From Candidatus Peregrinibacteria bacterium GW2011_GWF2_39_17 (GTDB taxonomy: Bacteria; Patescibacteriota; Gracilibacteria; UBA1369; UBA12473): a stretch of 64,000 nucleotides of DNA. Shown here piece after piece: positions 1 to 64,000 of the stretch. Position numbers and translations under genes: made by a program. Location of the stretch: positions 1 through 64,000 of the forward strand of contig LBWM01000010.1 in NCBI GenBank assembly GCA_000993615.1. The letters run 5' to 3'. The notes under the pieces are model-generated. The model worked only from the letters and a program-made list of their open reading frames with translations. It ran no database searches and was not told the DNA's origin. The number at the start of each line of letters is the position of its first letter. The first letter of the stretch is position 1.

Positions 1-5
1 TGATA

Positions 6-160
6 TAGTTTCATGGGATGTGGTTTAGATATTAAGCATACCTATTCTACATCCCTCTCTTTCCCAAGAGTGCCCTCGAGATTCGTGAAACTACGTAGGT
101 TTGAGATGGGAAAAAAGTTCAAATTATGATATGTTTAAAAGGCAGAAAAGATTAAACCTA
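6..160 (+). promoter_or_regulatory. possible structured 5' leader
   Basis: Several mutually compatible helices can be drawn by eye upstream of the first gene. Bases 6-13 (TAGTTTCA) pair with 86-93 (TGAAACTA). Inside that, 15-21 (GGGATGT) pairs with 49-55 (ACATCCC) and 57-61 (CTCTT) pairs with 66-70 (AAGAG). A second long helix joins 96-104 (TAGGTTTGA) to 152-160 (TTAAACCTA), ending four bases before the ATG at 165. That could sequester the start region as a riboswitch or leader would. I recognise no known riboswitch class and no folding energy was computed. It could also belong to an RNA gene that begins before the window. Confidence 0.3.
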
Positions 161-164
161 AAAA

Positions 165-1751
165 ATGCCCAATTCCTATTTATCTATCTCGTTTTTTCAA
201 CGTCGGAAATTAAAGCTTGCAGCCTTAATTATGGGTGCCATTATTTGGGCACTTCCCTTGATTACACAAGCCCAAACAGCGCCAATCAATGACACTCCAA
301 ATTTTGAAGGTGTTCTAAGCCTTGACCAGCCAATAAAAACTTTGCCAAACATAACTATTAATTACGATCCGCAAATAGAAGTAGGTAAAGCAGGGATTTT
401 TGATGCCTCAGGCACTATTCTTCCACCTGAATATAAAACGGTTATTTATAAATGGGATTTTGGAGACGGCGACACGGCCAAGGGAGCGGAGGTTGTTCAC
501 TTTTACAATCAAGCCGGAGATTATACCTTAAATTTAAGCATTGAGGTGGATGGGCAACCCTATGAGCAGAAAAATATTGCCATTTTTGCCTATGAAAAAC
601 TTTATTTTCTGATTACTGATCAATTTGACCAAAGCGAAAAAATCAGCAGTTTAATTAAATTCGCTCATGATCGAGGTTCCTATGTTGAACTTATTTCAAG
701 TTATGAATCCGCATCCGAATTTTTAACCGAAGAAGAACTAGTTCAAAAGCTAAACGAGTCCTTACCCATTCTCCAAGAAACAAACGAAATTATTATCTGG
801 ACAAGAGGAAGCACCGGCTTAACCCTCTTATCCCGTTTTAACCAAACTCTAACCGACAAATCCGTGTTTGAAAATATGCAATTTGTAATGATCACAGATC
901 AACGGTTTATCCCTGTTCGCAATGTGGCCGAGGGTACTTTTCGAACAATTAAACCAGTCCGAATTATCCTAACAAGGTCTGAAGCCCTTTGGATGTTCTT
1001 TGAACAAGATAATATTGAAACATTTATTAACGAACTTGACCAAAGAGGAATTGCCTATGAAATCGTGGATAAAGTGCAAAAAATCACATTCCTCAATTTC
1101 ATGTCCTATCTAGTAAGTTATATGGTCGAAAAAGGAGTTCCCAGTAATTCACTACTATTAGTGCTGATGCTTCCGGTTATTGTCACCATCGTAGCCTTTT
1201 TCAAACAGGTGATCGGACTAACAACCATGGGAGTTTACACTCCGTCTATTATTACCCTTTCGTTTTTAGCACTAGATATTCGTTTTGGAATTTTGATTTT
1301 TATTGTTATCTTATTATTTGGCTCTCTAACCAGATTAATCCTCCGGCGCTACCGGTTACTGTATATCCCCAGGATGGCAATTGTGCTTTCCATTGTTAGT
1401 TTAACAATCCTAGCCATGCTCTTACTTGGAGCTTATTTCAATATTTCTCAATTAGTTTCCATCTCCATTTTCCCAATGCTCATTATGAGTACTATGGTGG
1501 AAAAATTTGTTAATGCCCAGGCAGAAGCAGGTTTCAAGCAAGCCTTCGCCATGATCTGCGCCACTCTTTTTGTGGCAATTATTTGTTATTATGTTGTCGA
1601 ATGGCCACTTTTAAAAACCATCATTCTCGGTCATCCAGAATTAATTTTTGCCTTTCTCGGCGTTAATGTAATTTTAGGTAGATGGACAGGGCTAAGACTC
1701 TTAGAATATGTCCGTTTTAGGGAAATTTTTCGTTATACAGAAGAAGAATAA
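165..1751 (+). CDS. PKD-domain protein with C-terminal 7TM bundle (7TM-transglutaminase-like family)
   Basis: A 528-residue secreted/membrane protein. Residues 1-37 look like a signal peptide (basic RRKLK, hydrophobic core, possible cleavage after TQA). Residues about 64-140 form a PKD-type beta-sandwich with the hallmark WDFGDGD. Residues about 145-310 form an alpha/beta extracellular domain I do not recognise; no Cys-His-Asp transglutaminase triad is visible. From about 325 to 515 there are seven hydrophobic segments, with GVYTPSIITLSFLALDIRFG resembling the 7TM region of the 'inactive transglutaminase fused to 7TM' family. The next gene, 15 bases downstream, is an ATP-grasp ligase of the type that accompanies this 7TM family in proteobacteria, which supports the assignment. 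I infer a membrane partner or sensor for peptide modification outside the cell. The substrate is unknown. The ATG at 165 was chosen because it gives a complete signal peptide. Confidence 0.75.
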   Translation: MPNSYLSISFFQRRKLKLAALIMGAIIWALPLITQAQTAPINDTPNFEGVLSLDQPIKTLPNITINYDPQIEVGKAGIFDASGTILPPEYKTVIYKWDFGDGDTAKGAEVVHFYNQAGDYTLNLSIEVDGQPYEQKNIAIFAYEKLYFLITDQFDQSEKISSLIKFAHDRGSYVELISSYESASEFLTEEELVQKLNESLPILQETNEIIIWTRGSTGLTLLSRFNQTLTDKSVFENMQFVMITDQRFIPVRNVAEGTFRTIKPVRIILTRSEALWMFFEQDNIETFINELDQRGIAYEIVDKVQKITFLNFMSYLVSYMVEKGVPSNSLLLVLMLPVIVTIVAFFKQVIGLTTMGVYTPSIITLSFLALDIRFGILIFIVILLFGSLTRLILRRYRLLYIPRMAIVLSIVSLTILAMLLLGAYFNISQLVSISIFPMLIMSTMVEKFVNAQAEAGFKQAFAMICATLFVAIICYYVVEWPLLKTIILGHPELIFAFLGVNVILGRWTGLRLLEYVRFREIFRYTEEE

Positions 1752-1766
1752 CCTGTAATCACGAGT

Positions 1767-4136
1767 ATGTTTTTTAAAAATCATGGCATCTTAGGAATAA
1801 ACGCTCGAAATCTGCTCTATATCCGTCCTTTCAACCGTGCCAAGGCCGTTAAATTAGCAGACAGCAAACTGAACACAAAAAGCTTTTTAAGCACAAGAGG
1901 TATACCGGTACCCAAACTTTACGCCACAATTAGAAATCCTGTTGAATTAAAAAAATTCGATTTTTCTTCGTTGCCAGATACTTTTGTACTTAAACCAAAT
2001 CGGGGAGCAGGTGGCGAGGGCATTCTCCCAGTATGGAGCCATCAACATCAAAATTATTTACTGTCAGATGGAAAATCCATAACTCAAGAGGAATTTGCCG
2101 AACATATCAGCGATATTTTGGATGGCCGTTTTTCAATTTCCGGAGTAACTGATATTGCTTTTTTTGAACAGCGGATCATTAGTGCTGAAAAAATTGCCAA
2201 ATTTGCTTACAAAGGATTACCAGATATTCGGGTAGTTGTTTACAATTTAGTACCGGTCATGGCCATGCTAAGATTACCCACCAAAAAATCAAAAGGTAAA
2301 GCTAATCTTCACCAAGGAGCCATTTGTGTCGGAATTGATATTGCTAAAGGGGAAGCAACCCACGCGGTGCAGGGAACCAATCTAATTGACGAAATACCAG
2401 GAAGCGGACCGATCAAAGGCTTAAAAATTCCCTATTGGGATGAAATTTTACTAATCGCTTCTAAAATCCAAATGGAAACCAATTTGGGCTATTTGGCTGC
2501 GGATATTGCCCTGGATCAAAATATCGGACCCGTTTTACTAGAAATCAACGCCAGGGCAGGATTAGGCGTTCAAATAGCGAACCTAGCGCCATTAAGAAGA
2601 AGGTTGGAACGTATTAAGGGTATTAAAGTTCCGACACCAGAAAAAGGAGTCAGAATAGCAAAAGATTTGTTCGGAAATGTATTTGAAAAAGGCATTAAGC
2701 ATATCTCAGGTAAGGAAGTAGTAAGTACACTTGAGCCTATTAATATTTTAGTGGGATCAAAGCCTTACCGAGCTATGGCCTCCCTTGATCTTAATCGAGA
2801 AAAAACCGAAATAGATGCTGCCTTCGCTCGTAAAATTAAACTATTAGAGAATGAACAAAATATAAATAAAACTTCAGAATCACTAAAAATTAAGTTTTTA
2901 CTGTCCGGAACCAGGGTGCAAACCATTGCTAAAATTACAAATTTAGACCTAAAAGATGTTTCCGTAATCATCGGTCATCGAGATTTACAAAGATTTTTAA
3001 TCGATCCCACTAAATCACCCAAAAACACAGGGAAAAACATAAATACCTACGTAAGCCACAGTGTAATTCAGCATCCTAATTTTAAAGAAATTGATGAAAA
3101 AATTTGCAATATTGATGAGAAAATTAAACTTTTGTATCATTTAAGGCCTCTTAATTTAGACCAAGAACAGCAAAAATTTTTTGAAAATAGAATAAAAAAT
3201 CCCCAATTCCGATATCCAGAATTGCAATTTGATCCATATAATTTAAGAGATCAATTAAATGAATTACAATTAGGTGAATCCGTCCTGGGCTATCTTTTTA
3301 CCCAAAAAAGAAAGGAAATTCTTCAAAAAATCGATTTACTGGAACATCGCGGAAGTTCGTATTTTATTCAAAAATCAAATATTTTATTTGGAGAAGTAGA
3401 CCATAACTTATTAGGCGAGGCTAAAGAAAAATTACAGCAAAAACCATTACATTTTAAAAGCGAAAGCCATTTTTTAAATCAGGAACAAGTCGCAAAAAGA
3501 CTACAACAATTTTTGGAGGTTAAAGAATTGAAAAAATGGAGTATAAAATTTAAAAAAAATATGGCCTCAGACTGTGTAGTTGGAAAGCAGGGGATTCTCT
3601 TTTTGCGAGAAGGAATCATGATATCCGAGTCAAGGTATCAAATGCTAGTGGCCCATGAAGTCGAAACGCATATTTTTACTGCGGAAAACGGCGCTCTGCA
3701 ACCTTATCATCTTTTTCAGCGAGGAACCGGTAATTACTTATCAACCCAAGAAGGTTTAGCAATCTACAATCAAGAAAATGCCGTTAATGAGTTAACTGAA
3801 AAACATTTTTGGAATGCAGCCCTAGTTATCCTTATTCATACGGCTCAAACCAATTCCTTTAGACAGGTTTATGAAGCAGCTCAAAAATTAGGTTACAGCC
3901 GCGATAAGGCATTCCAAGTCGCCCTAAAAACCAAAAGGGGATTAGAGGACACCTCGGAATCAGGCGCCTTTACTAAGGACTTAGTCTATTTCCAGGGACA
4001 TAACATGATAAAACATTTTGTGGAACAAGGGAATGATCTTAAGAGGCTTTATATTGGGAAAATCAACCTAGCAGATTTAGAAAAAATAGAAACCTTGCCC
4101 TTCCTGAGAGCCCCAAAATATTTTACAAAATTTTAA
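1767..4136 (+). CDS. ATP-grasp amino-acid ligase (RimK/alpha-L-glutamate-ligase-like) fused to DUF1704 zincin-like peptidase domain
   Basis: A 789-residue two-enzyme fusion. Residues 1 to about 290 are an ATP-grasp ligase: FVLKPNRGAGGEGI is the nucleotide-binding loop and EINARAGLG the metal-binding strand. The family is the alpha-L-glutamate-ligase homologue that pairs with 7TM-transglutaminase proteins. A linker leads to a C-terminal region (about 400-789) matching DUF1704, the family of bacterial 'QEGLA-motif' proteins and of the eukaryotic MATCAP tyrosine carboxypeptidases. The signature is visible: HEVETH at 630-635 (zinc ligands), NGALQP, and the EGLA glutamate at 662. Known chemistry of the two families is ATP-dependent amide-bond formation and removal of a C-terminal residue. 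Having both in one chain suggests an add/trim cycle on a peptide or metabolite, which is inference. Co-transcribed with the upstream 7TM gene and followed 12 bases later by the riboflavin kinase gene. Confidence 0.8.
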   Translation: MFFKNHGILGINARNLLYIRPFNRAKAVKLADSKLNTKSFLSTRGIPVPKLYATIRNPVELKKFDFSSLPDTFVLKPNRGAGGEGILPVWSHQHQNYLLSDGKSITQEEFAEHISDILDGRFSISGVTDIAFFEQRIISAEKIAKFAYKGLPDIRVVVYNLVPVMAMLRLPTKKSKGKANLHQGAICVGIDIAKGEATHAVQGTNLIDEIPGSGPIKGLKIPYWDEILLIASKIQMETNLGYLAADIALDQNIGPVLLEINARAGLGVQIANLAPLRRRLERIKGIKVPTPEKGVRIAKDLFGNVFEKGIKHISGKEVVSTLEPINILVGSKPYRAMASLDLNREKTEIDAAFARKIKLLENEQNINKTSESLKIKFLLSGTRVQTIAKITNLDLKDVSVIIGHRDLQRFLIDPTKSPKNTGKNINTYVSHSVIQHPNFKEIDEKICNIDEKIKLLYHLRPLNLDQEQQKFFENRIKNPQFRYPELQFDPYNLRDQLNELQLGESVLGYLFTQKRKEILQKIDLLEHRGSSYFIQKSNILFGEVDHNLLGEAKEKLQQKPLHFKSESHFLNQEQVAKRLQQFLEVKELKKWSIKFKKNMASDCVVGKQGILFLREGIMISESRYQMLVAHEVETHIFTAENGALQPYHLFQRGTGNYLSTQEGLAIYNQENAVNELTEKHFWNAALVILIHTAQTNSFRQVYEAAQKLGYSRDKAFQVALKTKRGLEDTSESGAFTKDLVYFQGHNMIKHFVEQGNDLKRLYIGKINLADLEKIETLPFLRAPKYFTKF

Positions 4137-4148
4137 TCCACCTTCATT

Positions 4149-4565
4149 ATGTTTCCGGTATTTAGTGGTCATCTTATTTCAGGGCATGGGAGGGGCAAAA
4201 AACTAGAAGTACCAACCTTAAATTTAGATAGAATCAAGGGAGATAAGCCGCAAGATTTTGGAGTCTATGCAGTTTATGCTTCCTGGCAAAGAAAAACCTA
4301 TCAGGGAGTAATGCACATTGGCCCTCGTCCAACCTTTAACGAGCTAGATGTCTCCATTGAAGTTCATCTCCTAGATTATGAAAAAAAATCTCAAGATGAT
4401 TCAAAGTTAATTGAAAAGGCTGACCTAGTGGTAAAAATTACCATAATTGAAAAATTGCGATCCATTAAAAAATTTAACAACCCGGAAGCGTTGAAAAAGC
4501 AAATGCGCAAGGATATGATAAGCGCACGTCTTTCCCTTAAAAAACACCCATGTTCGCTTATCTAA
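4149..4565 (+). CDS. stand-alone riboflavin kinase (C-terminal RibF domain)
   Basis: 138 residues matching only the flavokinase half of bifunctional RibF, the step riboflavin + ATP to FMN. Visible family features are the GHGRGKKL/VPTLNL nucleotide loop near the N-terminus, FGVYAVYA, GVMHIGPRPTF and the conserved Glu in SIEVHLLDY. The usual N-terminal FMN adenylyltransferase domain (about 180 residues) is absent and no remnant precedes the ATG, so this protein should make FMN but not FAD. The 3' end overlaps the murE start by 16 bases in another frame, so the two are probably translationally coupled. Confidence 0.85.
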   Translation: MFPVFSGHLISGHGRGKKLEVPTLNLDRIKGDKPQDFGVYAVYASWQRKTYQGVMHIGPRPTFNELDVSIEVHLLDYEKKSQDDSKLIEKADLVVKITIIEKLRSIKKFNNPEALKKQMRKDMISARLSLKKHPCSLI

Positions 4566-5893
4566 AAAAAACCATTCCTTCGCATAGCCCCATCAGGTTA
4601 TTTTACCATAAAATAAGAGCCATTTTGGCTGCTCTTATTTATCGTTTTCCTTCTGAAAACATGACGGTTATCGGTGTAACCGGCACTAACGGAAAAACTT
4701 CAACCTGTCATTTTTTGGCTGATATCCTCATGGAAGCTGGCAATAAAGTAGGAATGCTCACCACGTCTGATTTTAGACTTGGCGATCAACTAATTGTCAA
4801 TGACTATAAAATGACCACACTTAGTCCGTTTATCCTTCAAAAATTATTGCGCCAAATGGTTAGCATTGGCTGTAAATATGCCATAGTTGAAGTAACTTCG
4901 CATGCTCTTGATCAATCACGATTATGGGGTATAAATGTGGACATCGCACTTTTTACCAATATAAGCCATGATCATCTTGATTATCACGGCAGTAAAAATG
5001 AATATTTGGCAGCCAAAGGCAAGCTCTTTGAATCAATTAATTACAGTAAGCGTAAACCTAAAATTCCTAAAATTGTAATTCTAAATGGAGATGATCCGGA
5101 ATTTCCTTATTTTGAAAAATATATTGCGGATCGAAGTTATATCTATGGAATAAAAAAGGGTTCATTTCAGGCAAAAAATCTGCAATTAGCGCCAAATGGC
5201 AGTAAATTTCTTTTAAAAATTCCTAATAATCAAATTGAAATTACTTTTCCTTTGCCAGGAAAATTTAATATTGAAAATGCCTTAGCCGCTGCCACTACAG
5301 CCGTTGCCCTGGAGATTAACCTTGCAATCATTCAACAGGGACTACAAAAAGCAAAACCTGTTCCCGGGAGACTAGAGCGAATTGACGAAGGACAAAAATA
5401 CAATATCATCGTTGATTACGCTCATGCCCCTGATTCTCTAGAAAAATTATTAGTCATGTTTCGAGAATTAACACCCCAAAAACTAATTTTGGTTTTCGGC
5501 GCTACCGGTGATCGAGATCGAACCAAAAGACCAATAATGGGAGAAATTGCCGCTAAATATGCTGATTTTATTATCTTAACAAATGATGACCCCTATAGCG
5601 AAAATCCTATTCAAATCATGGAAGAAGTTATTAAAGGCTTTTCACGTAAGGAAGGAAATAAATTTTGGCGAATTCCAGATAGAAGGCAAGCAATAAGATT
5701 AGGATTAGCAATAGCCAGAGAAGGGGATACCGTCATTATTGCTGGCAAGGGTTGCGAGCCATATCAAGTAGTCGGAAAGCAAAAAATTCCTTCGGACGAT
5801 CGCGAAATAGTGCGTAATTTCCTTGGTAGAAATATTAAAATTGAAATCAGAGAAGGAGAAATTATGACCGGCAATCGTTACCTCGAAAGTTAA
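4550..5893 (+). CDS. murE: MurE-type UDP-MurNAc-dipeptide:amino-acid ligase lacking N-terminal domain
   Basis: 447 residues. It adds the third residue of the peptidoglycan stem peptide in the cytoplasm. The central Mur-ligase domain begins with the P-loop GVTGTNGKTSTCHFL near residue 43. The C-terminal domain follows with VDYAHAPDSLEKLL, FGATGDRDRTKRP and the closing CEPYQ motif. Only about 40 residues precede the P-loop, compared with about 100 in E. coli MurE, so the UDP-binding first domain is essentially missing. The DNPR motif that selects meso-DAP in classical MurE reads NDDPYSENP here, so the third amino acid cannot be assigned from sequence. The lysine/DAP operon at 21-28 kb could supply DAP. 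truB follows 15 bases downstream. Confidence 0.88.
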   Translation: MFAYLKKTIPSHSPIRLFYHKIRAILAALIYRFPSENMTVIGVTGTNGKTSTCHFLADILMEAGNKVGMLTTSDFRLGDQLIVNDYKMTTLSPFILQKLLRQMVSIGCKYAIVEVTSHALDQSRLWGINVDIALFTNISHDHLDYHGSKNEYLAAKGKLFESINYSKRKPKIPKIVILNGDDPEFPYFEKYIADRSYIYGIKKGSFQAKNLQLAPNGSKFLLKIPNNQIEITFPLPGKFNIENALAAATTAVALEINLAIIQQGLQKAKPVPGRLERIDEGQKYNIIVDYAHAPDSLEKLLVMFRELTPQKLILVFGATGDRDRTKRPIMGEIAAKYADFIILTNDDPYSENPIQIMEEVIKGFSRKEGNKFWRIPDRRQAIRLGLAIAREGDTVIIAGKGCEPYQVVGKQKIPSDDREIVRNFLGRNIKIEIREGEIMTGNRYLES

Positions 5894-5908
5894 CCGTTTT
5901 CTTGAAAT

Positions 5909-6793
5909 ATGAAAAACGGATTTCTTATTTGCGATAAGCAAGCTGGCATCACCTCATTCAAGGTTGTAGCCCAAATTAAAAAAAGTCTCCAAATAAAAAA
6001 GGCTGGGCATTTAGGCACCCTAGATCCGTTAGCCACCGGAGTATTGGTAATCGCCCTCGGCGAAGGTACTAAATTAATCGAATATTTTATGAAAAAGGAT
6101 AAAATTTATGAGGCTCAATTTGAACTAGGAAAAGTGAGTGACACTTATGATAAAGAAGGGAAAATAAAACAAATAGTCGTCAATCCCAACCTGTCAAAAA
6201 CGCAAATTCAAAAAGCCTTAGTAGGACTAAAAAAAGCACCTGAACAAATTCCTCCGGTTTTTTCAGCTTTAAAAATTAACGGAGAACGTGCTTATAATTT
6301 AGCTAGAAGTGGGCAAAATTTCACCCTAAAAGCGCGCCCAATCAATATTTATTCTTTGAAACTAATTTATTATCAAGGTTGTTTGGGTACATTGCGAATT
6401 CACTGTAGTAGTGGAACCTATATTCGATCTCTTATTCATGATTTAGGTCAGAAATTAGGATGTGGGGCAATTATGACTAGCTTAAAAAGACTAAGCGTCG
6501 GAGATTTTAAGCTTGAGGAAGCATGCTCCAATAATTCCTATCTCGAAAAAATAATTTCGCCTGAACAAATAGTTAGCAACTGGCCAAAATTAAACGTGAA
6601 CTTTAAAGAATTTCAAGCTCTACGAACAGGACAATCCATTCTAGCTCCATGTAACTGTGTCGATGCGGATACAATAACGCCTTTAGCTATTTTTTACATG
6701 AATAAATTGGTAAGCCTAACCAAAAAAGAAGGTCCCTATTTAAAATCAATTAAAAATTTGAATCGCTTCTTTGAAACACCCTCGCTTTTATAA
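5909..6793 (+). CDS. truB: tRNA pseudouridine-55 synthase TruB
   Basis: 294 residues. It converts U55 in the T-loop of tRNAs to pseudouridine. The catalytic motif GHLGTLDPLATGVLVIALG is present with the nucleophilic Asp at 39, and the N-terminal GFLICDKQAGITSF is typical. The SGTYIRSLIHDLGQKLGCGA motif of the TruB core is also intact. The C-terminal extension is short and divergent. It is the last gene before a gap of 64 bases that carries a probable promoter for the next gene. Confidence 0.93.
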   Translation: MKNGFLICDKQAGITSFKVVAQIKKSLQIKKAGHLGTLDPLATGVLVIALGEGTKLIEYFMKKDKIYEAQFELGKVSDTYDKEGKIKQIVVNPNLSKTQIQKALVGLKKAPEQIPPVFSALKINGERAYNLARSGQNFTLKARPINIYSLKLIYYQGCLGTLRIHCSSGTYIRSLIHDLGQKLGCGAIMTSLKRLSVGDFKLEEACSNNSYLEKIISPEQIVSNWPKLNVNFKEFQALRTGQSILAPCNCVDADTITPLAIFYMNKLVSLTKKEGPYLKSIKNLNRFFETPSLL

Positions 6794-6843
6794 TTCCGAA
6801 TAATACTCCGTAGCCTAAATCATTTCACCCTATACTTTTCTAT

Positions 6844-6849
6844 GATAAT
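6844..6849 (+). promoter_or_regulatory. -10 element (GATAAT) for the glycosyltransferase gene, possibly leaderless
   Basis: GATAAT lies 8 bases upstream of the ATG at 6858, so a transcript starting about 7 bases after the -10 would begin within a base or two of the start codon. No good -35 is visible at 6821-6826 (CATTTC). Weak on its own, but the same spacing recurs before htrA and pgk. Confidence 0.35.
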
Positions 6850-6857
6850 TTATTGCC

Positions 6858-7934
6858 ATGCACCCTTATCTTGAAGCAATTTCACCCTACCTTTTACCAG
6901 GCCTTATTTCCCTTATTCTAACCATTGTTCTGGTCCGATTAGCTTTATGGATTTTCCCCAAAGTCGGACTTATGGATCGGCCTCATCTCTACGGATTAAC
7001 CAGAAAACCCATACCATACAGCGGGGGATTAATTCTATTTTTAAGCCTAATTATTTGCGTTATTTTATTTATGGATTTCAATAAACATCTTATTGGCGTA
7101 ATGATTGCCGCCGGCATGTTAGTATTTATGAATTTTTGGGATGACCGTCATGGCTTAAATCCTTTTTTCCGCTTACTAATACAAATTTTAGCCGCTTTAA
7201 CCGTGGTTATGGCTGGGATTGGGATAACTTCCATTACTAATCCTTTAGGTGGAACATTTCAATTAGACAGCTACCAAATTCCCATTACTATCAATAACAC
7301 TATTTATAATTGCACCTTATTAGCAGACATATTCACTATTTTTTGGATTGTAGCCCTAATTAATACGACCAATTGGCTTGATGGCGTCCCGGGGCTTGTT
7401 AGCGGCATATCCGCAATAGGCTCCATAGTGCTATTTTTTTTAAGCATTAGGCCTGATTTTCACTATTTTGATCAAACAGCAGTCGCTACCTTAGCAATCA
7501 TTATAACTGGCATCTCCCTTGGTTTCTGGTTTTTTGATTTTTCCCCACCCAAAATACTAATGGGAGATACTGGCAGTATGCTTTTAGGTTTCCTGCTTGC
7601 CATTTTAGCTATTTTTTCTGGTGGAAAAATTGCCACTGCTTTTCTTATTATGGGATTTCCAATCCTAGATTTCGCCTGGGTTATTGGGCGAAGAATTTGG
7701 CAGGGAGTTTCGCCATTCAAAGGAGATCGATTGCATTTTCACCATCGATTACTAGGAATAGGTTTTGGCGAGCGCCAAGTCGCCCTCACAATTTATATTT
7801 TTTCTGCAATTTTTGGTGGGATTGCTCTTTTTTTAGGATCATTCCATAAACTGCTCGCGATACTGATAATGGTTGGCATTATGGGGATGATAACGTTTTT
7901 TATCCGTAGTCCCCAAAAACAAAACCCAAAATAA
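6858..7934 (+). CDS. polyprenyl-phosphate sugar-1-phosphate transferase (WecA/MraY superfamily, GT4)
   Basis: 358 residues, about ten hydrophobic helices. Family motifs: GLMDRPH in the first cytoplasmic loop, the Asp-rich FWDDRHGL, NTTNWLDGVPGLVSG, MGDTGSMLLGF, and HFHHRLL in the last cytoplasmic loop. The HHRLL form is typical of WecA/TagO rather than MraY, so the enzyme probably moves GlcNAc-1-phosphate or a similar sugar phosphate from a UDP-sugar to undecaprenyl phosphate. This begins a surface polysaccharide or teichoic-acid-like polymer at the inner face of the membrane. No other polymer genes lie nearby, so the product is unknown. Confidence 0.85.
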   Translation: MHPYLEAISPYLLPGLISLILTIVLVRLALWIFPKVGLMDRPHLYGLTRKPIPYSGGLILFLSLIICVILFMDFNKHLIGVMIAAGMLVFMNFWDDRHGLNPFFRLLIQILAALTVVMAGIGITSITNPLGGTFQLDSYQIPITINNTIYNCTLLADIFTIFWIVALINTTNWLDGVPGLVSGISAIGSIVLFFLSIRPDFHYFDQTAVATLAIIITGISLGFWFFDFSPPKILMGDTGSMLLGFLLAILAIFSGGKIATAFLIMGFPILDFAWVIGRRIWQGVSPFKGDRLHFHHRLLGIGFGERQVALTIYIFSAIFGGIALFLGSFHKLLAILIMVGIMGMITFFIRSPQKQNPK

Positions 7935-7946
7935 AAAATAAAGTTG

Positions 7947-7955
7947 TGCTATAAT
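7947..7955 (+). promoter_or_regulatory. extended -10 promoter for dnaG-rpoD
   Basis: TGCTATAAT is a perfect -10 hexamer (7950-7955) with the TGN extension. It sits 31 bases before the dnaG start, with no convincing -35 upstream, as expected for an extended -10 promoter. It lies in the gap after the glycosyltransferase stop and would start a dnaG-rpoD operon. Confidence 0.6.
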
Positions 7956-7986
7956 TCAATCTCTCCAAAATCTATGACCCTCAAAA

Positions 7987-9768
7987 ATGCCCCTTGACCC
8001 TGTTTCCGAAATAAAATCCCGATTATCAATCGAAGAAGTAGTGGCAAACTATGTACAACTTAAGAAAGCAGGACGCAGTCTGAAGGGACTTTGCCCCTTT
8101 CATAATGAAAAAACACCCAGTTTTCACGTCAGCCCGGAACGACAAATAGCCTACTGCTTTGGCTGCAATAAAGGGGGCGACATTTTTTCATTTATCCAAG
8201 AAATTGAGTCCCTGGATTTTAAGGAAGCACTCAAATTTTTAGCGGATAAAGCTGGTATTTCACTGGAGCCCATTTCCACCCTCTCTGGAAATTTTAAAAT
8301 CAACAAGGATCAAAAAAATCATCTATTTTCCCTTAATGAAGAACTTGCTAATTTTTATAGCAAGCAATTATGGGATACTTCATTAGGTGAAATTGCCCAA
8401 TTATATTTAATAAATAGAGGGTTTACCCCTGAAAGTCTCAAGATTTTTCAAGTTGGGTATGCCCCTGATTCCTATGAGGAAACCTATCAACATCTCCTTA
8501 AAAAGAATTATACAAAAAAAGAATTATTGGATTTAGGTTTGCTTATTAGCAAAGAAACTACCTCTGATCATGTTTACGACCGTTTTCGAGATCGCATCAT
8601 GTTCCCCATAAAAGATATCCAAGGTAGAATTATTGGCTTTGGGGGAAGGGCTCTAAAAAAAGATGATCCGGCAAAATATATGAATTCCCCAGAATCGCTT
8701 ATTTATCACAAAGGCGAAATTATTTATGGATTAGATAAAGCTAAATTAGCTATTCGCAGTCAAGATTTAGCTATTATTGTTGAAGGATATATGGATGTTA
8801 TGGCCTCCCATCAATCTGGGATAACAAATGTAATAGCTAGTTCCGGAACAGCTCTAACTATTGAGCAACTTAAATTAATTAAACGATTTACCAATAATAT
8901 CGCTTTTTCCTTTGATACAGACCAGGCCGGGGAGGATGCCCTTCTTCGAGCTATTCAAACCGGACAACACCTACAATTATCAATGAGCATTATTCGAGTT
9001 CAAAATGGCAAGGATCCGGATGAATGCATTAAGCAAAATCCTAATTTTTGGGAGCAATCCATCAATCAGGCTAGCTACTACCTCGATTACTATTTGGAAA
9101 AACTGGATAAGAAATTTAACCTCGTCTCTCCACAAGGGAAAAAAGAAGCTTGCCATTTTTTCTTTCCCCTATTGCTTTATCTTGATTCATTAGAACGCGA
9201 TCACTATCTGCAAAAATTAGCTCTATTACTTGGAACCGAGCCTCGTTTTCTTTATGAAGATTTTAATGCCTTCAAAAAAAAACCTCATCAGTTAAATAAT
9301 TCTTCCCAATTTACCCCTAAATCACTTATACCAGCTCCAAAAACTTATTCTCCTAAAGAATATTTTTTGGGTTTAATGCTAAGGTTTCCAGAGCTTATTA
9401 CTCCTAGCCTCCTTGAATTGCCAGAAGATTTATTCAACGATACCTTGAAAAAAGTTTACAATAATCTTCGGAATCAGTATAATACCAAGGCTTGCGTTGA
9501 CCTCAGTGAAATTAAAATAAATTTGGATACTGAGCAAGTAAAATATTGTGAAGTTTTAATGCTATTTTCCGAGGCTTCAAATACCGAATTGCCGCCTGAA
9601 AAAATCAGCGAGGAACTGGGGAAATTAGCCACTCAATTAAATAGAAATTATCATAGCCAAAAGGCGACCACTCTAATGCACGAAATTCAAACCGCAAAAT
9701 TAGCCAAAGACACCGTTCTTGAACACCAACTTTTTCAAAAATATTCCGCTATAGTTCATTCCAAATAA
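7987..9768 (+). CDS. dnaG: DNA primase DnaG
   Basis: 593 residues. It synthesises RNA primers at the replication fork. The N-terminal CHC2 zinc finger is intact (C36, H39, C57, C60 in CPFH...CFGC). The TOPRIM catalytic core follows with AIIVEGYMDVMASHQSG, IASSGTALT and the acidic FDTDQAGEDA. The C-terminal helicase-interaction region is present but divergent. It is followed after 6 bases by rpoD, the classic dnaG-rpoD part of the macromolecular-synthesis operon. Confidence 0.95.
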   Translation: MPLDPVSEIKSRLSIEEVVANYVQLKKAGRSLKGLCPFHNEKTPSFHVSPERQIAYCFGCNKGGDIFSFIQEIESLDFKEALKFLADKAGISLEPISTLSGNFKINKDQKNHLFSLNEELANFYSKQLWDTSLGEIAQLYLINRGFTPESLKIFQVGYAPDSYEETYQHLLKKNYTKKELLDLGLLISKETTSDHVYDRFRDRIMFPIKDIQGRIIGFGGRALKKDDPAKYMNSPESLIYHKGEIIYGLDKAKLAIRSQDLAIIVEGYMDVMASHQSGITNVIASSGTALTIEQLKLIKRFTNNIAFSFDTDQAGEDALLRAIQTGQHLQLSMSIIRVQNGKDPDECIKQNPNFWEQSINQASYYLDYYLEKLDKKFNLVSPQGKKEACHFFFPLLLYLDSLERDHYLQKLALLLGTEPRFLYEDFNAFKKKPHQLNNSSQFTPKSLIPAPKTYSPKEYFLGLMLRFPELITPSLLELPEDLFNDTLKKVYNNLRNQYNTKACVDLSEIKINLDTEQVKYCEVLMLFSEASNTELPPEKISEELGKLATQLNRNYHSQKATTLMHEIQTAKLAKDTVLEHQLFQKYSAIVHSK

Positions 9769-9774
9769 ATCAAT

Positions 9775-10944
9775 ATGGCCAGAACTCAAAAATTCATTTC
9801 GCACTTCACGGATGACAAGATCGCCAATTATCCACCAGCTCTTCAAAAATTAATTATTAAAGGGCGAGAGCGTGGTTTTGTAACCGAGCAAGAATTATTA
9901 CAAGCCATCCCAAATGTTGAAGCGGATGTACTTTTACTTGATGAAATTTACACCCTGTTTTTAGATTTGGGTATTGACGTCATGGATGTTAAAGACGAAC
10001 TTATTTGGAAAAATTCTAAAAAACAAAGTAACAGCGATGATGCACCAGTTATTTTAACTGATGACGATGAAGAAGATGAAGAAATCACCAGTAAATTTAA
10101 CGATAAAGAAGTCGAATTAAGTGAAATCGCCAATGATTCAATCAGGATGTATTTATGCGAAATAGGAAAAGTAGATCTACTAACCGCAAAACAGGAAACC
10201 GAATTAGCGCGACGTATTAAAAGCGGTGATCAATCAGCGAAAAGACAATTAGCCGAGGCTAATCTTCGCCTTGTCGTTAGTATCGCTAAAAAATATATCG
10301 GCCGAGGGCTTTCCTTTTTAGATCTTATTCAAGAAGGAAATATCGGATTATTTAGAGCAGTTGAAAAATTTGATCCAGATCGAGGTTTTAAATTTTCAAC
10401 CTACGCCACTTGGTGGATTAGGCAAGCTATTACTAGAGCGATAGCGGATCAAGCACGAACCATTCGCATTCCGGTGCACATGGTAGAAACAATTAATAAG
10501 CTAACTCACACTCAGCGTAGATTAGTACAGGAATTAGGACGCGAACCATTGATTGAAGAACTAGCAGCTGAAATGGGAATGGACATCAAAAAAGTACGGC
10601 ACATTCTAAAAATTTCTCAAGATATAGTTTCCCTGGAGGCTCCGGTCGGTGCCGAGGAAGATAGTAAACTGGGAGATTTTATCGAAGATAGTGATTCTTT
10701 ATCTCCAGTTGAAGCCACTAACCGAAAACTTCTAAAGGAAAATATTATTCACATGCTGCAATATCTTTCTCCACGAGAAAGAAAAATTATTGAAATGCGA
10801 TTTGGCCTTAAAGATGGTATCCCACATACCCTGGAAGAAGTGGGGAAAGAATTTGGGGTTACCAGAGAAAGAATTAGACAGATCGAGGCTAAAGTGCTTC
10901 AAAAACTCAAAGAGCATCCCACCAGTGTGCGGATTAGAAGTTAA
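9775..10944 (+). CDS. rpoD: primary sigma factor RpoD (sigma-70 family)
   Basis: 389 residues. It directs RNA polymerase to housekeeping promoters. In order: a short region 1.1-like segment (1-75), an acidic linker rich in D/E (about 84-105), region 1.2 from [11 protein letters not shown], region 2 with [36 protein letters not shown] and [11 protein letters not shown] (-10 recognition), region 3, and region 4 ending in [18 protein letters not shown] (-35 helix-turn-helix). The large non-conserved region of proteobacterial RpoD is absent. Canonical TTGACA/TATAAT promoters elsewhere in the window agree with a standard primary sigma factor. Confidence 0.95.
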
Positions 10945-10976
10945 AAAATTGTTTTTATCTCCTTAAAAAATATTCC

Positions 10977-11471
10977 ATGACCAATTCTACTCAAACAGAT
11001 GACACTCCTACTTTTGTAACTAAAGAAGGCTTAAAACAACTCCAACAGGAATTAGAATATCTAAAAAATGTCCGCCGTCGAGAAGTTGCTAAACGTCTTG
11101 AAGAAGCCATAAGTTATGGAGATTTGTCGGAAAATTCCGAATATGAAGAAGCGAAAAATGAACAGGCGTTTGTCGAAGGACGTATTTTGGAATTAGAAGA
11201 AAAGATTAAACATGCCCAAATTATCGCGACTGGCAAACATGGAAAGGTAGTTGAATTAGGCAGCGTTGCGGTAATTAAACAGGTAAAACCACGAGAAGGA
11301 GAATTAGAAGAATACACGATTGTTGGTTCAACTGAGGCTGATCCTCTAAATCAAAAAATTTCCAATGAATCACCCATTGGTGCGGCTTTATTAGATCATA
11401 AAGTAGGGGACGTAGTTGAAGTAAAAATACCAGCTGGGAAAGTCAGCTATAAAATCACGAATCTTAAATAA
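10977..11471 (+). CDS. greA: transcription elongation factor GreA
   Basis: 164 residues, the usual GreA length. It rescues backtracked RNA polymerase by stimulating transcript cleavage through the secondary channel. The N-terminal coiled coil contains the conserved GDLSENSEYEEAKNEQAFVEG, with the acidic tip residues. The C-terminal FKBP-like domain ends in GKVSYKITNLK. It lies 32 bases after rpoD and is followed by a T-rich terminator-like hairpin. Confidence 0.94.
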   Translation: MTNSTQTDDTPTFVTKEGLKQLQQELEYLKNVRRREVAKRLEEAISYGDLSENSEYEEAKNEQAFVEGRILELEEKIKHAQIIATGKHGKVVELGSVAVIKQVKPREGELEEYTIVGSTEADPLNQKISNESPIGAALLDHKVGDVVEVKIPAGKVSYKITNLK

Positions 11472-11475
11472 AACC

Positions 11476-11520
11476 AGAAGAAAGTTGAGAGTTATTCTAT
11501 CTTTTCTTCTTTGTTTTTTT
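11476..11520 (+). terminator. probable intrinsic terminator of greA
   Basis: AGAAGAAAG (11476-11484) can pair with CTTTTCTTCT (11501-11510) with one bulged T, and is followed directly by a T-rich tail (TTGTTTTTTTTC). The right arm and tail overlap the 3' end of the convergent small membrane-protein gene. The stem is AT-rich, hence only moderate confidence. Confidence 0.45.
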
Positions 11521-11925
11521 CTTGGCCTGAGGTAAGTAATTTTTCCTATTTTTTTGCTGGTGCTCATGTTTTAAGACAACTGGTAAAACTTTTTTATACT
11601 TATAAATCGAAAATCCGATAACCCACCCAATATACAGCAAATAAACTAGCAAAAAGAATCGCATTGCCAAATAAGGCAGGTTTTCATAACGGACCCATAA
11701 AAAAACAAACCCCAAAATTCCCAAAAATCGAATCTTTCCTGAAAAGTGCGGTAAAACACGCTGCAGAGAAACTCTGTAGGGCAATCCTTTAATTATTTTT
11801 TCTAGGTAAAATGATCCTAAAATTAAAATCAGAAAAAAAATAATTAGAGGCAGCATATAATAAAAAGAAGATCCAGGGTAAACATCAAATAAATAATTGA
11901 GTGAGAAAAGTTTGGTAGGGGACAT
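11497..11925 (-). CDS. small basic membrane protein of unknown function
   Basis: 142 residues, not recognised. Three hydrophobic segments are visible, at about residues 22-42, 66-80 and 86-108, followed by a strongly basic tail (KKTKKKR at the end). It starts 12 bases downstream of the lgt-like gene and is probably its operon partner. Stop is TAG. The basic tail could contact nucleic acid or phospholipid headgroups, but nothing more can be said. Confidence 0.6.
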   Translation of the reverse strand: MSPTKLFSLNYLFDVYPGSSFYYMLPLIIFFLILILGSFYLEKIIKGLPYRVSLQRVLPHFSGKIRFLGILGFVFLWVRYENLPYLAMRFFLLVYLLYIGWVIGFSIYKYKKVLPVVLKHEHQQKNRKNYLPQAKKKTKKKR

Positions 11926-11937
11926 AAGGGGAATTAT

Positions 11938-12717
11938 TTAATTAATTAAAGTTTGTTTGCTTTGTTTATACAATAAATAAGCTGTTGGTACAAATACAAT
12001 CATGGCAATAAAAAAAGCAACCCTAATTCCTAAAAATTCTAAAGTATCGTCTCCTCTAAAAAACTCTAAGATAAAACGTCCCAAGCTAAAACCCGCAATC
12101 GCAAAAATAGTCCAATTGTAATTTTTAGATAACATTGACCAACGATCCATTACAATTTTTCGGGTGAAAATCACGGTCGCAATAAGTAATAGGGAATAAA
12201 CTTGAGTGGGGTGCACCGGGACTGTATATTTAACACCAGTGTTTTCAAATGTAATTCCCCAGGGTAAAATAGTTTCCCGTCCATATCCCTCGCCGTCTAA
12301 TAATTGCCCGAAATTAGCACAGGCAATCCCAATTAAAATAGGCACTAGCGCAACATCAAGCCATTGCAAAAAAGATTCACCGTGGCGACGACAGTGCCAG
12401 TAAAAAACAAAACTAAAACCTAAAATTGCTCCCCAAAACGAATACCCAGGTTGCCAAAAAAACAGCAATTGCTTTAAGAAATTTATAATTGAAAATTGTC
12501 CAAAGTAACCCCAATTAGCAAAGAAAAAACATGACCTTGAAAACAAAAAAGATCCAATTAAAAGACTAAGTCCGTGCCCTAAAATAAAGTTCAAATCCAT
12601 TCGTTCATATTTAGCTCTCTTTAAAAATAGAACCGTGGCAACAAAAAATCCGATGAGCACTCCTGCCCACAAAGAATAAAGTGCAAAAGGTCCTATTTTA
12701 AACAAAACTGGATACAT
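11938..12717 (-). CDS. lgt: Lgt-like prolipoprotein diacylglyceryl transferase with altered signature
   Basis: 259 residues, about seven membrane helices. Lgt moves diacylglycerol from phosphatidylglycerol to the lipobox Cys of prolipoproteins. Supporting features: N-terminal IGPFALYSLWAGVLIG, SFWGAILGF, GEGYGRETILPWGI, VHPTQVYS and the C-terminal FILEFFRGDD, which retains the Arg equivalent to E. coli R239. The family signature GR-x-G-N-F-x-N-G-E instead reads as ANFGQLLDGE: the position of essential Arg143 is Asn and the following Asn is Gln. It may be a divergent but active enzyme or a repurposed paralogue. Lies 4 bases after the GspF-like gene. Confidence 0.75.
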   Translation of the reverse strand: MYPVLFKIGPFALYSLWAGVLIGFFVATVLFLKRAKYERMDLNFILGHGLSLLIGSFLFSRSCFFFANWGYFGQFSIINFLKQLLFFWQPGYSFWGAILGFSFVFYWHCRRHGESFLQWLDVALVPILIGIACANFGQLLDGEGYGRETILPWGITFENTGVKYTVPVHPTQVYSLLLIATVIFTRKIVMDRWSMLSKNYNWTIFAIAGFSLGRFILEFFRGDDTLEFLGIRVAFFIAMIVFVPTAYLLYKQSKQTLIN

Positions 12718-12721
12718 AAAA

Positions 12722-14098
12722 TTAGAGATTAAAAAAACTAAACAAAATTAACATTATGCCCACTACAACTAAAATACTATCTACCCGCCGAGTACGGTTG
12801 AAAAAATTAACCTTTAGGCTAGCTAAGCCATGTAAAATAAATACAAAAACTAATAAGTATTTAAATAAGATTGAATCTTCGAAAGTAATTGCCCTTGACC
12901 CTAAAATAGGTACTTCAACACCTTTAAAAGTCGAATAATATCCTAAAAAGTAATAAATTAAATAGAAACCTAAAAGCCAGCCCATAAACGCATTAAACTC
13001 TTCAACAAAGTAAATTCCTCTTTCCATTTGCCCCTGAATAGAAATAAGCTTACTATCTTTCTTAAAAAAATGATACTGCTTACGCTTTTCTATAAGGTTA
13101 CTATGAATTTGCTTTAAATCCTCCCACAAAACACCTCTGGTCTCTTTAGATCCTCTAATTATTCGTAATAAAGTATCCCACTCTTGATAGCGTAAATCTT
13201 TAATTTCTGTTTTAAATTGCTGCAACTGAGGATTAGATTTTAGAAAATCTTCAAAATATTTCAAAAAATCGCCCAAAAAATGCCAAGAAGATTTTTGTGC
13301 CTTTAATTCAAAATCATGAATAGTTGCTCGAATTTGATCGCCTACCCCAATTTTGAAAGCAGTATTTTTATTTAAAAGATGATCGAGCCTCTCAACCTCG
13401 AGTAGCAATATTCCTCGTTCATCTTCGGAAATCAAATTTGAAATAAAAAATTCAGTGCCTTTTAAGTGTTGCAACAATTCATGACAACTATGCCTAATAT
13501 AATCCAAATTATTACTACTCTTAATTCGAAGCAATTTACTAATCCCTGCTTCAACTCCTGCTCTGGATTCCGGTCTAATTTTAGCCTCAAACCGAGCAAT
13601 AAGTTGAGTAAGAGCTTTAATAATAAGTTCTATTAAATCAGTAAGTTCTTTTTTTTCTAATAAAAATTCCGGAGTTTCAACCTGAGCCTGAATAGATTCT
13701 GTAACCACTGGATGCGGCGATTGTTCGGTTTGATAGGCCTCCTTAAGTGCCTGAACTCCAGTCACCTTTATTTGTTCCTTCTCAGAGGCAGAAGCAAATT
13801 GCGAAACTAAATAAATAACATTAAAACTATATTCCTCCACAAGTCGACGATAAGCAGCCAATGAATCATGAGCTGGGATTGTCCCAATAATTTTTTTCCC
13901 ATTTTTATCCAAGGCCTCAAATTCAAATTTTTGCAAGACAGAAGATGTACCTAGTTCTGTTTCATTAGAAGAATGCATTTCCAAAATCGAAAATCCCAAA
14001 TTATTTAATTGCGTACGGGCAACTGCATCACTGGCGGCATTGATAATACCACTAAGTTTTTTACCTTGGGGATTGGTGGCTGTATATTTAAATTGCAT
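12722..14098 (-). CDS. membrane protein with two tandem GspF/PilC N-terminal-like units
   Basis: 458 residues. Residues 1-45 and about 56-100 are two copies of the same motif (F-x-Y/F-x-A-x-(D/N)-x-x-G-K, then G-x-I-x-A, then A-x-x-x-L), which is the short beta-rich unit at the N-terminus of type II secretion/type IV pilus F proteins (GspF/PilC). The two helical GspF core domains are not visible. Instead there is a linker, a long helical region (about 145-350) and three C-terminal membrane segments (about 371-388, 410-430, 440-456). I infer an envelope protein derived from or interacting with pilus machinery; its role is unknown. It lies 10 bases downstream of pyrG and 4 upstream of lgt. Confidence 0.6.
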   Translation of the reverse strand: MQFKYTATNPQGKKLSGIINAASDAVARTQLNNLGFSILEMHSSNETELGTSSVLQKFEFEALDKNGKKIIGTIPAHDSLAAYRRLVEEYSFNVIYLVSQFASASEKEQIKVTGVQALKEAYQTEQSPHPVVTESIQAQVETPEFLLEKKELTDLIELIIKALTQLIARFEAKIRPESRAGVEAGISKLLRIKSSNNLDYIRHSCHELLQHLKGTEFFISNLISEDERGILLLEVERLDHLLNKNTAFKIGVGDQIRATIHDFELKAQKSSWHFLGDFLKYFEDFLKSNPQLQQFKTEIKDLRYQEWDTLLRIIRGSKETRGVLWEDLKQIHSNLIEKRKQYHFFKKDSKLISIQGQMERGIYFVEEFNAFMGWLLGFYLIYYFLGYYSTFKGVEVPILGSRAITFEDSILFKYLLVFVFILHGLASLKVNFFNRTRRVDSILVVVGIMLILFSFFNL

Positions 14099-14108
14099 GG
14101 AGGGATAA

Positions 14109-16722
<2,614 letters not shown>

Positions 16723-16762
16723 AAGCAAAAGATTAGGAAGTAGAAGGAAAGCTTATGGGAAA

Positions 16763-16768
16763 ATTATA
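16763..16768 (-). promoter_or_regulatory. -10 element for trpS-pyrG
   Basis: TATAAT on the minus strand, 40 bases before the trpS ATG, in the 127-base gap after priA. The -35 is weak. It would drive the trpS-pyrG-GspF-like-lgt run. Confidence 0.45.
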
Positions 16769-16849
16769 TAGGAAATTGACGCTAAAATACCAGACTTAAA
16801 CATAAGTTAGCGGTAAGAACCTTGATTTTAAGGCTTTTCATAGGAAGAA

Positions 16850-19006
16850 TTAACTCATCACCATTGGATCCACGTCAATATTCCAACCTGGTTTTAGAGA
16901 TTCATTCGCCATGAATTGTTTTAAACTAGAGCGTGGATTTTCTCCTTGTAGATAAACGTGCCAATAATATTTATTATGATGTTTAGCGATTAGAGCCGGG
17001 GCACAAGTAATTTCAAGATCAGTATGTAAAAATTTTAACTGATTCGTAATTCTCAAAGCTTCAGCGGCACACTCGTTTTGATTCTCATGACGATAAATTA
17101 GCTTAATAACCTGTCTGAAAGGAACATCTTTTAATTCCAGCCGCCTTTTAATTTCTTCCTCATAAAAATGCTGATAATCATGAAAAGCAGCCCATTTTAA
17201 ACTACTATATTCGGGATTATAGGTTTGAATCACTACTTCACCAGGATGCTTAGCCCTTCCCGATCGACCAGCTACTTGAGTCAAAAGCTGAAAATTACGT
17301 TCAGAAGAACGAAAATCAGGGATACTTAATCCCACATCAGCTAAAATAACACCCACTAAGGTTACCTGCGGTAAATCTAAACCCTTCCCAATCATTTGTG
17401 TACCGACTAAAACATCAGCTTCATGCGCTTTAAAAGCACGATAAATTCGATCAAAACTTCCCTTAGCGCTGGTAGTATCACGATCCGCTCGCAAAACCCT
17501 AACCGTGGGGAATAGCTGCCTTAGTTCAGACTCAATCCGCTGTGTTCCAATACCAACAAATTTAATTGCCACTCCACCACAAGAAGGACATAACGCCGGA
17601 ACCGAAGCTGTTTTTCCACAATGATGACAAACTAAACGCTCAATTCCATTTTTAAATTTATGATGCGTAAAACTTACCTCACAAGCGGAGCAACGACAAA
17701 TAAAACCGCATTCTCTACAGATAACAGATGAGGCATGACCGCGACGATTTAAAAATAAAATGGCCTGTTTATTATTTTTTAAAATTTGCCCTAACTTTTC
17801 CTGTAATAAATTACTAAAGATACTAAAATTACCAGCCCTAAGCTCGTCACGCAAATCCACCAAATAAATTTTAGGAAGGACACAATTAGGGTCTACTCGA
17901 GTTGGTAAGGTGAATTTTTGAATACTTCCCTTTTCCGTAGCGTAAAAAGTCTCAATGCTTGGTGTTGCACTTCCCAAAAGCACTTTTGCTCCAGTTAAAT
18001 TCGAAATTTTGAAAGCCACCTCGCGGGCATGATAACGTGGTGAAGTTTCCTGTTTGTATGACCATTCATGTTCTTCATCTAAAACAATCAAACCAAGGTT
18101 TTTAATTGGAGCAAATAAGGCAGATCGAGGCCCAATCACAACATCAGCTCCTTGAGTTTGAATGCGCCACCATTCTCGTTCTTTTTCAGAGACTAATAAG
18201 TGACTATGAAGAACTGCCAAACGATCACGGAAAACATGCTGAAAATAATCAATGAGTTGCGGTGTTAGAGAAATTTCCGGAACTAAAATAATCACCTGCT
18301 TTCCTTCAAAAACATATTTTTGCGCCAATTTTAAATAAATTTCGGTTTTTCCTGAACCTGTCACCCCGTGAATTAAAAAACATTTTTCTTCCGAATTAGG
18401 GATCCCATCAACAATCGCCTTTTGATTAAAAGTGAGCTTTTTTGACAAAAAATCAGCGGGAAAATCCTTAAGTAGGGGTAAAATATCTCCTCTACGCTCA
18501 ATTAAAAATCCCTTTTTTACCAAACTACGAAGAGTTATAAGACTAAAACGCCCTAATTCTAGTCGAGATAAGCACGATTTTCGCTTAAATAAATTCAAAA
18601 CTTCTTGCTGTTTTTTCCCTAACGGAGATAACAAAGGTGCAGTTGCTCGTTCAAAAACAATTTGGTAGGGGATAACGGGATTTTGAATCCAAAGTTTTCT
18701 AGGAAGCATCAATTTTAAAACCTGATAAAGTGGTGCGAAATAATAATCTGCAATCCATTTAGCAAGCTCAATTTGCCAAGGGTTTAAAAGTGTTTCACCT
18801 TCAAGTACAGCCAATATTTCCTTGGTTCTAAAAACAATCTTCCTATCATGCAATTCAGTAATAATGCCTGCTTGTCGTCGGTTGCGCAAAGGAACCTGAA
18901 CCGTTTTTCCCAATTCAACTTTTCCCTGTAACTCCACAGGCACATTATAGGTTAAGGTGCTATGGAACCTACCTAAACCAAATGGAAGCGTAATCTCCGC
19001 GTACAT
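16850..19006 (-). CDS. priA: primosomal protein N' (replication restart helicase PriA)
   Basis: 718 residues. It reloads the replisome at collapsed forks. The N-terminal 3'-DNA-binding domain is followed by the SF2 helicase with Walker A GVTGSGKTEIYLKLA, DEEH in VLDEEHEWSYKQE and GSATPSIET. The zinc-binding region is complete (CRECG, CRCSAC, CHHCG, CPSCGG; eight Cys). Later helicase motifs include GTQMIGKGLDLPQVTLVG and QVAGRSGR. The length is close to the E. coli protein. Confidence 0.94.
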   Translation of the reverse strand: MYAEITLPFGLGRFHSTLTYNVPVELQGKVELGKTVQVPLRNRRQAGIITELHDRKIVFRTKEILAVLEGETLLNPWQIELAKWIADYYFAPLYQVLKLMLPRKLWIQNPVIPYQIVFERATAPLLSPLGKKQQEVLNLFKRKSCLSRLELGRFSLITLRSLVKKGFLIERRGDILPLLKDFPADFLSKKLTFNQKAIVDGIPNSEEKCFLIHGVTGSGKTEIYLKLAQKYVFEGKQVIILVPEISLTPQLIDYFQHVFRDRLAVLHSHLLVSEKEREWWRIQTQGADVVIGPRSALFAPIKNLGLIVLDEEHEWSYKQETSPRYHAREVAFKISNLTGAKVLLGSATPSIETFYATEKGSIQKFTLPTRVDPNCVLPKIYLVDLRDELRAGNFSIFSNLLQEKLGQILKNNKQAILFLNRRGHASSVICRECGFICRCSACEVSFTHHKFKNGIERLVCHHCGKTASVPALCPSCGGVAIKFVGIGTQRIESELRQLFPTVRVLRADRDTTSAKGSFDRIYRAFKAHEADVLVGTQMIGKGLDLPQVTLVGVILADVGLSIPDFRSSERNFQLLTQVAGRSGRAKHPGEVVIQTYNPEYSSLKWAAFHDYQHFYEEEIKRRLELKDVPFRQVIKLIYRHENQNECAAEALRITNQLKFLHTDLEITCAPALIAKHHNKYYWHVYLQGENPRSSLKQFMANESLKPGWNIDVDPMVMS

Positions 19007-19027
19007 ATTTCGAAATTTAAAAATCGC

Positions 19028-21322
19028 TTACTGAAAAACCACTGGCCACTGATCTACAAAATCAGCCAAAACCTGATCATTATAAACATCAGTTTCCATC
19101 AAGGAAACGACAATACTGCGAAAAATTTCCTCAACCACTGCTGCCCGTGTTCTGGGTTGATTGGGGTTAAACATAGTCTCTTCTTCCTCAAGAAAACCTT
19201 TTTGATAAGCGACTTCTACGTAGGGAGCATACCAGGCTGCCCCATAAACATCAGTAAAAGGAAACAAAGAGGTATCAACAAAAGTAGGGACTTCAACATT
19301 AGCTGCCTCTAAAATCATTTTTAAAGCCTCAGCCTTAGTTACTGAATTTGCAGGATGAAATAATCCATCATCATAACCCTTAACCCACCCTTGTTCAAAA
19401 GCATAGCATATTGACGGCGCAAACCACTGCTCATTAACATCCGAAAAACAATCGTGATAAATTGTTTTATCGGGTTCATATCCTAACTCTGTAAAGACTA
19501 AAATTTTCATTAATTCAGCGCGATTAATTCCATTTGAGGGTCGAAAAGTATTATCGCTATAGCCATTAATAACTCCAATATAAGTTAAAAACTCAATAGC
19601 TTGATAATTAAAATGTGCCGGAGGAACATCACTAAATTTAGCTAACGGTAAGATGGCTTCAACCTCATTACTTTTAATTTCACTTTCTTGATAATCCTTA
19701 GTATAAGCGGTTACAGCAAAATAATAAGTTGTCCCGGATAATAAGTTATTAATTGTTGCATATGTTAAATAAGACTCTTCCACGGTCTGAACGTAATAAT
19801 AAAACCCAGGTGACACCCCATAATAAATATAATAACCCGCCACCTCACTTCCCAATACTCGATTCCATTTTAAAGATACGGTGTGAGCTGACTTTGAAGT
19901 TACTGTTAAACCGGAAACAGTTAAAGAATCAGCATTTAGTTCTGGATCACTAAAATCAACTGGGACATCCTCGGCAGTAGTTATAACTTCAGTAGGAAAA
20001 TCATCTATTTCGTCAATCGGAGCATCGGCCTCTACTATTTTAGCTGAATAGGTATAGGGATAAAGCTCCTCAAATGCAGCATCAGAAGGCTGAATACTCA
20101 TTGGGTCATTGGAAACTGGTAAAACAATTAAAGTATACTGGCTAATCCCATCCGCGATTATTACCGAAACATTGCCAGTAGTAACATTTTGCTCAATAAT
20201 TGAATATTGAATTTGGTCACTCAAATAAGCACTCGATGTTTCGGGAATGAAAATTAACCGAAATTCAACTTCGGCTGGTTTATTAACATTTAACTGAAAC
20301 TGTTGTCCCCATTGGTTTGAATCAATCTTAAATTTTAGATAATTTGACCCAAAAAGTTCTGGGGCATTTTCAACAGAAATTTTATTTAGGGGATATTCAT
20401 TTGATTCATGAGTCGCTTCAATATAAATCTCGGGATAATTAATTCCGTCGGTATATCTATCAGGTAAATAATTCCATACCGCAAAATCCTGAAAAAGATC
20501 GCTGATACTTGCGCTATAATCGACCCTCAAAGTTTTTTCGTAGGCCTCAAAAGCATCCCAAACATCTGGATTACTATCAATAAAATAATTATTCACTACA
20601 TTGGCACCCAAGTGCCAATCATCAAAATATTCGCTTAAAAAAATAGGCCAGATGGCCGAGGCATATTCAAATAACGAATCTGCTGGAATTTGTCCGGTAA
20701 AAATCGAAAATTCTGGATAATTAAAAAAATCTGTAAGATAATACCAATAATCATTTATCTCCGGATAAACAGCTTCCTCAGCCCAAACTGCTGTCTGTTC
20801 CGAGAAAAAAACATCTTGAGGAAAACCAGCGAAAGCGCCCAGATAGCTAAATTGGATACAATGCAAAAATTCATGAGCAATCGTTACTGCTAATTGGTTA
20901 CTTGTTAACCAAGGATCAATTGCCATATAAACACTACCATCATCAAAGACATAACTGATTCCGTAAGCGTCCGACCCAATCTCAACATAATCTTCATCTA
21001 AAAGTAAAAAAATTCGGGGCTGATCATTAAGGGGGGTGGGAAATCCTAAATCATTAACTTCTTTTTCAAAACTAAATTCAGCATATTCACTCACTTCTTC
21101 AACCAAATCCGGGATATCATTACTATTATTATCCAAACTAGTTTTTACCTGATCACCAAATTCAATAGTAAAATGAACGGTATCAATAGCATACTTAAAA
21201 TGTGCACCAGTATAGATAGCCGAATTAAAGGATGCCGCTTGAACTGATATTCCAAAAAGAACTAAAAAAAATCCCGTAGATAAAGAAACAAAAACTAATT
21301 GGCGAAAAGAAAATTTAACCAT
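19028..21322 (-). CDS. secreted metallopeptidase-like protein with FN3 and three SLH domains
   Basis: 764 residues. A signal peptide (1-29, cleavage likely after VQA) leads to a domain with the zincin motif HEFLH at 150-154 and a downstream Glu in WAEEAVYPE, like putative metallopeptidases of the MXAN_6640 type. A central beta-rich region is followed by a fibronectin type III domain (about 468-558, LKWNRVLGSEVAGYYIYYG). Three S-layer homology repeats occupy about 561-745 (FSDVPPAHFNYQAIEF, FSDVNEQWFAPSICYAF, FTDVYGAAWYAPYVEVAYQK), each with the (F)xDVxxxxW/H...A pattern. SLH domains bind pyruvylated secondary cell-wall polymer, so it should be displayed on the cell surface. It follows the dapL gene on the same strand after a 97-base gap. 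Confidence 0.85.
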   Translation of the reverse strand: MVKFSFRQLVFVSLSTGFFLVLFGISVQAASFNSAIYTGAHFKYAIDTVHFTIEFGDQVKTSLDNNSNDIPDLVEEVSEYAEFSFEKEVNDLGFPTPLNDQPRIFLLLDEDYVEIGSDAYGISYVFDDGSVYMAIDPWLTSNQLAVTIAHEFLHCIQFSYLGAFAGFPQDVFFSEQTAVWAEEAVYPEINDYWYYLTDFFNYPEFSIFTGQIPADSLFEYASAIWPIFLSEYFDDWHLGANVVNNYFIDSNPDVWDAFEAYEKTLRVDYSASISDLFQDFAVWNYLPDRYTDGINYPEIYIEATHESNEYPLNKISVENAPELFGSNYLKFKIDSNQWGQQFQLNVNKPAEVEFRLIFIPETSSAYLSDQIQYSIIEQNVTTGNVSVIIADGISQYTLIVLPVSNDPMSIQPSDAAFEELYPYTYSAKIVEADAPIDEIDDFPTEVITTAEDVPVDFSDPELNADSLTVSGLTVTSKSAHTVSLKWNRVLGSEVAGYYIYYGVSPGFYYYVQTVEESYLTYATINNLLSGTTYYFAVTAYTKDYQESEIKSNEVEAILPLAKFSDVPPAHFNYQAIEFLTYIGVINGYSDNTFRPSNGINRAELMKILVFTELGYEPDKTIYHDCFSDVNEQWFAPSICYAFEQGWVKGYDDGLFHPANSVTKAEALKMILEAANVEVPTFVDTSLFPFTDVYGAAWYAPYVEVAYQKGFLEEEETMFNPNQPRTRAAVVEEIFRSIVVSLMETDVYNDQVLADFVDQWPVVFQ

Positions 21323-21419
21323 GGAGGAATAAAAAATAAATACGATAGTATTAAGCTAACAAATTTCACTTAATTTGGGAAAGTGGAAATCAGAAGTCAG
21401 CCTAAAACAACTTCTCATT

Positions 21420-22601
21420 TTAATTCAAATATTTCCTTATTCGATATGAAGCTTCTGCTACCTGGGGTAGAGTAGGGACTAAAGCAAAGCGGACATAACC
21501 TTCGCCAGGGTTAATATTTCCTTCGCAAAAATCAGAAATCCAAGAACCAGGAGTCACAACCAAAGCTAAATCAGGTGAAAGGAGATGCGTTGTAAATTCC
21601 ACCGAAGTCATTTGAGATGGTATTTTTTGCCATAAATAAAAAGTAGATTCTGGGCTATTAACTTCTAAACCAAGATCTCTTAAGGCCGGGAACAGAATAT
21701 CTCTTTTTTGCTGATAAATATTTCGCATAGATTGAACATGCTGTTCATCGTTGAGCGCAGAAATTGCAGCCTCCTGGATAAAATTAGGTGTTCCAGAATC
21801 AATGTTTGTCTTCAATTTTTTAAATAAATCAATCAACTGTTTGTCGCCAGCCACAAAGCCGATCCGATAGCCAGTCATATTATTTCGTTTACTAAGCGAA
21901 TAAAAAGTAATAATACCTTCTTTCGCAATCTCCAAAATAGAAATCGGTTTTTCTTCAAAATAAAGATCAATATAACAACCCTCATCCGCAGCAAGGATAA
22001 TGTCATGCCTATAAGCCCAGGCAATTAAACGCTCATAATAATCCCGCGAAGCAGTGGCTCCAGTAGGGGAATTTGGATAATTTAACCATAAAATTTTAGT
22101 CTTTTTTACCACTTCCTCAGGGATAGCCTCAAAATCAATCAGAAATTTATTCTCAGCCAAAAGCGGAACAAAAAAAGGAATACCGCCAGACATCATAGTG
22201 CCTGTTTTCATAGGGGGATAACCAGGAGAAGGAATAATTACAATATCCCCAGGATTCAAAATAGCATTTGGGAAATTGAAAATTGCCTCCTTGGAACCAA
22301 GTGAAGAACAAAGCTCTTTTTCAGGATCCAAACCAACATCAAACCGACGCTTCATCCAATTAACACAAGCCTGTAAATAAGCCTTGCTGCCGGTATAAAA
22401 AGGATAACCGGTAGTTGCGTGCTCCTCTAAAGCCGACTTCAATCGCTCACGAATAAATTTAGGAGTGGGCTCACTCGGATCCCCAACTCCAAAATCAATA
22501 GGTTGAATTCCTTGGTCGCGCAAAGAATTAACCATCTTATTAACTTCGGCAAACGCATAATTACTTAACCCTTGCAGTCTTTTTGAAGGAATAATTTTCA
22601 T
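21420..22601 (-). CDS. dapL: PLP aminotransferase, probable LL-diaminopimelate aminotransferase
   Basis: 393 residues, fold-type I class I/II aminotransferase. The PLP Lys is K238 in SLSKRNNMTGYRIGF. Other family marks are the NYPNSPTGA loop, ADEGCY and the C-terminal GEGYVRFAL carrying the substrate-binding Arg. It is the last gene of lysC-asd-dapB-dapA-lysA, which lacks dapD/dapE, so it most likely converts tetrahydrodipicolinate directly to LL-DAP using glutamate. A DapC- or AspC-type role cannot be excluded from sequence alone. The start ATG overlaps the TGA of lysA (ATGA). Confidence 0.8.
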   Translation of the reverse strand: MKIIPSKRLQGLSNYAFAEVNKMVNSLRDQGIQPIDFGVGDPSEPTPKFIRERLKSALEEHATTGYPFYTGSKAYLQACVNWMKRRFDVGLDPEKELCSSLGSKEAIFNFPNAILNPGDIVIIPSPGYPPMKTGTMMSGGIPFFVPLLAENKFLIDFEAIPEEVVKKTKILWLNYPNSPTGATASRDYYERLIAWAYRHDIILAADEGCYIDLYFEEKPISILEIAKEGIITFYSLSKRNNMTGYRIGFVAGDKQLIDLFKKLKTNIDSGTPNFIQEAAISALNDEQHVQSMRNIYQQKRDILFPALRDLGLEVNSPESTFYLWQKIPSQMTSVEFTTHLLSPDLALVVTPGSWISDFCEGNINPGEGYVRFALVPTLPQVAEASYRIRKYLN

Positions 22602-23839
22602 AGCAGTGAAAAATCAGGGATAGCGGCAAAAAGATCATTAAGTGTTTCAGCTCGACGAATTTGCTGTAATTCATTTTTGAGAGTCAGCAAATACTCAGAA
22701 TGGCGGAAACGACCGTTATAATTATGCCCCATGGCATAGGCATGAGCCCCACAATTATGAATTACCACTAAATCCCCAAGCTCGCATTGCGGCAACAAAC
22801 GATCACGCGCAAATTGGTCGTTGTTTTCACAAATACGTCCTACCACAGAAACCTTTTGCTTTTTCTTGGAACGATTTAATACCGTAATATAGTGAAAAGC
22901 ATTATAGATAGCGGGCCTAGGCATATCATTAGTACTGGCATCAATTCCCATAAAAATTTTATAACTGTTTTTTAGACTGATCACACGACTTACTAACCAA
23001 CCGGCATTAGCCATAATGTAACGTCCTGGTTCAGCCATAAGCCGGGGAGCAACCAAATTATATTTAAGGCACTGTTCATCAAACACCTTCTTTACATTGA
23101 GAGCAATGTGGTCCAAATTCAAACTTTTTTCCGTAGGATGATAGGGAACACCAAAACCACCACCCATATCTAAAAAATCAATATTTATACCTGTTTTTGC
23201 CTTAACAAGGGCAACTACTTCTAAAAGTTTTTTAACCACCAGCGGAAAATATTTTTCATCAAGCACATTACTACCGGTCATCATGTGAATTCCAAAATGC
23301 TTTATTCCTAGTTTTTGTGCTTCACCATAGGCATCAGCAGCTTTTTCAAAAGGGATTCCAAATTTAGCTTCTGGTCCGGCTGTTACTAAACTCTGCATTC
23401 CTCCCTGCCCAATTCCGGGATTAATTCGAAATGAAATAACCTGAGGGATCCCAATTTTACTTAAACTAGAAATTGCACTGGAATCATCTAAATTTAAAAT
23501 AAGCTTGGCCTTTTCTGCCATTTTAAACTCTTCCATGGTCGTGTAATTACCGGTGTACATACCACTTGCCTTAAGTTTATAAGCCAGCCAAGCTTCTGAA
23601 TAACTTGAAACATCAAAACCAAATTCCTCATCAAGAATAATCCTCAAAAGATGCGGATTGGCATTAGCTTTAACTGCAAAAAGTGCTTCAAAATCAGGGA
23701 AATAGCGACGAAAACTATTTAAAAATTTTCGACAATTTGAACGTATTTTAGCTTCTTCGTAAAGAAAAAAAGGAGTTGGTCGGTCACTAGCTGCAAACTC
23801 AATAGCCAATTTTGGCAAAGCAATAACATCCGGATTCAT
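22598..23839 (-). CDS. lysA: diaminopimelate decarboxylase
   Basis: 413 residues, alanine-racemase-fold PLP enzyme giving L-lysine from meso-DAP. PLP Lys K57 in ALFAVKANANP, glycine-rich LDMGGGFGVPY, EPGRYIMANAG, and CENNDQFARDRLLP with the decarboxylase active-site Cys. The C-terminal HNCGAHAYAMGHNYNG is typical. Stop TGA overlaps the dapL start, and its own start overlaps the dapA TGA, so the three are probably translationally coupled. Confidence 0.9.
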   Translation of the reverse strand: MNPDVIALPKLAIEFAASDRPTPFFLYEEAKIRSNCRKFLNSFRRYFPDFEALFAVKANANPHLLRIILDEEFGFDVSSYSEAWLAYKLKASGMYTGNYTTMEEFKMAEKAKLILNLDDSSAISSLSKIGIPQVISFRINPGIGQGGMQSLVTAGPEAKFGIPFEKAADAYGEAQKLGIKHFGIHMMTGSNVLDEKYFPLVVKKLLEVVALVKAKTGINIDFLDMGGGFGVPYHPTEKSLNLDHIALNVKKVFDEQCLKYNLVAPRLMAEPGRYIMANAGWLVSRVISLKNSYKIFMGIDASTNDMPRPAIYNAFHYITVLNRSKKKQKVSVVGRICENNDQFARDRLLPQCELGDLVVIHNCGAHAYAMGHNYNGRFRHSEYLLTLKNELQQIRRAETLNDLFAAIPDFSLL

Positions 23840-24711
23840 AATGAATATTTTTTAAGTAATAACGACAGCTTTTGCTTATTTACTTCTGTCATTGGGCACA
23901 AAGGCAAACGAAATACTTCCTGACAATAACCCCCTAAGGCTAAAGCCGTTTTAATCGGTAGTGGATTAGTTTCAATAAAAAGTGTCTCAAAAAGCTCACG
24001 TAAATTACCTTGCTCTTGTTCCGCTTCGCTCCATTGCTTATTTAAAACCATTTTTACAAATTTACTCATCCGCGCTGGAATCAAGTTAGACGCTACTGAA
24101 ATAACCCCATGTCCGCCCATTTTCACTAATTCAAGTGTAAGGGCATCATCCCCGGAAAGCACGCTAAAATCACGAGGCACGCTTGATAAAACCTCTTTCA
24201 TTTGAACCAAATCGCCGCTAGCCTCCTTTACGCCCACGATATAAGTATTTTTTGCCAATTCCATTAATGTGTTCGTGGACATATTTATTCCAGTACGCCC
24301 TTTAATATTATAAATAATGATCGGAAATCTCGTAGCCTCAGCAATAGCCTCATAATGCAAAATTAAACCTTTTTGAGTTGGTTTATTATAATAAGGGCAA
24401 ACTACCAAGGCAGCATCCGCACCCACCTCCTTAGCTATTTTTGTTTGTTCAATTGCTTTAGTTGTACAATTAGAACCGGTCCCGACAATAACCGGCATCC
24501 TTCCTTTAGCTGCTTCAACAGTTAACTGCAAAACACGGTAAATTTCGTTAGAAGTAAGAGTAGGGGATTCACCAGTCGTCCCAATTGGGACTAAACCATC
24601 AACCCCACCCTCAATTTGCAAATCAAGTAATTTCGAAAAAGCATTTTCATCAAAATCACCAGTAGCGGTAAATGGAGTGATTAAAGCGGTGTAAGTTCCT
24701 TGAAACATCAT
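23836..24711 (-). CDS. dapA: 4-hydroxy-tetrahydrodipicolinate synthase
   Basis: 291 residues, TIM-barrel aldolase condensing aspartate semialdehyde with pyruvate. Schiff-base Lys K162 in VGVKEASGD, Tyr134 in YNIKGRTG, and GTTGESPTLT near residue 45 are all present. The start may be either of two adjacent ATGs (MM). Middle gene of the lysine operon. Confidence 0.95.
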   Translation of the reverse strand: MMFQGTYTALITPFTATGDFDENAFSKLLDLQIEGGVDGLVPIGTTGESPTLTSNEIYRVLQLTVEAAKGRMPVIVGTGSNCTTKAIEQTKIAKEVGADAALVVCPYYNKPTQKGLILHYEAIAEATRFPIIIYNIKGRTGINMSTNTLMELAKNTYIVGVKEASGDLVQMKEVLSSVPRDFSVLSGDDALTLELVKMGGHGVISVASNLIPARMSKFVKMVLNKQWSEAEQEQGNLRELFETLFIETNPLPIKTALALGGYCQEVFRLPLCPMTEVNKQKLSLLLKKYSL

Positions 24712-24735
24712 TGTAATTATTAAAAAATAAAAAAT

Positions 24736-25485
24736 CTAAATCTCAAAACCTAAAAAATCCTCCATCTTAAAAAATCCACATTTTCCCACAAGCCATTCAG
24801 CTGCTTGCACCGCACCTAAGGCATAACCATCTCGATTACGGGCCGCATGCGTTAAAGTAATAGTGTCAGCTTCGGAATCAAGTCCAATTGTGTGTGAAAA
24901 ATTTACAGCTCCACCCCTAGTCGAAGAAAAATGAATTTCATAAGGCTCAATTTTACGATCAAGCCGATTATCCACTACCTTAGTTTTTCGCTCAATATTT
25001 TGAAGTAAAATTTCCTCAAGGATTTTAGCGGTACCAGAAGGGGAGTCCGCTTTTTGCGCGTGGTGCAATTCAGTACCCCAAATATCATATTCATTATATT
25101 TATTAATTAATTTAGCCGCTTTCTTCACAATTTCAAAATAAAGATTGACTCCAATTGAAAAATTAGAAGACCACAAAAAACCAATATTTGCCCTCGCAAC
25201 CGACCTTTCAATCTCCCCCAAATGAGTATACCAACCAGTTGTCCCTACTAAAAGATTGGGAGCATTTTTCAAACTCAAAAAATAACGCAAATTATCTAAA
25301 ACAACACCCGGATGTGAAAAATCAAAAGCAACATTCACTCCCAAAAGAGCCTCTGGGGTAATCTTACTATCAGTAGCTGACGAATGTTTAGGGTCAATAA
25401 TCGTTAATACCTCATGGCCCCTTCTTTGAGCAAATTGATGAATGAGTTGGCCCATTTGGCCATATCCGATTAAGGCAATTTTCAT
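24736..25485 (-). CDS. dapB: 4-hydroxy-tetrahydrodipicolinate reductase
   Basis: 249 residues. NAD(P)H-dependent reduction in the DAP pathway. The N-terminal Rossmann motif IALIGYGQMGQL, VGTTGW, SNFSIGVN and the catalytic ELHHAQKADSPSGTA (His-His and Lys) are visible. The length fits the family. Lies between asd and dapA, 24-25 bases from each. Confidence 0.95.
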   Translation of the reverse strand: MKIALIGYGQMGQLIHQFAQRRGHEVLTIIDPKHSSATDSKITPEALLGVNVAFDFSHPGVVLDNLRYFLSLKNAPNLLVGTTGWYTHLGEIERSVARANIGFLWSSNFSIGVNLYFEIVKKAAKLINKYNEYDIWGTELHHAQKADSPSGTAKILEEILLQNIERKTKVVDNRLDRKIEPYEIHFSSTRGGAVNFSHTIGLDSEADTITLTHAARNRDGYALGAVQAAEWLVGKCGFFKMEDFLGFEI

Positions 25486-25510
25486 ATAAATAAATTTAAA
25501 TTAGGAAATC

Positions 25511-26578
25511 CTATAAATAATTTTTAGCGTGTAATAATTCAGCGGTCAAAATGGCCCCACCCGCAGCCCCCCGAATTGTATTATGGGAGAGAGCGCTAAA
25601 GCGATAATCCAAAAGTGGACATTTGCGTAATCTACCCAGGGTAATGCTCATCCCTTGGCCATTATCACGATCCAATTTAGTCTGAGGACGATCTGGTCCG
25701 GTGCAATAAATTAAACAGGGATCTGGCGCACTAGGTAAACGTAAAGCTTGAGGTTCCGGCTTCCAGTTTTGCCAAGCCTCTAACACCTGTTCGATTGAAG
25801 GTTTGTTTTTAAATTTAACGGAAACAACTGCCAAATGACCATCTTCCGTAGCTACACGATTGCAATGAGCCGCGATAACTAAACCACTTTCCTCAATTCG
25901 ACCGTTGCACAATTTTCCTAAAATTTTTCTTGGCTCACATTCGGATTTTTCTTCTTCACCAGGCAAAGGGATAACATTATCTTTAATTTCTGGAGCATTA
26001 GCCAAAAGTCGACCTGAGCCCGAAATAGCCTGCATGGTTGTCACAAATAAAGATTCCGGCTCAAATTTAAGCAAAGGCGCCAGTGCCGGTAAATAACTTT
26101 GCAAACTACAATTTGGTTTAGTGACAATAAACCCCTTACCCCAGCCCCTATTTTTACGTTGCTCACTAATTAAATCCAAATGGTCTGGGTTTATTTCCGG
26201 AATAATCATGGGCACATCAGGTGTCCAGCGGTGAGCCGAATTATTTGATACCACTGGAATTCCGGCCGCGGCATATTGATCTTCCAATTCAAAAATAGCT
26301 GAAGCATCCAAATCAATAGCCGAAAACACAAAATCAACCAAAGGCGTAATAGCAGCAATATCAATAACATCATAAACCGACAAATCAGCCAAAGAAGAAG
26401 GAATTGGGGCAGTTAAACGCCATCGGCCTTCAACTGCCTCCCGATAAGATTTCCCAGCTGACCGAGAAGAAGCCGCCAAAATCTTCACCTTAAACCAAGG
26501 ATGATTTTCAAGCAAAGTAATTAATCTTTGCCCTACCATGCCAGTTGCCCCTAAAATCCCAACAGAAAGTGGTTTCAT
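25511..26578 (-). CDS. asd: aspartate-semialdehyde dehydrogenase
   Basis: 355 residues. NADP-binding GILGATGMVGQRLI, catalytic Cys157 in TKPNCSLQSY, and the His-containing HCNRVATEDGHLAV (H248). The motif spelling resembles the archaeal/fungal-type ASADH branch more than E. coli Asd. It reduces aspartyl phosphate made by the upstream lysC, 11 bases away. Confidence 0.93.
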   Translation of the reverse strand: MKPLSVGILGATGMVGQRLITLLENHPWFKVKILAASSRSAGKSYREAVEGRWRLTAPIPSSLADLSVYDVIDIAAITPLVDFVFSAIDLDASAIFELEDQYAAAGIPVVSNNSAHRWTPDVPMIIPEINPDHLDLISEQRKNRGWGKGFIVTKPNCSLQSYLPALAPLLKFEPESLFVTTMQAISGSGRLLANAPEIKDNVIPLPGEEEKSECEPRKILGKLCNGRIEESGLVIAAHCNRVATEDGHLAVVSVKFKNKPSIEQVLEAWQNWKPEPQALRLPSAPDPCLIYCTGPDRPQTKLDRDNGQGMSITLGRLRKCPLLDYRFSALSHNTIRGAAGGAILTAELLHAKNYL

Positions 26579-26589
26579 AATTCCTAAAA

Positions 26590-27975
26590 TTAAAAATTAA
26601 TAAAATCCTGATGCAAAACTTGAATCGCCTTTTCTGCTTTTTCTGCATGCAAAACAAGGCTCAAATTAATCAAAGCATTACCCATGGAAATCATATTAAT
26701 ACTAATCTTATTCTTTGCTAAAACTCTTAAAATTTCGCCACAAACAGCAGGTGATTTTCTAAGCTCAACCCCAACAATACTTAAAATAGCCTGATCATTT
26801 TGAACATCAACCTCACCCAATTTTTTAAGATTCCTAAGTAATGATTTAAGTCGAATTAAAGGCTCATCTACACTTAGAGAAACGCTCACTTCCGAAGTTG
26901 CAATAAGATCAATACTAATTTTGTGTTCTGCAAATAAATTACTCAATTTCGCCATAAAACCATAAGCCATGAGCATTTTGGGGGTGGTAATTCGGATAAT
27001 AGTAATGCCTTTTTTGTAAGCAATGGATTTAAAAACCAATTTTGAATAATACGAATCACTACTAATTAAAGTTCCATAAGCTGTATGATTAAAAGTATTT
27101 TTCATCCTAATTGGAATATTGGCCAACGAAGCCGGCGCCACACTAAAAGGATGCAAAACTTTTGCTCCGAATCTAGCCAATTCCGCCATTTCGTCAAAGG
27201 AAATTCGAGACAAAATTTTTGCCTTGGGAACAATGGAAGGATGGGCCGTTAAAATACCATCCACATCAGTCCAATTTTCAATTTCGTGAGCCCTAATTGC
27301 CACCCCAACCAAAGAAGCACAAAAATCAGAATAACCACGCCCCACACTGTTTAAAATTCCATTAGTAATAGCCCCAAAAAATCCAGGCAAAATTGGCACA
27401 AATCCTTGCGGGACTTTTGCCAAACGTATCGAAAAAGCTTTCTCGATTTTGGTCCAATAACTAGGCGACTCGATCGAAATTCGTTTAGAAATGATTTTTT
27501 CGAGATTAAGATAAATAGCCGGACAAGCATTCTTTATAAGTAAATTACTTAATATTCGCGCACTTATGTTTTCCCCTATGGCCAAAACCGCGTCCTGCAT
27601 CCTAGTTGATAATTCTCCTGTTAAAAAAATGGTCTTTAAAATTTTTCGCAAAGTTTCAAGCTCCTGATTTAAAAAACTAATTTGCTGATTTCGCATTAAT
27701 TTTTCCAGAAATAAATCAGCTATCAGCTCCAAATGTTTATGCTCAATCTCTTTTATTAAGCCTTGAGCTCGGGCTAATTTACCTTCCTGCGCCTTTTGCG
27801 TTGATTCCAATAATAAACTAGTTATTCCAGACATAGCCGAAACAACCACTACCGGAAATTGTCCAATGGCTACTGCTTTTTGGATAGCAGGCACCACCCC
27901 ATCCCGTATACTTGCTGCTGATCCCATTGATGTTCCTCCAAATTTCATTACTTTCTGAAATACATCTCGGCTCAT
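26590..27975 (-). CDS. lysC: aspartate kinase
   Basis: 461 residues, monofunctional. The N-terminal amino-acid-kinase domain has KVMKFGGTSMGSAASI, GRGYSDFCASLVG and the NWTDVDGILTAHP segment. Two C-terminal ACT domains (about 320-461, including KISIDLIATSEVSVS and KISINMISMGN) normally bind lysine or threonine for feedback control. First gene of the lysine operon; no homoserine-pathway genes are in the window. Confidence 0.93.
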   Translation of the reverse strand: MSRDVFQKVMKFGGTSMGSAASIRDGVVPAIQKAVAIGQFPVVVVSAMSGITSLLLESTQKAQEGKLARAQGLIKEIEHKHLELIADLFLEKLMRNQQISFLNQELETLRKILKTIFLTGELSTRMQDAVLAIGENISARILSNLLIKNACPAIYLNLEKIISKRISIESPSYWTKIEKAFSIRLAKVPQGFVPILPGFFGAITNGILNSVGRGYSDFCASLVGVAIRAHEIENWTDVDGILTAHPSIVPKAKILSRISFDEMAELARFGAKVLHPFSVAPASLANIPIRMKNTFNHTAYGTLISSDSYYSKLVFKSIAYKKGITIIRITTPKMLMAYGFMAKLSNLFAEHKISIDLIATSEVSVSLSVDEPLIRLKSLLRNLKKLGEVDVQNDQAILSIVGVELRKSPAVCGEILRVLAKNKISINMISMGNALINLSLVLHAEKAEKAIQVLHQDFINF

Positions 27976-28197
27976 AAACTTAATTTAATAAAATAAAAAA
28001 ATGCCCCTATTCGAGGCAAAATATTTACTGGAATTGAACACCAGAAACTATTGCCTCGTTGGAGCAATCTTCTTCTTAGCGCCAAAAATTACAGCTAAAA
28101 TAATGTTCATTAGCCCTATCATAACCAGCTCAACTCATAGGAGTCAAGCAAAATCCTCTAAATTTCTCCTAATCCAATTCCCAATAAAAAAATAGAT

Positions 28198-29481
28198 CTA
28201 AATAATTCCAGGGACAGGAAATTGAACACAAAAAGCTTCAATTTGACTGCGTAAATCAGACAAAGCTTTTTCATCATCGTGAATTTTAAGCGCCTCAACA
28301 ATCCAATTACCAATTTTTACCATATCATCTTCCTTCATCCCACGAGTAGTAGCGGCCGGTGTCCCCAAGCGAATACCACTCGGCCTAAGCGGGGGATTTG
28401 GATCATCCGGGATAACCTGTTTATTAGTTGTAATTCCAGCTAAATCCAAAACATGCTCAGCCTTTTTCCCGTCAATTCCAAAACTTTGCACTGTATCCAT
28501 TACCATCATGTGATTATCCGTTCCGTTTGTTACTAACTTAATACCTCCTTTCATTAAAATTTCCGCCAAAATCTTAGAATTTTTTAAAATCTGGGCTGCA
28601 TAAATCTTAAATTCAGGCTGTAGAGCCTTACCTAGAGTTACAGCAATTGCCGCAATACAATGCATGTGAGGCCCCCCCTGCAACCCCGGAAAAACCGACT
28701 TATCGATAATTTCTGCAAATTCCTTTTTGCACAAAATCATCCCCCCCCTGGGCCCACGTAAAGTTTTGTGAGTAGTAGTGGTCACTATATCAAATCCGTA
28801 ATCAAAAGGATTACGCATTGCTTCGCCAGCAATTAATCCACCAATATGGGAAACATCCGCCATGGTGATAGCTCCAACCTCATCCGCTACTCTTTTAAAA
28901 TCTTTATAATCATAATCCCTAGGATAAGAAGTATACCCGCATAGCACAATTTTTGGTTTGGTCTCCTTGGCAACAGCCATTAATTCATCAAAATCAATTC
29001 TCCCATTTTCTTCAGGATGAGTTTTATAGCGCACAAAATTAAAAATTTTACCCATGTGCGAGACCGGATGTCCATGAGTTAAATGTCCACCATGAGAAAG
29101 ATCCATGCCCAAAACCGTATCCCCAGGCTTCAAAAAAGCCAAGTAAACCGCCTGATTCATCGGTGAACCAGAAAGAGGCTGAACATTGACATGATCCGCA
29201 CGGAAAACTTGCTTCGCTCGTTCGATTGCCAATAATTCCACTTTATCAGTAAATTCTTGCCCCCCATAATATCGCCTTCCCGGATAACCTTCCGCATACT
29301 TATTTGTTAAAATTGAACCATTTGCCGCCAAAACTTCAGGATAAGTGTAATTTTCAGAAGGAATTAATTCAACTCCAACTGATTCACGCAATTCTTCGCC
29401 AGCAATAGCGGCAAAAACTTCCGGGTCATTTTGTTCAAGCTCAGAACAATTGTGCCTCGCATTAGAAACAGGGTTTGTCAT
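28198..29481 (-). CDS. glyA: serine hydroxymethyltransferase
   Basis: 427 residues, PLP enzyme interconverting serine and glycine with tetrahydrofolate. The PLP Lys lies in TTTHKTLRGPRGG; SENYTYPEVLAANGS, NVQPLSGSPMNQAVY and HGGHLTHG are also clear. A G-rich tract encodes the GPRGG region. It precedes lysC on the same strand after a 222-base gap, and follows the formyl-THF ligase gene by 55 bases, forming a one-carbon pair. Confidence 0.95.
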   Translation of the reverse strand: MTNPVSNARHNCSELEQNDPEVFAAIAGEELRESVGVELIPSENYTYPEVLAANGSILTNKYAEGYPGRRYYGGQEFTDKVELLAIERAKQVFRADHVNVQPLSGSPMNQAVYLAFLKPGDTVLGMDLSHGGHLTHGHPVSHMGKIFNFVRYKTHPEENGRIDFDELMAVAKETKPKIVLCGYTSYPRDYDYKDFKRVADEVGAITMADVSHIGGLIAGEAMRNPFDYGFDIVTTTTHKTLRGPRGGMILCKKEFAEIIDKSVFPGLQGGPHMHCIAAIAVTLGKALQPEFKIYAAQILKNSKILAEILMKGGIKLVTNGTDNHMMVMDTVQSFGIDGKKAEHVLDLAGITTNKQVIPDDPNPPLRPSGIRLGTPAATTRGMKEDDMVKIGNWIVEALKIHDDEKALSDLRSQIEAFCVQFPVPGII

Positions 29482-29536
29482 GACTAGAGGGTTAAAAAAA
29501 TATTAATTAGGCATGGAGAAATGTTTATTATGCACT

Positions 29537-30130
29537 CTAAACCAAAACTCTACGAGAAGAAACAATAGCAGGATTACAAATTAAAATTCTTTGTTCCGTA
29601 ACAATTTCATTCACCAACTCATCATGACTCTCATAAGGAATTTTTAGAATAATTTGCGATTCGTAAGCTAACCCCACTCGGAACGAAGACAATTTTTTAA
29701 GCAAGCGATCGTAATATCCTTTGCCATAACCTAAACGATGCCCGAATTGATCAAAAGCAACACCAGGAACAATTACTAAATCAATTTCCAAGGGATTACA
29801 AGTAACTCGATCTGCCTGATTTACTTCCAGTAGCCCAAAACGACCAGGCTTCAATAAATCCCAAGAAGGCAGATAAAAAAGACCTAAGTACTTAGAGGCA
29901 GGATCAATGACTGGTACGACAATTTTTTTTGTACTTGAATACTTTTTAATAAGCTCATGCGTGCCTACTTCCTCGTCATTAGAAACATAAAAAAGAATAG
30001 TTTTTGCATTTTTAAAAATCAACAAAGATTCTAAGCGCTGCTGAATTAATTGATCGTTTCGACAACGCTTTTGATAATCAAGAGAACGCCTTTTTTCCTG
30101 CATTAATCTTCGTAATTGAGATTTTTCCAT
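29537..30130 (-). CDS. 5-formyltetrahydrofolate cyclo-ligase
   Basis: 197 residues. It converts 5-formyl-THF, an inhibitor made by GlyA side reactions, to methenyl-THF with ATP. The family motif RLGYGKGYYDRLL is present, as are N-terminal KSQLRRLMQEKRRSL and LVIVPGVAFDQFGHR. Located directly upstream of glyA, a functional match. Divergent from htrA with a 44-base gap. Confidence 0.9.
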   Translation of the reverse strand: MEKSQLRRLMQEKRRSLDYQKRCRNDQLIQQRLESLLIFKNAKTILFYVSNDEEVGTHELIKKYSSTKKIVVPVIDPASKYLGLFYLPSWDLLKPGRFGLLEVNQADRVTCNPLEIDLVIVPGVAFDQFGHRLGYGKGYYDRLLKKLSSFRVGLAYESQIILKIPYESHDELVNEIVTEQRILICNPAIVSSRRVLV

Positions 30131-30140
30131 AGCACGATCA

Positions 30141-30169
30141 TTGAATCACTTCCTAATTTAGATTACAAT
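30141..30169 (+). promoter_or_regulatory. promoter for htrA, likely leaderless
   Basis: TTGAAT (30141-30146), 17-base spacer, TACAAT (30164-30169). The htrA ATG begins at 30175, about where transcription would start, so the mRNA is probably leaderless. No Shine-Dalgarno sequence is present. Confidence 0.6.
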
Positions 30170-30174
30170 TCCGA

Positions 30175-31320
30175 ATGGGTAGATATGCCTTTTTTATGAA
30201 AATTTTTTTTATTTTCAGCACCCTAGTGGGTTTATTTTTTGTCAGCTTCCTTGGAGGAATAAGCGGTGCTCTGTTTGCGAACAAACAATTAATTCCTCAA
30301 AATAGTCTTAATTCAACCATAACCACCAATCAAACAAACTGGGTGGCAGTTCAAAAAACCGCTATTCCGGCAGTAATCAGCATCGTAAAATATTCAGACC
30401 AAAAAAATAAGCATAAAACCGGCGGCGGAACGGGATTTATCATTGACCCTACCGGAATTGCCATAACTAACAAACATGTGGTCACTAATGCGGCAGCTTT
30501 TTATGTCGCAGTTGACAACCTAGGATCACAATACAATCTTGAAATTAAAGCCACTGATCCACTGAGTGATCTTGCGATCATTAAGCTATGGCCATTTGAC
30601 TTAGAGGAAAACATAAATTCTAGCGTTGTCAATCTACCTTATTTAACCCTTGGTGATTCTAGTAAAATCGAGGTTGGGATGCCAGTTTTAGCCATTGGAA
30701 ATGCCTTATCCGAATACGAGAACACGGTCACAGCCGGAATTATCAGTGCCAATGGCCGCAAATTAATCGCCTCAGATCAGAGTGGGGGAGTAATTGAACA
30801 ACTTTACGGCCTTTTCCAAACAGATGCCGCAATTAATCCAGGTGGTAGTGGAGGCCCCCTTTTAAATGAGCAAGGTGAAGTAATTGGAATTAACACCGCT
30901 ATTGATACTGAAGCCCAGGGGATTGGCTTTGCCATCCCTATTAATGATCTGAAGCCAGCCATCGAAACCTGGAAAAAATACGGACAAATTATTCGTCCAA
31001 TGCTAGGAGTTCGTTATATTATTTTAAACAAAGAAAAAGCCCAAGAGTTAAATCTTAAAGAAAATCATGGGGCATTGATTAGTGGTGAAACAGAAGGGGA
31101 ACAAGCTGCCATTACCAAAGGAAGCCCAGCGGAAAAAGCCGGCTTGCAAATCGGCGACCTTATTCTGGAAATTGATAATAAGCCAATTAACGAAGATCAT
31201 ACAATTCAGGATGCCATTGCCTGGAAAGAAGTGGGGGACAACGTAATTCTAAAAATAACCAGAGGTAATAAAATCTTTGAAATTTCAGTTGAATTGACGA
31301 AAATGGATATTTCAGAGTAA
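30175..31320 (+). CDS. HtrA/DegP-type membrane-anchored serine protease with PDZ domain
   Basis: 381 residues. An N-terminal membrane anchor (about 9-35) is followed by a trypsin-like domain with complete triad: H101 in NKHVVT, D132 in SDLAIIKL and S225 in NPGGSGGPLL. The C-terminal PDZ domain (about 275-375, GSPAEKAGLQIGDLILEID) recognises substrate C-termini. Envelope protein quality control. An internal ATG at codon 8 is an alternative start, but the promoter geometry fits the first ATG. Confidence 0.92.
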   Translation: MGRYAFFMKIFFIFSTLVGLFFVSFLGGISGALFANKQLIPQNSLNSTITTNQTNWVAVQKTAIPAVISIVKYSDQKNKHKTGGGTGFIIDPTGIAITNKHVVTNAAAFYVAVDNLGSQYNLEIKATDPLSDLAIIKLWPFDLEENINSSVVNLPYLTLGDSSKIEVGMPVLAIGNALSEYENTVTAGIISANGRKLIASDQSGGVIEQLYGLFQTDAAINPGGSGGPLLNEQGEVIGINTAIDTEAQGIGFAIPINDLKPAIETWKKYGQIIRPMLGVRYIILNKEKAQELNLKENHGALISGETEGEQAAITKGSPAEKAGLQIGDLILEIDNKPINEDHTIQDAIAWKEVGDNVILKITRGNKIFEISVELTKMDISE

Positions 31321-31342
31321 AATCTGTCAAGTTGTTTCCTTC

Positions 31343-31433
31343 GCCCAGGTGGTGAAACTGGTAGACACGCTAGCTTGAGGGGCTAGTGGCCACTTTTTCG
31401 GCCATGGAGGTTCAAGTCCTCTCCTGGGCACCA
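31343..31433 (+). tRNA. tRNA-Leu (anticodon GAG)
   Basis: Acceptor GCCCAGG pairs with CCTGGGC, followed by A and encoded CCA. The anticodon stem CTAGC/GCTAG has loop TTGAGGG, anticodon GAG. A long variable arm (GTGGCCACTTTTTCGGCCATG region) is typical of class II Leu tRNA. Lies 22 bases after htrA. Confidence 0.96.
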
Positions 31434-31442
31434 TTACAATAA

Positions 31443-31519
31443 GCGCGCGTAGCTCAGTTGGTTAGAGCGTCTGGTTTACACCCAGAAGGTCCCTGGTTCG
31501 AATCCAGGCGCGCGCACCA
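31443..31519 (+). tRNA. tRNA-Val (anticodon TAC)
   Basis: Acceptor GCGCGCG/CGCGCGC with encoded CCA, D-stem GCTC/GAGC, anticodon stem TCTGG/CCAGA with loop TTTACAC (anticodon TAC), T-arm CCTGG TTCGAAT CCAGG. Confidence 0.96.
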
Positions 31520-31521
31520 AA

Positions 31522-31598
31522 GGGCGATTAGCTCAGTTGGTTAGAGCGCACGATTCACATTCGTGAGGTCGGTGGTTCGAGCCCACTATCGCCCACCA
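31522..31598 (+). tRNA. tRNA-Val (anticodon CAC)
   Basis: Acceptor GGGCGAT/ATCGCCC with encoded CCA, D-stem GCTC/GAGC, anticodon stem CACGA/TCGTG with loop TTCACAT (anticodon CAC), T-arm GGTGG TTCGAGC CCACT with one G-U pair. Only two bases separate it from the previous tRNA, so all three are processed from one transcript. Confidence 0.96.
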
Positions 31599-31608
31599 TT
31601 GTTTTAAT

Positions 31609-31632
31609 TTTGTACAATATATCTTGTACAAA
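31609..31632. terminator. hairpin after the tRNA cluster (tandem TTGTACAA palindromes)
   Basis: Two copies of the 8-base palindrome TTGTACAA (31610-31617 and 31624-31631) separated by TATATC can fold into a 9-bp stem with a 6-base loop. It lies between the tRNA cluster (+) and convergent recG (-), as expected for a two-way terminator. No T-run follows on either strand. A dimeric operator is the alternative. Confidence 0.4.
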
Positions 31633-31678
31633 GAGCGCCTTTCTAAGTCCATTAAAAAATTTCGATAAATTTTGCGTT

Positions 31679-33694
31679 TTAAGCCCCTTTCGTGATTTTT
31701 CTAATACCAAGTTCAGCTACATAACGATAAGCCGCTCTATGAACACGTTGCAACAAGACACCATCAGCCCATGATGCCATTTTTAAATCCGGAATACCGC
31801 TTTGCCTAACTCCGTAAATTTCCCCTGGACCCCTCGACGCCAAATCAATTTCCGCTAGCCTAAAACCACTCGCATATTCGCACATCGCCTTAAGCCTTTT
31901 AAGGCTTACCTCATTTTTATAATTTGTAAATAAAAAACAATACGACTGATGAGCACCACGCCCAACCCTTCCTCTAAATTGGTGTAATTGCGAAAGCCCA
32001 AACCGTTCCGCTCCTTCAATTAACATAATTGTCGCATTAGGCACATCAATGCCAACCTCCACAACCGAAGTGGAAACTAAAATATTAATTTCTCCATTTT
32101 TAAATTTACTCATAATATGCTCTTTCTCATCTGTTGCTAATTTCCCATGCAACAAGCCAATCGTAAATTCACGAAAAACCTCTGTAGACAAACGCTCATA
32201 TTCAACTGTAACTGCCTTAACCCCCAAAACATCCGACTCGTCAATTAAAGGACAAATAATAAAAATTTGCCTACCCTTATTAATCTGATCCGCAATCCAG
32301 CGTTCAGCATCCACTCTTTTTTCCTCAGGAACAAGACGAGTAATAATTTCCTGACGACCAGGCGGCAATTCATCTAAAATAGAGACATCCTGATCCCCGT
32401 ACAACACCATAGCCAGTGTTCTTGGAATTGGGGTAGCTGACAAATTTAGCACATGCGGACTCCCCTGCTTCTGTAGTAATTCGCGTTGACGAACGCCAAA
32501 ACGATGTTGCTCATCAATAACTGCCAACCCTAACTTTTTAAAGCTAACATTCTCCTGAATAATGGCCTGTGTTCCGACCACAATATCAACCGTTCCACTA
32601 GCGATTTGTCTCAAAATATCCCTTTTTACCGAATTAACCAAACTTCCAGTTAACATCTGAATATTAAAATGATAACGCCCTAAAAACTCTAGTAAAGTAT
32701 GATAATGCTGCCGAACCAAAATTTCGGTTGGCGCCATCAATGCCCCCTGAAACCCAGACTTTATCACGTGATACAAGGCAAAAGCTGCTACCACTGTTTT
32801 TCCGGAACCAACATCACCCTGAATCAAGCGACTCATCGGATACGGCAAACCCAAATCCACAGTTAGTTCCTCGATAACTTTCTTCTGCGCACCAGTTAAT
32901 TCAAAAGGAAGGGCTAATATAAATTCCCGACTATTCTCTGGTGAAACCGTAACTACTCGCTCGGTATTTTTAAATTTATTCCTAAATTCTTGCCTTCGCT
33001 TCAAGGCGATTAAATGCAATTGAAATAATTCATCAAAAGCTAAACGCTCCTTCGCCTGTTTTAATTCCTCCTCATTGTGAGGGTCATGCACCGTACGAAT
33101 TGCCTTACCATAGGACATCAAGTGCTCATTTTCAATGATTTTTTCTGGCAAGGGATCGGGTAAAAAAGCCGTTCCCTTCAAAATCGGATTAATCTTTTCC
33201 CTAATCCACTTCGAAGTGATCGGCCCATGTTCATGGTAACAAGGAACTAAACGAGCGCTATGTAGCTGCTTTTGCCGGACAATTTCATACTTAGGACTCG
33301 GGAAATAAATGCGGCCACCATTATATTTAATCTTACCTGTTAAAATAACTTCATCCCCATTTCGAAATAAACGCTGAATATGGGGCTGATTAAACCATAA
33401 AACTTCAATCGCACCAGTGTCATCACCTAGCCAAGCACTAGTCATAATTTTATTTGTTTTAGTGCGCCTACTAAGCAATTTAGCTAATGTCCCCTGTACC
33501 ACATTTACCTGATCTAAACTAAGCTGCGAAATAGAAACCATATCTCGTTCATCACGGTAACTCTTGGGAAAATAATAATAAAAATCCTCAATTGTTAAAA
33601 TTCTCAAATCCTTTAAAGCAGACAAATGAGCATTAGTCGTCCTCAAAACCTCTGAAAGCCTGGTTTTTAAAAGAGAAGAATAATCTTCAATCAT
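31679..33694 (-). CDS. recG: ATP-dependent DNA helicase RecG
   Basis: 671 residues from the ATG at 33692-33694; a TTG two codons upstream overlaps the tyrS stop and is less likely. RecG remodels stalled forks and Holliday junctions. The N-terminal wedge/OB domain (about 60-160) leads to SF2 helicase motifs: Walker A LIQGDVGSGKTVVAAF, DEQHRFG, LNLSATPIPRT, VVEVGIDVPNATIMLIE and QFRGRVGRG. It lies two bases after the tyrS stop. Confidence 0.94.
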   Translation of the reverse strand: MIEDYSSLLKTRLSEVLRTTNAHLSALKDLRILTIEDFYYYFPKSYRDERDMVSISQLSLDQVNVVQGTLAKLLSRRTKTNKIMTSAWLGDDTGAIEVLWFNQPHIQRLFRNGDEVILTGKIKYNGGRIYFPSPKYEIVRQKQLHSARLVPCYHEHGPITSKWIREKINPILKGTAFLPDPLPEKIIENEHLMSYGKAIRTVHDPHNEEELKQAKERLAFDELFQLHLIALKRRQEFRNKFKNTERVVTVSPENSREFILALPFELTGAQKKVIEELTVDLGLPYPMSRLIQGDVGSGKTVVAAFALYHVIKSGFQGALMAPTEILVRQHYHTLLEFLGRYHFNIQMLTGSLVNSVKRDILRQIASGTVDIVVGTQAIIQENVSFKKLGLAVIDEQHRFGVRQRELLQKQGSPHVLNLSATPIPRTLAMVLYGDQDVSILDELPPGRQEIITRLVPEEKRVDAERWIADQINKGRQIFIICPLIDESDVLGVKAVTVEYERLSTEVFREFTIGLLHGKLATDEKEHIMSKFKNGEINILVSTSVVEVGIDVPNATIMLIEGAERFGLSQLHQFRGRVGRGAHQSYCFLFTNYKNEVSLKRLKAMCEYASGFRLAEIDLASRGPGEIYGVRQSGIPDLKMASWADGVLLQRVHRAAYRYVAELGIRKITKGA

Positions 33695-33696
33695 GA

Positions 33697-34887
33697 TCAA
33701 ACTGATTTTACTTTCAAAAAACGTCGCTTCCCAATTTGAATAACATTTCCATCAGGCAGGAAAGGAATTATTTGATCAAATTTAATAATTTTCTCGCCAT
33801 CAAAACGCACCCCTCCCCCTTCAATCAAACGACGCGCTTCACCCTTAGATGAGACTAATTTAGCCTCAATTAACAGATTAATTATTGGCATTTCTACTAC
33901 CCTAAATTTCATTTCAGGAATATCTGTAGGTGCCTGATTTTGGCTAAAAACTTGAATAAATTCCTGCTTAGCCTCCAAGGCCTTCTTTTCATTGTAATAT
34001 CTGGTAATGATTTCCTTAGCCAATTTTATCTTAAGATCACGCGGATTTATTCCCCCCTCTAAATCCTTACTAATTTGCTCGATTTCCAACGCAGAAACAT
34101 TGGTTGCCAATTCAAAATAGCGCTTAATTAATTCATCAGGTATAGACATAATTTTACCAAACATCTCGTTTGGATTGTCGGTTAAAGCAATATAATTATT
34201 TAAACTTTTACTCATTTTTTGTACTCCATCCAACCCTTCCAAAATCGGACAAGTTAAAACATTTTGGGGTTCCTGATCATAACGCTCTTGAATTTGTCTA
34301 CCCATTAATAAATTAAATTTTTGATCCGTTCCTCCTATTTCTACGTCTGCTTTTAAGGCAACTGAGTCATATCCCTGCATTACAGGATACAAAAATTCCT
34401 GAAGACTTAAATCAACATCATTTTTAATCCTTTCCTTGAAATCCGCTCGCTGTGCCACTTGCGCATAAGTAACCTTAGACGCCAACACAATAATATCCTT
34501 AAAATTAAGCTTACCAAGCCATTCGGAATTGTAACGAACTTCTACCCTTTTCATATCCAAAAGTAAACCAGCCTGAGCTGTATAATGTTGCATATTGGCA
34601 TTAATCTCGGCATCAGAAAGTGGCGGCCGTTCAGTTGAACGGCCAGTCGGATCTCCAATCCGAGCCGTAAAATCGCCAATTAAAAAAATAACCTTATGAC
34701 CCAATTCCTGAAATTCACGCAACTTGTTAAGCACAACAGCATGGCCAAGATGTAAAACGGAACCAGTTGGATCAATTCCCAATTTTATTCGTAATTTTCT
34801 TTTACCCCTTAATTTTTTCTCCAAATCCTCCCGCACAATAACCTCACTGGTCCCTCTATTTAAAAGATTAGAAACTTCATCAATCAT
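33697..34887 (-). CDS. tyrS: tyrosyl-tRNA synthetase
   Basis: 396 residues. Class I aaRS with HIGH-like GIDPTGSVLHLGHAVVL and KMSKS in VQKMSKSLNN, GGTDQKFNLLMGR in the core, and a C-terminal S4 RNA-binding domain (about 330-396, SSKGEARRLIEGGGVRFDG). Resembles the TyrZ-like branch. Stop TGA is followed almost at once by recG. Confidence 0.94.
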   Translation of the reverse strand: MIDEVSNLLNRGTSEVIVREDLEKKLRGKRKLRIKLGIDPTGSVLHLGHAVVLNKLREFQELGHKVIFLIGDFTARIGDPTGRSTERPPLSDAEINANMQHYTAQAGLLLDMKRVEVRYNSEWLGKLNFKDIIVLASKVTYAQVAQRADFKERIKNDVDLSLQEFLYPVMQGYDSVALKADVEIGGTDQKFNLLMGRQIQERYDQEPQNVLTCPILEGLDGVQKMSKSLNNYIALTDNPNEMFGKIMSIPDELIKRYFELATNVSALEIEQISKDLEGGINPRDLKIKLAKEIITRYYNEKKALEAKQEFIQVFSQNQAPTDIPEMKFRVVEMPIINLLIEAKLVSSKGEARRLIEGGGVRFDGEKIIKFDQIIPFLPDGNVIQIGKRRFLKVKSV

Positions 34888-34949
34888 AATTAAACTTTAA
34901 CTAAATTCTAATTTACGACTATAGTGTACAAGAAAATCTCAATTTTAAA

Positions 34950-35906
34950 ATGGTTTTTATGAAATTTAAAAATGAAATAAAGATACAAAAGCTACTAACT
35001 GAGGATCAAAATAAGCGCCTCGACATATGGTTAACTGAAAATTATCCAGAAAAAAGCCGCAGTTTTTGGCAAAAAAAAATAAAATCTGGCGAAATCCTCG
35101 TAAACAAAAAAGAATCCTCACCGCATCATCATCTACGAATTGATGACCGTATCTCCATTAAGTTAAAACCGGAAACTAGCGTCCTACAAGGTCAAAATAT
35201 CCCCTTGGAAATAGTTTTTGAAAACACTCACTATGCCATAATCAATAAATCAGCTGGCCTAGTAATTCATCCCGGAAGCGGCAACAAAGAAAATACTCTT
35301 GTTCATGCCCTACTTCATCGCTACAAAAATCTCAGCTCTACCGGTGGCAGTGAAAGACCAGGAATTGTACATCGCCTCGATAAAGAAACTTCCGGTCTTT
35401 TAGTAATTGCCAAAACCGATGAAGCTCACCGATTTTTAGCTGCTCAATTTGAAGCAAAAACCATTATAAAAGAATATTTAGCCCTAGCAGACGGCTTAAT
35501 AACTCCAGCCAATGGCTCTATCGAAGCCCCCTTAATCAGAAACATTAAACAACGCAAAAAAATAACCATCAGCACCCAAAGCAAAGGAAGATACGCCCTC
35601 ACCCATTATCAGGTGCAAGCAACATTTTCTGCACCACTCCCCTGCTCACTACTTAAAATAAATCTGGCAACCGGCCGAACACACCAAATTAGAGTTCATC
35701 TACAAGCCATTGGACATCCAATCCTGGGAGATTCAGTTTATGGCAAACAAACCACGAATAATATTTGCCTTGAGAATGGTCTAAAACGCCAATTTTTACA
35801 TAGCGCAAAACTCTCTTTCATTGCGCCAATTACCAAAAAACAAGTAACTTATGAAGCAAAACTGCCCCTTGATCTAAAACACTTCTTAAGCCTTTGCATC
35901 TGCTAA
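34950..35906 (+). CDS. RluD-family 23S rRNA pseudouridine synthase
   Basis: 318 residues. The N-terminal S4 domain (about 18-75, DIWLTENYPEKSRSFWQKKI) is followed by the RluA/RluD catalytic domain with the HRLDKETSG motif holding the catalytic Asp, plus TGRTHQIRVHLQAIGHPILGD. It makes pseudouridines in 23S rRNA; which positions cannot be read from sequence. An in-frame ATG at codon 4 is an alternative start. The 3' end overlaps convergent rplU by 21 bases. Confidence 0.9.
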   Translation: MVFMKFKNEIKIQKLLTEDQNKRLDIWLTENYPEKSRSFWQKKIKSGEILVNKKESSPHHHLRIDDRISIKLKPETSVLQGQNIPLEIVFENTHYAIINKSAGLVIHPGSGNKENTLVHALLHRYKNLSSTGGSERPGIVHRLDKETSGLLVIAKTDEAHRFLAAQFEAKTIIKEYLALADGLITPANGSIEAPLIRNIKQRKKITISTQSKGRYALTHYQVQATFSAPLPCSLLKINLATGRTHQIRVHLQAIGHPILGDSVYGKQTTNNICLENGLKRQFLHSAKLSFIAPITKKQVTYEAKLPLDLKHFLSLCIC

Positions 35907-36344
35907 TTTTTTTGGTTTTGCAACTTTAACAGATTTAACAGCAATTTTTTTGATTACCGTTTTTTTCTCTAAAACTACGTCCTTTTTAAGCACCTTAGCT
36001 ACCTTGGCATCAGACGCCGTAAATCCATTCAAAACATTAATCTTCAAAATCCTTAATCTAGTGTAAAGTGAGCGATGCCCAAAAGTACGTTGATATTTTT
36101 TCTTGGCCTTCATCTTAAAACCACGAATTTTTTCGCCTTTTTCATGACCTAAAACGCGCGCTTCAACCTTCACATTTTCTAAATACGGAAATCCAATTAA
36201 AACTTTTTTAGCTTCATCAACACAAAGCAAAACCTGATCAATTTTATAGTTTTTGCCTTCCTCAACCTTAAGTTGATCAACAAGAATTTCATCCTTTTCC
36301 TTAACCTTATATTGAGTGGACCCGATTTGAATAATAACGTACAT
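35886..36344 (-). CDS. rplU: 50S ribosomal protein L21 with basic C-terminal extension
   Basis: 152 residues versus about 103 in E. coli. Residues 1-105 are L21 (YVIIQIGSTQYKVKEKDEI, GHEKGEKIRGFKMKAKKKYQRTFGHRSLYT). An extra 45-residue Lys/Val-rich tail (VLKKDVVLEKKTVIKKIAV) follows and probably contacts rRNA. rpmA, its usual partner, is not next to it. The end overlaps the convergent pseudouridine synthase gene. Confidence 0.92.
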   Translation of the reverse strand: MYVIIQIGSTQYKVKEKDEILVDQLKVEEGKNYKIDQVLLCVDEAKKVLIGFPYLENVKVEARVLGHEKGEKIRGFKMKAKKKYQRTFGHRSLYTRLRILKINVLNGFTASDAKVAKVLKKDVVLEKKTVIKKIAVKSVKVAKPKKLADAKA

Positions 36345-36418
36345 AATGATTAAGCTATTAACAGAGCAATTTAATTCCCCAAAAAGGTACTGATTTTAAC
36401 CAAAAAAAGCAAGAGCAT

Positions 36419-36997
36419 TTATTTAGAAAAAACATTTTTAGCATCCAAAATACTTTTTTTAAGTGCCAAAACCACTGCTTTTACAAATAAATCAATCCCT
36501 TCTCTGACCTGCGGTAATTCTTCATTACGGAAAGGTTCCAAGACAAAACTAGCAATCTCCTGTTGTCCCGGGGACAACACTCCCCGACTTTCAATCCCTA
36601 ATCTAAAACGAGGAAAAACTTCACTAGCCGTAGTCTGAATAATCGACTTCATCCCGTTATGAGTACCAGCCGAACCATCTTCCCTTATCCTTAACACCCC
36701 CAAGGGCAAATCAACATCATCATATACTACCCAAATATCCTCATTACTAATCTTATAAAAATGTTTTAGTAATCGCACTGCCTCTCCTGAAAGATTCATG
36801 AAAGTTTGAGGACGAACCAAAATAATTTTTTCACCACTAAATTCCAAACGACAAATTTCCGCTTTGAATTTCGCCTCTGTCCTAAACCCACCTCCTTTAA
36901 GTTCCTTGCGCAATTCTTCCACCGCCATAAAGCCTAAATTATGACGAGTGAGTTCATATTGTTTACCAGGATTACCCAAACCAATGATAACTTTCAT
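36419..36997 (-). CDS. pth: peptidyl-tRNA hydrolase
   Basis: 192 residues starting at the ATG at 36995-36997, which places the conserved N-terminus MKVIIGLGNPGKQYELTRHN at the start. A longer GTG-initiated frame to 37030 would add 11 unconserved residues and is rejected. It recycles peptidyl-tRNA. The catalytic His in TRHNLGF, and the RPQTFMNLSGE, DDVDLPLG and GTHNGMKSI motifs are present. Follows obgE by 51 bases. Confidence 0.94.
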   Translation of the reverse strand: MKVIIGLGNPGKQYELTRHNLGFMAVEELRKELKGGGFRTEAKFKAEICRLEFSGEKIILVRPQTFMNLSGEAVRLLKHFYKISNEDIWVVYDDVDLPLGVLRIREDGSAGTHNGMKSIIQTTASEVFPRFRLGIESRGVLSPGQQEIASFVLEPFRNEELPQVREGIDLFVKAVVLALKKSILDAKNVFSK

Positions 36998-37048
36998 ATT
37001 TTTTAATTTATGCAAAAGAAATAATACCACAGGCCCAAATAAAACATC

Positions 37049-38377
37049 CTATCCCCTAAATTGAGTCAATTTATCCCCAATCATAATTTTATCACCAACC
37101 TTAGCTCCTATTTTTTTTAACTCCTTTAAAATACCCATTTTTTTAAAAATATCATCAATTCGAGCCAAAGCTTCTTTATTAGCAAAATCAGACATATCTG
37201 CAATTTGTTCAATTCTTTTACCTTTAACCCTAAAACCTTCTTGCTCCTTTAAAATTTCAAACGCCTGACTTATTTTATCCAGATGAGGACGAAAAATTTT
37301 ATAATCTGATTTTACAGCCTGATTACTAACCGTAGCTGCTAAAGAAGCTTGCCTAAATTTTTGCGAAGCCTTCCATGAAAGGTGAATTAAATCCTTTAAT
37401 CCATCGCCAGTTACAGCTGATATCGCTAAAACCTGCGGTGCTTTTGATTTTAAGTTCAATTTTAAAAATTTATTAAAATCTTCAATAGTTTTTCCCCTAT
37501 TTTTACTATCCAAAGTATCAATTTTATTAATAACTACCAACTGCGGCCTAAGCGCTAAAACTGGATCATAGGCCATGAGCTCATTCAAAATAATTTTGTA
37601 ATCACGAAAAAGATCATTCGACTGACAATCCAGGACATGAATTAAAAAAGCCGTCCTGGAAATATGACGCAAAAATTCATCACCCAGTCCCTTACCCTTA
37701 TGAGCTCCCTCAATAAGGCCAGGGATATCAGCAACAACAAAAGTTTCATTTTTTTCACCACCCCATCGACTCATTTCCACCACTCCGATATTAGGAATCA
37801 AAGTCGTAAAAGGATAATCTGCAATTTTAGGTTTAGCATCAGTAATCCGAGAAATTAAAGTCGACTTCCCAACTGAAGGCAAACCTATAATACCAATCTC
37901 CGCTACTAACCGCATTTCAAGCCTAACTGTCAAAGATGCTCCGGTTTCCCCCTGTTCTGCAAATTTCGGAGCTTGCCTTATACTACTAACAAAATGAGCA
38001 TTCCCAAATCCTCCTTTCCCACCCTTCATAAAAATCATCGCTTCATTATTAGTCACAAAATCCTTAATAAGTTCATTCGTTTCTTCATTATAAAGTAAAG
38101 TACCTTGTGGTACTTCTAAAACTAAATCCTCACCAACACGCCCCGCTTTATTAAAACGAGCTCCGGGATAACCAAATTCAGCAGTATATTTTTTTTTCTT
38201 GCAAAGATGAAAAAGACTATTCAAATTAGAATTAACTTTTATTACAATCGACCCGCCATGGCCACCATCACCACCATCCGGGCCACCTCTCGGCACATAT
38301 TTTTCACGCCGAAAACTAATACAGCCATTACCGCCACTGCCAGCAGTCAAAATTAAAGAAACTTGATCACAAAACAT
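37049..38377 (-). CDS. obgE: GTPase Obg/CgtA
   Basis: 442 residues. The Gly-rich OBG fold (1-160, AGSGGNGCISFRREKYVPRG, GPDGGDGGHGG) is followed by the GTPase domain with G1 GLPSVGKSTLIS, G3 DIPGLIEGAHKG and G4 NKID, then the C-terminal OCT domain (about 360-435). It takes part in late 50S assembly and stress control. Operon with the upstream dsbA-like gene (9 bases) and downstream pth. Confidence 0.95.
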   Translation of the reverse strand: MFCDQVSLILTAGSGGNGCISFRREKYVPRGGPDGGDGGHGGSIVIKVNSNLNSLFHLCKKKKYTAEFGYPGARFNKAGRVGEDLVLEVPQGTLLYNEETNELIKDFVTNNEAMIFMKGGKGGFGNAHFVSSIRQAPKFAEQGETGASLTVRLEMRLVAEIGIIGLPSVGKSTLISRITDAKPKIADYPFTTLIPNIGVVEMSRWGGEKNETFVVADIPGLIEGAHKGKGLGDEFLRHISRTAFLIHVLDCQSNDLFRDYKIILNELMAYDPVLALRPQLVVINKIDTLDSKNRGKTIEDFNKFLKLNLKSKAPQVLAISAVTGDGLKDLIHLSWKASQKFRQASLAATVSNQAVKSDYKIFRPHLDKISQAFEILKEQEGFRVKGKRIEQIADMSDFANKEALARIDDIFKKMGILKELKKIGAKVGDKIMIGDKLTQFRG

Positions 38378-38386
38378 GTTTTTAAA

Positions 38387-39085
38387 TTATTGTGCCAATA
38401 GAGAATTAAAAATATTTTCAAATACACTATAAGGCTGAGCGCCAACTAGCTTTTGCCCATTAATAAAAAATGTCGGTGTCCCATCAACACCATAACTCAT
38501 TGCATCAGCTAAATCTTGTTCCACCTCACTAGCCGTAGCCTGAGTTGATAAACATTGTGAAAATTGAGCGGCATCTAAACCAATATTCATTGCATAAGTT
38601 TGGAAAATCTCACTAGGATCAGGTAAAGATGACCATTCTTCACTCCCTGCGAATAGGGCATCGTGCATTACATAGTAAGCATCTTGATTGCCGGCACATT
38701 CAACAGCCACTGCGGCTATTTTAGCATTAGCATGAAATGGCAATGGATAATCACGGAAAATTAATTTTACTTTACCAGTCTTAATATAATTTTCCTCTAT
38801 TTGCGGAAAACTTTCATCAACAAAACGCTTACAGAATGGGCATTGATAATCGCTAAATTCGATTACTGTTATTGGCGCATTTTCATCACCCAAAATTGCA
38901 TCATCATCCACCGAAGCAGTAATTACCTCAACTGGCTGATTCAAATCACCCTCCACGACATTATCGGGTTGTTCCATACCAGGAACCACCGGAAGTCCTC
39001 CCCCAATCAAGTACCCCAAAACTCCGCCGACTAAAAAAAAGACAGCCAATATTCCTAAATTTTCACCTAATTTTTTCTGAAACAT
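38387..39085 (-). CDS. membrane-anchored DsbA-family thiol oxidoreductase
   Basis: 232 residues. N-terminal membrane anchor (about 9-30), then a thioredoxin-fold DsbA/BdbD-like domain with the redox pair C82-P-F-C85 in DYQCPFCKRFVD and the cis-Pro loop DGTPTFFING. It probably introduces disulphides in exported proteins. A DsbB/VKOR partner is not in the window. First gene before obgE, with a good promoter upstream. Confidence 0.9.
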   Translation of the reverse strand: MFQKKLGENLGILAVFFLVGGVLGYLIGGGLPVVPGMEQPDNVVEGDLNQPVEVITASVDDDAILGDENAPITVIEFSDYQCPFCKRFVDESFPQIEENYIKTGKVKLIFRDYPLPFHANAKIAAVAVECAGNQDAYYVMHDALFAGSEEWSSLPDPSEIFQTYAMNIGLDAAQFSQCLSTQATASEVEQDLADAMSYGVDGTPTFFINGQKLVGAQPYSVFENIFNSLLAQ

Positions 39086-39118
39086 GATAAAAATATTTTA
39101 AGAAGTAAAACCAAATAA

Positions 39119-39147
39119 ATTATACGGGAGCGTTTCGCGATAAACAA
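39119..39147 (-). promoter_or_regulatory. promoter for dsbA-like-obgE-pth
   Basis: On the minus strand TTGTTT (39142-39147), 17-base spacer, TATAAT (39119-39124), 34 bases before the ATG at 39085. Drives the three-gene run down to pth. Confidence 0.6.
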
Positions 39148-39335
39148 GATAATTCTCCGGATCCATTTTTTATCCATTCCTACCTAATTAAATCTCAAAT
39201 AATAGCTCACTATTATGACCTCCTATTATTTTATATTGCTCCTAGTCTCAAGCTTCTGTAAAATCCGAATAGTTAATTCTAGTTGAAGATTCAAATACAT
39301 CGACATTTTCCCGCATCACAACAAGTAAAAACTCT
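39148..39335. other. intergenic stretch without a recognised gene
   Basis: No convincing coding frame on either strand. It holds a perfect 7-bp hairpin (ATAATAG-CTCA-CTATTAT, 39199-39216) and a repeated CTATTAT motif, AT-rich throughout. It leads directly into the first tRNA-Phe-like fragment. Confidence 0.5.
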
Positions 39336-39376
39336 GCCGGGGTAGTCCGCCACGGCGGACACATGACTGAAAATCA
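39336..39376 (+). repeat. partial tRNA-Phe-like copy (5' part) with substituted D-arm
   Basis: Matches the intact tRNA-Phe that begins 46 bases later over the acceptor strand GCCGGGGTA and the anticodon region ACATGACTGAAAATCA. The D-arm (GCTC...GAGC) is replaced by GTCCGCCACGGCGGAC. It ends in the anticodon arm, so it cannot be a functional tRNA. Confidence 0.75.
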
Positions 39377-39381
39377 AGTTT

Positions 39382-39456
39382 GCCGGGGTAGCTCAGTGGT
39401 AGAGCACATGACTGAAAATCATGGTGTCGGCAGTTCAATCCTGCCCCCCGGCACCA
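39382..39456 (+). tRNA. tRNA-Phe (anticodon GAA)
   Basis: A complete cloverleaf can be drawn. Acceptor GCCGGGG/CCCCGGC plus A and encoded CCA, D-stem GCTC/GAGC, anticodon stem CATGA/TCATG with loop CTGAAAA (anticodon GAA), T-arm GGCAG TTCAATC CTGCC. Flanked by two partial copies of itself. Confidence 0.95.
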
Positions 39457-39463
39457 CCCTCCT

Positions 39464-39708
39464 ATGTTCACAGTCTATATTCTCATTAATAATCGAAAAC
39501 AAAAGGCAATTTCGAGCTTCGGTTAATTGAACACAATAACCCTTTAGGTAAAAAACGTGGATGGACTAGATTAAAAGGCCCGTGGAAATTACTCCATAAA
39601 GAACATTTCTGCTCTAAAAAGTTGGCACTTAAAAGAGAACACCAACTTAAATCAGGAATAGGTAGAGATTTTATAAAATCCCTTATACCTACATCCCCGC
39701 CGGGGTAG
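39464..39708 (+). pseudogene. broken GIY-YIG endonuclease gene
   Basis: Starting 7 bases after tRNA-Phe, ATG at 39464 opens MFTVYILINNRKQK, the first strand (VYIL) of a GIY-YIG nuclease, and stops at 39524-39526. A second frame (39493-39708) continues with FELRLIEHNNPLGKKRGWT, then PWKLLHKEHF, LALKREHQLKSG and GRDFIKSL, the standard remainder of the small COG2827/UvrC-like GIY-YIG family. The segment that should hold the YIG/YVG strand is missing, so a small deletion plus frame change has destroyed the gene. The second frame terminates at a TAG inside the downstream tRNA-Phe-like copy. It has no start of its own and is not expected to make an active nuclease. Confidence 0.7.
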
Positions 39709-39760
39709 TCCGCCGCGGCGGACACATGACTGAAAATCATGGTGTCGGCAGTTCAATCCT
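39699..39760 (+). repeat. partial tRNA-Phe-like copy (3' truncated) with substituted D-arm
   Basis: Matches tRNA-Phe from GCCGGGGTA through the anticodon arm, variable loop and most of the T-arm (GTGTCGGCAGTTCAATCCT), then diverges, losing the 3' acceptor strand. The D-arm is replaced by the perfect 16-bp palindrome GTCCGCCGCGGCGGAC, nearly the same insert as in the first partial copy. It overlaps the end of the GIY-YIG relic. Confidence 0.75.
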
Positions 39761-39836
39761 TATTTTGGCTTATTTAAGCCATTTTTTAATTTAAATTTGT
39801 TCCCCCTATAATGATTCTCTTATTATTACAAAAAAT

Positions 39837-39864
39837 TTGACATTTATTTATTTTTATTTATAAT
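39837..39864 (+). promoter_or_regulatory. strong sigma-70 promoter for the isoprenoid-synthase-like gene
   Basis: Consensus TTGACA (39837-39842), 16-base AT spacer, consensus TATAAT (39859-39864). Expected start near 39871, 20 bases before the ATG at 39891. Among the best matches to consensus in the window. Confidence 0.75.
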
Positions 39865-39890
39865 TTATGGCTTAATTGTAATTCTTTAAA

Positions 39891-40643
39891 ATGTCTCTTA
39901 CACATAATACTGATCGAATTCCTGAATTAGTGGCTACTGAGCTTGACTCGCCGCCTCAAACACCTATAGCGTATTGTGAGGTAATAGCCATGCTTTCTAG
40001 ATTAGAAGGAGTTCCTCTACGAAGAAAGGATTTGCTAGCAGCAGCAATAATAGGTGGCGTCATCCGAAGAGTTGATGACACGTTTGATCGTGGGCCTATT
40101 GATACTGCTCACCAACAAGGCTGTGCGGTAACGGACGCAGTGCTCCATCCAGGCGAAGCAACGCTTCAACATGTTACCGATCCACGCATTACAAAAGCTA
40201 TTAGTATGGCGCATGACACATTTACGCCAGAGGCTCTTGATGCTCTTAAAAACTTAATGCGAGCCCAGCTTGATTCTGTCCAACAACGACTACCTGCTAC
40301 TCCTAGCTCTGTTATTGAAGACATTACCAGGCGTAAAGCCACATTCTTTCTGTTCGCAGTACAGGTCAATTGTTCTATGGGTCCCGAACGAGCCAACTGC
40401 TATAGAGAGCTTGCCTATCTTCTTCAACTAATCGATGACTACGCAGACTACGATGAAGATCGTTTTGCAGGGATTCATACGCCTGTGACGCGTTCTGCTT
40501 CGGATACTGATGCTGTGCGTCTTATTCTTACTCAATATAGGAAAGTGAAAAATCTATTCCTTAAAGAGTATAAACCACCTCAATTGATCGAACCTTTTTC
40601 ATATATTGATCAATTATTAAAAACGGTTGGCATAGTTTTTTAG
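39891..40643 (+). CDS. putative class I isoprenoid/terpene synthase-fold protein (orphan)
   Basis: 250 residues, mostly helical. Two Asp-rich motifs are spaced as in class I (all-alpha) isoprenoid synthases: RRVDDTFDR (D62, D63, D66) and LIDDYADYDEDR (D182, D183, D186, D190). Between them, RRKATFF (K149) lies 33 residues before the second motif, like the Lys-Thr helix of prenyl synthases. The layout also recalls the YtpB/DUF2600 and squalene-synthase-like groups, so prenyl elongation, cyclisation or a non-enzymatic role are all possible. The gene is visibly richer in G+C than its neighbours, lies next to the tRNA-Phe/GIY-YIG remnants, has its own promoter and no pathway partners. I infer horizontal acquisition. 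No Shine-Dalgarno is visible. Confidence 0.6.
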   Translation: MSLTHNTDRIPELVATELDSPPQTPIAYCEVIAMLSRLEGVPLRRKDLLAAAIIGGVIRRVDDTFDRGPIDTAHQQGCAVTDAVLHPGEATLQHVTDPRITKAISMAHDTFTPEALDALKNLMRAQLDSVQQRLPATPSSVIEDITRRKATFFLFAVQVNCSMGPERANCYRELAYLLQLIDDYADYDEDRFAGIHTPVTRSASDTDAVRLILTQYRKVKNLFLKEYKPPQLIEPFSYIDQLLKTVGIVF

Positions 40644-40699
40644 ATTCTACATTGCCCTAGTTTTACTGCTCAATACTCTGCTGGAATCGGTATTTTTAC

Positions 40700-40849
40700 C
40701 TATTCCACCTCCTCCACGAAAACCTCTTCAGTATAGTTTCTATGACCGCCACTTTTATCTGTAATATAAGCCTTCTTCTTCAATGCTACTGGAAATGCAA
40801 ATTGAAAGTATCTATCCCGCCATTCTTCACCACCGCAAAAATAAAACCA
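40700..40849 (-). pseudogene. possible small frameshifted gene downstream of the PEP/pyruvate-binding protein
   Basis: A 49-codon frame reads like real protein (GGEEWRDRYFQFAFPVALKK, then AYITDKSGGHRNY and EEVFVEEVE, stop TAG) but has no start codon. One base out of frame, an ATG preceded by AGGGG (MVLFLRW) begins just upstream; a single-base change in the T-rich stretch would join them into a protein of about 50 residues. It begins 18 bases after the upstream gene's stop on the same strand. Function unknown. Sequencing error, real decay or chance are all possible. Confidence 0.3.
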
Positions 40850-40866
40850 TTAAAACCCCTATCTTC

Positions 40867-43692
40867 CTACGCCTTCACCGGTAAATTTTCCCCCTCAGGG
40901 CTTAAATACAAACTAGCAACACCACCAGTACCATTTGTCATAGCCAATTGAAGACGAGCGTTTCCGATCTTTTTTCCCCTACCCAAGGCTTCAACATCCA
41001 CAATCTTAAGCCAGCGCTGAACATGATCTGGAATTTCTATATTATCTAAAATTTGTGGCAAAACACTGTCCGCGTTTCTTAACGCTTCAAAAGTACCAGC
41101 ATAACCTCCTTCTTTTTTTGACACATCACAAACAACCGGCAAAATACCTCTTTCCATAAGTCGATGGAAATCATGTGTACCAGAAGCAGGTGGCACCTCC
41201 CTCCATTTTCCAATTCCGCAAACTTCCATAAAACCGTTAGCCCTATCAAAATCATTAACATTTCCAGGAACACCCTCTTGTCCTGACCTATTTCCTAAAC
41301 GCCCAGGAACAATCATAAAATATGATCCCTCCGGCAACCTATCATTAACCTTAGCAATCCAATCATGCAAAGTCGCTACCTGCTCAGTCGACATCGCCCC
41401 CTCAACTTCTCTATCATAAAAAGTTGAGCCAATATACATAATATATCGAATATCCCTACCCGTCCCACAATTTAAAGAACCAGAAATATCAAATAGTACC
41501 TGATCATCAGGGATATTAGCCGGCTTTTTTGAAGGTGTAAACTTTTCGCTAATATTTTCCGGACGACATTGCACAATCTGAACCTCGTATCGATTATTTG
41601 GGTTTTTATCTGCCGTAAATTCAATTTCTAATTGCGTGCCCATTGCCCGTTTCAATTTTTCCGCAAAATAATGGAGAAGCAATGGCAAATGGCATCTATC
41701 CCCATCAACTACTTTTTTAAAATCAATCTCACCGCCCTCAAGACTCTCATCCGAAGTACATAATCTATCTACATTACGACTAACTAACTCTCTTGCAGCC
41801 CGGGCGTAAAAAGAATCATTAAAATCAGCTTGATCCCTTATCGTATCACTTAAAATAACACTAGCCGGCACATGTTCAAATTCTCCTGTTTCCATATTAA
41901 CTGCATCCAAACTATCTTGAATAAATGGCAATTTGTATTGAAATTTCGCACACCAAATAATATCCCCTCCTTCTCTTACAGCTGTATCTCCTAACCCGGT
42001 GACCATGGTAACCTGTCCCTTAGTTGGATCTGGCTCGGGAGACTGAACCGAGCGTGTTGAAATCACTCCAGCATAACTCGGGAAAAAATATTTACCACGC
42101 TTTTTACCGTTTAAACGCTGAATAAAAAGCCCCATGGTTTCAACTTCATTCAGCAAATCATGCTTAGCTCGATACTTAAAAACATCCGAAGTGAACAATG
42201 ACTTAAAAACCGTCTTAATTGCAGCCAAAAATTCATCAAACCTATCCTTACGACCTGAACAAACCACGCTGTCATACAGACCGGCAAAAGAAGCATCCTC
42301 CCGATCCTCCATCTCTGAAGAAGATCGAACAATAAAAGGATTACCCCCCAATTTATCCACCAAACCCTCGTAAAATTCCTTCAAATGCCGCTCAATATAT
42401 TCAGGAAATTTAGCATCATTAATTTTACTACGAACTCCTTGCTCCATCCTGATAAACAACTCAGGGTCAGACTCATAAATTCGCTTTAAGTCATGGAGTA
42501 CTCCCAGCTCTCTATTATTCGCATTAATAAGTTCATTTAATAAATTTGAGCCTAAAGGCAAAGAAAAATTATCAACTAAAGAACCTTCTTTAAATCGCTT
42601 AAATACCGCAAACGCTTGATCCTCAATTCGCTTTAAATAGCCCTCTGCCTGTTCAATCTCAAAATTGTTCCTTGCTTTTTCTTCCCCATTCATTGTGCGC
42701 GCGCGCACAAGAAAAGCCTGCTTCGCTTTAATCTCTGGCGTTGCCGTAATAAACCCGGAAGACCACAAAAATTCACGATCAAAAGTTTCATCCTCTTTTC
42801 GAAGAATAGAATAAGCAATTTCCATACCAGCTGCTTTACGACCAAACCTCCCTTCCCCAAGATCACCAGGCATACGTCTTATAAAACGTTCATAATCCTG
42901 AGATGTAAAATATTCAATACCCCATTTAATTAATTTAGGATCATCAGTAATGAGAGCCTTAATTAAACGGATATGCGCCTCCCTCCCCAGCCCGATTAAT
43001 AATGCCCTTTGTGCCGCCTTGTTTTGCCCCTCAAATTCACTCATTAAGTGCTCATTTTGTGTAAAAGCAACAATATCCACAGCTAAATCCAATGGTGCCT
43101 TACGAATATCCAAATCAACATTTGCCAAAATTTGCCCCTCGTCAGTCACTGTAAATAAATTAGGTACCCTTGCAAGTTGCGGTTTTTTGCGAAAACGAGC
43201 CCGCAGTTCACCTAATAGATTTTCTCGTTCCGCATCTGAAGCCGCATTCAAAGCCCGAATTGCAAAAAATGTCCGCCATGCCCTAAAACGATTATAGTAA
43301 CTTGGAGTATTTTCCTCTCGTATGGGATAAACCATATGCTCAACCTCCGTTTGTTCACGTCGAGCGTATTCTGCTGCCTGATCCTTTAAATTAGCATAAC
43401 CACCACCTAACCCTAAAACATAAACTTTTCTTCTGAGTGCTTCAGCTACGGCAGAAAGATCTGCTTCATCCGTTATGTCAATTTTCCCCAACTCTTGAAC
43501 TAAACCTGATACTTTTCCAAAATCAGGACTACTTGAAAAAAAACAATTCAAAGATTTCTGATCTGGTATGGTTCCAAACTGTCTTTCTTCAAGTGCTGGT
43601 TCTCTTTTCTTTCTAGCCATAAATAACCAATTAATTAGCGCAAAAAACCCAAAGTAAGCCCAAATTAAACCTCCTATTGCGATGCGTGTCAA
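40867..43692 (-). CDS. PEP/pyruvate-binding (PPDK N-terminal ATP-grasp) protein, no phospho-His domain visible
   Basis: 941 residues if started at TTG 43692, or 917 from the ATG at 43618-43620 (MARKKREP). The first 25 residues of the long form contain a hydrophobic stretch (GGLIWAYFGFFALINWLF) that could anchor it in the membrane, but a good promoter overlaps this stretch, so the start is undecided. A large N-terminal region (to about 440) is unrecognised. The PPDK_N domain is clear: NPFIVRSSSEMEDREDASFA (about 447-466) and VQIVQCRPE (about 710). The C-terminal part with VPGRLGNRSGQEGVPG and PASGTHDFHRL matches the 'GPGRWGS...GTHFF' tail of PEP-synthase-like proteins. The swivelling phospho-His domain and the PEP-utilising TIM barrel of PpsA are absent, so it is not an ordinary PEP synthase. 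Role unknown. Confidence 0.7.
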   Translation of the reverse strand: MTRIAIGGLIWAYFGFFALINWLFMARKKREPALEERQFGTIPDQKSLNCFFSSSPDFGKVSGLVQELGKIDITDEADLSAVAEALRRKVYVLGLGGGYANLKDQAAEYARREQTEVEHMVYPIREENTPSYYNRFRAWRTFFAIRALNAASDAERENLLGELRARFRKKPQLARVPNLFTVTDEGQILANVDLDIRKAPLDLAVDIVAFTQNEHLMSEFEGQNKAAQRALLIGLGREAHIRLIKALITDDPKLIKWGIEYFTSQDYERFIRRMPGDLGEGRFGRKAAGMEIAYSILRKEDETFDREFLWSSGFITATPEIKAKQAFLVRARTMNGEEKARNNFEIEQAEGYLKRIEDQAFAVFKRFKEGSLVDNFSLPLGSNLLNELINANNRELGVLHDLKRIYESDPELFIRMEQGVRSKINDAKFPEYIERHLKEFYEGLVDKLGGNPFIVRSSSEMEDREDASFAGLYDSVVCSGRKDRFDEFLAAIKTVFKSLFTSDVFKYRAKHDLLNEVETMGLFIQRLNGKKRGKYFFPSYAGVISTRSVQSPEPDPTKGQVTMVTGLGDTAVREGGDIIWCAKFQYKLPFIQDSLDAVNMETGEFEHVPASVILSDTIRDQADFNDSFYARAARELVSRNVDRLCTSDESLEGGEIDFKKVVDGDRCHLPLLLHYFAEKLKRAMGTQLEIEFTADKNPNNRYEVQIVQCRPENISEKFTPSKKPANIPDDQVLFDISGSLNCGTGRDIRYIMYIGSTFYDREVEGAMSTEQVATLHDWIAKVNDRLPEGSYFMIVPGRLGNRSGQEGVPGNVNDFDRANGFMEVCGIGKWREVPPASGTHDFHRLMERGILPVVCDVSKKEGGYAGTFEALRNADSVLPQILDNIEIPDHVQRWLKIVDVEALGRGKKIGNARLQLAMTNGTGGVASLYLSPEGENLPVKA
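43664..43692 (-). promoter_or_regulatory. promoter-like sequence at the start of the PEP/pyruvate-binding gene
   Basis: Minus strand TTGACA (43687-43692), 17-base spacer, TTTAAT (43664-43669). Transcription would begin near 43657, 37 bases before the ATG at 43620 but downstream of the TTG start. If active, it favours the shorter protein. Confidence 0.5.
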
Positions 43693-43728
43693 CCATTCTC
43701 GTTTTTTACCGAAAGCAATCTCTAAAAT

Positions 43729-45773
<2,045 letters not shown>

Positions 45774-45818
45774 TAAAAGATAATTTTAAAGAAGATAAAA
45801 ATAAAAAAATACCCCGAA

Positions 45819-46226
45819 ATGGCCCAAATAAGTAATTATAATCCCCTTTATGATCCAGCCACGGACAATGCTCCGATTGATCCGGCAGTTCAAACTATCC
45901 TTAATAAACCCTTACTGGATGATTCCGGTTTTGATGAAACTGATGAAACTTTTTTAAATGAAGTAATGGCCAAATTTGAAAATAATATAATCCAACCTCA
46001 TACCCCCAGTTCCCTTCTAAATAATTCCGTTTATAACACCTTAGACGAATTCAAAAAAGGAAAAGCAGATCAAAATGCTTTTATTATGCTAACCACTCTT
46101 CGTAATATTTATGATCTTTGGAAAATTGAACCCCGTGCCACCTATCAAATAAAAAATCAAATTCGCCATATCCGCTTAATTAAAGAACGAGTAGAAGCAG
46201 AAATGGGCGATGTTTATATTGTTTAA
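45819..46226 (+). CDS. unknown Cys-free protein, operon gene 1
   Basis: 135 residues, not recognised. No signal peptide or membrane segment. The N-terminal half is acidic (DDSGFDETDETFLNEVMAKF), the C-terminal third helical and basic (YQIKNQIRHIRLIKERVEAE). No Cys. Followed 10 bases later by the second gene. The reading frame is supported by its promoter, tight spacing and good codon structure. Confidence 0.65.
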   Translation: MAQISNYNPLYDPATDNAPIDPAVQTILNKPLLDDSGFDETDETFLNEVMAKFENNIIQPHTPSSLLNNSVYNTLDEFKKGKADQNAFIMLTTLRNIYDLWKIEPRATYQIKNQIRHIRLIKERVEAEMGDVYIV

Positions 46227-46236
46227 CTCATAAAAT

Positions 46237-47694
46237 ATGGGTGATAATTTACCCCAAAAGCCACCAGCCCCAGCTGCAGAAACAGAAAACCCTGCTAGTT
46301 TACCGGCAAGGGAAGGCCCAAAAACCGAAAACACTGACCAACGACTAAAAATCGCCCAACAGGTTTTAAGGAAAAAAGAAAATTTTGAACGAAAAATAGA
46401 AGAAGCCTTTACACAAGCCACGGAACTGACTGAAGAATTCAAAACAACAATTGATAGCAATAATCTCTTTATAAGAAGCCAAGTTGAAGATAAAATAAAT
46501 GAAAACCAAGCAAAATTGGAAGCCGCCTATGCCACAATTACTACAAAATTAAACGACGCTGGGGAAAAAATCAAAAATAATGACTATGAGGGAGCAAAAA
46601 CAATTTTAACTGAAACGAAAAAATTACTTCACGAAACAATCACAGCGGCCATATCAGAAGACGAAAAAGAAGAATACCTTTCACCTGAATCAAAAGCTGC
46701 CCTCCAAAATATTCGCGACGCCATTCAACAAAAAACACCAGAACTGGAAACTTCCTATCAAGAATATGAAGAGGCCTTATCGGCTACCAGTAACCTGCAA
46801 AACATCCCAGAAACTACTGCACAACCCGCCACACAACCCGCTGACCAAAGGAATCTACCTCCCGTTAGTAAGGCACCGGCTGAACCACCAACAGATCAAC
46901 TGCCACCACCAAATCCAGAATTTCAAGATCCAAAAATTGCCCTCGCACCTTTTACCCCGCCACACCATGCGCCAGAAACTACTAACCTACCCTTACCCCT
47001 ACCAGCAGAAAAAGTGAATCCCGTAACCCCTGAAGCTGTTACCGAACAACAAACTCAAACAACCAATCCTACTAAGGAAGCACCCGAAACTAAACCTGCT
47101 GAACAAACTCAAAATGCCCCAAAAACTCAACCTCAAACAGAAAATCCTCCACCAAAAACTCAACCTCAGCCTGGAATTAAGCTTGAAGAATATCGTACAA
47201 TGTTTTTAGAAGCAAAAAACAGCAAAAATCCCTTCTCAACTCTCCTTGTTTGGATTAAAATCGCTCTTGATCTTTTAATAAAAGGAGAAGGCATTGACGC
47301 AAAAGGAAATCTTAAGCCACTAGGAATTTTCGGTGCCGCTACTGCCTTATTAGAAGTACATTCTCATTTGACAAACAATACCGAAAAATTTGCCACTCCG
47401 GCTAAATTATTAGAACAACATTTTAAGCTTACCACAGAAAAAGCTGAAGATTTCCAAATAAAATCTAAAAACCTAAAATTAGCAGATTTTATGGAAGCCA
47501 CAAAAAATAACACTGCTCTACCAGAACCTCTAACCACTTTTGGCACAGAAAATCCTACCTTCATTCAACAATTAGTCTTAGAAATGGAAACAAACAAAGG
47601 AGATGATTACTTGAAAATAAAAACAAACAAAGACAAAACTCTTTTTGATTTCTTAAATGACAAACGACTAGCTTGGAAACTACCCAATAATTAA
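46237..47694 (+). CDS. unknown Cys-free protein with coiled coil, Pro-rich linker and C-terminal domain, operon gene 2
   Basis: 485 residues. A predicted helical/coiled-coil region spans about 35-185 (VEDKINENQAKLEAAYATIT, regular E/K pattern). A low-complexity linker rich in P, T, Q, E and A spans about 195-315. A compact C-terminal domain of about 170 residues starts at LEEYRTMFLEAK and includes PFSTLLVWIKIALDLLIKGE. No signal peptide, clear membrane helix or Cys. The architecture suggests a scaffold or tether; no function can be named. Confidence 0.65.
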   Translation: MGDNLPQKPPAPAAETENPASLPAREGPKTENTDQRLKIAQQVLRKKENFERKIEEAFTQATELTEEFKTTIDSNNLFIRSQVEDKINENQAKLEAAYATITTKLNDAGEKIKNNDYEGAKTILTETKKLLHETITAAISEDEKEEYLSPESKAALQNIRDAIQQKTPELETSYQEYEEALSATSNLQNIPETTAQPATQPADQRNLPPVSKAPAEPPTDQLPPPNPEFQDPKIALAPFTPPHHAPETTNLPLPLPAEKVNPVTPEAVTEQQTQTTNPTKEAPETKPAEQTQNAPKTQPQTENPPPKTQPQPGIKLEEYRTMFLEAKNSKNPFSTLLVWIKIALDLLIKGEGIDAKGNLKPLGIFGAATALLEVHSHLTNNTEKFATPAKLLEQHFKLTTEKAEDFQIKSKNLKLADFMEATKNNTALPEPLTTFGTENPTFIQQLVLEMETNKGDDYLKIKTNKDKTLFDFLNDKRLAWKLPNN

Positions 47695-47730
47695 TTACGT
47701 TTTTTTATACTAATCTAACTTCCCTTTCGC

Positions 47731-48210
47731 ATGGCAAATTCAAATCAAAATCCCCCAACTGATTCCAAACCTCAAAAAGCCAAACCTCAAAAAACCGATT
47801 CCAAACCGAAGCGTCAAATTCCGCCGGCAATTCTCAAAAAATACCCTGACCTTCAAACTCTAATCGATACTACTGAATCCATGACTGAAGAAGAACGAAA
47901 CTATTGGTATCAAATTTTACCAATCATGACTGATGAACAAATCCAAAAATTACTCGGCATTCTTACTCATGAAAAAGAACAATTATCTAAGCTGGATGCA
48001 GAATACGAAGCAGAACTGGAAAAGCTTAATGAAAAACATCTTTTAGAATGGAAAGAGCATGAAGCTCGCGAAAAAAGAGAAAAATTACATGCAGCCGAAC
48101 ATCAAGCTAATGCCGAAGAAAAAAACACCGAAGAAGCCCTTTTAGCTCAACTAAACAATCTAGATAGCGATAACAACGACCGAAACAGTAATATCCCAAC
48201 CAACGCCTAA
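47731..48210 (+). CDS. unknown Cys-free helical protein, operon gene 3
   Basis: 159 residues. The N-terminal 35 residues are Lys/Pro-rich (KPQKAKPQKTDSKPKRQIPP). The rest is strongly helical with a charged coiled coil at about 85-140 (LDAEYEAELEKLNEKHLLEW) and an Asn/Asp-rich tail. No Cys. It follows gene 2 by 36 bases and ends at a hairpin overlapping its stop codon. Not recognised. Confidence 0.6.
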   Translation: MANSNQNPPTDSKPQKAKPQKTDSKPKRQIPPAILKKYPDLQTLIDTTESMTEEERNYWYQILPIMTDEQIQKLLGILTHEKEQLSKLDAEYEAELEKLNEKHLLEWKEHEAREKREKLHAAEHQANAEEKNTEEALLAQLNNLDSDNNDRNSNIPTNA

Positions 48211-48224
48211 TCCTAATATTAGGC
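48205..48224 (+). terminator. hairpin across the stop of operon gene 3
   Basis: GCCTAAT - CCTAAT - ATTAGGC forms a perfect 7-bp stem with a 6-base loop that includes the TAA stop. It lies between convergent genes. No T-run follows, so an intrinsic terminator is only probable. Confidence 0.4.
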
Positions 48225-48296
48225 AAATTCACCGCAAAATTTAACTTCTAAATCTTTAAAAAGTTCGGTATTTCAAGAATCCTTGCAAAAATTATA

Positions 48297-49361
48297 TTAA
48301 AACACCTCAACCAATTTAGCTCCTACTACCAATCGTCGCAAATTAGTACCTACCGGGGTACAGGTTATTAAAGTTATTCGGCTTTCATCTTTCGGCTGTT
48401 TTAAAATACTGATGTCCGTATTTTTAATTTGATCTTTGATATCAACAATATAGTGATATTCCTTTTCCTTAAACTGCACCACAATTTCATCTCCAATTGC
48501 TAAAGTGTGTAATAAAACAAAAACATCTTTATAACTCCCATCATCCCAAAGATAATAAGAACTGTGGCCGGTAATAACACCATTTCCCTTCTCTCCTGGC
48601 ACCGCTGTCCCCGGATAATAAATCACTCCCTTTTTTAAATCTCCCTGAAAAATCTTCTCTAAAACAGACCAATCGGCGTTAATCAATTTTTGTGGGTCGC
48701 TAAAAATAATCGGCACATTTTTTCCAATTTTCGGAATAATCAACCTGGAATCAGGCGGTAAAACGCTTAAATAATTATTAAGGATACCGTCACTGGCAAA
48801 AGCTGATAAAATATCATCTTCTCCAATAACAGAACTAACTGCCAATAATTCATCATTCCTGTTTTGGACAAATTCATCGGTATTTATCACTTCGAATCTA
48901 TTAAAGTTAACCTGATTGAACCAAGCTTGCATAATTTGCGAATACGCCGGAGCATTCATTCCAAAAAATCCAATCACAAAAAGAAAAACCGCTAAAGCCC
49001 CAATCCGAAACATTTGTCGACCCCAAACTCGCAAAAAAGATAAATCAATCATCCCAAAAACCGAAAATAAACTCTTTATTTTTTCAAGTAAGTACTTTTT
49101 AGGCACATCAGATACAGTTATTATCACAAAATCTCGACCTCTCTTTCTTTTAAAATTGCACCTGCTCATTATTGCAGCAATATGCCCTCGTAGTTGAGCT
49201 AAAAAATGTTTCATTTTACTAACAAAATCAACAATTTCATCTACTGCTAAAAAAATCTTTTTTTGAGAAAATTGTACCTGCGCTGAAGCCTTTTCTAGCT
49301 CTGGAATCAAATAATAGTCAACCTCTGATTCAAACCAATTTTTGTAATTTTTTAAAAACAT
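48297..49361 (-). CDS. sortase with long N-terminal cytoplasmic region
   Basis: 354 residues. One membrane segment (about 118-134, IGALAVFLFVIGFFG) separates a 115-residue basic, helical N-terminal part from an extracellular sortase domain. Catalytic residues are visible: H266 in ITGHSSYY, C334 in LITCTPVGT and an Arg at 342/343 in NLRRLVVG. It should attach exported proteins to peptidoglycan or to each other. The N-terminal cytoplasmic part is longer than in typical sortases and is unrecognised. No LPxTG-like substrate gene is seen in the window. It follows mnmA by 44 bases. Confidence 0.88.
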   Translation of the reverse strand: MFLKNYKNWFESEVDYYLIPELEKASAQVQFSQKKIFLAVDEIVDFVSKMKHFLAQLRGHIAAIMSRCNFKRKRGRDFVIITVSDVPKKYLLEKIKSLFSVFGMIDLSFLRVWGRQMFRIGALAVFLFVIGFFGMNAPAYSQIMQAWFNQVNFNRFEVINTDEFVQNRNDELLAVSSVIGEDDILSAFASDGILNNYLSVLPPDSRLIIPKIGKNVPIIFSDPQKLINADWSVLEKIFQGDLKKGVIYYPGTAVPGEKGNGVITGHSSYYLWDDGSYKDVFVLLHTLAIGDEIVVQFKEKEYHYIVDIKDQIKNTDISILKQPKDESRITLITCTPVGTNLRRLVVGAKLVEVF

Positions 49362-49405
49362 CCTAAAAAGATATTAATCTTTATATTATAGCAAATTTCT
49401 CGATT

Positions 49406-50473
49406 TTACTCAATCGCCCCACATCCTAAACAAAAACCCTGATCATAAAATACCGCAAATTGTCCTCGGGCTAACCCCTGATCTTCCTGGTCCAAATTTA
49501 CTTGAAGTCGATGTGCATCTTCAATCACTGTAACCTTAGCTTGATAAAAGCACGGACCGTGGCGAGTTTTTACCTTTAAATTAAAAATTTCTCCACTTTT
49601 AGGATTAAACCCAGAAATCCAATTCAAATTTTTCGCAAAAAATTCATGCCGGTTTTTATCAGAATCATAATAATGGCTAGAAATATAAACAGCATTAGCC
49701 GAAATATCCTTAGCCACCACAAACCACGGCCCACCACTTAACCCAATCCCCTTTCGCTGCCCAATAGTATAGAACCAATAGCCAGCATGCTCACCAAGTT
49801 TTTTCCCGGTTTCAAATTCATAAAGAAAACCAGGTTTTTCTCCTAAATGATATTTGAGAAATTCATCAAATTTAACTTTTCCCAAAAAACAAATCCCCTG
49901 ACTATCTTTTCTCTCAAAATTAGGCAAATTATATTGTTTAGCCAGTTCCCGAACTTCACTTTTTAAATAATCACCAATAGGGAAAAAAGCTCTTCTTAAC
50001 TGCCCCTGCGTCAAATGAGCCAAGAAATAAGTCTGATCCTTGATTTTATCTTTAGCTGTTTTCAAAAAGACAATTCCTTTTCTCTCCTCTTGACAAGCAT
50101 AATGGCCAGTAGCTACCTTAGCGAAACCCAAATCAATTTTTTCATAAAATTTCCCAAATTTAATTTTTTGGTTACATAACATATCTGGATTTGGCGTTCG
50201 CCCAACCTTAACCTCTTCCAAAACATAATTTACCACTTCCTCCCAATACTCCTTTTGGAGAGAAATAACTTCTAGCGGGACAGCCAAATCATCACAAATT
50301 GCCCTTAAATATCCTAAATCCTCCTCCCAGGGACATTGTTCACCCAAAAAGGAAAGCTCATCCTCTAACCAAATTTTAAGGTAAAAAGCTGTCAAATTAT
50401 GCCCCTTTTCATAGAGCAACCTTAAAGCAAGAGAACTATCGATACCGCCGGAAACTAAAACCGCAATATTCAT
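49406..50473 (-). CDS. mnmA: tRNA-specific 2-thiouridylase MnmA
   Basis: 355 residues. It thiolates U34 of tRNA-Lys/Glu/Gln. PP-loop VSGGIDSSLAL at the N-terminus, catalytic Cys100 in TPNPDMLCNQKIKFG and Cys195 in SQGICFLGK, plus the central and C-terminal beta-barrel domains (YTIGQRKGIG, ARGQFAVFY). Divergent from the rel gene, with 88 bases between. Confidence 0.94.
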   Translation of the reverse strand: MNIAVLVSGGIDSSLALRLLYEKGHNLTAFYLKIWLEDELSFLGEQCPWEEDLGYLRAICDDLAVPLEVISLQKEYWEEVVNYVLEEVKVGRTPNPDMLCNQKIKFGKFYEKIDLGFAKVATGHYACQEERKGIVFLKTAKDKIKDQTYFLAHLTQGQLRRAFFPIGDYLKSEVRELAKQYNLPNFERKDSQGICFLGKVKFDEFLKYHLGEKPGFLYEFETGKKLGEHAGYWFYTIGQRKGIGLSGGPWFVVAKDISANAVYISSHYYDSDKNRHEFFAKNLNWISGFNPKSGEIFNLKVKTRHGPCFYQAKVTVIEDAHRLQVNLDQEDQGLARGQFAVFYDQGFCLGCGAIE

Positions 50474-50561
50474 CTATTGATTGTAAAAAACCTTTATCTG
50501 TGGCATTATAACCTAGCCAAAGTACATAATAAAATTTGGTTTTTTTATCCTCTCTAAATTT

Positions 50562-52592
50562 ATGAGGATGTTACCTATCAAGATAGAATCCATTATCAGA
50601 CAAGGCAAGACTTATCTTCCCCAATTAAATGAAAAGCGCTTACTCAACGCTTATTTTTTTGCAAAAGAGGCACACAAAAATCAACAACGGGTGGATGGAA
50701 CTTCCTATATTATCCATCCCCTATCCGCTGCCTTTACCCTAACTCGCCTTCATGCCGACGAAGATACCTTAATTGCCACCTTAATTCACGATGTGCCGGA
50801 AGACACTGATTATACCTTTGAGGATATTAAAGAAAAATTTGGAGCCGAAATAGCTTTTTTAGTAGAAGGAGCAACCAAACTCGAAAAAGTCAATTATCGA
50901 AATAACATGGCTGATCGTCAAATAGAATCAATTAAAAAATTCCTTTTACACAGCACGCAAGACATTCGCATCCTATTTATTAAATTGGCGGATCGCCTTC
51001 ATAACATGCAAACGCTTAGTGCCTTACCGAGAGAGAAACAATTAAGAGTAGCGCACGAAACCATGGATATTTACATCCCGATTGCTAATCTTTTAGGTAT
51101 TTGGGAGATAAAACAAGAATTGGAAGATCTTTGTTTTCGCTATATTTACCCTGACGAATACGAAGAATTAAATTCTAAAATGAAACAAATTCACACAAAA
51201 CATGATCGCCAAATTAAATCAATGAAAACAACATTAGAAAAAAATTTAACCAGACTGAAAATTAGTGCTGAAGTATCACTTCGCCCTCAAAATCTTTTTA
51301 CTATTTTCCAAAAAATGGTTGAAACTAATCGAAGGCTCAATGATACAGACGATTTATTGGGAATTAGGATAATTGTTCACGATAAAGAAACCTGTTATCG
51401 CGTTCTGGGAATCATTCATGAACTATTTCGCCCCAAAGCCGGAAGGGTCAAAGACTATATTGCCATTCCCAAGGTAAATGGCTATAAATCCCTTCACACC
51501 ACGGTCTTTGCTAAAGGAGGAATTTTAACGGAATTTCAAATCAGAACAACTGACATGCAAGCCGAATCTGACTATGGCATTGCCGCCCATTACTATTACA
51601 ACAAACAATGTGCTAAAAATTCCACAAATTGCCAATGTCAATGGGTCCAAAAGCAATCTACTTGGATGAAAAAAATAATTGATATGCAGCGGGAAAATAA
51701 TAATAATGGCGATTTTATAAAAAACCTAAAAGTCGATATTTTCAGAGATCGAATTTTTGTCTTTACGCCCAGTGGTGATGTCCTAGATCTTCCAGAAGGA
51801 GCCATTGGTGTTGATTTTGCCTATCACATTCATTCCGATCTCGGCGACCAAGCTATTAAAATATATCGCAACGGGCAAGAATTTCCCATTACCAGCGAAT
51901 TAAAAACCGGGGAAACACTTGAAGTTATTACTTCTAAAAAGCAAAAAATACCCCCACGCGAATGGATCGAAAAGGTAAAAACCAATTTAGCAAAAAGAAA
52001 AATTAGTGAATCACTTAAACGTCAAAGCCGCCCCAAATGTTACCGCGATGGTATTAAATTTCTGGCTAAAGAACTACATCGATATGGGTGCAATGAATTA
52101 GCGACCATATCTCCTGAACAAAAAAACTTTTTATTAGAAAAATTTGATGTAAAAACCTGGCACGAATTTATTGAACAGGTTGGCGAAGGGGAAATTTCCC
52201 AATATGAAGTAATTCAAAATCTTTACCCAATTGAAAAAATCATGGGCATCCCCCATCGAACTACTAAAGATTACAGTCCCCTTGCCAAAATTCATTATAG
52301 TAAAATTGAAGGAGCAGTAGTAAGACGCACTTCCATAAGCTCCCCAGCTCCGTATTATCGTCTAACCATCTTTCTAAAGATCATTAACAGAGTCGGAATT
52401 TTACGCGACATTGGAATAGAATTAGCCAACCTCGGCGTCAATATTTACAAAATAGAAGTAGAGCCAGATCCGAAAATAAAAAAATACGACTTCATTATGG
52501 TCATTGAGGTTATATCCTTACAGCAATTACAACGTGTTTTTGAATCACTAGAATCAATTGATGGAGTACGAGAAGTTATTCGAATTAATTAG
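50562..52592 (+). CDS. bifunctional (p)ppGpp synthetase/hydrolase Rel/SpoT
   Basis: 676 residues. The N-terminal HD hydrolase domain is intact (H52, H76-D77 in LIHDVPEDT, and LADRLHNMQTL), followed by the synthetase domain (DDLLGIRIIV, KDYIAIPKVNGYKSLHTTV, EFQIRTTDMQAESDYGIAAH). Then TGS (about 400-460, IFVFTPSGDVLDLPEGA) and a C-terminal ACT domain (about 595-676, RVGILRDIGIELANLGVNI). It can therefore both make and degrade the stringent-response alarmone. Starts MRM; a second ATG lies two codons on. Confidence 0.93.
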   Translation: MRMLPIKIESIIRQGKTYLPQLNEKRLLNAYFFAKEAHKNQQRVDGTSYIIHPLSAAFTLTRLHADEDTLIATLIHDVPEDTDYTFEDIKEKFGAEIAFLVEGATKLEKVNYRNNMADRQIESIKKFLLHSTQDIRILFIKLADRLHNMQTLSALPREKQLRVAHETMDIYIPIANLLGIWEIKQELEDLCFRYIYPDEYEELNSKMKQIHTKHDRQIKSMKTTLEKNLTRLKISAEVSLRPQNLFTIFQKMVETNRRLNDTDDLLGIRIIVHDKETCYRVLGIIHELFRPKAGRVKDYIAIPKVNGYKSLHTTVFAKGGILTEFQIRTTDMQAESDYGIAAHYYYNKQCAKNSTNCQCQWVQKQSTWMKKIIDMQRENNNNGDFIKNLKVDIFRDRIFVFTPSGDVLDLPEGAIGVDFAYHIHSDLGDQAIKIYRNGQEFPITSELKTGETLEVITSKKQKIPPREWIEKVKTNLAKRKISESLKRQSRPKCYRDGIKFLAKELHRYGCNELATISPEQKNFLLEKFDVKTWHEFIEQVGEGEISQYEVIQNLYPIEKIMGIPHRTTKDYSPLAKIHYSKIEGAVVRRTSISSPAPYYRLTIFLKIINRVGILRDIGIELANLGVNIYKIEVEPDPKIKKYDFIMVIEVISLQQLQRVFESLESIDGVREVIRIN

Positions 52593-52620
52593 AGGAACGA
52601 TTGAAAATAAAATTCTATCC

Positions 52621-53343
52621 CTAATGAAAATGCTCAAAACGATCTATTTCCTCATTTAAATTAAGTTTGTATTCCATAAAAGCTCGGCTAATAATAGCTC
52701 CGGCAGAATTAATCGAATTTAAAATACGCAAATCATCGGTAGCCACGACCCCACCAGAAGAAAAAACTTTAACTGCGGCATTCAAAGTCGAAATTAAACG
52801 ATCAACTTCATCATAATTGGGATGATACAACGTACCTTGTCGCTCCATATCATTATAAACAATTTGGGTAACACCCTTCTTCGCCATCTGTTCTGCAATT
52901 TCAATTACTTCATCTGCTTCTTCAGGTAAGCTGTCTGATTCGACCCATTCACGCCTGGCCTTAATACCAAAAAAAATATTGTCAGCACCGTATTTATAAA
53001 TAGCCTCCTCCACCATAAATCGTGCTGTCACTCCCAGAACAACCTTTTTAACTCCCATTTTAAAAATTGTTTCCATCATTTCGATACTCCGAATCGCTCC
53101 GCCCACAGAAATCGGCACTTTTACTACTTCACATATTTTCTGGATTATTTTAAAATTCTGCAAATCTCCCTGCTGACTAGCATCCAAATCAATAACGTGA
53201 ATTAAAGAACACCCCTTCCTCTCAAATGATTTAGCCCAATTAACCGGACTTCCGGGATAAATTTTCTTCTGAACAGTTTCCTGCCCCTTATACAGGGAAA
53301 CACATCGCCCTTTCTGAATATAAATAGCCGGAACAATGAGCAT
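52621..53343 (-). CDS. HisA-like TIM-barrel protein lacking the HisA catalytic residues
   Basis: 240 residues, aligning end to end with ProFAR isomerase HisA. The two phosphate-binding loops are kept (SVGGAIRS at about 79-86, SSGGV at 195-199), as is HVIDLDAS. The residues that do the chemistry in HisA (Asp8, Asp127 and Thr164 in the Thermotoga numbering) are Tyr8, Lys128 and Asn164 here: PAIYIQ, FGIKARR and VYNDMERQGT. No other histidine-biosynthesis gene is in the window. It probably binds a phosphorylated sugar or nucleotide but cannot be an ordinary HisA. Convergent with rel (28 bases apart) and divergent from pgk. Confidence 0.8.
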   Translation of the reverse strand: MLIVPAIYIQKGRCVSLYKGQETVQKKIYPGSPVNWAKSFERKGCSLIHVIDLDASQQGDLQNFKIIQKICEVVKVPISVGGAIRSIEMMETIFKMGVKKVVLGVTARFMVEEAIYKYGADNIFFGIKARREWVESDSLPEEADEVIEIAEQMAKKGVTQIVYNDMERQGTLYHPNYDEVDRLISTLNAAVKVFSSGGVVATDDLRILNSINSAGAIISRAFMEYKLNLNEEIDRFEHFH

Positions 53344-53445
53344 TTAATCTTTTAAAAAAATAAAAACATACCCGTATCAGCCACATCTTATCTTAGTCGA
53401 AATTTAAAAAGGGTACAAACTAATGGTGTTTTCACTCACAAGCTT

Positions 53446-53454
53446 TGTTATAAT
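53446..53454 (+). promoter_or_regulatory. extended -10 promoter for pgk, leaderless
   Basis: TGTTATAAT: perfect -10 hexamer (53449-53454) with TGN extension. The ATG at 53461 is 7 bases downstream, where transcription should start, so pgk mRNA is probably leaderless. Confidence 0.6.
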
Positions 53455-53460
53455 CAGCTC

Positions 53461-54663
53461 ATGCCAATTTCCATACGTACTATTCATGACCAACTTGAAC
53501 TCAAAGGAAAACGCGTCCTAGTGCGAGTGGACTTTAACCTACCAATGGATGAAAACGGTAAAATAACTGATACAACACGGCTTGAAGCCACTGAACCAAC
53601 TATCAGATATCTTATTCAAAAAGAGGCTCGGGTTATTCTCTTATCACATTTGGGGCGACCAAAACCCAATGAACACGATGAACGGTTAAAAATGGACGAA
53701 GTAGCTAAAACTTTTTCGCAAATTTTCAAAATTCCAATTAAAAAAATGGACAAATGTTTTGGAAAAGAAGTCGACCAAGCAATTACTAATCTAAAAAATG
53801 GAGAAGTTATTCTTCTGGAAAACACGCGCTTTCACTGCGAAGAAGAAAAAAATGATCCCCAATTTACAAAAACCTTAGCCTCATACGGGGATTTATTCGT
53901 TAACGACGCTTTTGGGGCAGCGCACCGCGCCCATTCTTCCAACGTAGGAATTGCTGATTTTCTACCAACTTATGCCGGATTTCTACTGGAAAAAGAAATT
54001 AAAGTGCTTACCGCCTTACTAGAAACTCCGGAACGTCCCCTGGTTTTTTTAGTTGGAGGAGCCAAAATTGACACTAAAATTGGTGTCCTGGAGCATTTTT
54101 TAGGAAAAGCAGACACGGTTCTAGTTGGAGGCGGGCTAGCAAATACTTTTATTCACGCCTCGGGTTATGACGTCGGTAACTCCCTGTGCGAAAAAGATAA
54201 AGAAAATCTAGCAAAACGCTTAATGGCCGAATGTGTTGATTTTCACGAACGTTTTTTAATCCCAACAGACGTTATTGTTTCAGATAAAATTGCCGAAGAC
54301 GCAAAAACATTTACTCTAGCTATCGAAAATGTTCCAAAAGATTTAAAAATCCTTGATATCGGCCCAAAAACAATTGAAAAATATCTGCAAATCATCCAAA
54401 AAGCAAAAACCGTGGTCTGGAATGGCCCACCAGGACTTTATGAGTTTACACCCTTTGCTAGGGGTACCAAAAGCATAGCTAAGGGTCTATCAAATTTACA
54501 AACCACCACCATTCTCGGAGGAGGAGATACTGTTGACGCCATTCGCAAATTTGGCCACTCCTTCAAGGAATTTTCGCATGTCTCCACCGGAGGAGGAGCC
54601 ATGTTGGAATTTTTAGAAGGCAAAGAATTACCCGGAGTAAAAATTGTAACAATGGCAAAATAA
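53461..54663 (+). CDS. pgk: phosphoglycerate kinase
   Basis: 400 residues, standard length. Glycolytic ATP formation from 1,3-bisphosphoglycerate. Motifs: RVLVRVDFNLPMDENGKITD, SHLGRPK, NDAFGAAHRAHSSNVG, LVGGAKIDTKI, VWNGPPGLYEF and GGGDTVDAI. The only glycolytic gene in the window. Confidence 0.96.
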   Translation: MPISIRTIHDQLELKGKRVLVRVDFNLPMDENGKITDTTRLEATEPTIRYLIQKEARVILLSHLGRPKPNEHDERLKMDEVAKTFSQIFKIPIKKMDKCFGKEVDQAITNLKNGEVILLENTRFHCEEEKNDPQFTKTLASYGDLFVNDAFGAAHRAHSSNVGIADFLPTYAGFLLEKEIKVLTALLETPERPLVFLVGGAKIDTKIGVLEHFLGKADTVLVGGGLANTFIHASGYDVGNSLCEKDKENLAKRLMAECVDFHERFLIPTDVIVSDKIAEDAKTFTLAIENVPKDLKILDIGPKTIEKYLQIIQKAKTVVWNGPPGLYEFTPFARGTKSIAKGLSNLQTTTILGGGDTVDAIRKFGHSFKEFSHVSTGGGAMLEFLEGKELPGVKIVTMAK

Positions 54664-54674
54664 CCCTAAATTAC

Positions 54675-54689
54675 TCACTCCTCGAGTGA
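54675..54689. terminator. hairpin between convergent pgk and the TraD-like gene
   Basis: TCACTC - CTC - GAGTGA, a 6-bp perfect stem with a 3-base loop, placed in the 46-base convergent gap. No T-run. A two-way terminator is plausible. Confidence 0.35.
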
Positions 54690-54709
54690 TACTACGTTTA
54701 ACTCTAAAT

Positions 54710-57334
54710 CTAATTTAATTCAACATTCGTACCGATTTGCCTTCCCTCTTCTCTAATGAAAGCTGGTTCCGTTATTCTTTTTATTTCCGGAGGCAAACTC
54801 CAGCGTTTAATTTTATCCTCAACCACACTACGAGGATGGCTATAACGTTCCCGAGAAACCTTAATAATTTTCTCCCGACGCCCGTCTTCGATTTCTGAAG
54901 CCCCTTCCGGTGGAGATAATGTATCCGCGGAAAAGGGTCGGCTGGGCATTCCCTCTATTAGTAATTTTGTGTAAACCGTATATTTATTTAAACCCACTAA
55001 ATCATTAGGCGTCACGATTTCCTCAAATTGCTGTGAAAGATATTCCGCATCATCATATCCAATTTGAAAAGAAACAATAGACCCAACATTACCAAAAACA
55101 GCGTCTCTTACTTCTTCAGGCATTTGAGCAATGTATTGATTAGCCATGGTTAAATTAAGCCGATACTTGCGAGCTTCAGACAAGATAGTGGCAAAAGAGT
55201 CAGTGGCAAAATTTTGAAATTCATCAACATAAAGGAAAAAATCCTTTCGATCGCGTTCTGGTGTATCGGCCCGGCTCATGGCATCCAACTGAAATTTCGT
55301 AATCATCATTGCACCCAACAAGGAAGAATTATCCTCTCCGATTTTCCCTTTCGAAAGATTAACTATTACTATTTTCCCCTTATCCATTGCAAAACGTAAA
55401 TCTAAAGAACTTTTTGGCTGCCCCACGATATTACGAATAATTGAACTAGAAAGAAATTGACCAACCTTATTGAGAATTGGTGAAATAGCCTCAACCCTTA
55501 ATTTATCACTCATTTGTTCAAATTCATTTTCCCAAAAAGACCTTACCACTGGATCTTCAATTTTTTTAATCACTAACTTACGGTAGCTAGCATCTTGAAG
55601 AATCCGCGTAATCCCCAGCATTGTAGTTCCAGGGTAACTCAACAAAGAAAGAATTGTATTACGCAAAATATGCTCCAATCTTGGCCCCCAGCTCTCAGCA
55701 TAAATTTTCTTAAAAATACCCACTAACCCAGAACAAACAATTGAATTAAAATTCTGATCCACACTTTCCAGCATATTAAAAGCAACAGGATTTTCTCGAT
55801 CAGAAGGATCAAAAATAATCACATCATTTGTTCTCCTAGCAGGCACAAAATCTATAATTCTCTCTGCTAAATCACCATGCGGATCAATAACCCCAATTCC
55901 TTTCCCAGATTGAATATCAGAATAAATCATATTTTCCAATAAAGTAGTTTTGCCCATTCCGGTTTTACCAATAATGTACATGTGTCTCCGCCGATCAGGA
56001 TCACATTTAATCCCAAAAACCTGATGCATCCCTCGATAATTTGTTTTACCCAAAAGTGTCAAATTTTCCGGCTCAACCATTTCCTGACTAGGTAAATCAA
56101 TCGGCGGCTCTAATTTTCGAGATTTAACCCAATCAATGTTCGGAGTTTGAACAACTGAACTCGGCGCATGAAAAACAGTAGCCAACTCCTCCACATTTAA
56201 AACCATACTATTTAAACCTAACGCCCGATCCTTAAAAAATTTAAACTCCTTATCATCCACTTTAATTTCTCCCATTTCAAACTCATTCAACAAAGGAAGG
56301 TTAAATTGCTTAAATGATCCACCAATTTCCCTAATTTTTAACTTTCCGGCCGTAATATCCCTACTCATCGATAAATATCCAATTCGAATATTTACCTCAA
56401 ATAACAATTTCCCAACCTTATCAATACAAGCGTCCATTATATTTTCTTTATCATGAGTCCGTGAAAGACCTTCATTAAGATCATCGTCATTACCTCCGCC
56501 TGATCCGGAAGACAAGGTTAATTGCCCTTTAAATCCAACCGTTTTTCGTCGAAACCAAAAAACTAAATAAAATGGAAAAAACAAAACCCGTGGCCAAACT
56601 TTTCGGGTGGCCAACATGTTAATATAAATTTTTTGCAATCTTTCAATATTTCCCAAAATACCTTTATTTATAATCCTAAGGATTTCCGTATATTTAATTC
56701 TCCATTTATCATCCAAGGGAACTACAACTATCTGAATCCAAGCTTCATCGCTAAGATGATTTAATTTCGCCAAGGCAGAAGTTATTCCAGCCATAGGATC
56801 AGCCGGGATTCTAGTCATCCGATCCTCAAACTGCGGATACCGCTTAATAGGAAAAACTACTGGGTCAGAAAGTCCAATTTCCGCAGAAATTAATACACCT
56901 TTACCAGACAAAGGCTCAAATTTATCTTTAGTTCTCAGATCAATCGCCTTTTGCCCCACCATCAAACTTTTACTTTGGCTTTCAACTGAGGGAATCGCTT
57001 CCCGTGTACTAATCTCCATTTGCATGATATTCGCATTCACGTAATCCTCTTCCTCGAAAATTTCCACATTGGGATAATGAGCATAAATCTGACCCTCAAC
57101 TAAACTTTTATATTTTCGTTCACAATTAACTAAAAATTGAATTTGCCTTTTCCGATGTACAATTTCGAAACTAATTCTAGCCCCACGGATTCCAAAAAGA
57201 CGCCTATACCAGGGCACATCCTCATAAATAGAATGCAAAGCAGAAAAAATCTGTTCAGCCGCGATGGGACCAGGACCAGGTTCGATTTCCTTAGGGACCT
57301 TAATGGAAAGGATAATACGTTCAGAATCAATCAT
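54710..57334 (-). CDS. TraD/VirD4/HerA-like membrane-associated ATPase
   Basis: 874 residues. The N-terminal half (1-430) is a helical/beta region found in similar CPR proteins, with a hydrophobic segment at about 247-260 (VLFFPFYLVFWF). The C-terminal half is a RecA-fold motor: Walker A GKTGMGKTTL near 455, VIDPHGDLAERI, Walker B FFLYVDEFQNFAT near 700 and the arginine-finger region. The family (DUF87 / type IV secretion DNA-binding) pumps DNA or protein through membranes. No relaxase, pilin or VirB genes are nearby. It overlaps ruvX (ATG within the ruvX stop region), so it belongs to a housekeeping operon rather than a conjugative element. Confidence 0.8.
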   Translation of the reverse strand: MIDSERIILSIKVPKEIEPGPGPIAAEQIFSALHSIYEDVPWYRRLFGIRGARISFEIVHRKRQIQFLVNCERKYKSLVEGQIYAHYPNVEIFEEEDYVNANIMQMEISTREAIPSVESQSKSLMVGQKAIDLRTKDKFEPLSGKGVLISAEIGLSDPVVFPIKRYPQFEDRMTRIPADPMAGITSALAKLNHLSDEAWIQIVVVPLDDKWRIKYTEILRIINKGILGNIERLQKIYINMLATRKVWPRVLFFPFYLVFWFRRKTVGFKGQLTLSSGSGGGNDDDLNEGLSRTHDKENIMDACIDKVGKLLFEVNIRIGYLSMSRDITAGKLKIREIGGSFKQFNLPLLNEFEMGEIKVDDKEFKFFKDRALGLNSMVLNVEELATVFHAPSSVVQTPNIDWVKSRKLEPPIDLPSQEMVEPENLTLLGKTNYRGMHQVFGIKCDPDRRRHMYIIGKTGMGKTTLLENMIYSDIQSGKGIGVIDPHGDLAERIIDFVPARRTNDVIIFDPSDRENPVAFNMLESVDQNFNSIVCSGLVGIFKKIYAESWGPRLEHILRNTILSLLSYPGTTMLGITRILQDASYRKLVIKKIEDPVVRSFWENEFEQMSDKLRVEAISPILNKVGQFLSSSIIRNIVGQPKSSLDLRFAMDKGKIVIVNLSKGKIGEDNSSLLGAMMITKFQLDAMSRADTPERDRKDFFLYVDEFQNFATDSFATILSEARKYRLNLTMANQYIAQMPEEVRDAVFGNVGSIVSFQIGYDDAEYLSQQFEEIVTPNDLVGLNKYTVYTKLLIEGMPSRPFSADTLSPPEGASEIEDGRREKIIKVSRERYSHPRSVVEDKIKRWSLPPEIKRITEPAFIREEGRQIGTNVELN

Positions 57335-57752
57335 GCCGTGATTTTACCATATCTAAATAGGTTTGCAGTAAAATTTGAGCGGCCACTGCGTCATCGCCTT
57401 TAGACTTTTTCGCCTGTATGGTGGTTAGACGTTCATCCATCTTCGCTACCGGTAAACCAAAAGTGGCCACAAGTACCTCAATAAATTGTTGTGTTTCCTT
57501 GGTTTGAGTTGTTACCTCACCCTGCATACTCAAAGGCCACCCAACAACAATTTCCTCAATCTTTTCCCTTGCAATAAATTCTCTAATTTTTGCCAAATTT
57601 TCAGCGCAATTTTTACCCTTTAAAACGACCCTTGGGAAAGCAATAATCCGATTAGGATCAGAAATAGCAATACCAATTGATTTTTTACCATAATCAATAC
57701 CTATGATTTTTCCAGCCGGACTAAAATCTTTAACCTTATTTTTCGGCAACAA
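57327..57752 (-). CDS. ruvX: RuvX/YqgF pre-16S rRNA nuclease
   Basis: 141 residues, RNase H-like fold. IIGIDYGKKSIGIAISD carries the first acidic residue, followed by VGWPLSMQGE, KMDERLTT and the last acidic position in KGDDAVAAQILLQTYLD. It matures the 5' end of 16S rRNA. No ATG precedes the conserved core; a TTG (57750-57752), overlapping the rplI stop by 17 bases, is the likely start. Stop TGA overlaps the next gene. Confidence 0.9.
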   Translation of the reverse strand: MLPKNKVKDFSPAGKIIGIDYGKKSIGIAISDPNRIIAFPRVVLKGKNCAENLAKIREFIAREKIEEIVVGWPLSMQGEVTTQTKETQQFIEVLVATFGLPVAKMDERLTTIQAKKSKGDDAVAAQILLQTYLDMVKSRHD

Positions 57753-58185
57753 TAGATACTTTAAGAATAGCGCTGGTATGATCTGTCAAAACAACCTTAA
57801 CTTCATATTCGCCTGTTGATTTTAAGTGTTCATCAATTTCAACCGCCCCCTTTTCTAATTCAATTTTTAACTGTTTTTCCAAGGCTTCTTGAATTTGTTT
57901 ATCCGTAACTGCGGCATAAAGTTTCCCTTTGGAAGTTACCTTTTTAGCAAAAGTAAGCTTCAGGGATTCAATCATTTCCTTATATTCCTCAGCTTTAGCA
58001 ATAATTTCCTCTTTTCGCTTAATAGCCTTTCCTTGCTGTATTTCAAGCTGTTTCAGAAGTTTTTCCGTCATTCTCAAGGCTAAACCACGTGGGGACAAAA
58101 AATTACGGAAATAACCCTTCTTAACATTCTTAATATCTCCTTTTTTGCCTAAAGACTGAACATGTTGAGTGAGAACAATTTGCAT
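57736..58185 (-). CDS. rplI: 50S ribosomal protein L9
   Basis: 149 residues. The N-terminal domain MQIVLTQHVQSLGKKGDIKN plus GYFRNFLSPRGLAL, a long central helix and a C-terminal domain are all present, so the protein is complete. L9 is missing from some CPR lineages, so its presence narrows the phylogenetic placement (established knowledge; exact placement is inference). First gene of rplI-ruvX-TraD-like. Confidence 0.95.
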   Translation of the reverse strand: MQIVLTQHVQSLGKKGDIKNVKKGYFRNFLSPRGLALRMTEKLLKQLEIQQGKAIKRKEEIIAKAEEYKEMIESLKLTFAKKVTSKGKLYAAVTDKQIQEALEKQLKIELEKGAVEIDEHLKSTGEYEVKVVLTDHTSAILKVSIVAEK

Positions 58186-58218
58186 GGTAGATAAATTAAA
58201 ATTTAAAAATCGAAATAA

Positions 58219-59931
58219 CTATTCCACAACCCAATTTAGTATATTAGCAAAACGATCTTGTGGAAAGAGAAGATTTTGAGTATGGATATTTTTAATTCGC
58301 GGATCAATCAAAAAATAATAAGTAGGTCGATACAAAAGCACTGCCGGAATATCATTTTTAAAAATTTCCGCTAAATCTCTTAAATATTCTGGCTTTGCAA
58401 CTTCATTATCAAAAGTATTTCGGATTGCTTCAATATAAAAATCCGCTTTTGGATTTGTATAGTTTGACAAATTTAACCCTTTCCCTTTAGCCTGACTAGA
58501 ATGCCAATAAGCATAGGTGTCCAAATTATAACCTAAATTCTGGCCATAAAGTAAAAGGTCATAATCCTGATCCTTAACCCTAGTCTGAAATTGGGCACCT
58601 TCGTAACTTTTTATCGTAACCTGAATGCCAATTTTAGTAAGCTGCTCAACAAGAATCTCCGAAGTAATCTTGTTTACCTCTTCGCTTTGAGGATTATCGG
58701 AATATGCTCTCCTCAGTAAAGTCAAAGCTAAAACCTCCTTTGACCCATCCTCATTCTTCTTAACGCGAAACCCTAAATCATCATCAAGTTCAAAGCCAGC
58801 ATCATAAAGTGCCCCGGCTGCTTCTTCAGGATTAGTCTGATAAATCCAATCCTCCTGATTTAATTCCAGAAGAGGGGTATCCACATTTTGACTATAACCA
58901 ATAGCCTGAATAATCGCTTTCTTATCAATGGCTTTTTGAATTGCTAAACGTACCCGTCTATCACTCAATATTTCCTTGTCAGTATCCATAAACAAAGCCG
59001 TATATTGGGGTAAAGAATACTCATAGGCTGTAAAATTATCGGTTTGCGTTTTCTCCAAAAGATATTTAGAAATACGAGCAATCCCGTGAACTTCCCCTCT
59101 GGATTTAAGTAAAGTCTCAAAATTAGGAAAAGCCAAAAAAGTAATTTCCGTAATATCTGGCTGCTTTGCCTGCCAGTAATCCTTATTATAAGTTAAGGTA
59201 ACCCGCGTGATTCCATTTTCCAAGACATCATAAGCTCCCGTTACTTTATACGAGCCATTTCCAATTGGCTCACGGTTAAAATCAACGGAATCTAATTCCG
59301 TAATCGAAACATCCGCCAAAAGATGCTTTGGCAAAATACCCACAGTCAATTGAGTAAAAAAGAAAGAATTAGGTTCACTTAATTTCATGGTAATAGTTTT
59401 TTCATTAACCATTTTTACTTCAACACCGGCAAACGTAGATTTCAAAACCGAATTTTCAAATTCCGGATTCTGAATAACGTCATGATAAGTAAAATAAACA
59501 TCCTCAGCCGTAAGCGAAATACCATCATGCCATTTTAAGCCGTCTCGAAGCACAAAAGTATAAAGTGTTTTTGCTTCATCCAGGGTATGTGTCGCCATAT
59601 TTTCCACAACCTTTTTTTGATCAGGATCATATTTACTTAACCCTTCAAAAATAAGACTGGTAATATCACGATCAATCTCATTTAAGTCAGCATAAATTGG
59701 ATTCAACCTAATAATTTCTCCTACCATCCCTTCAGAATAAGTATGCCCACCCCAAATTACATTCACAATATTTTGCCCCTTCCAATCACCACTAATCAAT
59801 TTCCAACCACTAAATAGCAATACTAAACCTAAAAACCCACTCAAAATTCGTTCATTAGGAGAATAAGACTTAAAAGTCTTCTTCAAAACTGATGAACCTG
59901 ATTTTTTCCTAGAAAAACTCATTAACTTCAT
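58219..59931 (-). CDS. membrane-anchored family 5 extracellular solute (oligopeptide)-binding protein
   Basis: 570 residues. DppA/OppA-type fold: IFEGLSKYDP, LRDGLKWHDGISLTAEDVYF, LPKHLLA, RVRLAIQKAIDKKAI. A hydrophobic anchor at about 30-46 (ILSGFLGLVLLFSGWKLI) follows a basic N-terminus. There is no lipobox Cys, so unlike most such proteins it is held by an uncleaved transmembrane helix. No ABC permease or ATPase genes lie beside it. It follows secG by 14 bases. Confidence 0.88.
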   Translation of the reverse strand: MKLMSFSRKKSGSSVLKKTFKSYSPNERILSGFLGLVLLFSGWKLISGDWKGQNIVNVIWGGHTYSEGMVGEIIRLNPIYADLNEIDRDITSLIFEGLSKYDPDQKKVVENMATHTLDEAKTLYTFVLRDGLKWHDGISLTAEDVYFTYHDVIQNPEFENSVLKSTFAGVEVKMVNEKTITMKLSEPNSFFFTQLTVGILPKHLLADVSITELDSVDFNREPIGNGSYKVTGAYDVLENGITRVTLTYNKDYWQAKQPDITEITFLAFPNFETLLKSRGEVHGIARISKYLLEKTQTDNFTAYEYSLPQYTALFMDTDKEILSDRRVRLAIQKAIDKKAIIQAIGYSQNVDTPLLELNQEDWIYQTNPEEAAGALYDAGFELDDDLGFRVKKNEDGSKEVLALTLLRRAYSDNPQSEEVNKITSEILVEQLTKIGIQVTIKSYEGAQFQTRVKDQDYDLLLYGQNLGYNLDTYAYWHSSQAKGKGLNLSNYTNPKADFYIEAIRNTFDNEVAKPEYLRDLAEIFKNDIPAVLLYRPTYYFLIDPRIKNIHTQNLLFPQDRFANILNWVVE

Positions 59932-59945
59932 ACTAATAGTTCACC

Positions 59946-60167
59946 TTAAGAGTGAATTACCGAAACTATAAAAGATAGAATCAAAAAAGCCACAACCACT
60001 ACAATAGTTGTGGTGGCCAAAATTTTCTCCGCTCCCCTTTTTGTCGCATAAAAACCACCTTCGCCACCGAAAGTAGCCGAAAGTCCACTTCCACGATTTT
60101 GGACTAAAATTACTAATACCAACACCAAAGCACTGGCAATCTGTAAAATTTTTAAAATAGAAATCAT
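59946..60167 (-). CDS. secG: preprotein translocase subunit SecG
   Basis: 73 residues, two membrane helices (about 5-22 and 50-70) joined by the conserved LVQNRGSGLSATFGG loop. Accessory subunit of the SecYEG channel. Lies between the holin-like gene (19 bases) and the solute-binding protein. Confidence 0.93.
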   Translation of the reverse strand: MISILKILQIASALVLVLVILVQNRGSGLSATFGGEGGFYATKRGAEKILATTTIVVVVAFLILSFIVSVIHS

Positions 60168-60186
60168 AGGTAAAATTTAAGAATAT

Positions 60187-60567
60187 TTAACGCAGGCGCT
60201 TAAAGACCCAATGCTCAAACCAATTGGTTATACCAAAAACAAGTGCAGCAAGAACAAAGGTTACTGCACCTTCAATATGAAAGTCAAGACCGGAAAAATC
60301 CAAAAGGTGCAATAAAGAAGTAGCCATCCACAAAATAAGTGCATTAATAATAATCAAAAATAACCCCCCACTGACTAAGATAAGGGGTAAAGAAAAAAAT
60401 CTAATCAAAGGACGTACAAACGTATTTAAAACTCCTATCAAAACTCCAGTAACCACAAAAGCCAGCCAACCCCCACTATAAGTCACCTTATCCAGAAGCT
60501 CCACCGTGACATACAAAGCTCCCATATTAAAGGCAATACCGAAAGCGACTTTTTTAAAGAAGTGCAT
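60187..60567 (-). CDS. YvlD/'phage holin family 4' membrane protein
   Basis: 126 residues, four hydrophobic helices. GVLIGVLNTFVRPLIRFFSLPLI is the hallmark of the PF04020 (YvlD) family, with FGITNWFEHWVF near the end. Despite the database name, these are chromosomal membrane proteins of unknown function, and no phage genes are nearby. First gene before secG. Confidence 0.85.
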   Translation of the reverse strand: MHFFKKVAFGIAFNMGALYVTVELLDKVTYSGGWLAFVVTGVLIGVLNTFVRPLIRFFSLPLILVSGGLFLIIINALILWMATSLLHLLDFSGLDFHIEGAVTFVLAALVFGITNWFEHWVFKRLR

Positions 60568-60612
60568 GGAGATAGTTTAAGGGAAAATGAAGTGAATAGA
60601 AAAAGGAAATGC

Positions 60613-60640
60613 TTGACAATCGTAAAAAATAAATTATAAA
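60613..60640 (+). promoter_or_regulatory. promoter-like sequence facing the 3' end of ileS
   Basis: TTGACA (60613-60618), 16-base spacer, TATAAA (60635-60640) on the plus strand, where no plus-strand gene follows. Transcripts would run antisense into ileS. A TATAAT on the opposite strand overlaps it and may serve the holin-like gene. Confidence 0.4.
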
Positions 60641-60727
60641 GAATTACTCTTCTGGGCAAGCGCAATCATTTTGATGCCCAAAAAAGGATTCCTGACATAC
60701 TCAAAATAAGCATTTTGAACTAGAAGC

Positions 60728-63700
60728 CTAAAATGATCGCCATAAGCTCAATCTAATGTTTTCTCCTTCCAACTCGATGGTTTTTTCGAAATTAACTTTA
60801 GCCAATTTCGTGGTTTGCAGCTTACTGGCCAAAATTTCAGTCATAATATAATCTTCGAAATCCGCTACAGCTTCACCTACCTTACCCTCTGCTTCAATTG
60901 AAACCAAAATACGATCATCAACCTTATAATTCGCCTCTTTGCGCATATCCTGAATAAAACGAACCAAATCCCGCGCAATTCCTTCCTTTTTAAGCAACGA
61001 AGTAAGTGTTGTATCCAATGCCACCACCACGCCGTGATCGCTTTCCACATCAAGCCCTTCCTGACTTTCATACCCCACGTTAAATTCCTCAGGAGTAAGT
61101 TCAAATTGAGCAATTTTAATTCCTCCATTCTCCAGTAACTCAAAATTGCCAACCTTGGCTTCCTGAATAATAAATTGAACATCCCTACCAAATTTAGGGC
61201 CTAAAATTTTAGCATTAGGACGCACGATCATCTTGGCAATCGAACTGGGGTCATCGGAAATCTCAACCTTTTTAACATTCAATTCTTCCTTTAAAACTTC
61301 AATCTGATCATCAGTTAAAAATTTCCTTTTTTCATCAGGTAAACCAATCTGGATCTTCTGTAAAGGCTGACGATTTTTAATTTTTACCCTTGCTCGAGCG
61401 GCATTACCAAGCCGAGCAATCAACATCACTAATTCCATTTCCTGATTAAGATTCTGATCAATAAATTTAAGGTCATATTCAGGCCAATCCGTTAAATGCA
61501 CTGATTCTTCCTTAGTTAAATTCCGATACATTGACTCGCTAATTAAAGGCATAACCGGCGCCATCACCTGGCAAAGAGTAGTTAAAACAGTATAAAGCGT
61601 TTGATAACCCTCTTCCTTATCAACATCGTTTTCGTTTTTCCAAAAACGTCGTCGCGAACGACGAATATACCAGTTGGTAAGCTGCTCAATGAAATGATAA
61701 ATAGGACGAATAGCTTGTAAATTGTACTGATCCATCTGCTCCGTAGTTTCCTTAATTAAAGTGTGTAATTCAGAAAAAATCCATTGATCAAGTTTATTGG
61801 CTAATTTTTGGTGATTTTGCCGATACGTTTTACTTAGCTGCCATTGATCGATATTGGCGTAAGTTACAAAAAAACTATATGCATTCCAAATCGGCAAAAT
61901 CACATTTTTAACCACATTTTCCACACCTTTTTCCGAAAAACAAAGCGGCTCAGCTTTTACGGCCGGCGAATTCATGAGATAAAATCGTAAAGCATCAGCT
62001 CCGTATTTATTCAAAACAATCCCAGGTTCAGGATAATTTTTAAGACTTTTACTCATTTTCTTACCATCTTCCGCCAAAATAAGTCCATTAACGATTACAT
62101 TTTTAAAAGGAGCCTTTCCAAAAAGAGCCACCCCCAACACCACCAGAGTATAAAACCACCCTCGAGTCTGATCTAAACCCTCTGCAATATATTCAGCCGG
62201 AAAATTACGCTCAAATTGTTCCTTATTTTCAAACGGATAATGAGATTGAGCATAAGGCATTGACCCGGCTTCAAACCAACAATCAAAAACATCCGGGATA
62301 CGTCGATAAATCTTTCCATCCTTTTTAAAAGTTATGCCATCAATTTTATGTTTGTGAATATCTATAATTTTTTCTCCACTCAATTTTGCTAATTCTTCAA
62401 TGCTCCCCATACAATAAAAATCACCATCATCGGAAATCCAAATTGGCAAAGGTGTCCCCCAAAATCGATTACGCGACACACACCAATCCCTGGCATTCTC
62501 TAACCAATCCCCAAAGCGCCCCGATCCCACATGCTCTGGCACCCAATGAATTTTATTATTCTCCTTAATCATTTGGTCCTTAATTTTCTCAACCCGAACG
62601 AACCAACTAGTTGTAGTGTAATTTAATAAAGGGGTATCACAACGCCAACAATGAGGATAGGAATGTTTATATTTCTCAATATTCCAAACCAAATTTTTAT
62701 TCCGCATATCCTCAATAAATTTATACTGAGCATCTTTTACATACATCCCCTCATAAGTTTTAACTAAATTATTAAATACTCCATTCATATCAACATCCAT
62801 CACAATCGGTAAACCATTTTTATTAGCAGCATCCATATCAATTTCGCCATACGAACCATTGATAGTTACAATTCCAGTCCCCGCTGTAAGTTCAACATAA
62901 TCACCACCAAAAACATGATAAACATTCTTGTTTTCCTTAACTTCGGGTAAATCCAAAAAATCATCAGTTAAAGGTTCATATTCGATACCTACTAATTTTT
63001 CCCCCCTAAATTCATCAACAATTTCATAATCAGGATATTCCTTAAGAACAAAATCAATTCGATCCTTAACAAAAATTACATAATCCTTATCAATTTTAAC
63101 TTTTACATAAATAAATCCGGGATGAACTGAAAGTCCCATTGTACTAATCGAACTCCAAGGCGTAGTTGTCCAGGCAAGAAGATAAGTATTTTTCTCGTTT
63201 TTAACCTTAAATTTCCACATAACCGAAGGATCGGAAACGTCCTTATACCCTAATGTCACCTCAAAATTCGAAAGTGGCGTCACGCACCTGGGACAAACAT
63301 GCATAGCTTTATGCCCCCTATAAACCAAATCCTTTTCCCAAAGCTGCTTAAAAACCCACCAGGTCGATTCCATAAAACTGGGATCCATTGTTTTGTAATG
63401 ATTCTCCATATCCACCCAGCGCGCAGTGCGTTCCACTGTTTTTTTCCATTCCTCAGTATACCGTAAAACCACATCACGACATTTTTCGCAAAATTCAGCA
63501 ACTCCATACTTTTCCTCAATATCCTTACGCCCAGAAAGACCTAATTCCTTTTCGACTTCATATTCTATTGGCAGCCCGTGGCAATCCCAACCCCAACGTC
63601 TTTCGACCCTTTTGCCACGCATAGTCCAGTAACGGGGTACTACATCTTTCATAGTACCAGCCAAAAGATGGCCATAATGAGGTAATCCAGTGGCAAAAGG

Positions 63701-63841
63701 AGGGCCATCGTAAAAAATATATTCGTTATCCTTTGACCGATTCGTAACGGATTTTTCAAAAATTTTATTAACTCTCCAGTATTTAATAATTTCTTCCTCC
63801 AATTTAGAAAATGATTGTTTCGGATCAACGGCATCAAACAT
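60728..63841 (-). CDS. ileS: isoleucyl-tRNA synthetase
   Basis: 1037 residues from the ATG at 63839-63841 (MFDAVDPKQSFSKLEEEII). A TTG-started extension to 63928 would add 29 unconserved residues across the promoter and is rejected. HIGH motif in GLPHYGHLLAG, KMSKS in GKKMSKSLKNYPEPG, a CPRCVTPLSNFE metal site in the CP region and the editing domain are visible. Its length and motif spelling fit the eukaryote/archaea-like IleS type, often linked to mupirocin resistance (family knowledge, not tested). Confidence 0.95.
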   Translation of the reverse strand: MFDAVDPKQSFSKLEEEIIKYWRVNKIFEKSVTNRSKDNEYIFYDGPPFATGLPHYGHLLAGTMKDVVPRYWTMRGKRVERRWGWDCHGLPIEYEVEKELGLSGRKDIEEKYGVAEFCEKCRDVVLRYTEEWKKTVERTARWVDMENHYKTMDPSFMESTWWVFKQLWEKDLVYRGHKAMHVCPRCVTPLSNFEVTLGYKDVSDPSVMWKFKVKNEKNTYLLAWTTTPWSSISTMGLSVHPGFIYVKVKIDKDYVIFVKDRIDFVLKEYPDYEIVDEFRGEKLVGIEYEPLTDDFLDLPEVKENKNVYHVFGGDYVELTAGTGIVTINGSYGEIDMDAANKNGLPIVMDVDMNGVFNNLVKTYEGMYVKDAQYKFIEDMRNKNLVWNIEKYKHSYPHCWRCDTPLLNYTTTSWFVRVEKIKDQMIKENNKIHWVPEHVGSGRFGDWLENARDWCVSRNRFWGTPLPIWISDDGDFYCMGSIEELAKLSGEKIIDIHKHKIDGITFKKDGKIYRRIPDVFDCWFEAGSMPYAQSHYPFENKEQFERNFPAEYIAEGLDQTRGWFYTLVVLGVALFGKAPFKNVIVNGLILAEDGKKMSKSLKNYPEPGIVLNKYGADALRFYLMNSPAVKAEPLCFSEKGVENVVKNVILPIWNAYSFFVTYANIDQWQLSKTYRQNHQKLANKLDQWIFSELHTLIKETTEQMDQYNLQAIRPIYHFIEQLTNWYIRRSRRRFWKNENDVDKEEGYQTLYTVLTTLCQVMAPVMPLISESMYRNLTKEESVHLTDWPEYDLKFIDQNLNQEMELVMLIARLGNAARARVKIKNRQPLQKIQIGLPDEKRKFLTDDQIEVLKEELNVKKVEISDDPSSIAKMIVRPNAKILGPKFGRDVQFIIQEAKVGNFELLENGGIKIAQFELTPEEFNVGYESQEGLDVESDHGVVVALDTTLTSLLKKEGIARDLVRFIQDMRKEANYKVDDRILVSIEAEGKVGEAVADFEDYIMTEILASKLQTTKLAKVNFEKTIELEGENIRLSLWRSF

Positions 63842-63879
63842 AATTTTAAAGTTGAAATTTATAAAAAATAAACACAAGT

Positions 63880-63908
63880 AATATAGCGGCAATCGAGAAT
63901 ATTGCCAA
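63880..63908 (-). promoter_or_regulatory. ileS promoter with inverted repeat in the spacer
   Basis: Minus strand TTGGCA (63903-63908), 17-base spacer, TATATT (63880-63885), 39 bases before the ileS ATG. A perfect 6-bp inverted repeat GGCAAT-N7-ATTGCC (63888-63906) lies in the spacer and runs into the -35, so it could be an operator. Confidence 0.5.
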
Positions 63909-63946
63909 CAGTGAGTCAAATGGACCAAGTATGAATTTCGAAAATT

Positions 63947-64000
63947 TTATTTTCCCCTAAATTCCGGATCCATTGTAATTCGACTCTCCTCTGGCAAACG
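63947..64000 (-). CDS. C-terminal end of an unidentified upstream gene (partial)
   Basis: A frame entering from the window edge encodes RLPEESRITMDPEFRGK and stops at TAA (63947-63949), 39 bases before the ileS -35. It reads like a protein C-terminus but is too short to identify. Confidence 0.35.
   Translation of the reverse strand, partial: RLPEESRITMDPEFRGK

What the first reader, a model, noticed from the sequence alone, without database searches (positions are those of the whole stretch)
1767..4136. Ligase and zincin-like peptidase fused in one chain
The protein joins an ATP-grasp amino-acid ligase (FVLKPNRGAGGEG, EINARAGLG) to a DUF1704 domain with HEVETH and EGLA, the family of MATCAP tyrosine carboxypeptidases. 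Making and cleaving an amide bond in the same polypeptide suggests a cyclic peptide-tagging activity in a CPR-like cell. The substrate is unknown.
Basis: partly seen in the sequence, partly recalled or inferred. Interest (0 to 1): 0.7.

Follow-up and report, generated by a model that had tools for sequence, protein, structure and literature searches.

The report
Ligase–carboxypeptidase fusion with dead retropepsin
A tiny uncultured bacterium makes one protein that can probably both add and remove amino acids (most likely glutamate) at a chain end, and in it a working zinc peptidase appears to have taken over from an older, now broken, retrovirus-protease-like domain that sits between the two enzymes.

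Summary
In detail: window 1767-4136 encodes one 789-aa protein with an intact RimK/RloC-type ATP-grasp ligase and an intact MATCAP/DUF1704 zinc carboxypeptidase. The fusion is old: 38 of 59 genomes searched in and around its order carry it. (1) Residues ~316-415 are a third domain, a degenerate RloA/RimB-type retropepsin. (2) The gene 15 bp upstream is an RloB-like 7TM protein, so the pair matches the proteobacterial rlo operon. In other Patescibacteria the ligase-retropepsin protein is unfused and its retropepsin keeps DTG/DSG and both polyglutamate-binding arginines (19/19 without a nearby MATCAP gene). In fusions the flaps and arginines are gone and only 8/89 keep D[TS]G, while ligase and zinc residues stay at 88-89/89. 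Fusion arose at least twice. Best reading: a single-chain writer/eraser of acidic (probably poly-alpha-glutamate) C-terminal tails, in which a MATCAP deglutamylase replaced the retropepsin eraser and the dead domain remains as a structural or activating module. The chemistry is inferred; the acceptor is unknown. RimB-RimK single-chain hybrids are already known, so this is a new variant of a known kind.

The parts
1767..4136 (+). Fusion gene, 789 aa: RloC-type ATP-grasp ligase + degenerate retropepsin + MATCAP carboxypeptidase
   Evidence: ORF; families; full-length homologues
1806..2618 (+). ATP-grasp ligase domain (residues 14-284)
   Evidence: PF14397 E 2.9e-67; TIGR02291 269 bits; model matches ArgX-LysW-Glu 3vpb Z 19.0 and RimK 5zct Z 17.9; K76, E134, R155, D246, E259, N261 invariant in 89/89
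2712..3011 (+). Degenerate RloA/RimB-type retropepsin domain (residues ~316-415), new here
   Evidence: Profile-profile hit to RloA/RimB; PF05618 in 3 of 16 homologues, best E 9.4e-4; fold matches 2pma Z 12.6, 9g59 RloA2 Z 12.1, 9g58 RloA Z 11.9
2787..2795 (+). Position of the retropepsin DTG motif, here Asp-Leu-Asn (residues 341-343)
   Evidence: Alignment to RloA
3093..4124 (+). MATCAP / DUF1704 zinc carboxypeptidase domain (residues 443-786)
   Evidence: PF08014 E 7.4e-48; TIGR02421; human MATCAP 7z5g Z 25.6 over 278 residues, 2.5 A
3654..3671 (+). HEVETH, HExxxH zinc motif (H630, E631, H635)
   Evidence: 89/89 fused keep E631 and H635, 88/89 keep H630
3750..3761 (+). EGLA, third zinc ligand E662
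   Evidence: 88/89 fused, the other a gap
165..1751 (+). RloB-like membrane partner: N-terminal hydrophobic segment (apparent signal peptide), PKD domain (residues 61-129), unassigned region, 7TM_transglut helices (331-521); no transglutaminase domain
   Evidence: PF14402 E 1.9e-36, PKD_4 E 8.4e-14; a 7TM gene directly upstream in 78 of 86 fused loci with at least 1.6 kb of upstream sequence

Best explanation
The gene pair 165-4136 is a Patescibacteria version of the Rlo system. The cytosolic fusion protein is a single-chain writer/eraser. Its N-terminal RloC-type ATP-grasp ligase uses ATP to add amino acids, most likely alpha-linked glutamate, to the C-terminus of a peptide or protein. Its C-terminal MATCAP-type HExxxH zinc carboxypeptidase removes them again, setting tail length. 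Between them lies a former RloA/RimB-type retropepsin that once did the removing; it lost its catalytic site, its flaps and its polyglutamate-binding arginines in the lineages where a MATCAP enzyme was joined to the chain. The dead domain is probably kept as a dimerising or ligase-activating module, as RimB stimulates RimK. The RloB-like 7TM protein encoded upstream is the membrane partner, either presenting the acceptor or exporting the product. SHOWN: domain content, three-domain fold homology, intact ligase and zinc sites, decayed retropepsin, conserved operon, at least two fusion events. INFERRED: glutamate as the added residue, antagonism of the two activities, role of the dead domain, role of the 7TM protein. 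UNKNOWN: the acceptor.
For: Domains. Hidden retropepsin: hhalign of 16 homologous mid-segments against 10 RloA/RimB sequences, probability 92.8, E 4e-7 over 102 columns, with the decayed site aligned on LDTGA and VIIGHRDL..FLIDP on LLGRQ..IDPS. Folded alone (pLDDT 82, pTM 0.74), it matches RloA 9g58 first in Foldseek (E 1.2e-5) and 2pma/RloA2/RloA at VIA Z 12.6/12.1/11.9. Unfused relatives are hit by both the mid-domain and RloA profiles, the latter down to 1e-14. Active-site contrast: D[TS]GA in 19/19 unfused proteins without a nearby MATCAP gene and 10/10 RloA/RimB, but D[TS]G in only 8/89 fused; median residues between DTGA and LLGR are 95 unfused, 88.5 RloA, 53 fused. The equivalents of RloA R114 and R137, needed for polyglutamate cleavage (PMC12239564), are Arg in 19/19 unfused and not among the common letters in fused. 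Ligase residues are 89/89 and zinc residues 88-89/89 in the same proteins. Ligase-domain tree: two separate fusion clades; a third lineage with an adjacent MATCAP gene (L108-L110) also lost the site. Operon. Function by homology: RloA cleaves polyglutamate and sits in an operon with RloB and RloC, and loss of rloB or rloC rescues rloA mutants (PMC12239564); RimB stimulates RimK (PMC11957791); TMCP/MATCAP enzymes are carboxypeptidases that also deglutamylate (PMC10499314).
Against: No activity of any bacterial RloC-type ligase or DUF1704 enzyme was found measured in the papers read; glutamate specificity rests on relatives (RimK, RloA, TMCP). The TIGR02291 and TIGR02421 scores are below their equivalog cut-offs. 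Human MATCAP also removes Tyr and other residues, so the eraser's specificity is open. Proteobacterial RloA is secreted, whereas here the retropepsin shares a chain with a cytosolic ligase, so the biology may differ. Some unfused systems keep DTGA although a MATCAP gene is adjacent (4 of 7), so MATCAP presence alone does not force decay. Only two independent fusion contrasts exist, too few for a significant test. Domain arrangement is not reliably modelled.
Confidence: 0.55

Rival explanations
1. Free polymer rather than protein tagging. The ligase makes untethered poly-alpha-glutamate (or another short acidic polymer) as an osmolyte, reserve or exported polymer; the 7TM protein exports it and the peptidase trims or recycles it.
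For: RimK makes free poly-alpha-glutamate and RimB stimulates this (PMC11957791); the Rlo phenotype is osmotic and the authors consider free polyglutamate (PMC12239564); the membrane gene is directly upstream; several related loci carry further ATP-grasp ligases.
Against: No exporter activity is known for the 7TM family; a carboxypeptidase in the same cytosolic chain as the synthase would waste ATP unless regulated.
Confidence: 0.27
2. The ligase is not a glutamate ligase but builds or modifies a cell-wall or surface peptide, with the peptidase as an editing or trimming carboxypeptidase for that peptide.
For: PF14397 is named for association with sugar transfer; some unfused loci hold three or four ATP-grasp genes, and in three loci (L105, L106, L122) the MATCAP gene follows mreB directly; rlo mutants have cell-shape and wall-antibiotic phenotypes (PMC12239564).
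Against: Unfused relatives keep the tested RloA residues needed for polyglutamate binding, pointing to polyglutamate in this family; the closest folds are amino-acid ligases acting on Glu or related substrates.
Confidence: 0.13
3. The two enzyme halves act on unrelated substrates and were joined only for co-expression.
For: In many genomes the MATCAP gene is apart from the ligase gene or was not found.
Against: Repeated fusion, adjacency in unfused clades, and decay of the retropepsin eraser in MATCAP-linked lineages.
Confidence: 0.05

Closest known systems
RloABC operon of Pseudomonas aeruginosa (retropepsin RloA, inactive-transglutaminase 7TM RloB, ATP-grasp RloC; PMC12239564)
   Same: RloB-like 7TM gene directly upstream of an RloC-type ligase; an RloA-type domain is present though dead
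   Different: Retropepsin is fused to the ligase and inactive; a MATCAP peptidase is added; the 7TM protein has PKD instead of transglutaminase; no secreted protease
RimB-RimK hybrid enzymes (PMC11957791)
   Same: Glutamate ligase and deglutamylating protease in one chain
   Different: Ligase is RloC-type, the protease that looks active is a zinc carboxypeptidase, and the retropepsin is dead
Human MATCAP/TMCP (KIAA0895L, KIAA0895; PMC10499314)
   Same: Same peptidase fold (Z 25.6), HExxxH and EG zinc residues, KRG..DTS..G.F.KD.VY segment
   Different: Stand-alone in human and acts on tubulin tails; here joined to a ligase in a bacterium
Bacterial QEGLA proteins (TIGR02421), for example Vibrio sp. 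HDW18
   Same: Same MATCAP domain family
   Different: In Vibrio joined to an N-formylglutamate amidohydrolase-like domain, not to a ligase
Unfused Patescibacteria ligase-retropepsin proteins (L091-L107 and others)
   Same: Same ligase domain, same operon with the 7TM gene, same mid-domain
   Different: Retropepsin intact (DTGA, flaps, arginines) in nearly all; MATCAP separate or not found

Membership tests
ATPgrasp_ST / RimK-related ligases (PF14397, TIGR02291) | Profile match over the whole domain | tested here: met
   PF14397 E 2.9e-67 over 2-277 of 278; TIGR02291 269 bits, under the 314-bit equivalog cut-off
ATPgrasp_ST / RimK-related ligases (PF14397, TIGR02291) | ATP- and metal-binding residues (Lys, Asp, Glu-x-Asn) | tested here: met
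   K76, D246, E259, N261 in 89/89 fused homologues
ATPgrasp_ST / RimK-related ligases (PF14397, TIGR02291) | Glutamate ligation | not testable with these tools
   Needs an enzyme assay
MATCAP / DUF1704 (PF08014) | Profile match and fold | tested here: met
   E 7.4e-48; 7z5g Z 25.6, 278 residues, 2.5 A
MATCAP / DUF1704 (PF08014) | HExxxH plus Glu of the EG motif | tested here: met
   88-89 of 89
MATCAP / DUF1704 (PF08014) | Carboxypeptidase or deglutamylase activity | not testable with these tools
   Known for human TMCPs (PMC10499314)
RloA/RimB retropepsins (PF05618) | Retropepsin fold | tested here: met
RloA/RimB retropepsins (PF05618) | Catalytic D-[TS]-G | tested here: not met
   D-L-N in the window; 8/89 fused keep D[TS]G: derived from the family, not an active member
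RloA/RimB retropepsins (PF05618) | Flaps and polyglutamate-binding arginines (R114, R137 of RloA) | tested here: not met
   Segment shortened from about 95 to 53 residues; arginines lost
RloB | 7TM C-terminal domain | tested here: met
   PF14402 E 1.9e-36
RloB | Inactive transglutaminase domain | tested here: not met
   PKD plus an unassigned region instead; NF052267 aligns only over its last ~210 positions
RimB-RimK hybrid | Active retropepsin joined to RimK | tested here: not met
   Ligase matches TIGR02291 far better than the RimK family model; retropepsin site decayed

The most novel reading that the evidence does not exclude
A single polypeptide that writes and erases C-terminal polyglutamate tails, in which a tubulin-tail-type carboxypeptidase family (MATCAP/TMCP) has, at least twice independently, displaced a retropepsin as the eraser, leaving the dead retropepsin as an activator or dimeriser: a bacterial counterpart of the TTLL/TMCP pair that edits tubulin tails.
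Probability: 0.4. Interest if true: 0.78.

Novelty: new variant of a known kind. Interest (0 to 1): 0.62.

Why it matters
It extends the newly described Rlo system, whose RloB was reported as almost only proteobacterial, across Patescibacteria, which have few genes and little known physiology. It gives bacterial DUF1704/MATCAP proteins a concrete, testable role (removing what an ATP-grasp ligase adds), and it shows an evolutionary swap of one protease class for another inside one protein, with the displaced enzyme still in place. A three-domain single chain is also a convenient reagent for testing how ligase and eraser are coordinated.

Tried and rejected
1) Assembly artefact or chance ORF: rejected, dozens of independent full-length homologues. 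2) A direct HMM search of the window's own mid-segment found nothing credible (member 1), and a sequence profile of it found no PDB chain; only homologues, profile-profile comparison and the fold revealed the retropepsin. 3) PF05618 on whole genomes of relatives gave only sub-threshold hits. 4) VIA alignment of the full model listed ligase and MATCAP-like folds only, because those domains fill the list; the mid-domain needed its own model. 5) Tree of the MATCAP domain: long branches and weak support, so the source of each fused MATCAP stays unresolved. 6) Facing active sites: untestable, pTM 0.49 and no inter-domain error available. 7) Ribosomal protein S6 as acceptor: the own-genome S6 has a long, Glu-rich, genome-encoded C-terminal extension ending FNL, neither for nor against. 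8) Defence system: no PADLOC match for either gene. 10) The key older survey of ATP-grasp amidoligases (Iyer 2009) is not held; whether it mentions this association was not checked. The open-access library holds no report of the fusion by the terms tried, which is weak evidence of absence.

Full report
WHAT IS THERE. The ORF at 1767-4136 (+) encodes 789 aa. Pfam gives ATPgrasp_ST at 14-284 (E 2.9e-67) and MATCAP, the former DUF1704, at 470-777 (E 7.4e-48); NCBIfam agrees with TIGR02291 and TIGR02421, each below its equivalog cut-off.

IT IS OLD AND CONSERVED. Of 59 genomes searched in the order (own genome included), 38 have a full-length homologue; 19 of these were aligned, at 31-59% identity to the window protein. 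A draw of 379 genomes from the phylum finds 37 fusions, 33 of them in the window's own class and four outside, and about 72 genomes with a shorter relative that matches only positions ~4-420, that is, ligase plus middle (counts made by reading the match list). A scan of named genomes returns 80 loci, titled mostly Peregrinibacteria, Peribacteria and Gracilibacteria, with some Magasanikbacteria and Parcubacteria; nearly all are full-length, a few are cut by contig ends, and a few titles from other phyla are probably misnamed bins. The window genome belongs with these Patescibacteria.

THE MISSED THIRD DOMAIN. The stretch between ligase and peptidase is not a linker. Three of 16 homologous mid-segments hit PF05618 (best E 9.4e-4), and several other weak hits are aspartic-protease families. 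Profile-profile comparison with RloA/RimB sequences fetched here gives probability 92.8, E 4e-7 over 102 columns. Folded alone (pLDDT 82, pTM 0.74) it matches P. fluorescens RloA first in Foldseek, and 2pma, RloA2 and RloA at VIA Z 12.6, 12.1 and 11.9 over 103-104 residues at 2.7-2.9 A. Unfused Patescibacteria relatives are matched in the same stretch by both the mid-domain and the RloA profile, the latter down to 1e-14.

THE RETROPEPSIN DECAYS ONLY IN MATCAP-LINKED PROTEINS. In the 19 unfused proteins with no MATCAP gene seen nearby, the motif is D[TS]GA in all 19; in 10 RloA/RimB sequences, in all 10; in 89 fused proteins only 8 keep D[TS]G and none DTGA. The segment holding the flaps shrinks from a median 95 residues to 53. 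RloA residues K46, D48, R114 and R137 map by a constant offset of 19 onto the Legionella sequence; the arginines are 19/19 in the unfused set and not among the common letters in the fused set. In P. aeruginosa, changing R114 or R137 impairs polyglutamate cleavage and rescue (PMC12239564). In the same 89 fused proteins the ligase residues K76, E134, R155, D246, E259, N261 are invariant and the zinc residues are kept in 88-89. Two active sites are conserved and one is not.

FUSION HAPPENED AT LEAST TWICE. A tree of the ligase domain (65 rows) needs two changes of fusion state on well-supported branches: a large clade of 32, and L113/L114, which lie with unfused L121. Retropepsin loss accompanies both, and a third loss is in L108-L110, where the MATCAP gene is adjacent but unfused. 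With two independent contrasts no significance can be claimed; four of seven unfused proteins with an adjacent MATCAP gene still keep DTGA.

OPERON. The gene 15 bp upstream (165-1751) has an N-terminal hydrophobic segment, a PKD domain and a C-terminal 7TM_transglut domain. A 7TM gene is directly upstream in 78 of 86 fused loci with enough sequence and 34 of 35 other loci. This matches rloB-rloC. Legionella adelaidensis shows the classic order: RimK/LysX-family (retropepsin) protein, inactive transglutaminase protein, ligase-like protein. The Patescibacteria 7TM protein lacks the transglutaminase, which may be why an earlier survey assigned RloB almost only to Proteobacteria (inference).

HOW IT PROBABLY WORKS. 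RimK adds Glu to C-termini and makes free poly-alpha-glutamate; RimB removes the residues and also stimulates RimK; a RimB-RimK hybrid exists (PMC11957791). RloA cleaves runs of 8 or more Glu, and loss of rloB or rloC rescues rloA mutants (PMC12239564). Human TMCPs, the same family as the C-terminal domain here, remove C-terminal residues and polyglutamylation from tubulin (PMC10499314). The simplest joint reading is a writer/eraser in which MATCAP has taken over from the retropepsin, and the dead domain survives for dimerisation or ligase activation. Glutamate as substrate, antagonism, and the roles of the dead domain and 7TM protein are inferences; the acceptor is unknown. A free-polymer variant and a cell-wall-peptide variant remain open.

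NOVELTY. Ligase and protease in one chain is known (RimB-RimK). New here, as far as the held literature shows, are the three-domain architecture, the protease swap, the extension of an Rlo-type system to Patescibacteria, and a genomic context for a bacterial MATCAP domain. I file it as a new variant of a known kind.

Noticed in passing
L105:1147-3344, L106:9117-11317, L122:12891-14999: In three genomes of one family the stand-alone MATCAP gene lies directly downstream of mreB on the same strand (overlap or a gap of about 20 bp), hinting at a link to cell shape.
   Followed up: partly
L106:3332-9116, L093:2327-7437: Loci with the 7TM gene, the ligase-retropepsin gene and three further ATP-grasp genes in a row: possible multi-ligase peptide pathways.
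   Followed up: partly
L210:1138-1845 (- strand), own genome: Ribosomal protein S6 has an N-terminal extension and a long, very acidic Glu-rich C-terminal extension.
   Followed up: no
L030:2200-4329, L036:2179-4305, L040:1937-4339, L027:9284-11509: A 700-800 aa protein with Big_1 and fn3 domains and an apparent signal peptide is encoded divergently next to the 7TM-fusion pair in several relatives; a possible surface partner or substrate.
   Followed up: partly
L048:5128-7119: Vibrio QEGLA protein is an N-formylglutamate amidohydrolase-like domain joined to MATCAP, another amide-hydrolase pairing.
   Followed up: no
window 4149-4565: 138-aa riboflavin kinase domain without the FAD synthetase half of RibF.
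   Followed up: no
window 165-1751, residues ~140-330: Region between PKD and the 7TM helices of the RloB-like protein has no Pfam assignment and replaces the transglutaminase domain.
   Followed up: no

Follow-up and report, generated by a model that had tools for sequence, protein, structure and literature searches.

A decayed GIY-YIG nuclease gene beside the only tRNA-Phe gene of a Peregrinibacteria genome, and the recurrence of small tRNA-linked GIY-YIG elements in Patescibacteria and beyond

What would leave two damaged copies of a tRNA gene, together with the remains of a nuclease gene, around the only intact copy that a bacterium appears to have? The question is raised by a locus in Candidatus Peregrinibacteria bacterium GW2011_GWF2_39_17, a member of the Patescibacteria. 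The window analyzed here, a stretch of 64,000 nucleotides, is contig C10 of a genome in 15 contigs (1.31 Mb, 98% complete). We found 45 distinct tRNA sequences in this genome, with tRNA-Phe present once; since the gene is single-copy, the intact copy is presumably essential. A preliminary description, made from the letters of the window, had given the order of the parts as a partial tRNA copy, the intact tRNA-Phe, a GIY-YIG relic starting 7 bases after the CCA, and a second partial copy in which the reading frame of the relic ends. Both the order and the end of the frame are borne out by the coordinates in Table 1.

Table 1. Features of the tRNA-Phe locus, with positions counted from the first letter of the window.
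Feature	Positions	Strand	Remarks
Degenerate 5' copy of tRNA-Phe	39336-39376	+	tRNA positions 1-10, palindrome, 24-40
Palindrome TCCGCCACGGCGGA replacing the D-arm of the upstream copy	39346-39359	none	
Intact tRNA-Phe(GAA)	39382-39456	+	sole tRNA-Phe found in the genome
Decayed GIY-YIG nuclease gene	39464-39708	+	stop inside the second tRNA-Phe copy
Second degenerate tRNA-Phe copy	39699-39760	+	tRNA positions 1-10, palindrome, 24-61
Palindrome TCCGCCGCGGCGGA replacing the D-arm of the second copy	39709-39722	none	

A 14-base palindrome, TCCGCC[A/G]CGGCGGA, takes the place of the D-arm (tRNA positions 11-23) in each of the two extra copies, a feature that the preliminary description overlooked. 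The upstream copy reads GCCGGGGTAG, TCCGCCACGGCGGA, and CACATGACTGAAAATCA in that order, and the second copy reads GCCGGGGTAG, TCCGCCGCGGCGGA, and then 38 nt identical to tRNA-Phe. Together with its flanking G and C, the upstream palindrome forms the repeat GTCCGCC..GGCGGAC (39345-39360). These copies did not arise by chance, because the longest other exact match of tRNA-Phe within the window is only 11 nt. The GTCCGCCNCGGCGGAC pattern has four copies genome-wide, two at this locus and two around tRNA-Met on contig C8, and all four sit in tRNA copies. The nuclease gene itself is dead, because its reading frame is disrupted in the N-terminal part (MFTVYILINNRKQKAISSFG* lies in another frame) and it has lost the segment holding the second motif and the catalytic Arg, in the middle of the catalytic core. 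What remains is a start fragment (39464-39526), with its ATG 7 nt past the CCA of tRNA-Phe, and a readable C-terminal part in a different frame (39499-39708), which matches the Pfam GIY-YIG family at 26.6 bits (gathering cut-off 22.6, E 7.5e-6) and stops at a TAG (39706-39708) within the second copy. Residues Y5, Y16, G18, R26, H30, and E62 are invariant in the intact relatives, and the relic and these relatives can be assigned by sequence to the GIY-YIG nuclease superfamily. Downstream of the locus, a 250-aa ORF (39891-40643) has no Pfam match.

The same genome (G000) holds a second locus of this type, around tRNA-Met (C8:8480-8837; L034, L072). Here, a 5' copy with a palindrome precedes the intact tRNA-Met, which is followed by a run of N and a palindrome-bearing copy complete to the CCA. 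The palindromes repeat the layout, the tRNA position, and the A/G difference of the tRNA-Phe locus, and approximately 104 N fill the stretch where the nuclease gene would lie. Two other arrangements were noted in this genome. On contig C15 (174-730; L070), tRNA-Ile is followed by a tandem duplication of about 245 bp with tRNA positions 25-77 and short inverted D-arm pieces, and no GIY-YIG match is found there. On contig C3 (117580-117750; L071), an inverted 5' copy of a tRNA, containing the palindrome CTGTAGTTTAACTACAG, lies downstream of the 3' end of that tRNA.

Recurrence of the association was assessed in three sets of loci, which overlap slightly (for example, L195 is L370, and L121 is L246). 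For set (a), we searched 380 genomes of the phylum with the relic protein, and the best 29 relatives, chosen by protein similarity alone, were examined. An intact tRNA lay within 200 bp of the gene in 26 of these 29, compared with a chance expectation of about 2% if some 45 tRNAs per 1.1 Mb are assumed. All 33 neighboring tRNAs were on the strand of the gene, and a degenerate copy of the neighboring tRNA, usually interrupted by a hairpin, was present in 22 of the 29. The preliminary description had proposed an element with a nuclease as its one gene, associated with tRNA genes and equipped with sequence derived from them, and had named the lack of a GIY-YIG/tRNA association in related genomes as the observation that would speak against it; the relatives in set (a) do show the association and support the proposal. 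For set (b), the order and the phylum were searched with Pfam, which gave 174 small GIY-YIG loci, among them a few that are repeated or are near-copies within a single genome; 52 of the 174 had a tRNA within 200 bp. The density of tRNAs in this set was 1.19/kb at 0-100 bp and fell steadily to 0.015/kb at 1000-1400 bp, with 71 tRNAs on the same strand as the GIY-YIG gene and 7 on the opposite strand. Scanning bacterial and archaeal genomes gave 80 named loci for set (c). A tRNA lay within 400 bp in 32 of them, and 44 of 44 tRNAs shared the strand of the GIY-YIG gene. With the tRNA-linked loci of this last set, the element class spans Patescibacteria and some loci of Bacteroidota, Ignavibacteria, Planctomycetota, and Omnitrophota.

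Several comparisons help to read these counts. Small ParE toxin genes, used as a control, were near a tRNA in 0 of 18 cases. DsbA genes were near one in 4 of 19, and synteny can therefore place single genes beside tRNAs. The tRNA-linked proteins were clustered in a 169-protein tree (27 changes vs 46 in shuffles): linkage was seen for 36 of the 54 proteins outside one large clade vs 18 of the 115 within it, where the other 97 were not near tRNAs. Viral contigs scanned with profile A2, which covers a narrower protein set, gave no such element, and phages and plasmids yielded just distant YazA-like genes. The pattern occurs in dozens of genomes, including the single-contig G146 and G249, and an assembly artefact was thus ruled out in general.

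The elements have two layouts, both read in the direction of the tRNA. In layout A, the degenerate copy comes first and covers the 5' part of the tRNA, beginning at position 1 and reaching to 22-68; the ATG of the GIY-YIG gene follows within a few nucleotides, and the ORF ends just before or inside the intact tRNA. In set (b), 14 of the stops fall within tRNA genes. In layout B, to which the window locus belongs, the intact tRNA comes before the GIY-YIG gene, often with degenerate copies on both outer sides. Other examples are L361 (tRNA-Lys), from another Patescibacteria family than the window and with 10 nt between the CCA and the GIY-YIG ATG, and L245 (tRNA-Cys), on a Bacteroidetes contig. 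Insertion at the tRNA 3' end, as had been suggested for the window locus, is not the general rule, as the duplicated part is mostly the 5' part of the tRNA and layout A is the commoner. The target tRNAs are of many isotypes. Elements from different families can be aligned over approximately 340-390 bp, a unit that begins at the degenerate copy, ends with the intact tRNA, and mostly excludes the flanks. L277 and L286 share a 365-bp block (degenerate tRNA-Ser and GIY-YIG gene) at 96% identity, although its surroundings are rearranged.

Other structures were seen around these genes. Type-B loci such as L138, L145, L198, and L215 have a hairpin-rich leader of 100-150 nt between the tRNA CCA and the GIY-YIG ATG. 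This leader looks alike across genomes (e.g., TTCGACAAGCTCATGG..CCCTGAGTTTATCGAA) and matched no Rfam family at the gathering threshold, the batch giving tRNAs and one group I intron elsewhere. At another locus, a GIY-YIG gene of the tRNA-linked kind lies directly upstream of a tmRNA gene (L263:1501-2127). Group I introns were found in the anticodon loop of tRNA-Asn beside a GIY-YIG element (L391:3324-3582) and in a tRNA-Met (L016:589-829). A group I intron homing endonuclease was considered and rejected: no such intron was detected in the window at the gathering threshold, and in relatives with one in the neighboring tRNA, the GIY-YIG ORF lies outside the intron.

The degenerate copies are frequently interrupted by inserts of 10-70 nt, and for 36 of 37 such inserts the predicted fold was better than that of segments drawn at random from their own locus (p <= 0.05). 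They sit in the D arm (20), the anticodon arm (7), or the variable/T arm (10), and the palindrome sequence varies between genomes. For example, CCTGCCTGCCGGCAGGCAGG has one copy in G274 and one in G307, both in a degenerate tRNA-Leu adjoining a GIY-YIG gene; G330 has nine copies, and at least four of these lie within degenerate tRNAs. Among tRNA-Asn elements of several families, nearly all have a D-arm hairpin at the homologous place, with base changes on both sides at 2 of 6 pairs; this is weak evidence for covariation, as it comes from only six distinct sequences and because palindromic repeats stay symmetrical anyway. Palindromes also occur in other settings. There are 27 CCGCC-GGCGG sites in G155 and 29 in G048, and two palindromes lie inside the group I intron of L391/L358. 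At L323 and L324 (G330), hairpin-bearing degenerate copies lie near tRNA-Ala and tRNA-Gly, and no GIY-YIG gene was found nearby.

The preliminary description had called for a comparison of sites with and without the insert. No empty version of the window's own tRNA-Phe site was found, including by way of DsbA synteny, as tRNA-Phe was not beside dsbA in the relatives seen, but the comparison could be made at a tRNA-Asn site in family f50, where the element is present in some genomes and absent from others, as is typical of a free-standing homing endonuclease gene. In six genomes, tRNA-Asn lies behind one and the same upstream gene. The site is empty, with a plain tRNA-Asn, in L390 and L392, and it is occupied by a degenerate copy and a GIY-YIG gene in L389, L391, and L394; the tRNA-Asn of L391 is the one with the group I intron (identified with Rfam), and a closely similar insert at the 3' end of L394 is cut by the contig end. 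The sixth site, L393, is a relic in which the GIY-YIG gene is truncated and a hairpin copy follows downstream. The cleaner pair is L389 and L390, from one genus, which have an identical tRNA; L389 has about 308 bp more between promoter and tRNA, consisting of a hairpin-bearing degenerate copy and a GIY-YIG gene. In the other pair, L393 and the empty L392 are 98.5% identical over 1612 bp up to the tRNA, and the tRNA differs at 9 of 75 positions, in genomes that are both about 64% complete. From this divergence, it looks like the resident tRNA of L393 was replaced by one carried with the element. The difference could also be a chimeric assembly, given the incompleteness of both genomes and the fact that the tRNA is a repeat.

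We consider it likely that the tRNA-Phe locus is what remains, after decay, of a homing-type mobile element of roughly 300-400 bp, situated in a tRNA gene that keeps one working tRNA. The sole gene of such an element would be a one-domain GIY-YIG nuclease of about 80 aa. The element would occupy a tRNA gene, and part of the old gene would persist in degenerate form on one side of the element or on both. Because one complete tRNA stays functional, an essential single-copy gene could be invaded without killing the host. The nuclease may cut the uninterrupted tRNA gene, after which the element would be duplicated by recombination or repair through the tRNA copies; later, the nuclease would decay, as in the window, while selection would keep the tRNA. 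The hairpins that replace tRNA arms probably, if tentatively, stop the degenerate copies from acting as tRNAs or as targets of the nuclease. What speaks for this homing reading is the recurring arrangement, the strand shared by gene and tRNA, the existence of both empty and occupied tRNA-Asn sites, the conserved unit, and the loss of the nuclease beside a tRNA that is still intact. Points against it are that the element's own intact tRNA, although spared, should be a target as well, that the search for an empty version of the window's tRNA-Phe site gave none, and that many small GIY-YIG genes, such as the 97 in the large clade, lie away from tRNAs. A further possibility, which we put forward as doubtful, is a home-and-rescue selfish system, in which a minimal nuclease destroys an essential tRNA gene while bringing the sole functional replacement, and the displaced copy is made immune by its hairpin. 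If this were true, the hairpins would replace the target arm of the nuclease, the host would depend on the tRNA of the element, and the nuclease would later be free to decay, as it has in the window.

The character of the nuclease leads to another explanation. It consists of the catalytic domain only, without a DNA-binding module, and its best matches among solved-structure profiles are UPF0213 proteins and the structure-specific SLX1 (E 7e-9 to 7e-7, ahead of I-TevI at 2e-4), not long-site homing enzymes. UPF0213/YazA-type single-domain proteins and SLX1, the nearest solved folds, are chromosomal housekeeping-type proteins or repair nucleases, and we know of no reported linkage of either to tRNA genes. 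As UPF0213 proteins and SLX1 are the solved structures most similar to this bare domain, a structure-specific nuclease working on hairpins is a serious rival. It would act on folded, single-stranded DNA, such as a tRNA cloverleaf or a palindromic hairpin, and the hairpin copies would be working ends and not scars, as the hairpins of IS200/IS605-type elements are working ends. The better-than-random folding of the inserts and the D-arm hairpin kept in the tRNA-Asn elements, with its two-sided changes, agree with such an enzyme. However, the hairpin shifts between the D, anticodon, and T arms, the palindrome differs between genomes, and the covariation comes from those six sequences, and we regard the explanation as rather unlikely. 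We find it less probable again that ordinary tRNA duplication, with dispersed palindromic repeats landing in the redundant copy, would account for the loci, with GIY-YIG genes gathering without homing at tRNA sites that are safe and transcribed. The palindromes found elsewhere in G155 and G048 and inside a group I intron, and the hairpin-bearing copies of L323 and L324, speak in its favor. Against it, CCTGCCTGCCGGCAGGCAGG is single in each of G274 and G307 and both times in a degenerate tRNA-Leu by a GIY-YIG gene, the four copies of the window palindrome are confined to tRNA copies, and the ParE toxin genes show no such gathering. A linked origin is also needed to explain the same-strand rule, the fusion of ORF ends with the starts of tRNA genes, and the conserved unit of 340-390 bp. 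The relic of a genomic island, inserted at the tRNA 3' end by a tyrosine integrase, is very improbable and was rejected: the ORFs at the locus include no integrase, the insert of about 0.3 kb contains only the GIY-YIG gene, the duplication mostly involves the 5' part of the tRNA and not its 3' end, and the one-gene unit recurs in dozens of genomes.

No description of bacterial tRNA-linked GIY-YIG elements with duplicated tRNA parts was found in the open-licence literature. SegB of phages is a longer protein than the tRNA-linked nucleases of about 80 aa. It is encoded by a free-standing GIY-YIG gene that shows a statistical association with tRNA genes, across many isotypes, and has been implicated in breaks within tRNA regions (PMC13096335). 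While SegB is reported from phages, the genes described here are chromosomal, encode about 80 aa, lie within 100 bp of a tRNA on the same strand, and adjoin hairpin-bearing copies. In the same phylum, rRNA genes of CPR bacteria carry small GIY-YIG insertions, not in recognized introns and mostly at the tops or bases of stem-loops, and these have been argued to act outside homing (PMC11270868). They resemble our elements as small GIY-YIG genes in structured RNA genes, but that report covers rRNA only, without mention of tRNA. The nearest documented analogue is found in fungal mitochondria, where mobile ORFs carry a replacement gene end in atp6 of Allomyces and in atp6, atp9, cox2, and nad3 of Glomus; the carried part can diverge more than its surroundings, and the displaced resident part decays (PMC3630166). 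As in that type, an endonuclease ORF in an essential gene is accompanied by a duplicate of part of the gene, and the tRNA elements likewise have a displaced partial copy of the target beside the functional one. The fungal ORFs replace the 3' end of mitochondrial protein genes, whereas the elements here lie in bacterial chromosomal tRNA genes, often duplicate the 5' end, and have palindromes in the displaced copies.

These loci are apparently a large, undescribed class of tiny tRNA-gene elements in ultra-small bacteria. Large integrating elements are known to dock at tRNA genes; here, in a much smaller and very common class in Patescibacteria and beyond, the tRNA gene serves as both site and cargo. 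Many of the small GIY-YIG ORFs that run into the start of a tRNA, and many of the unusual pieces of tRNA seen in such genomes, may be explained by this class. It also provides a natural counterpart of cleave-and-rescue gene drives that can be tested, and a reason, likewise open to testing, for the accumulation of hairpins in tRNA copies.
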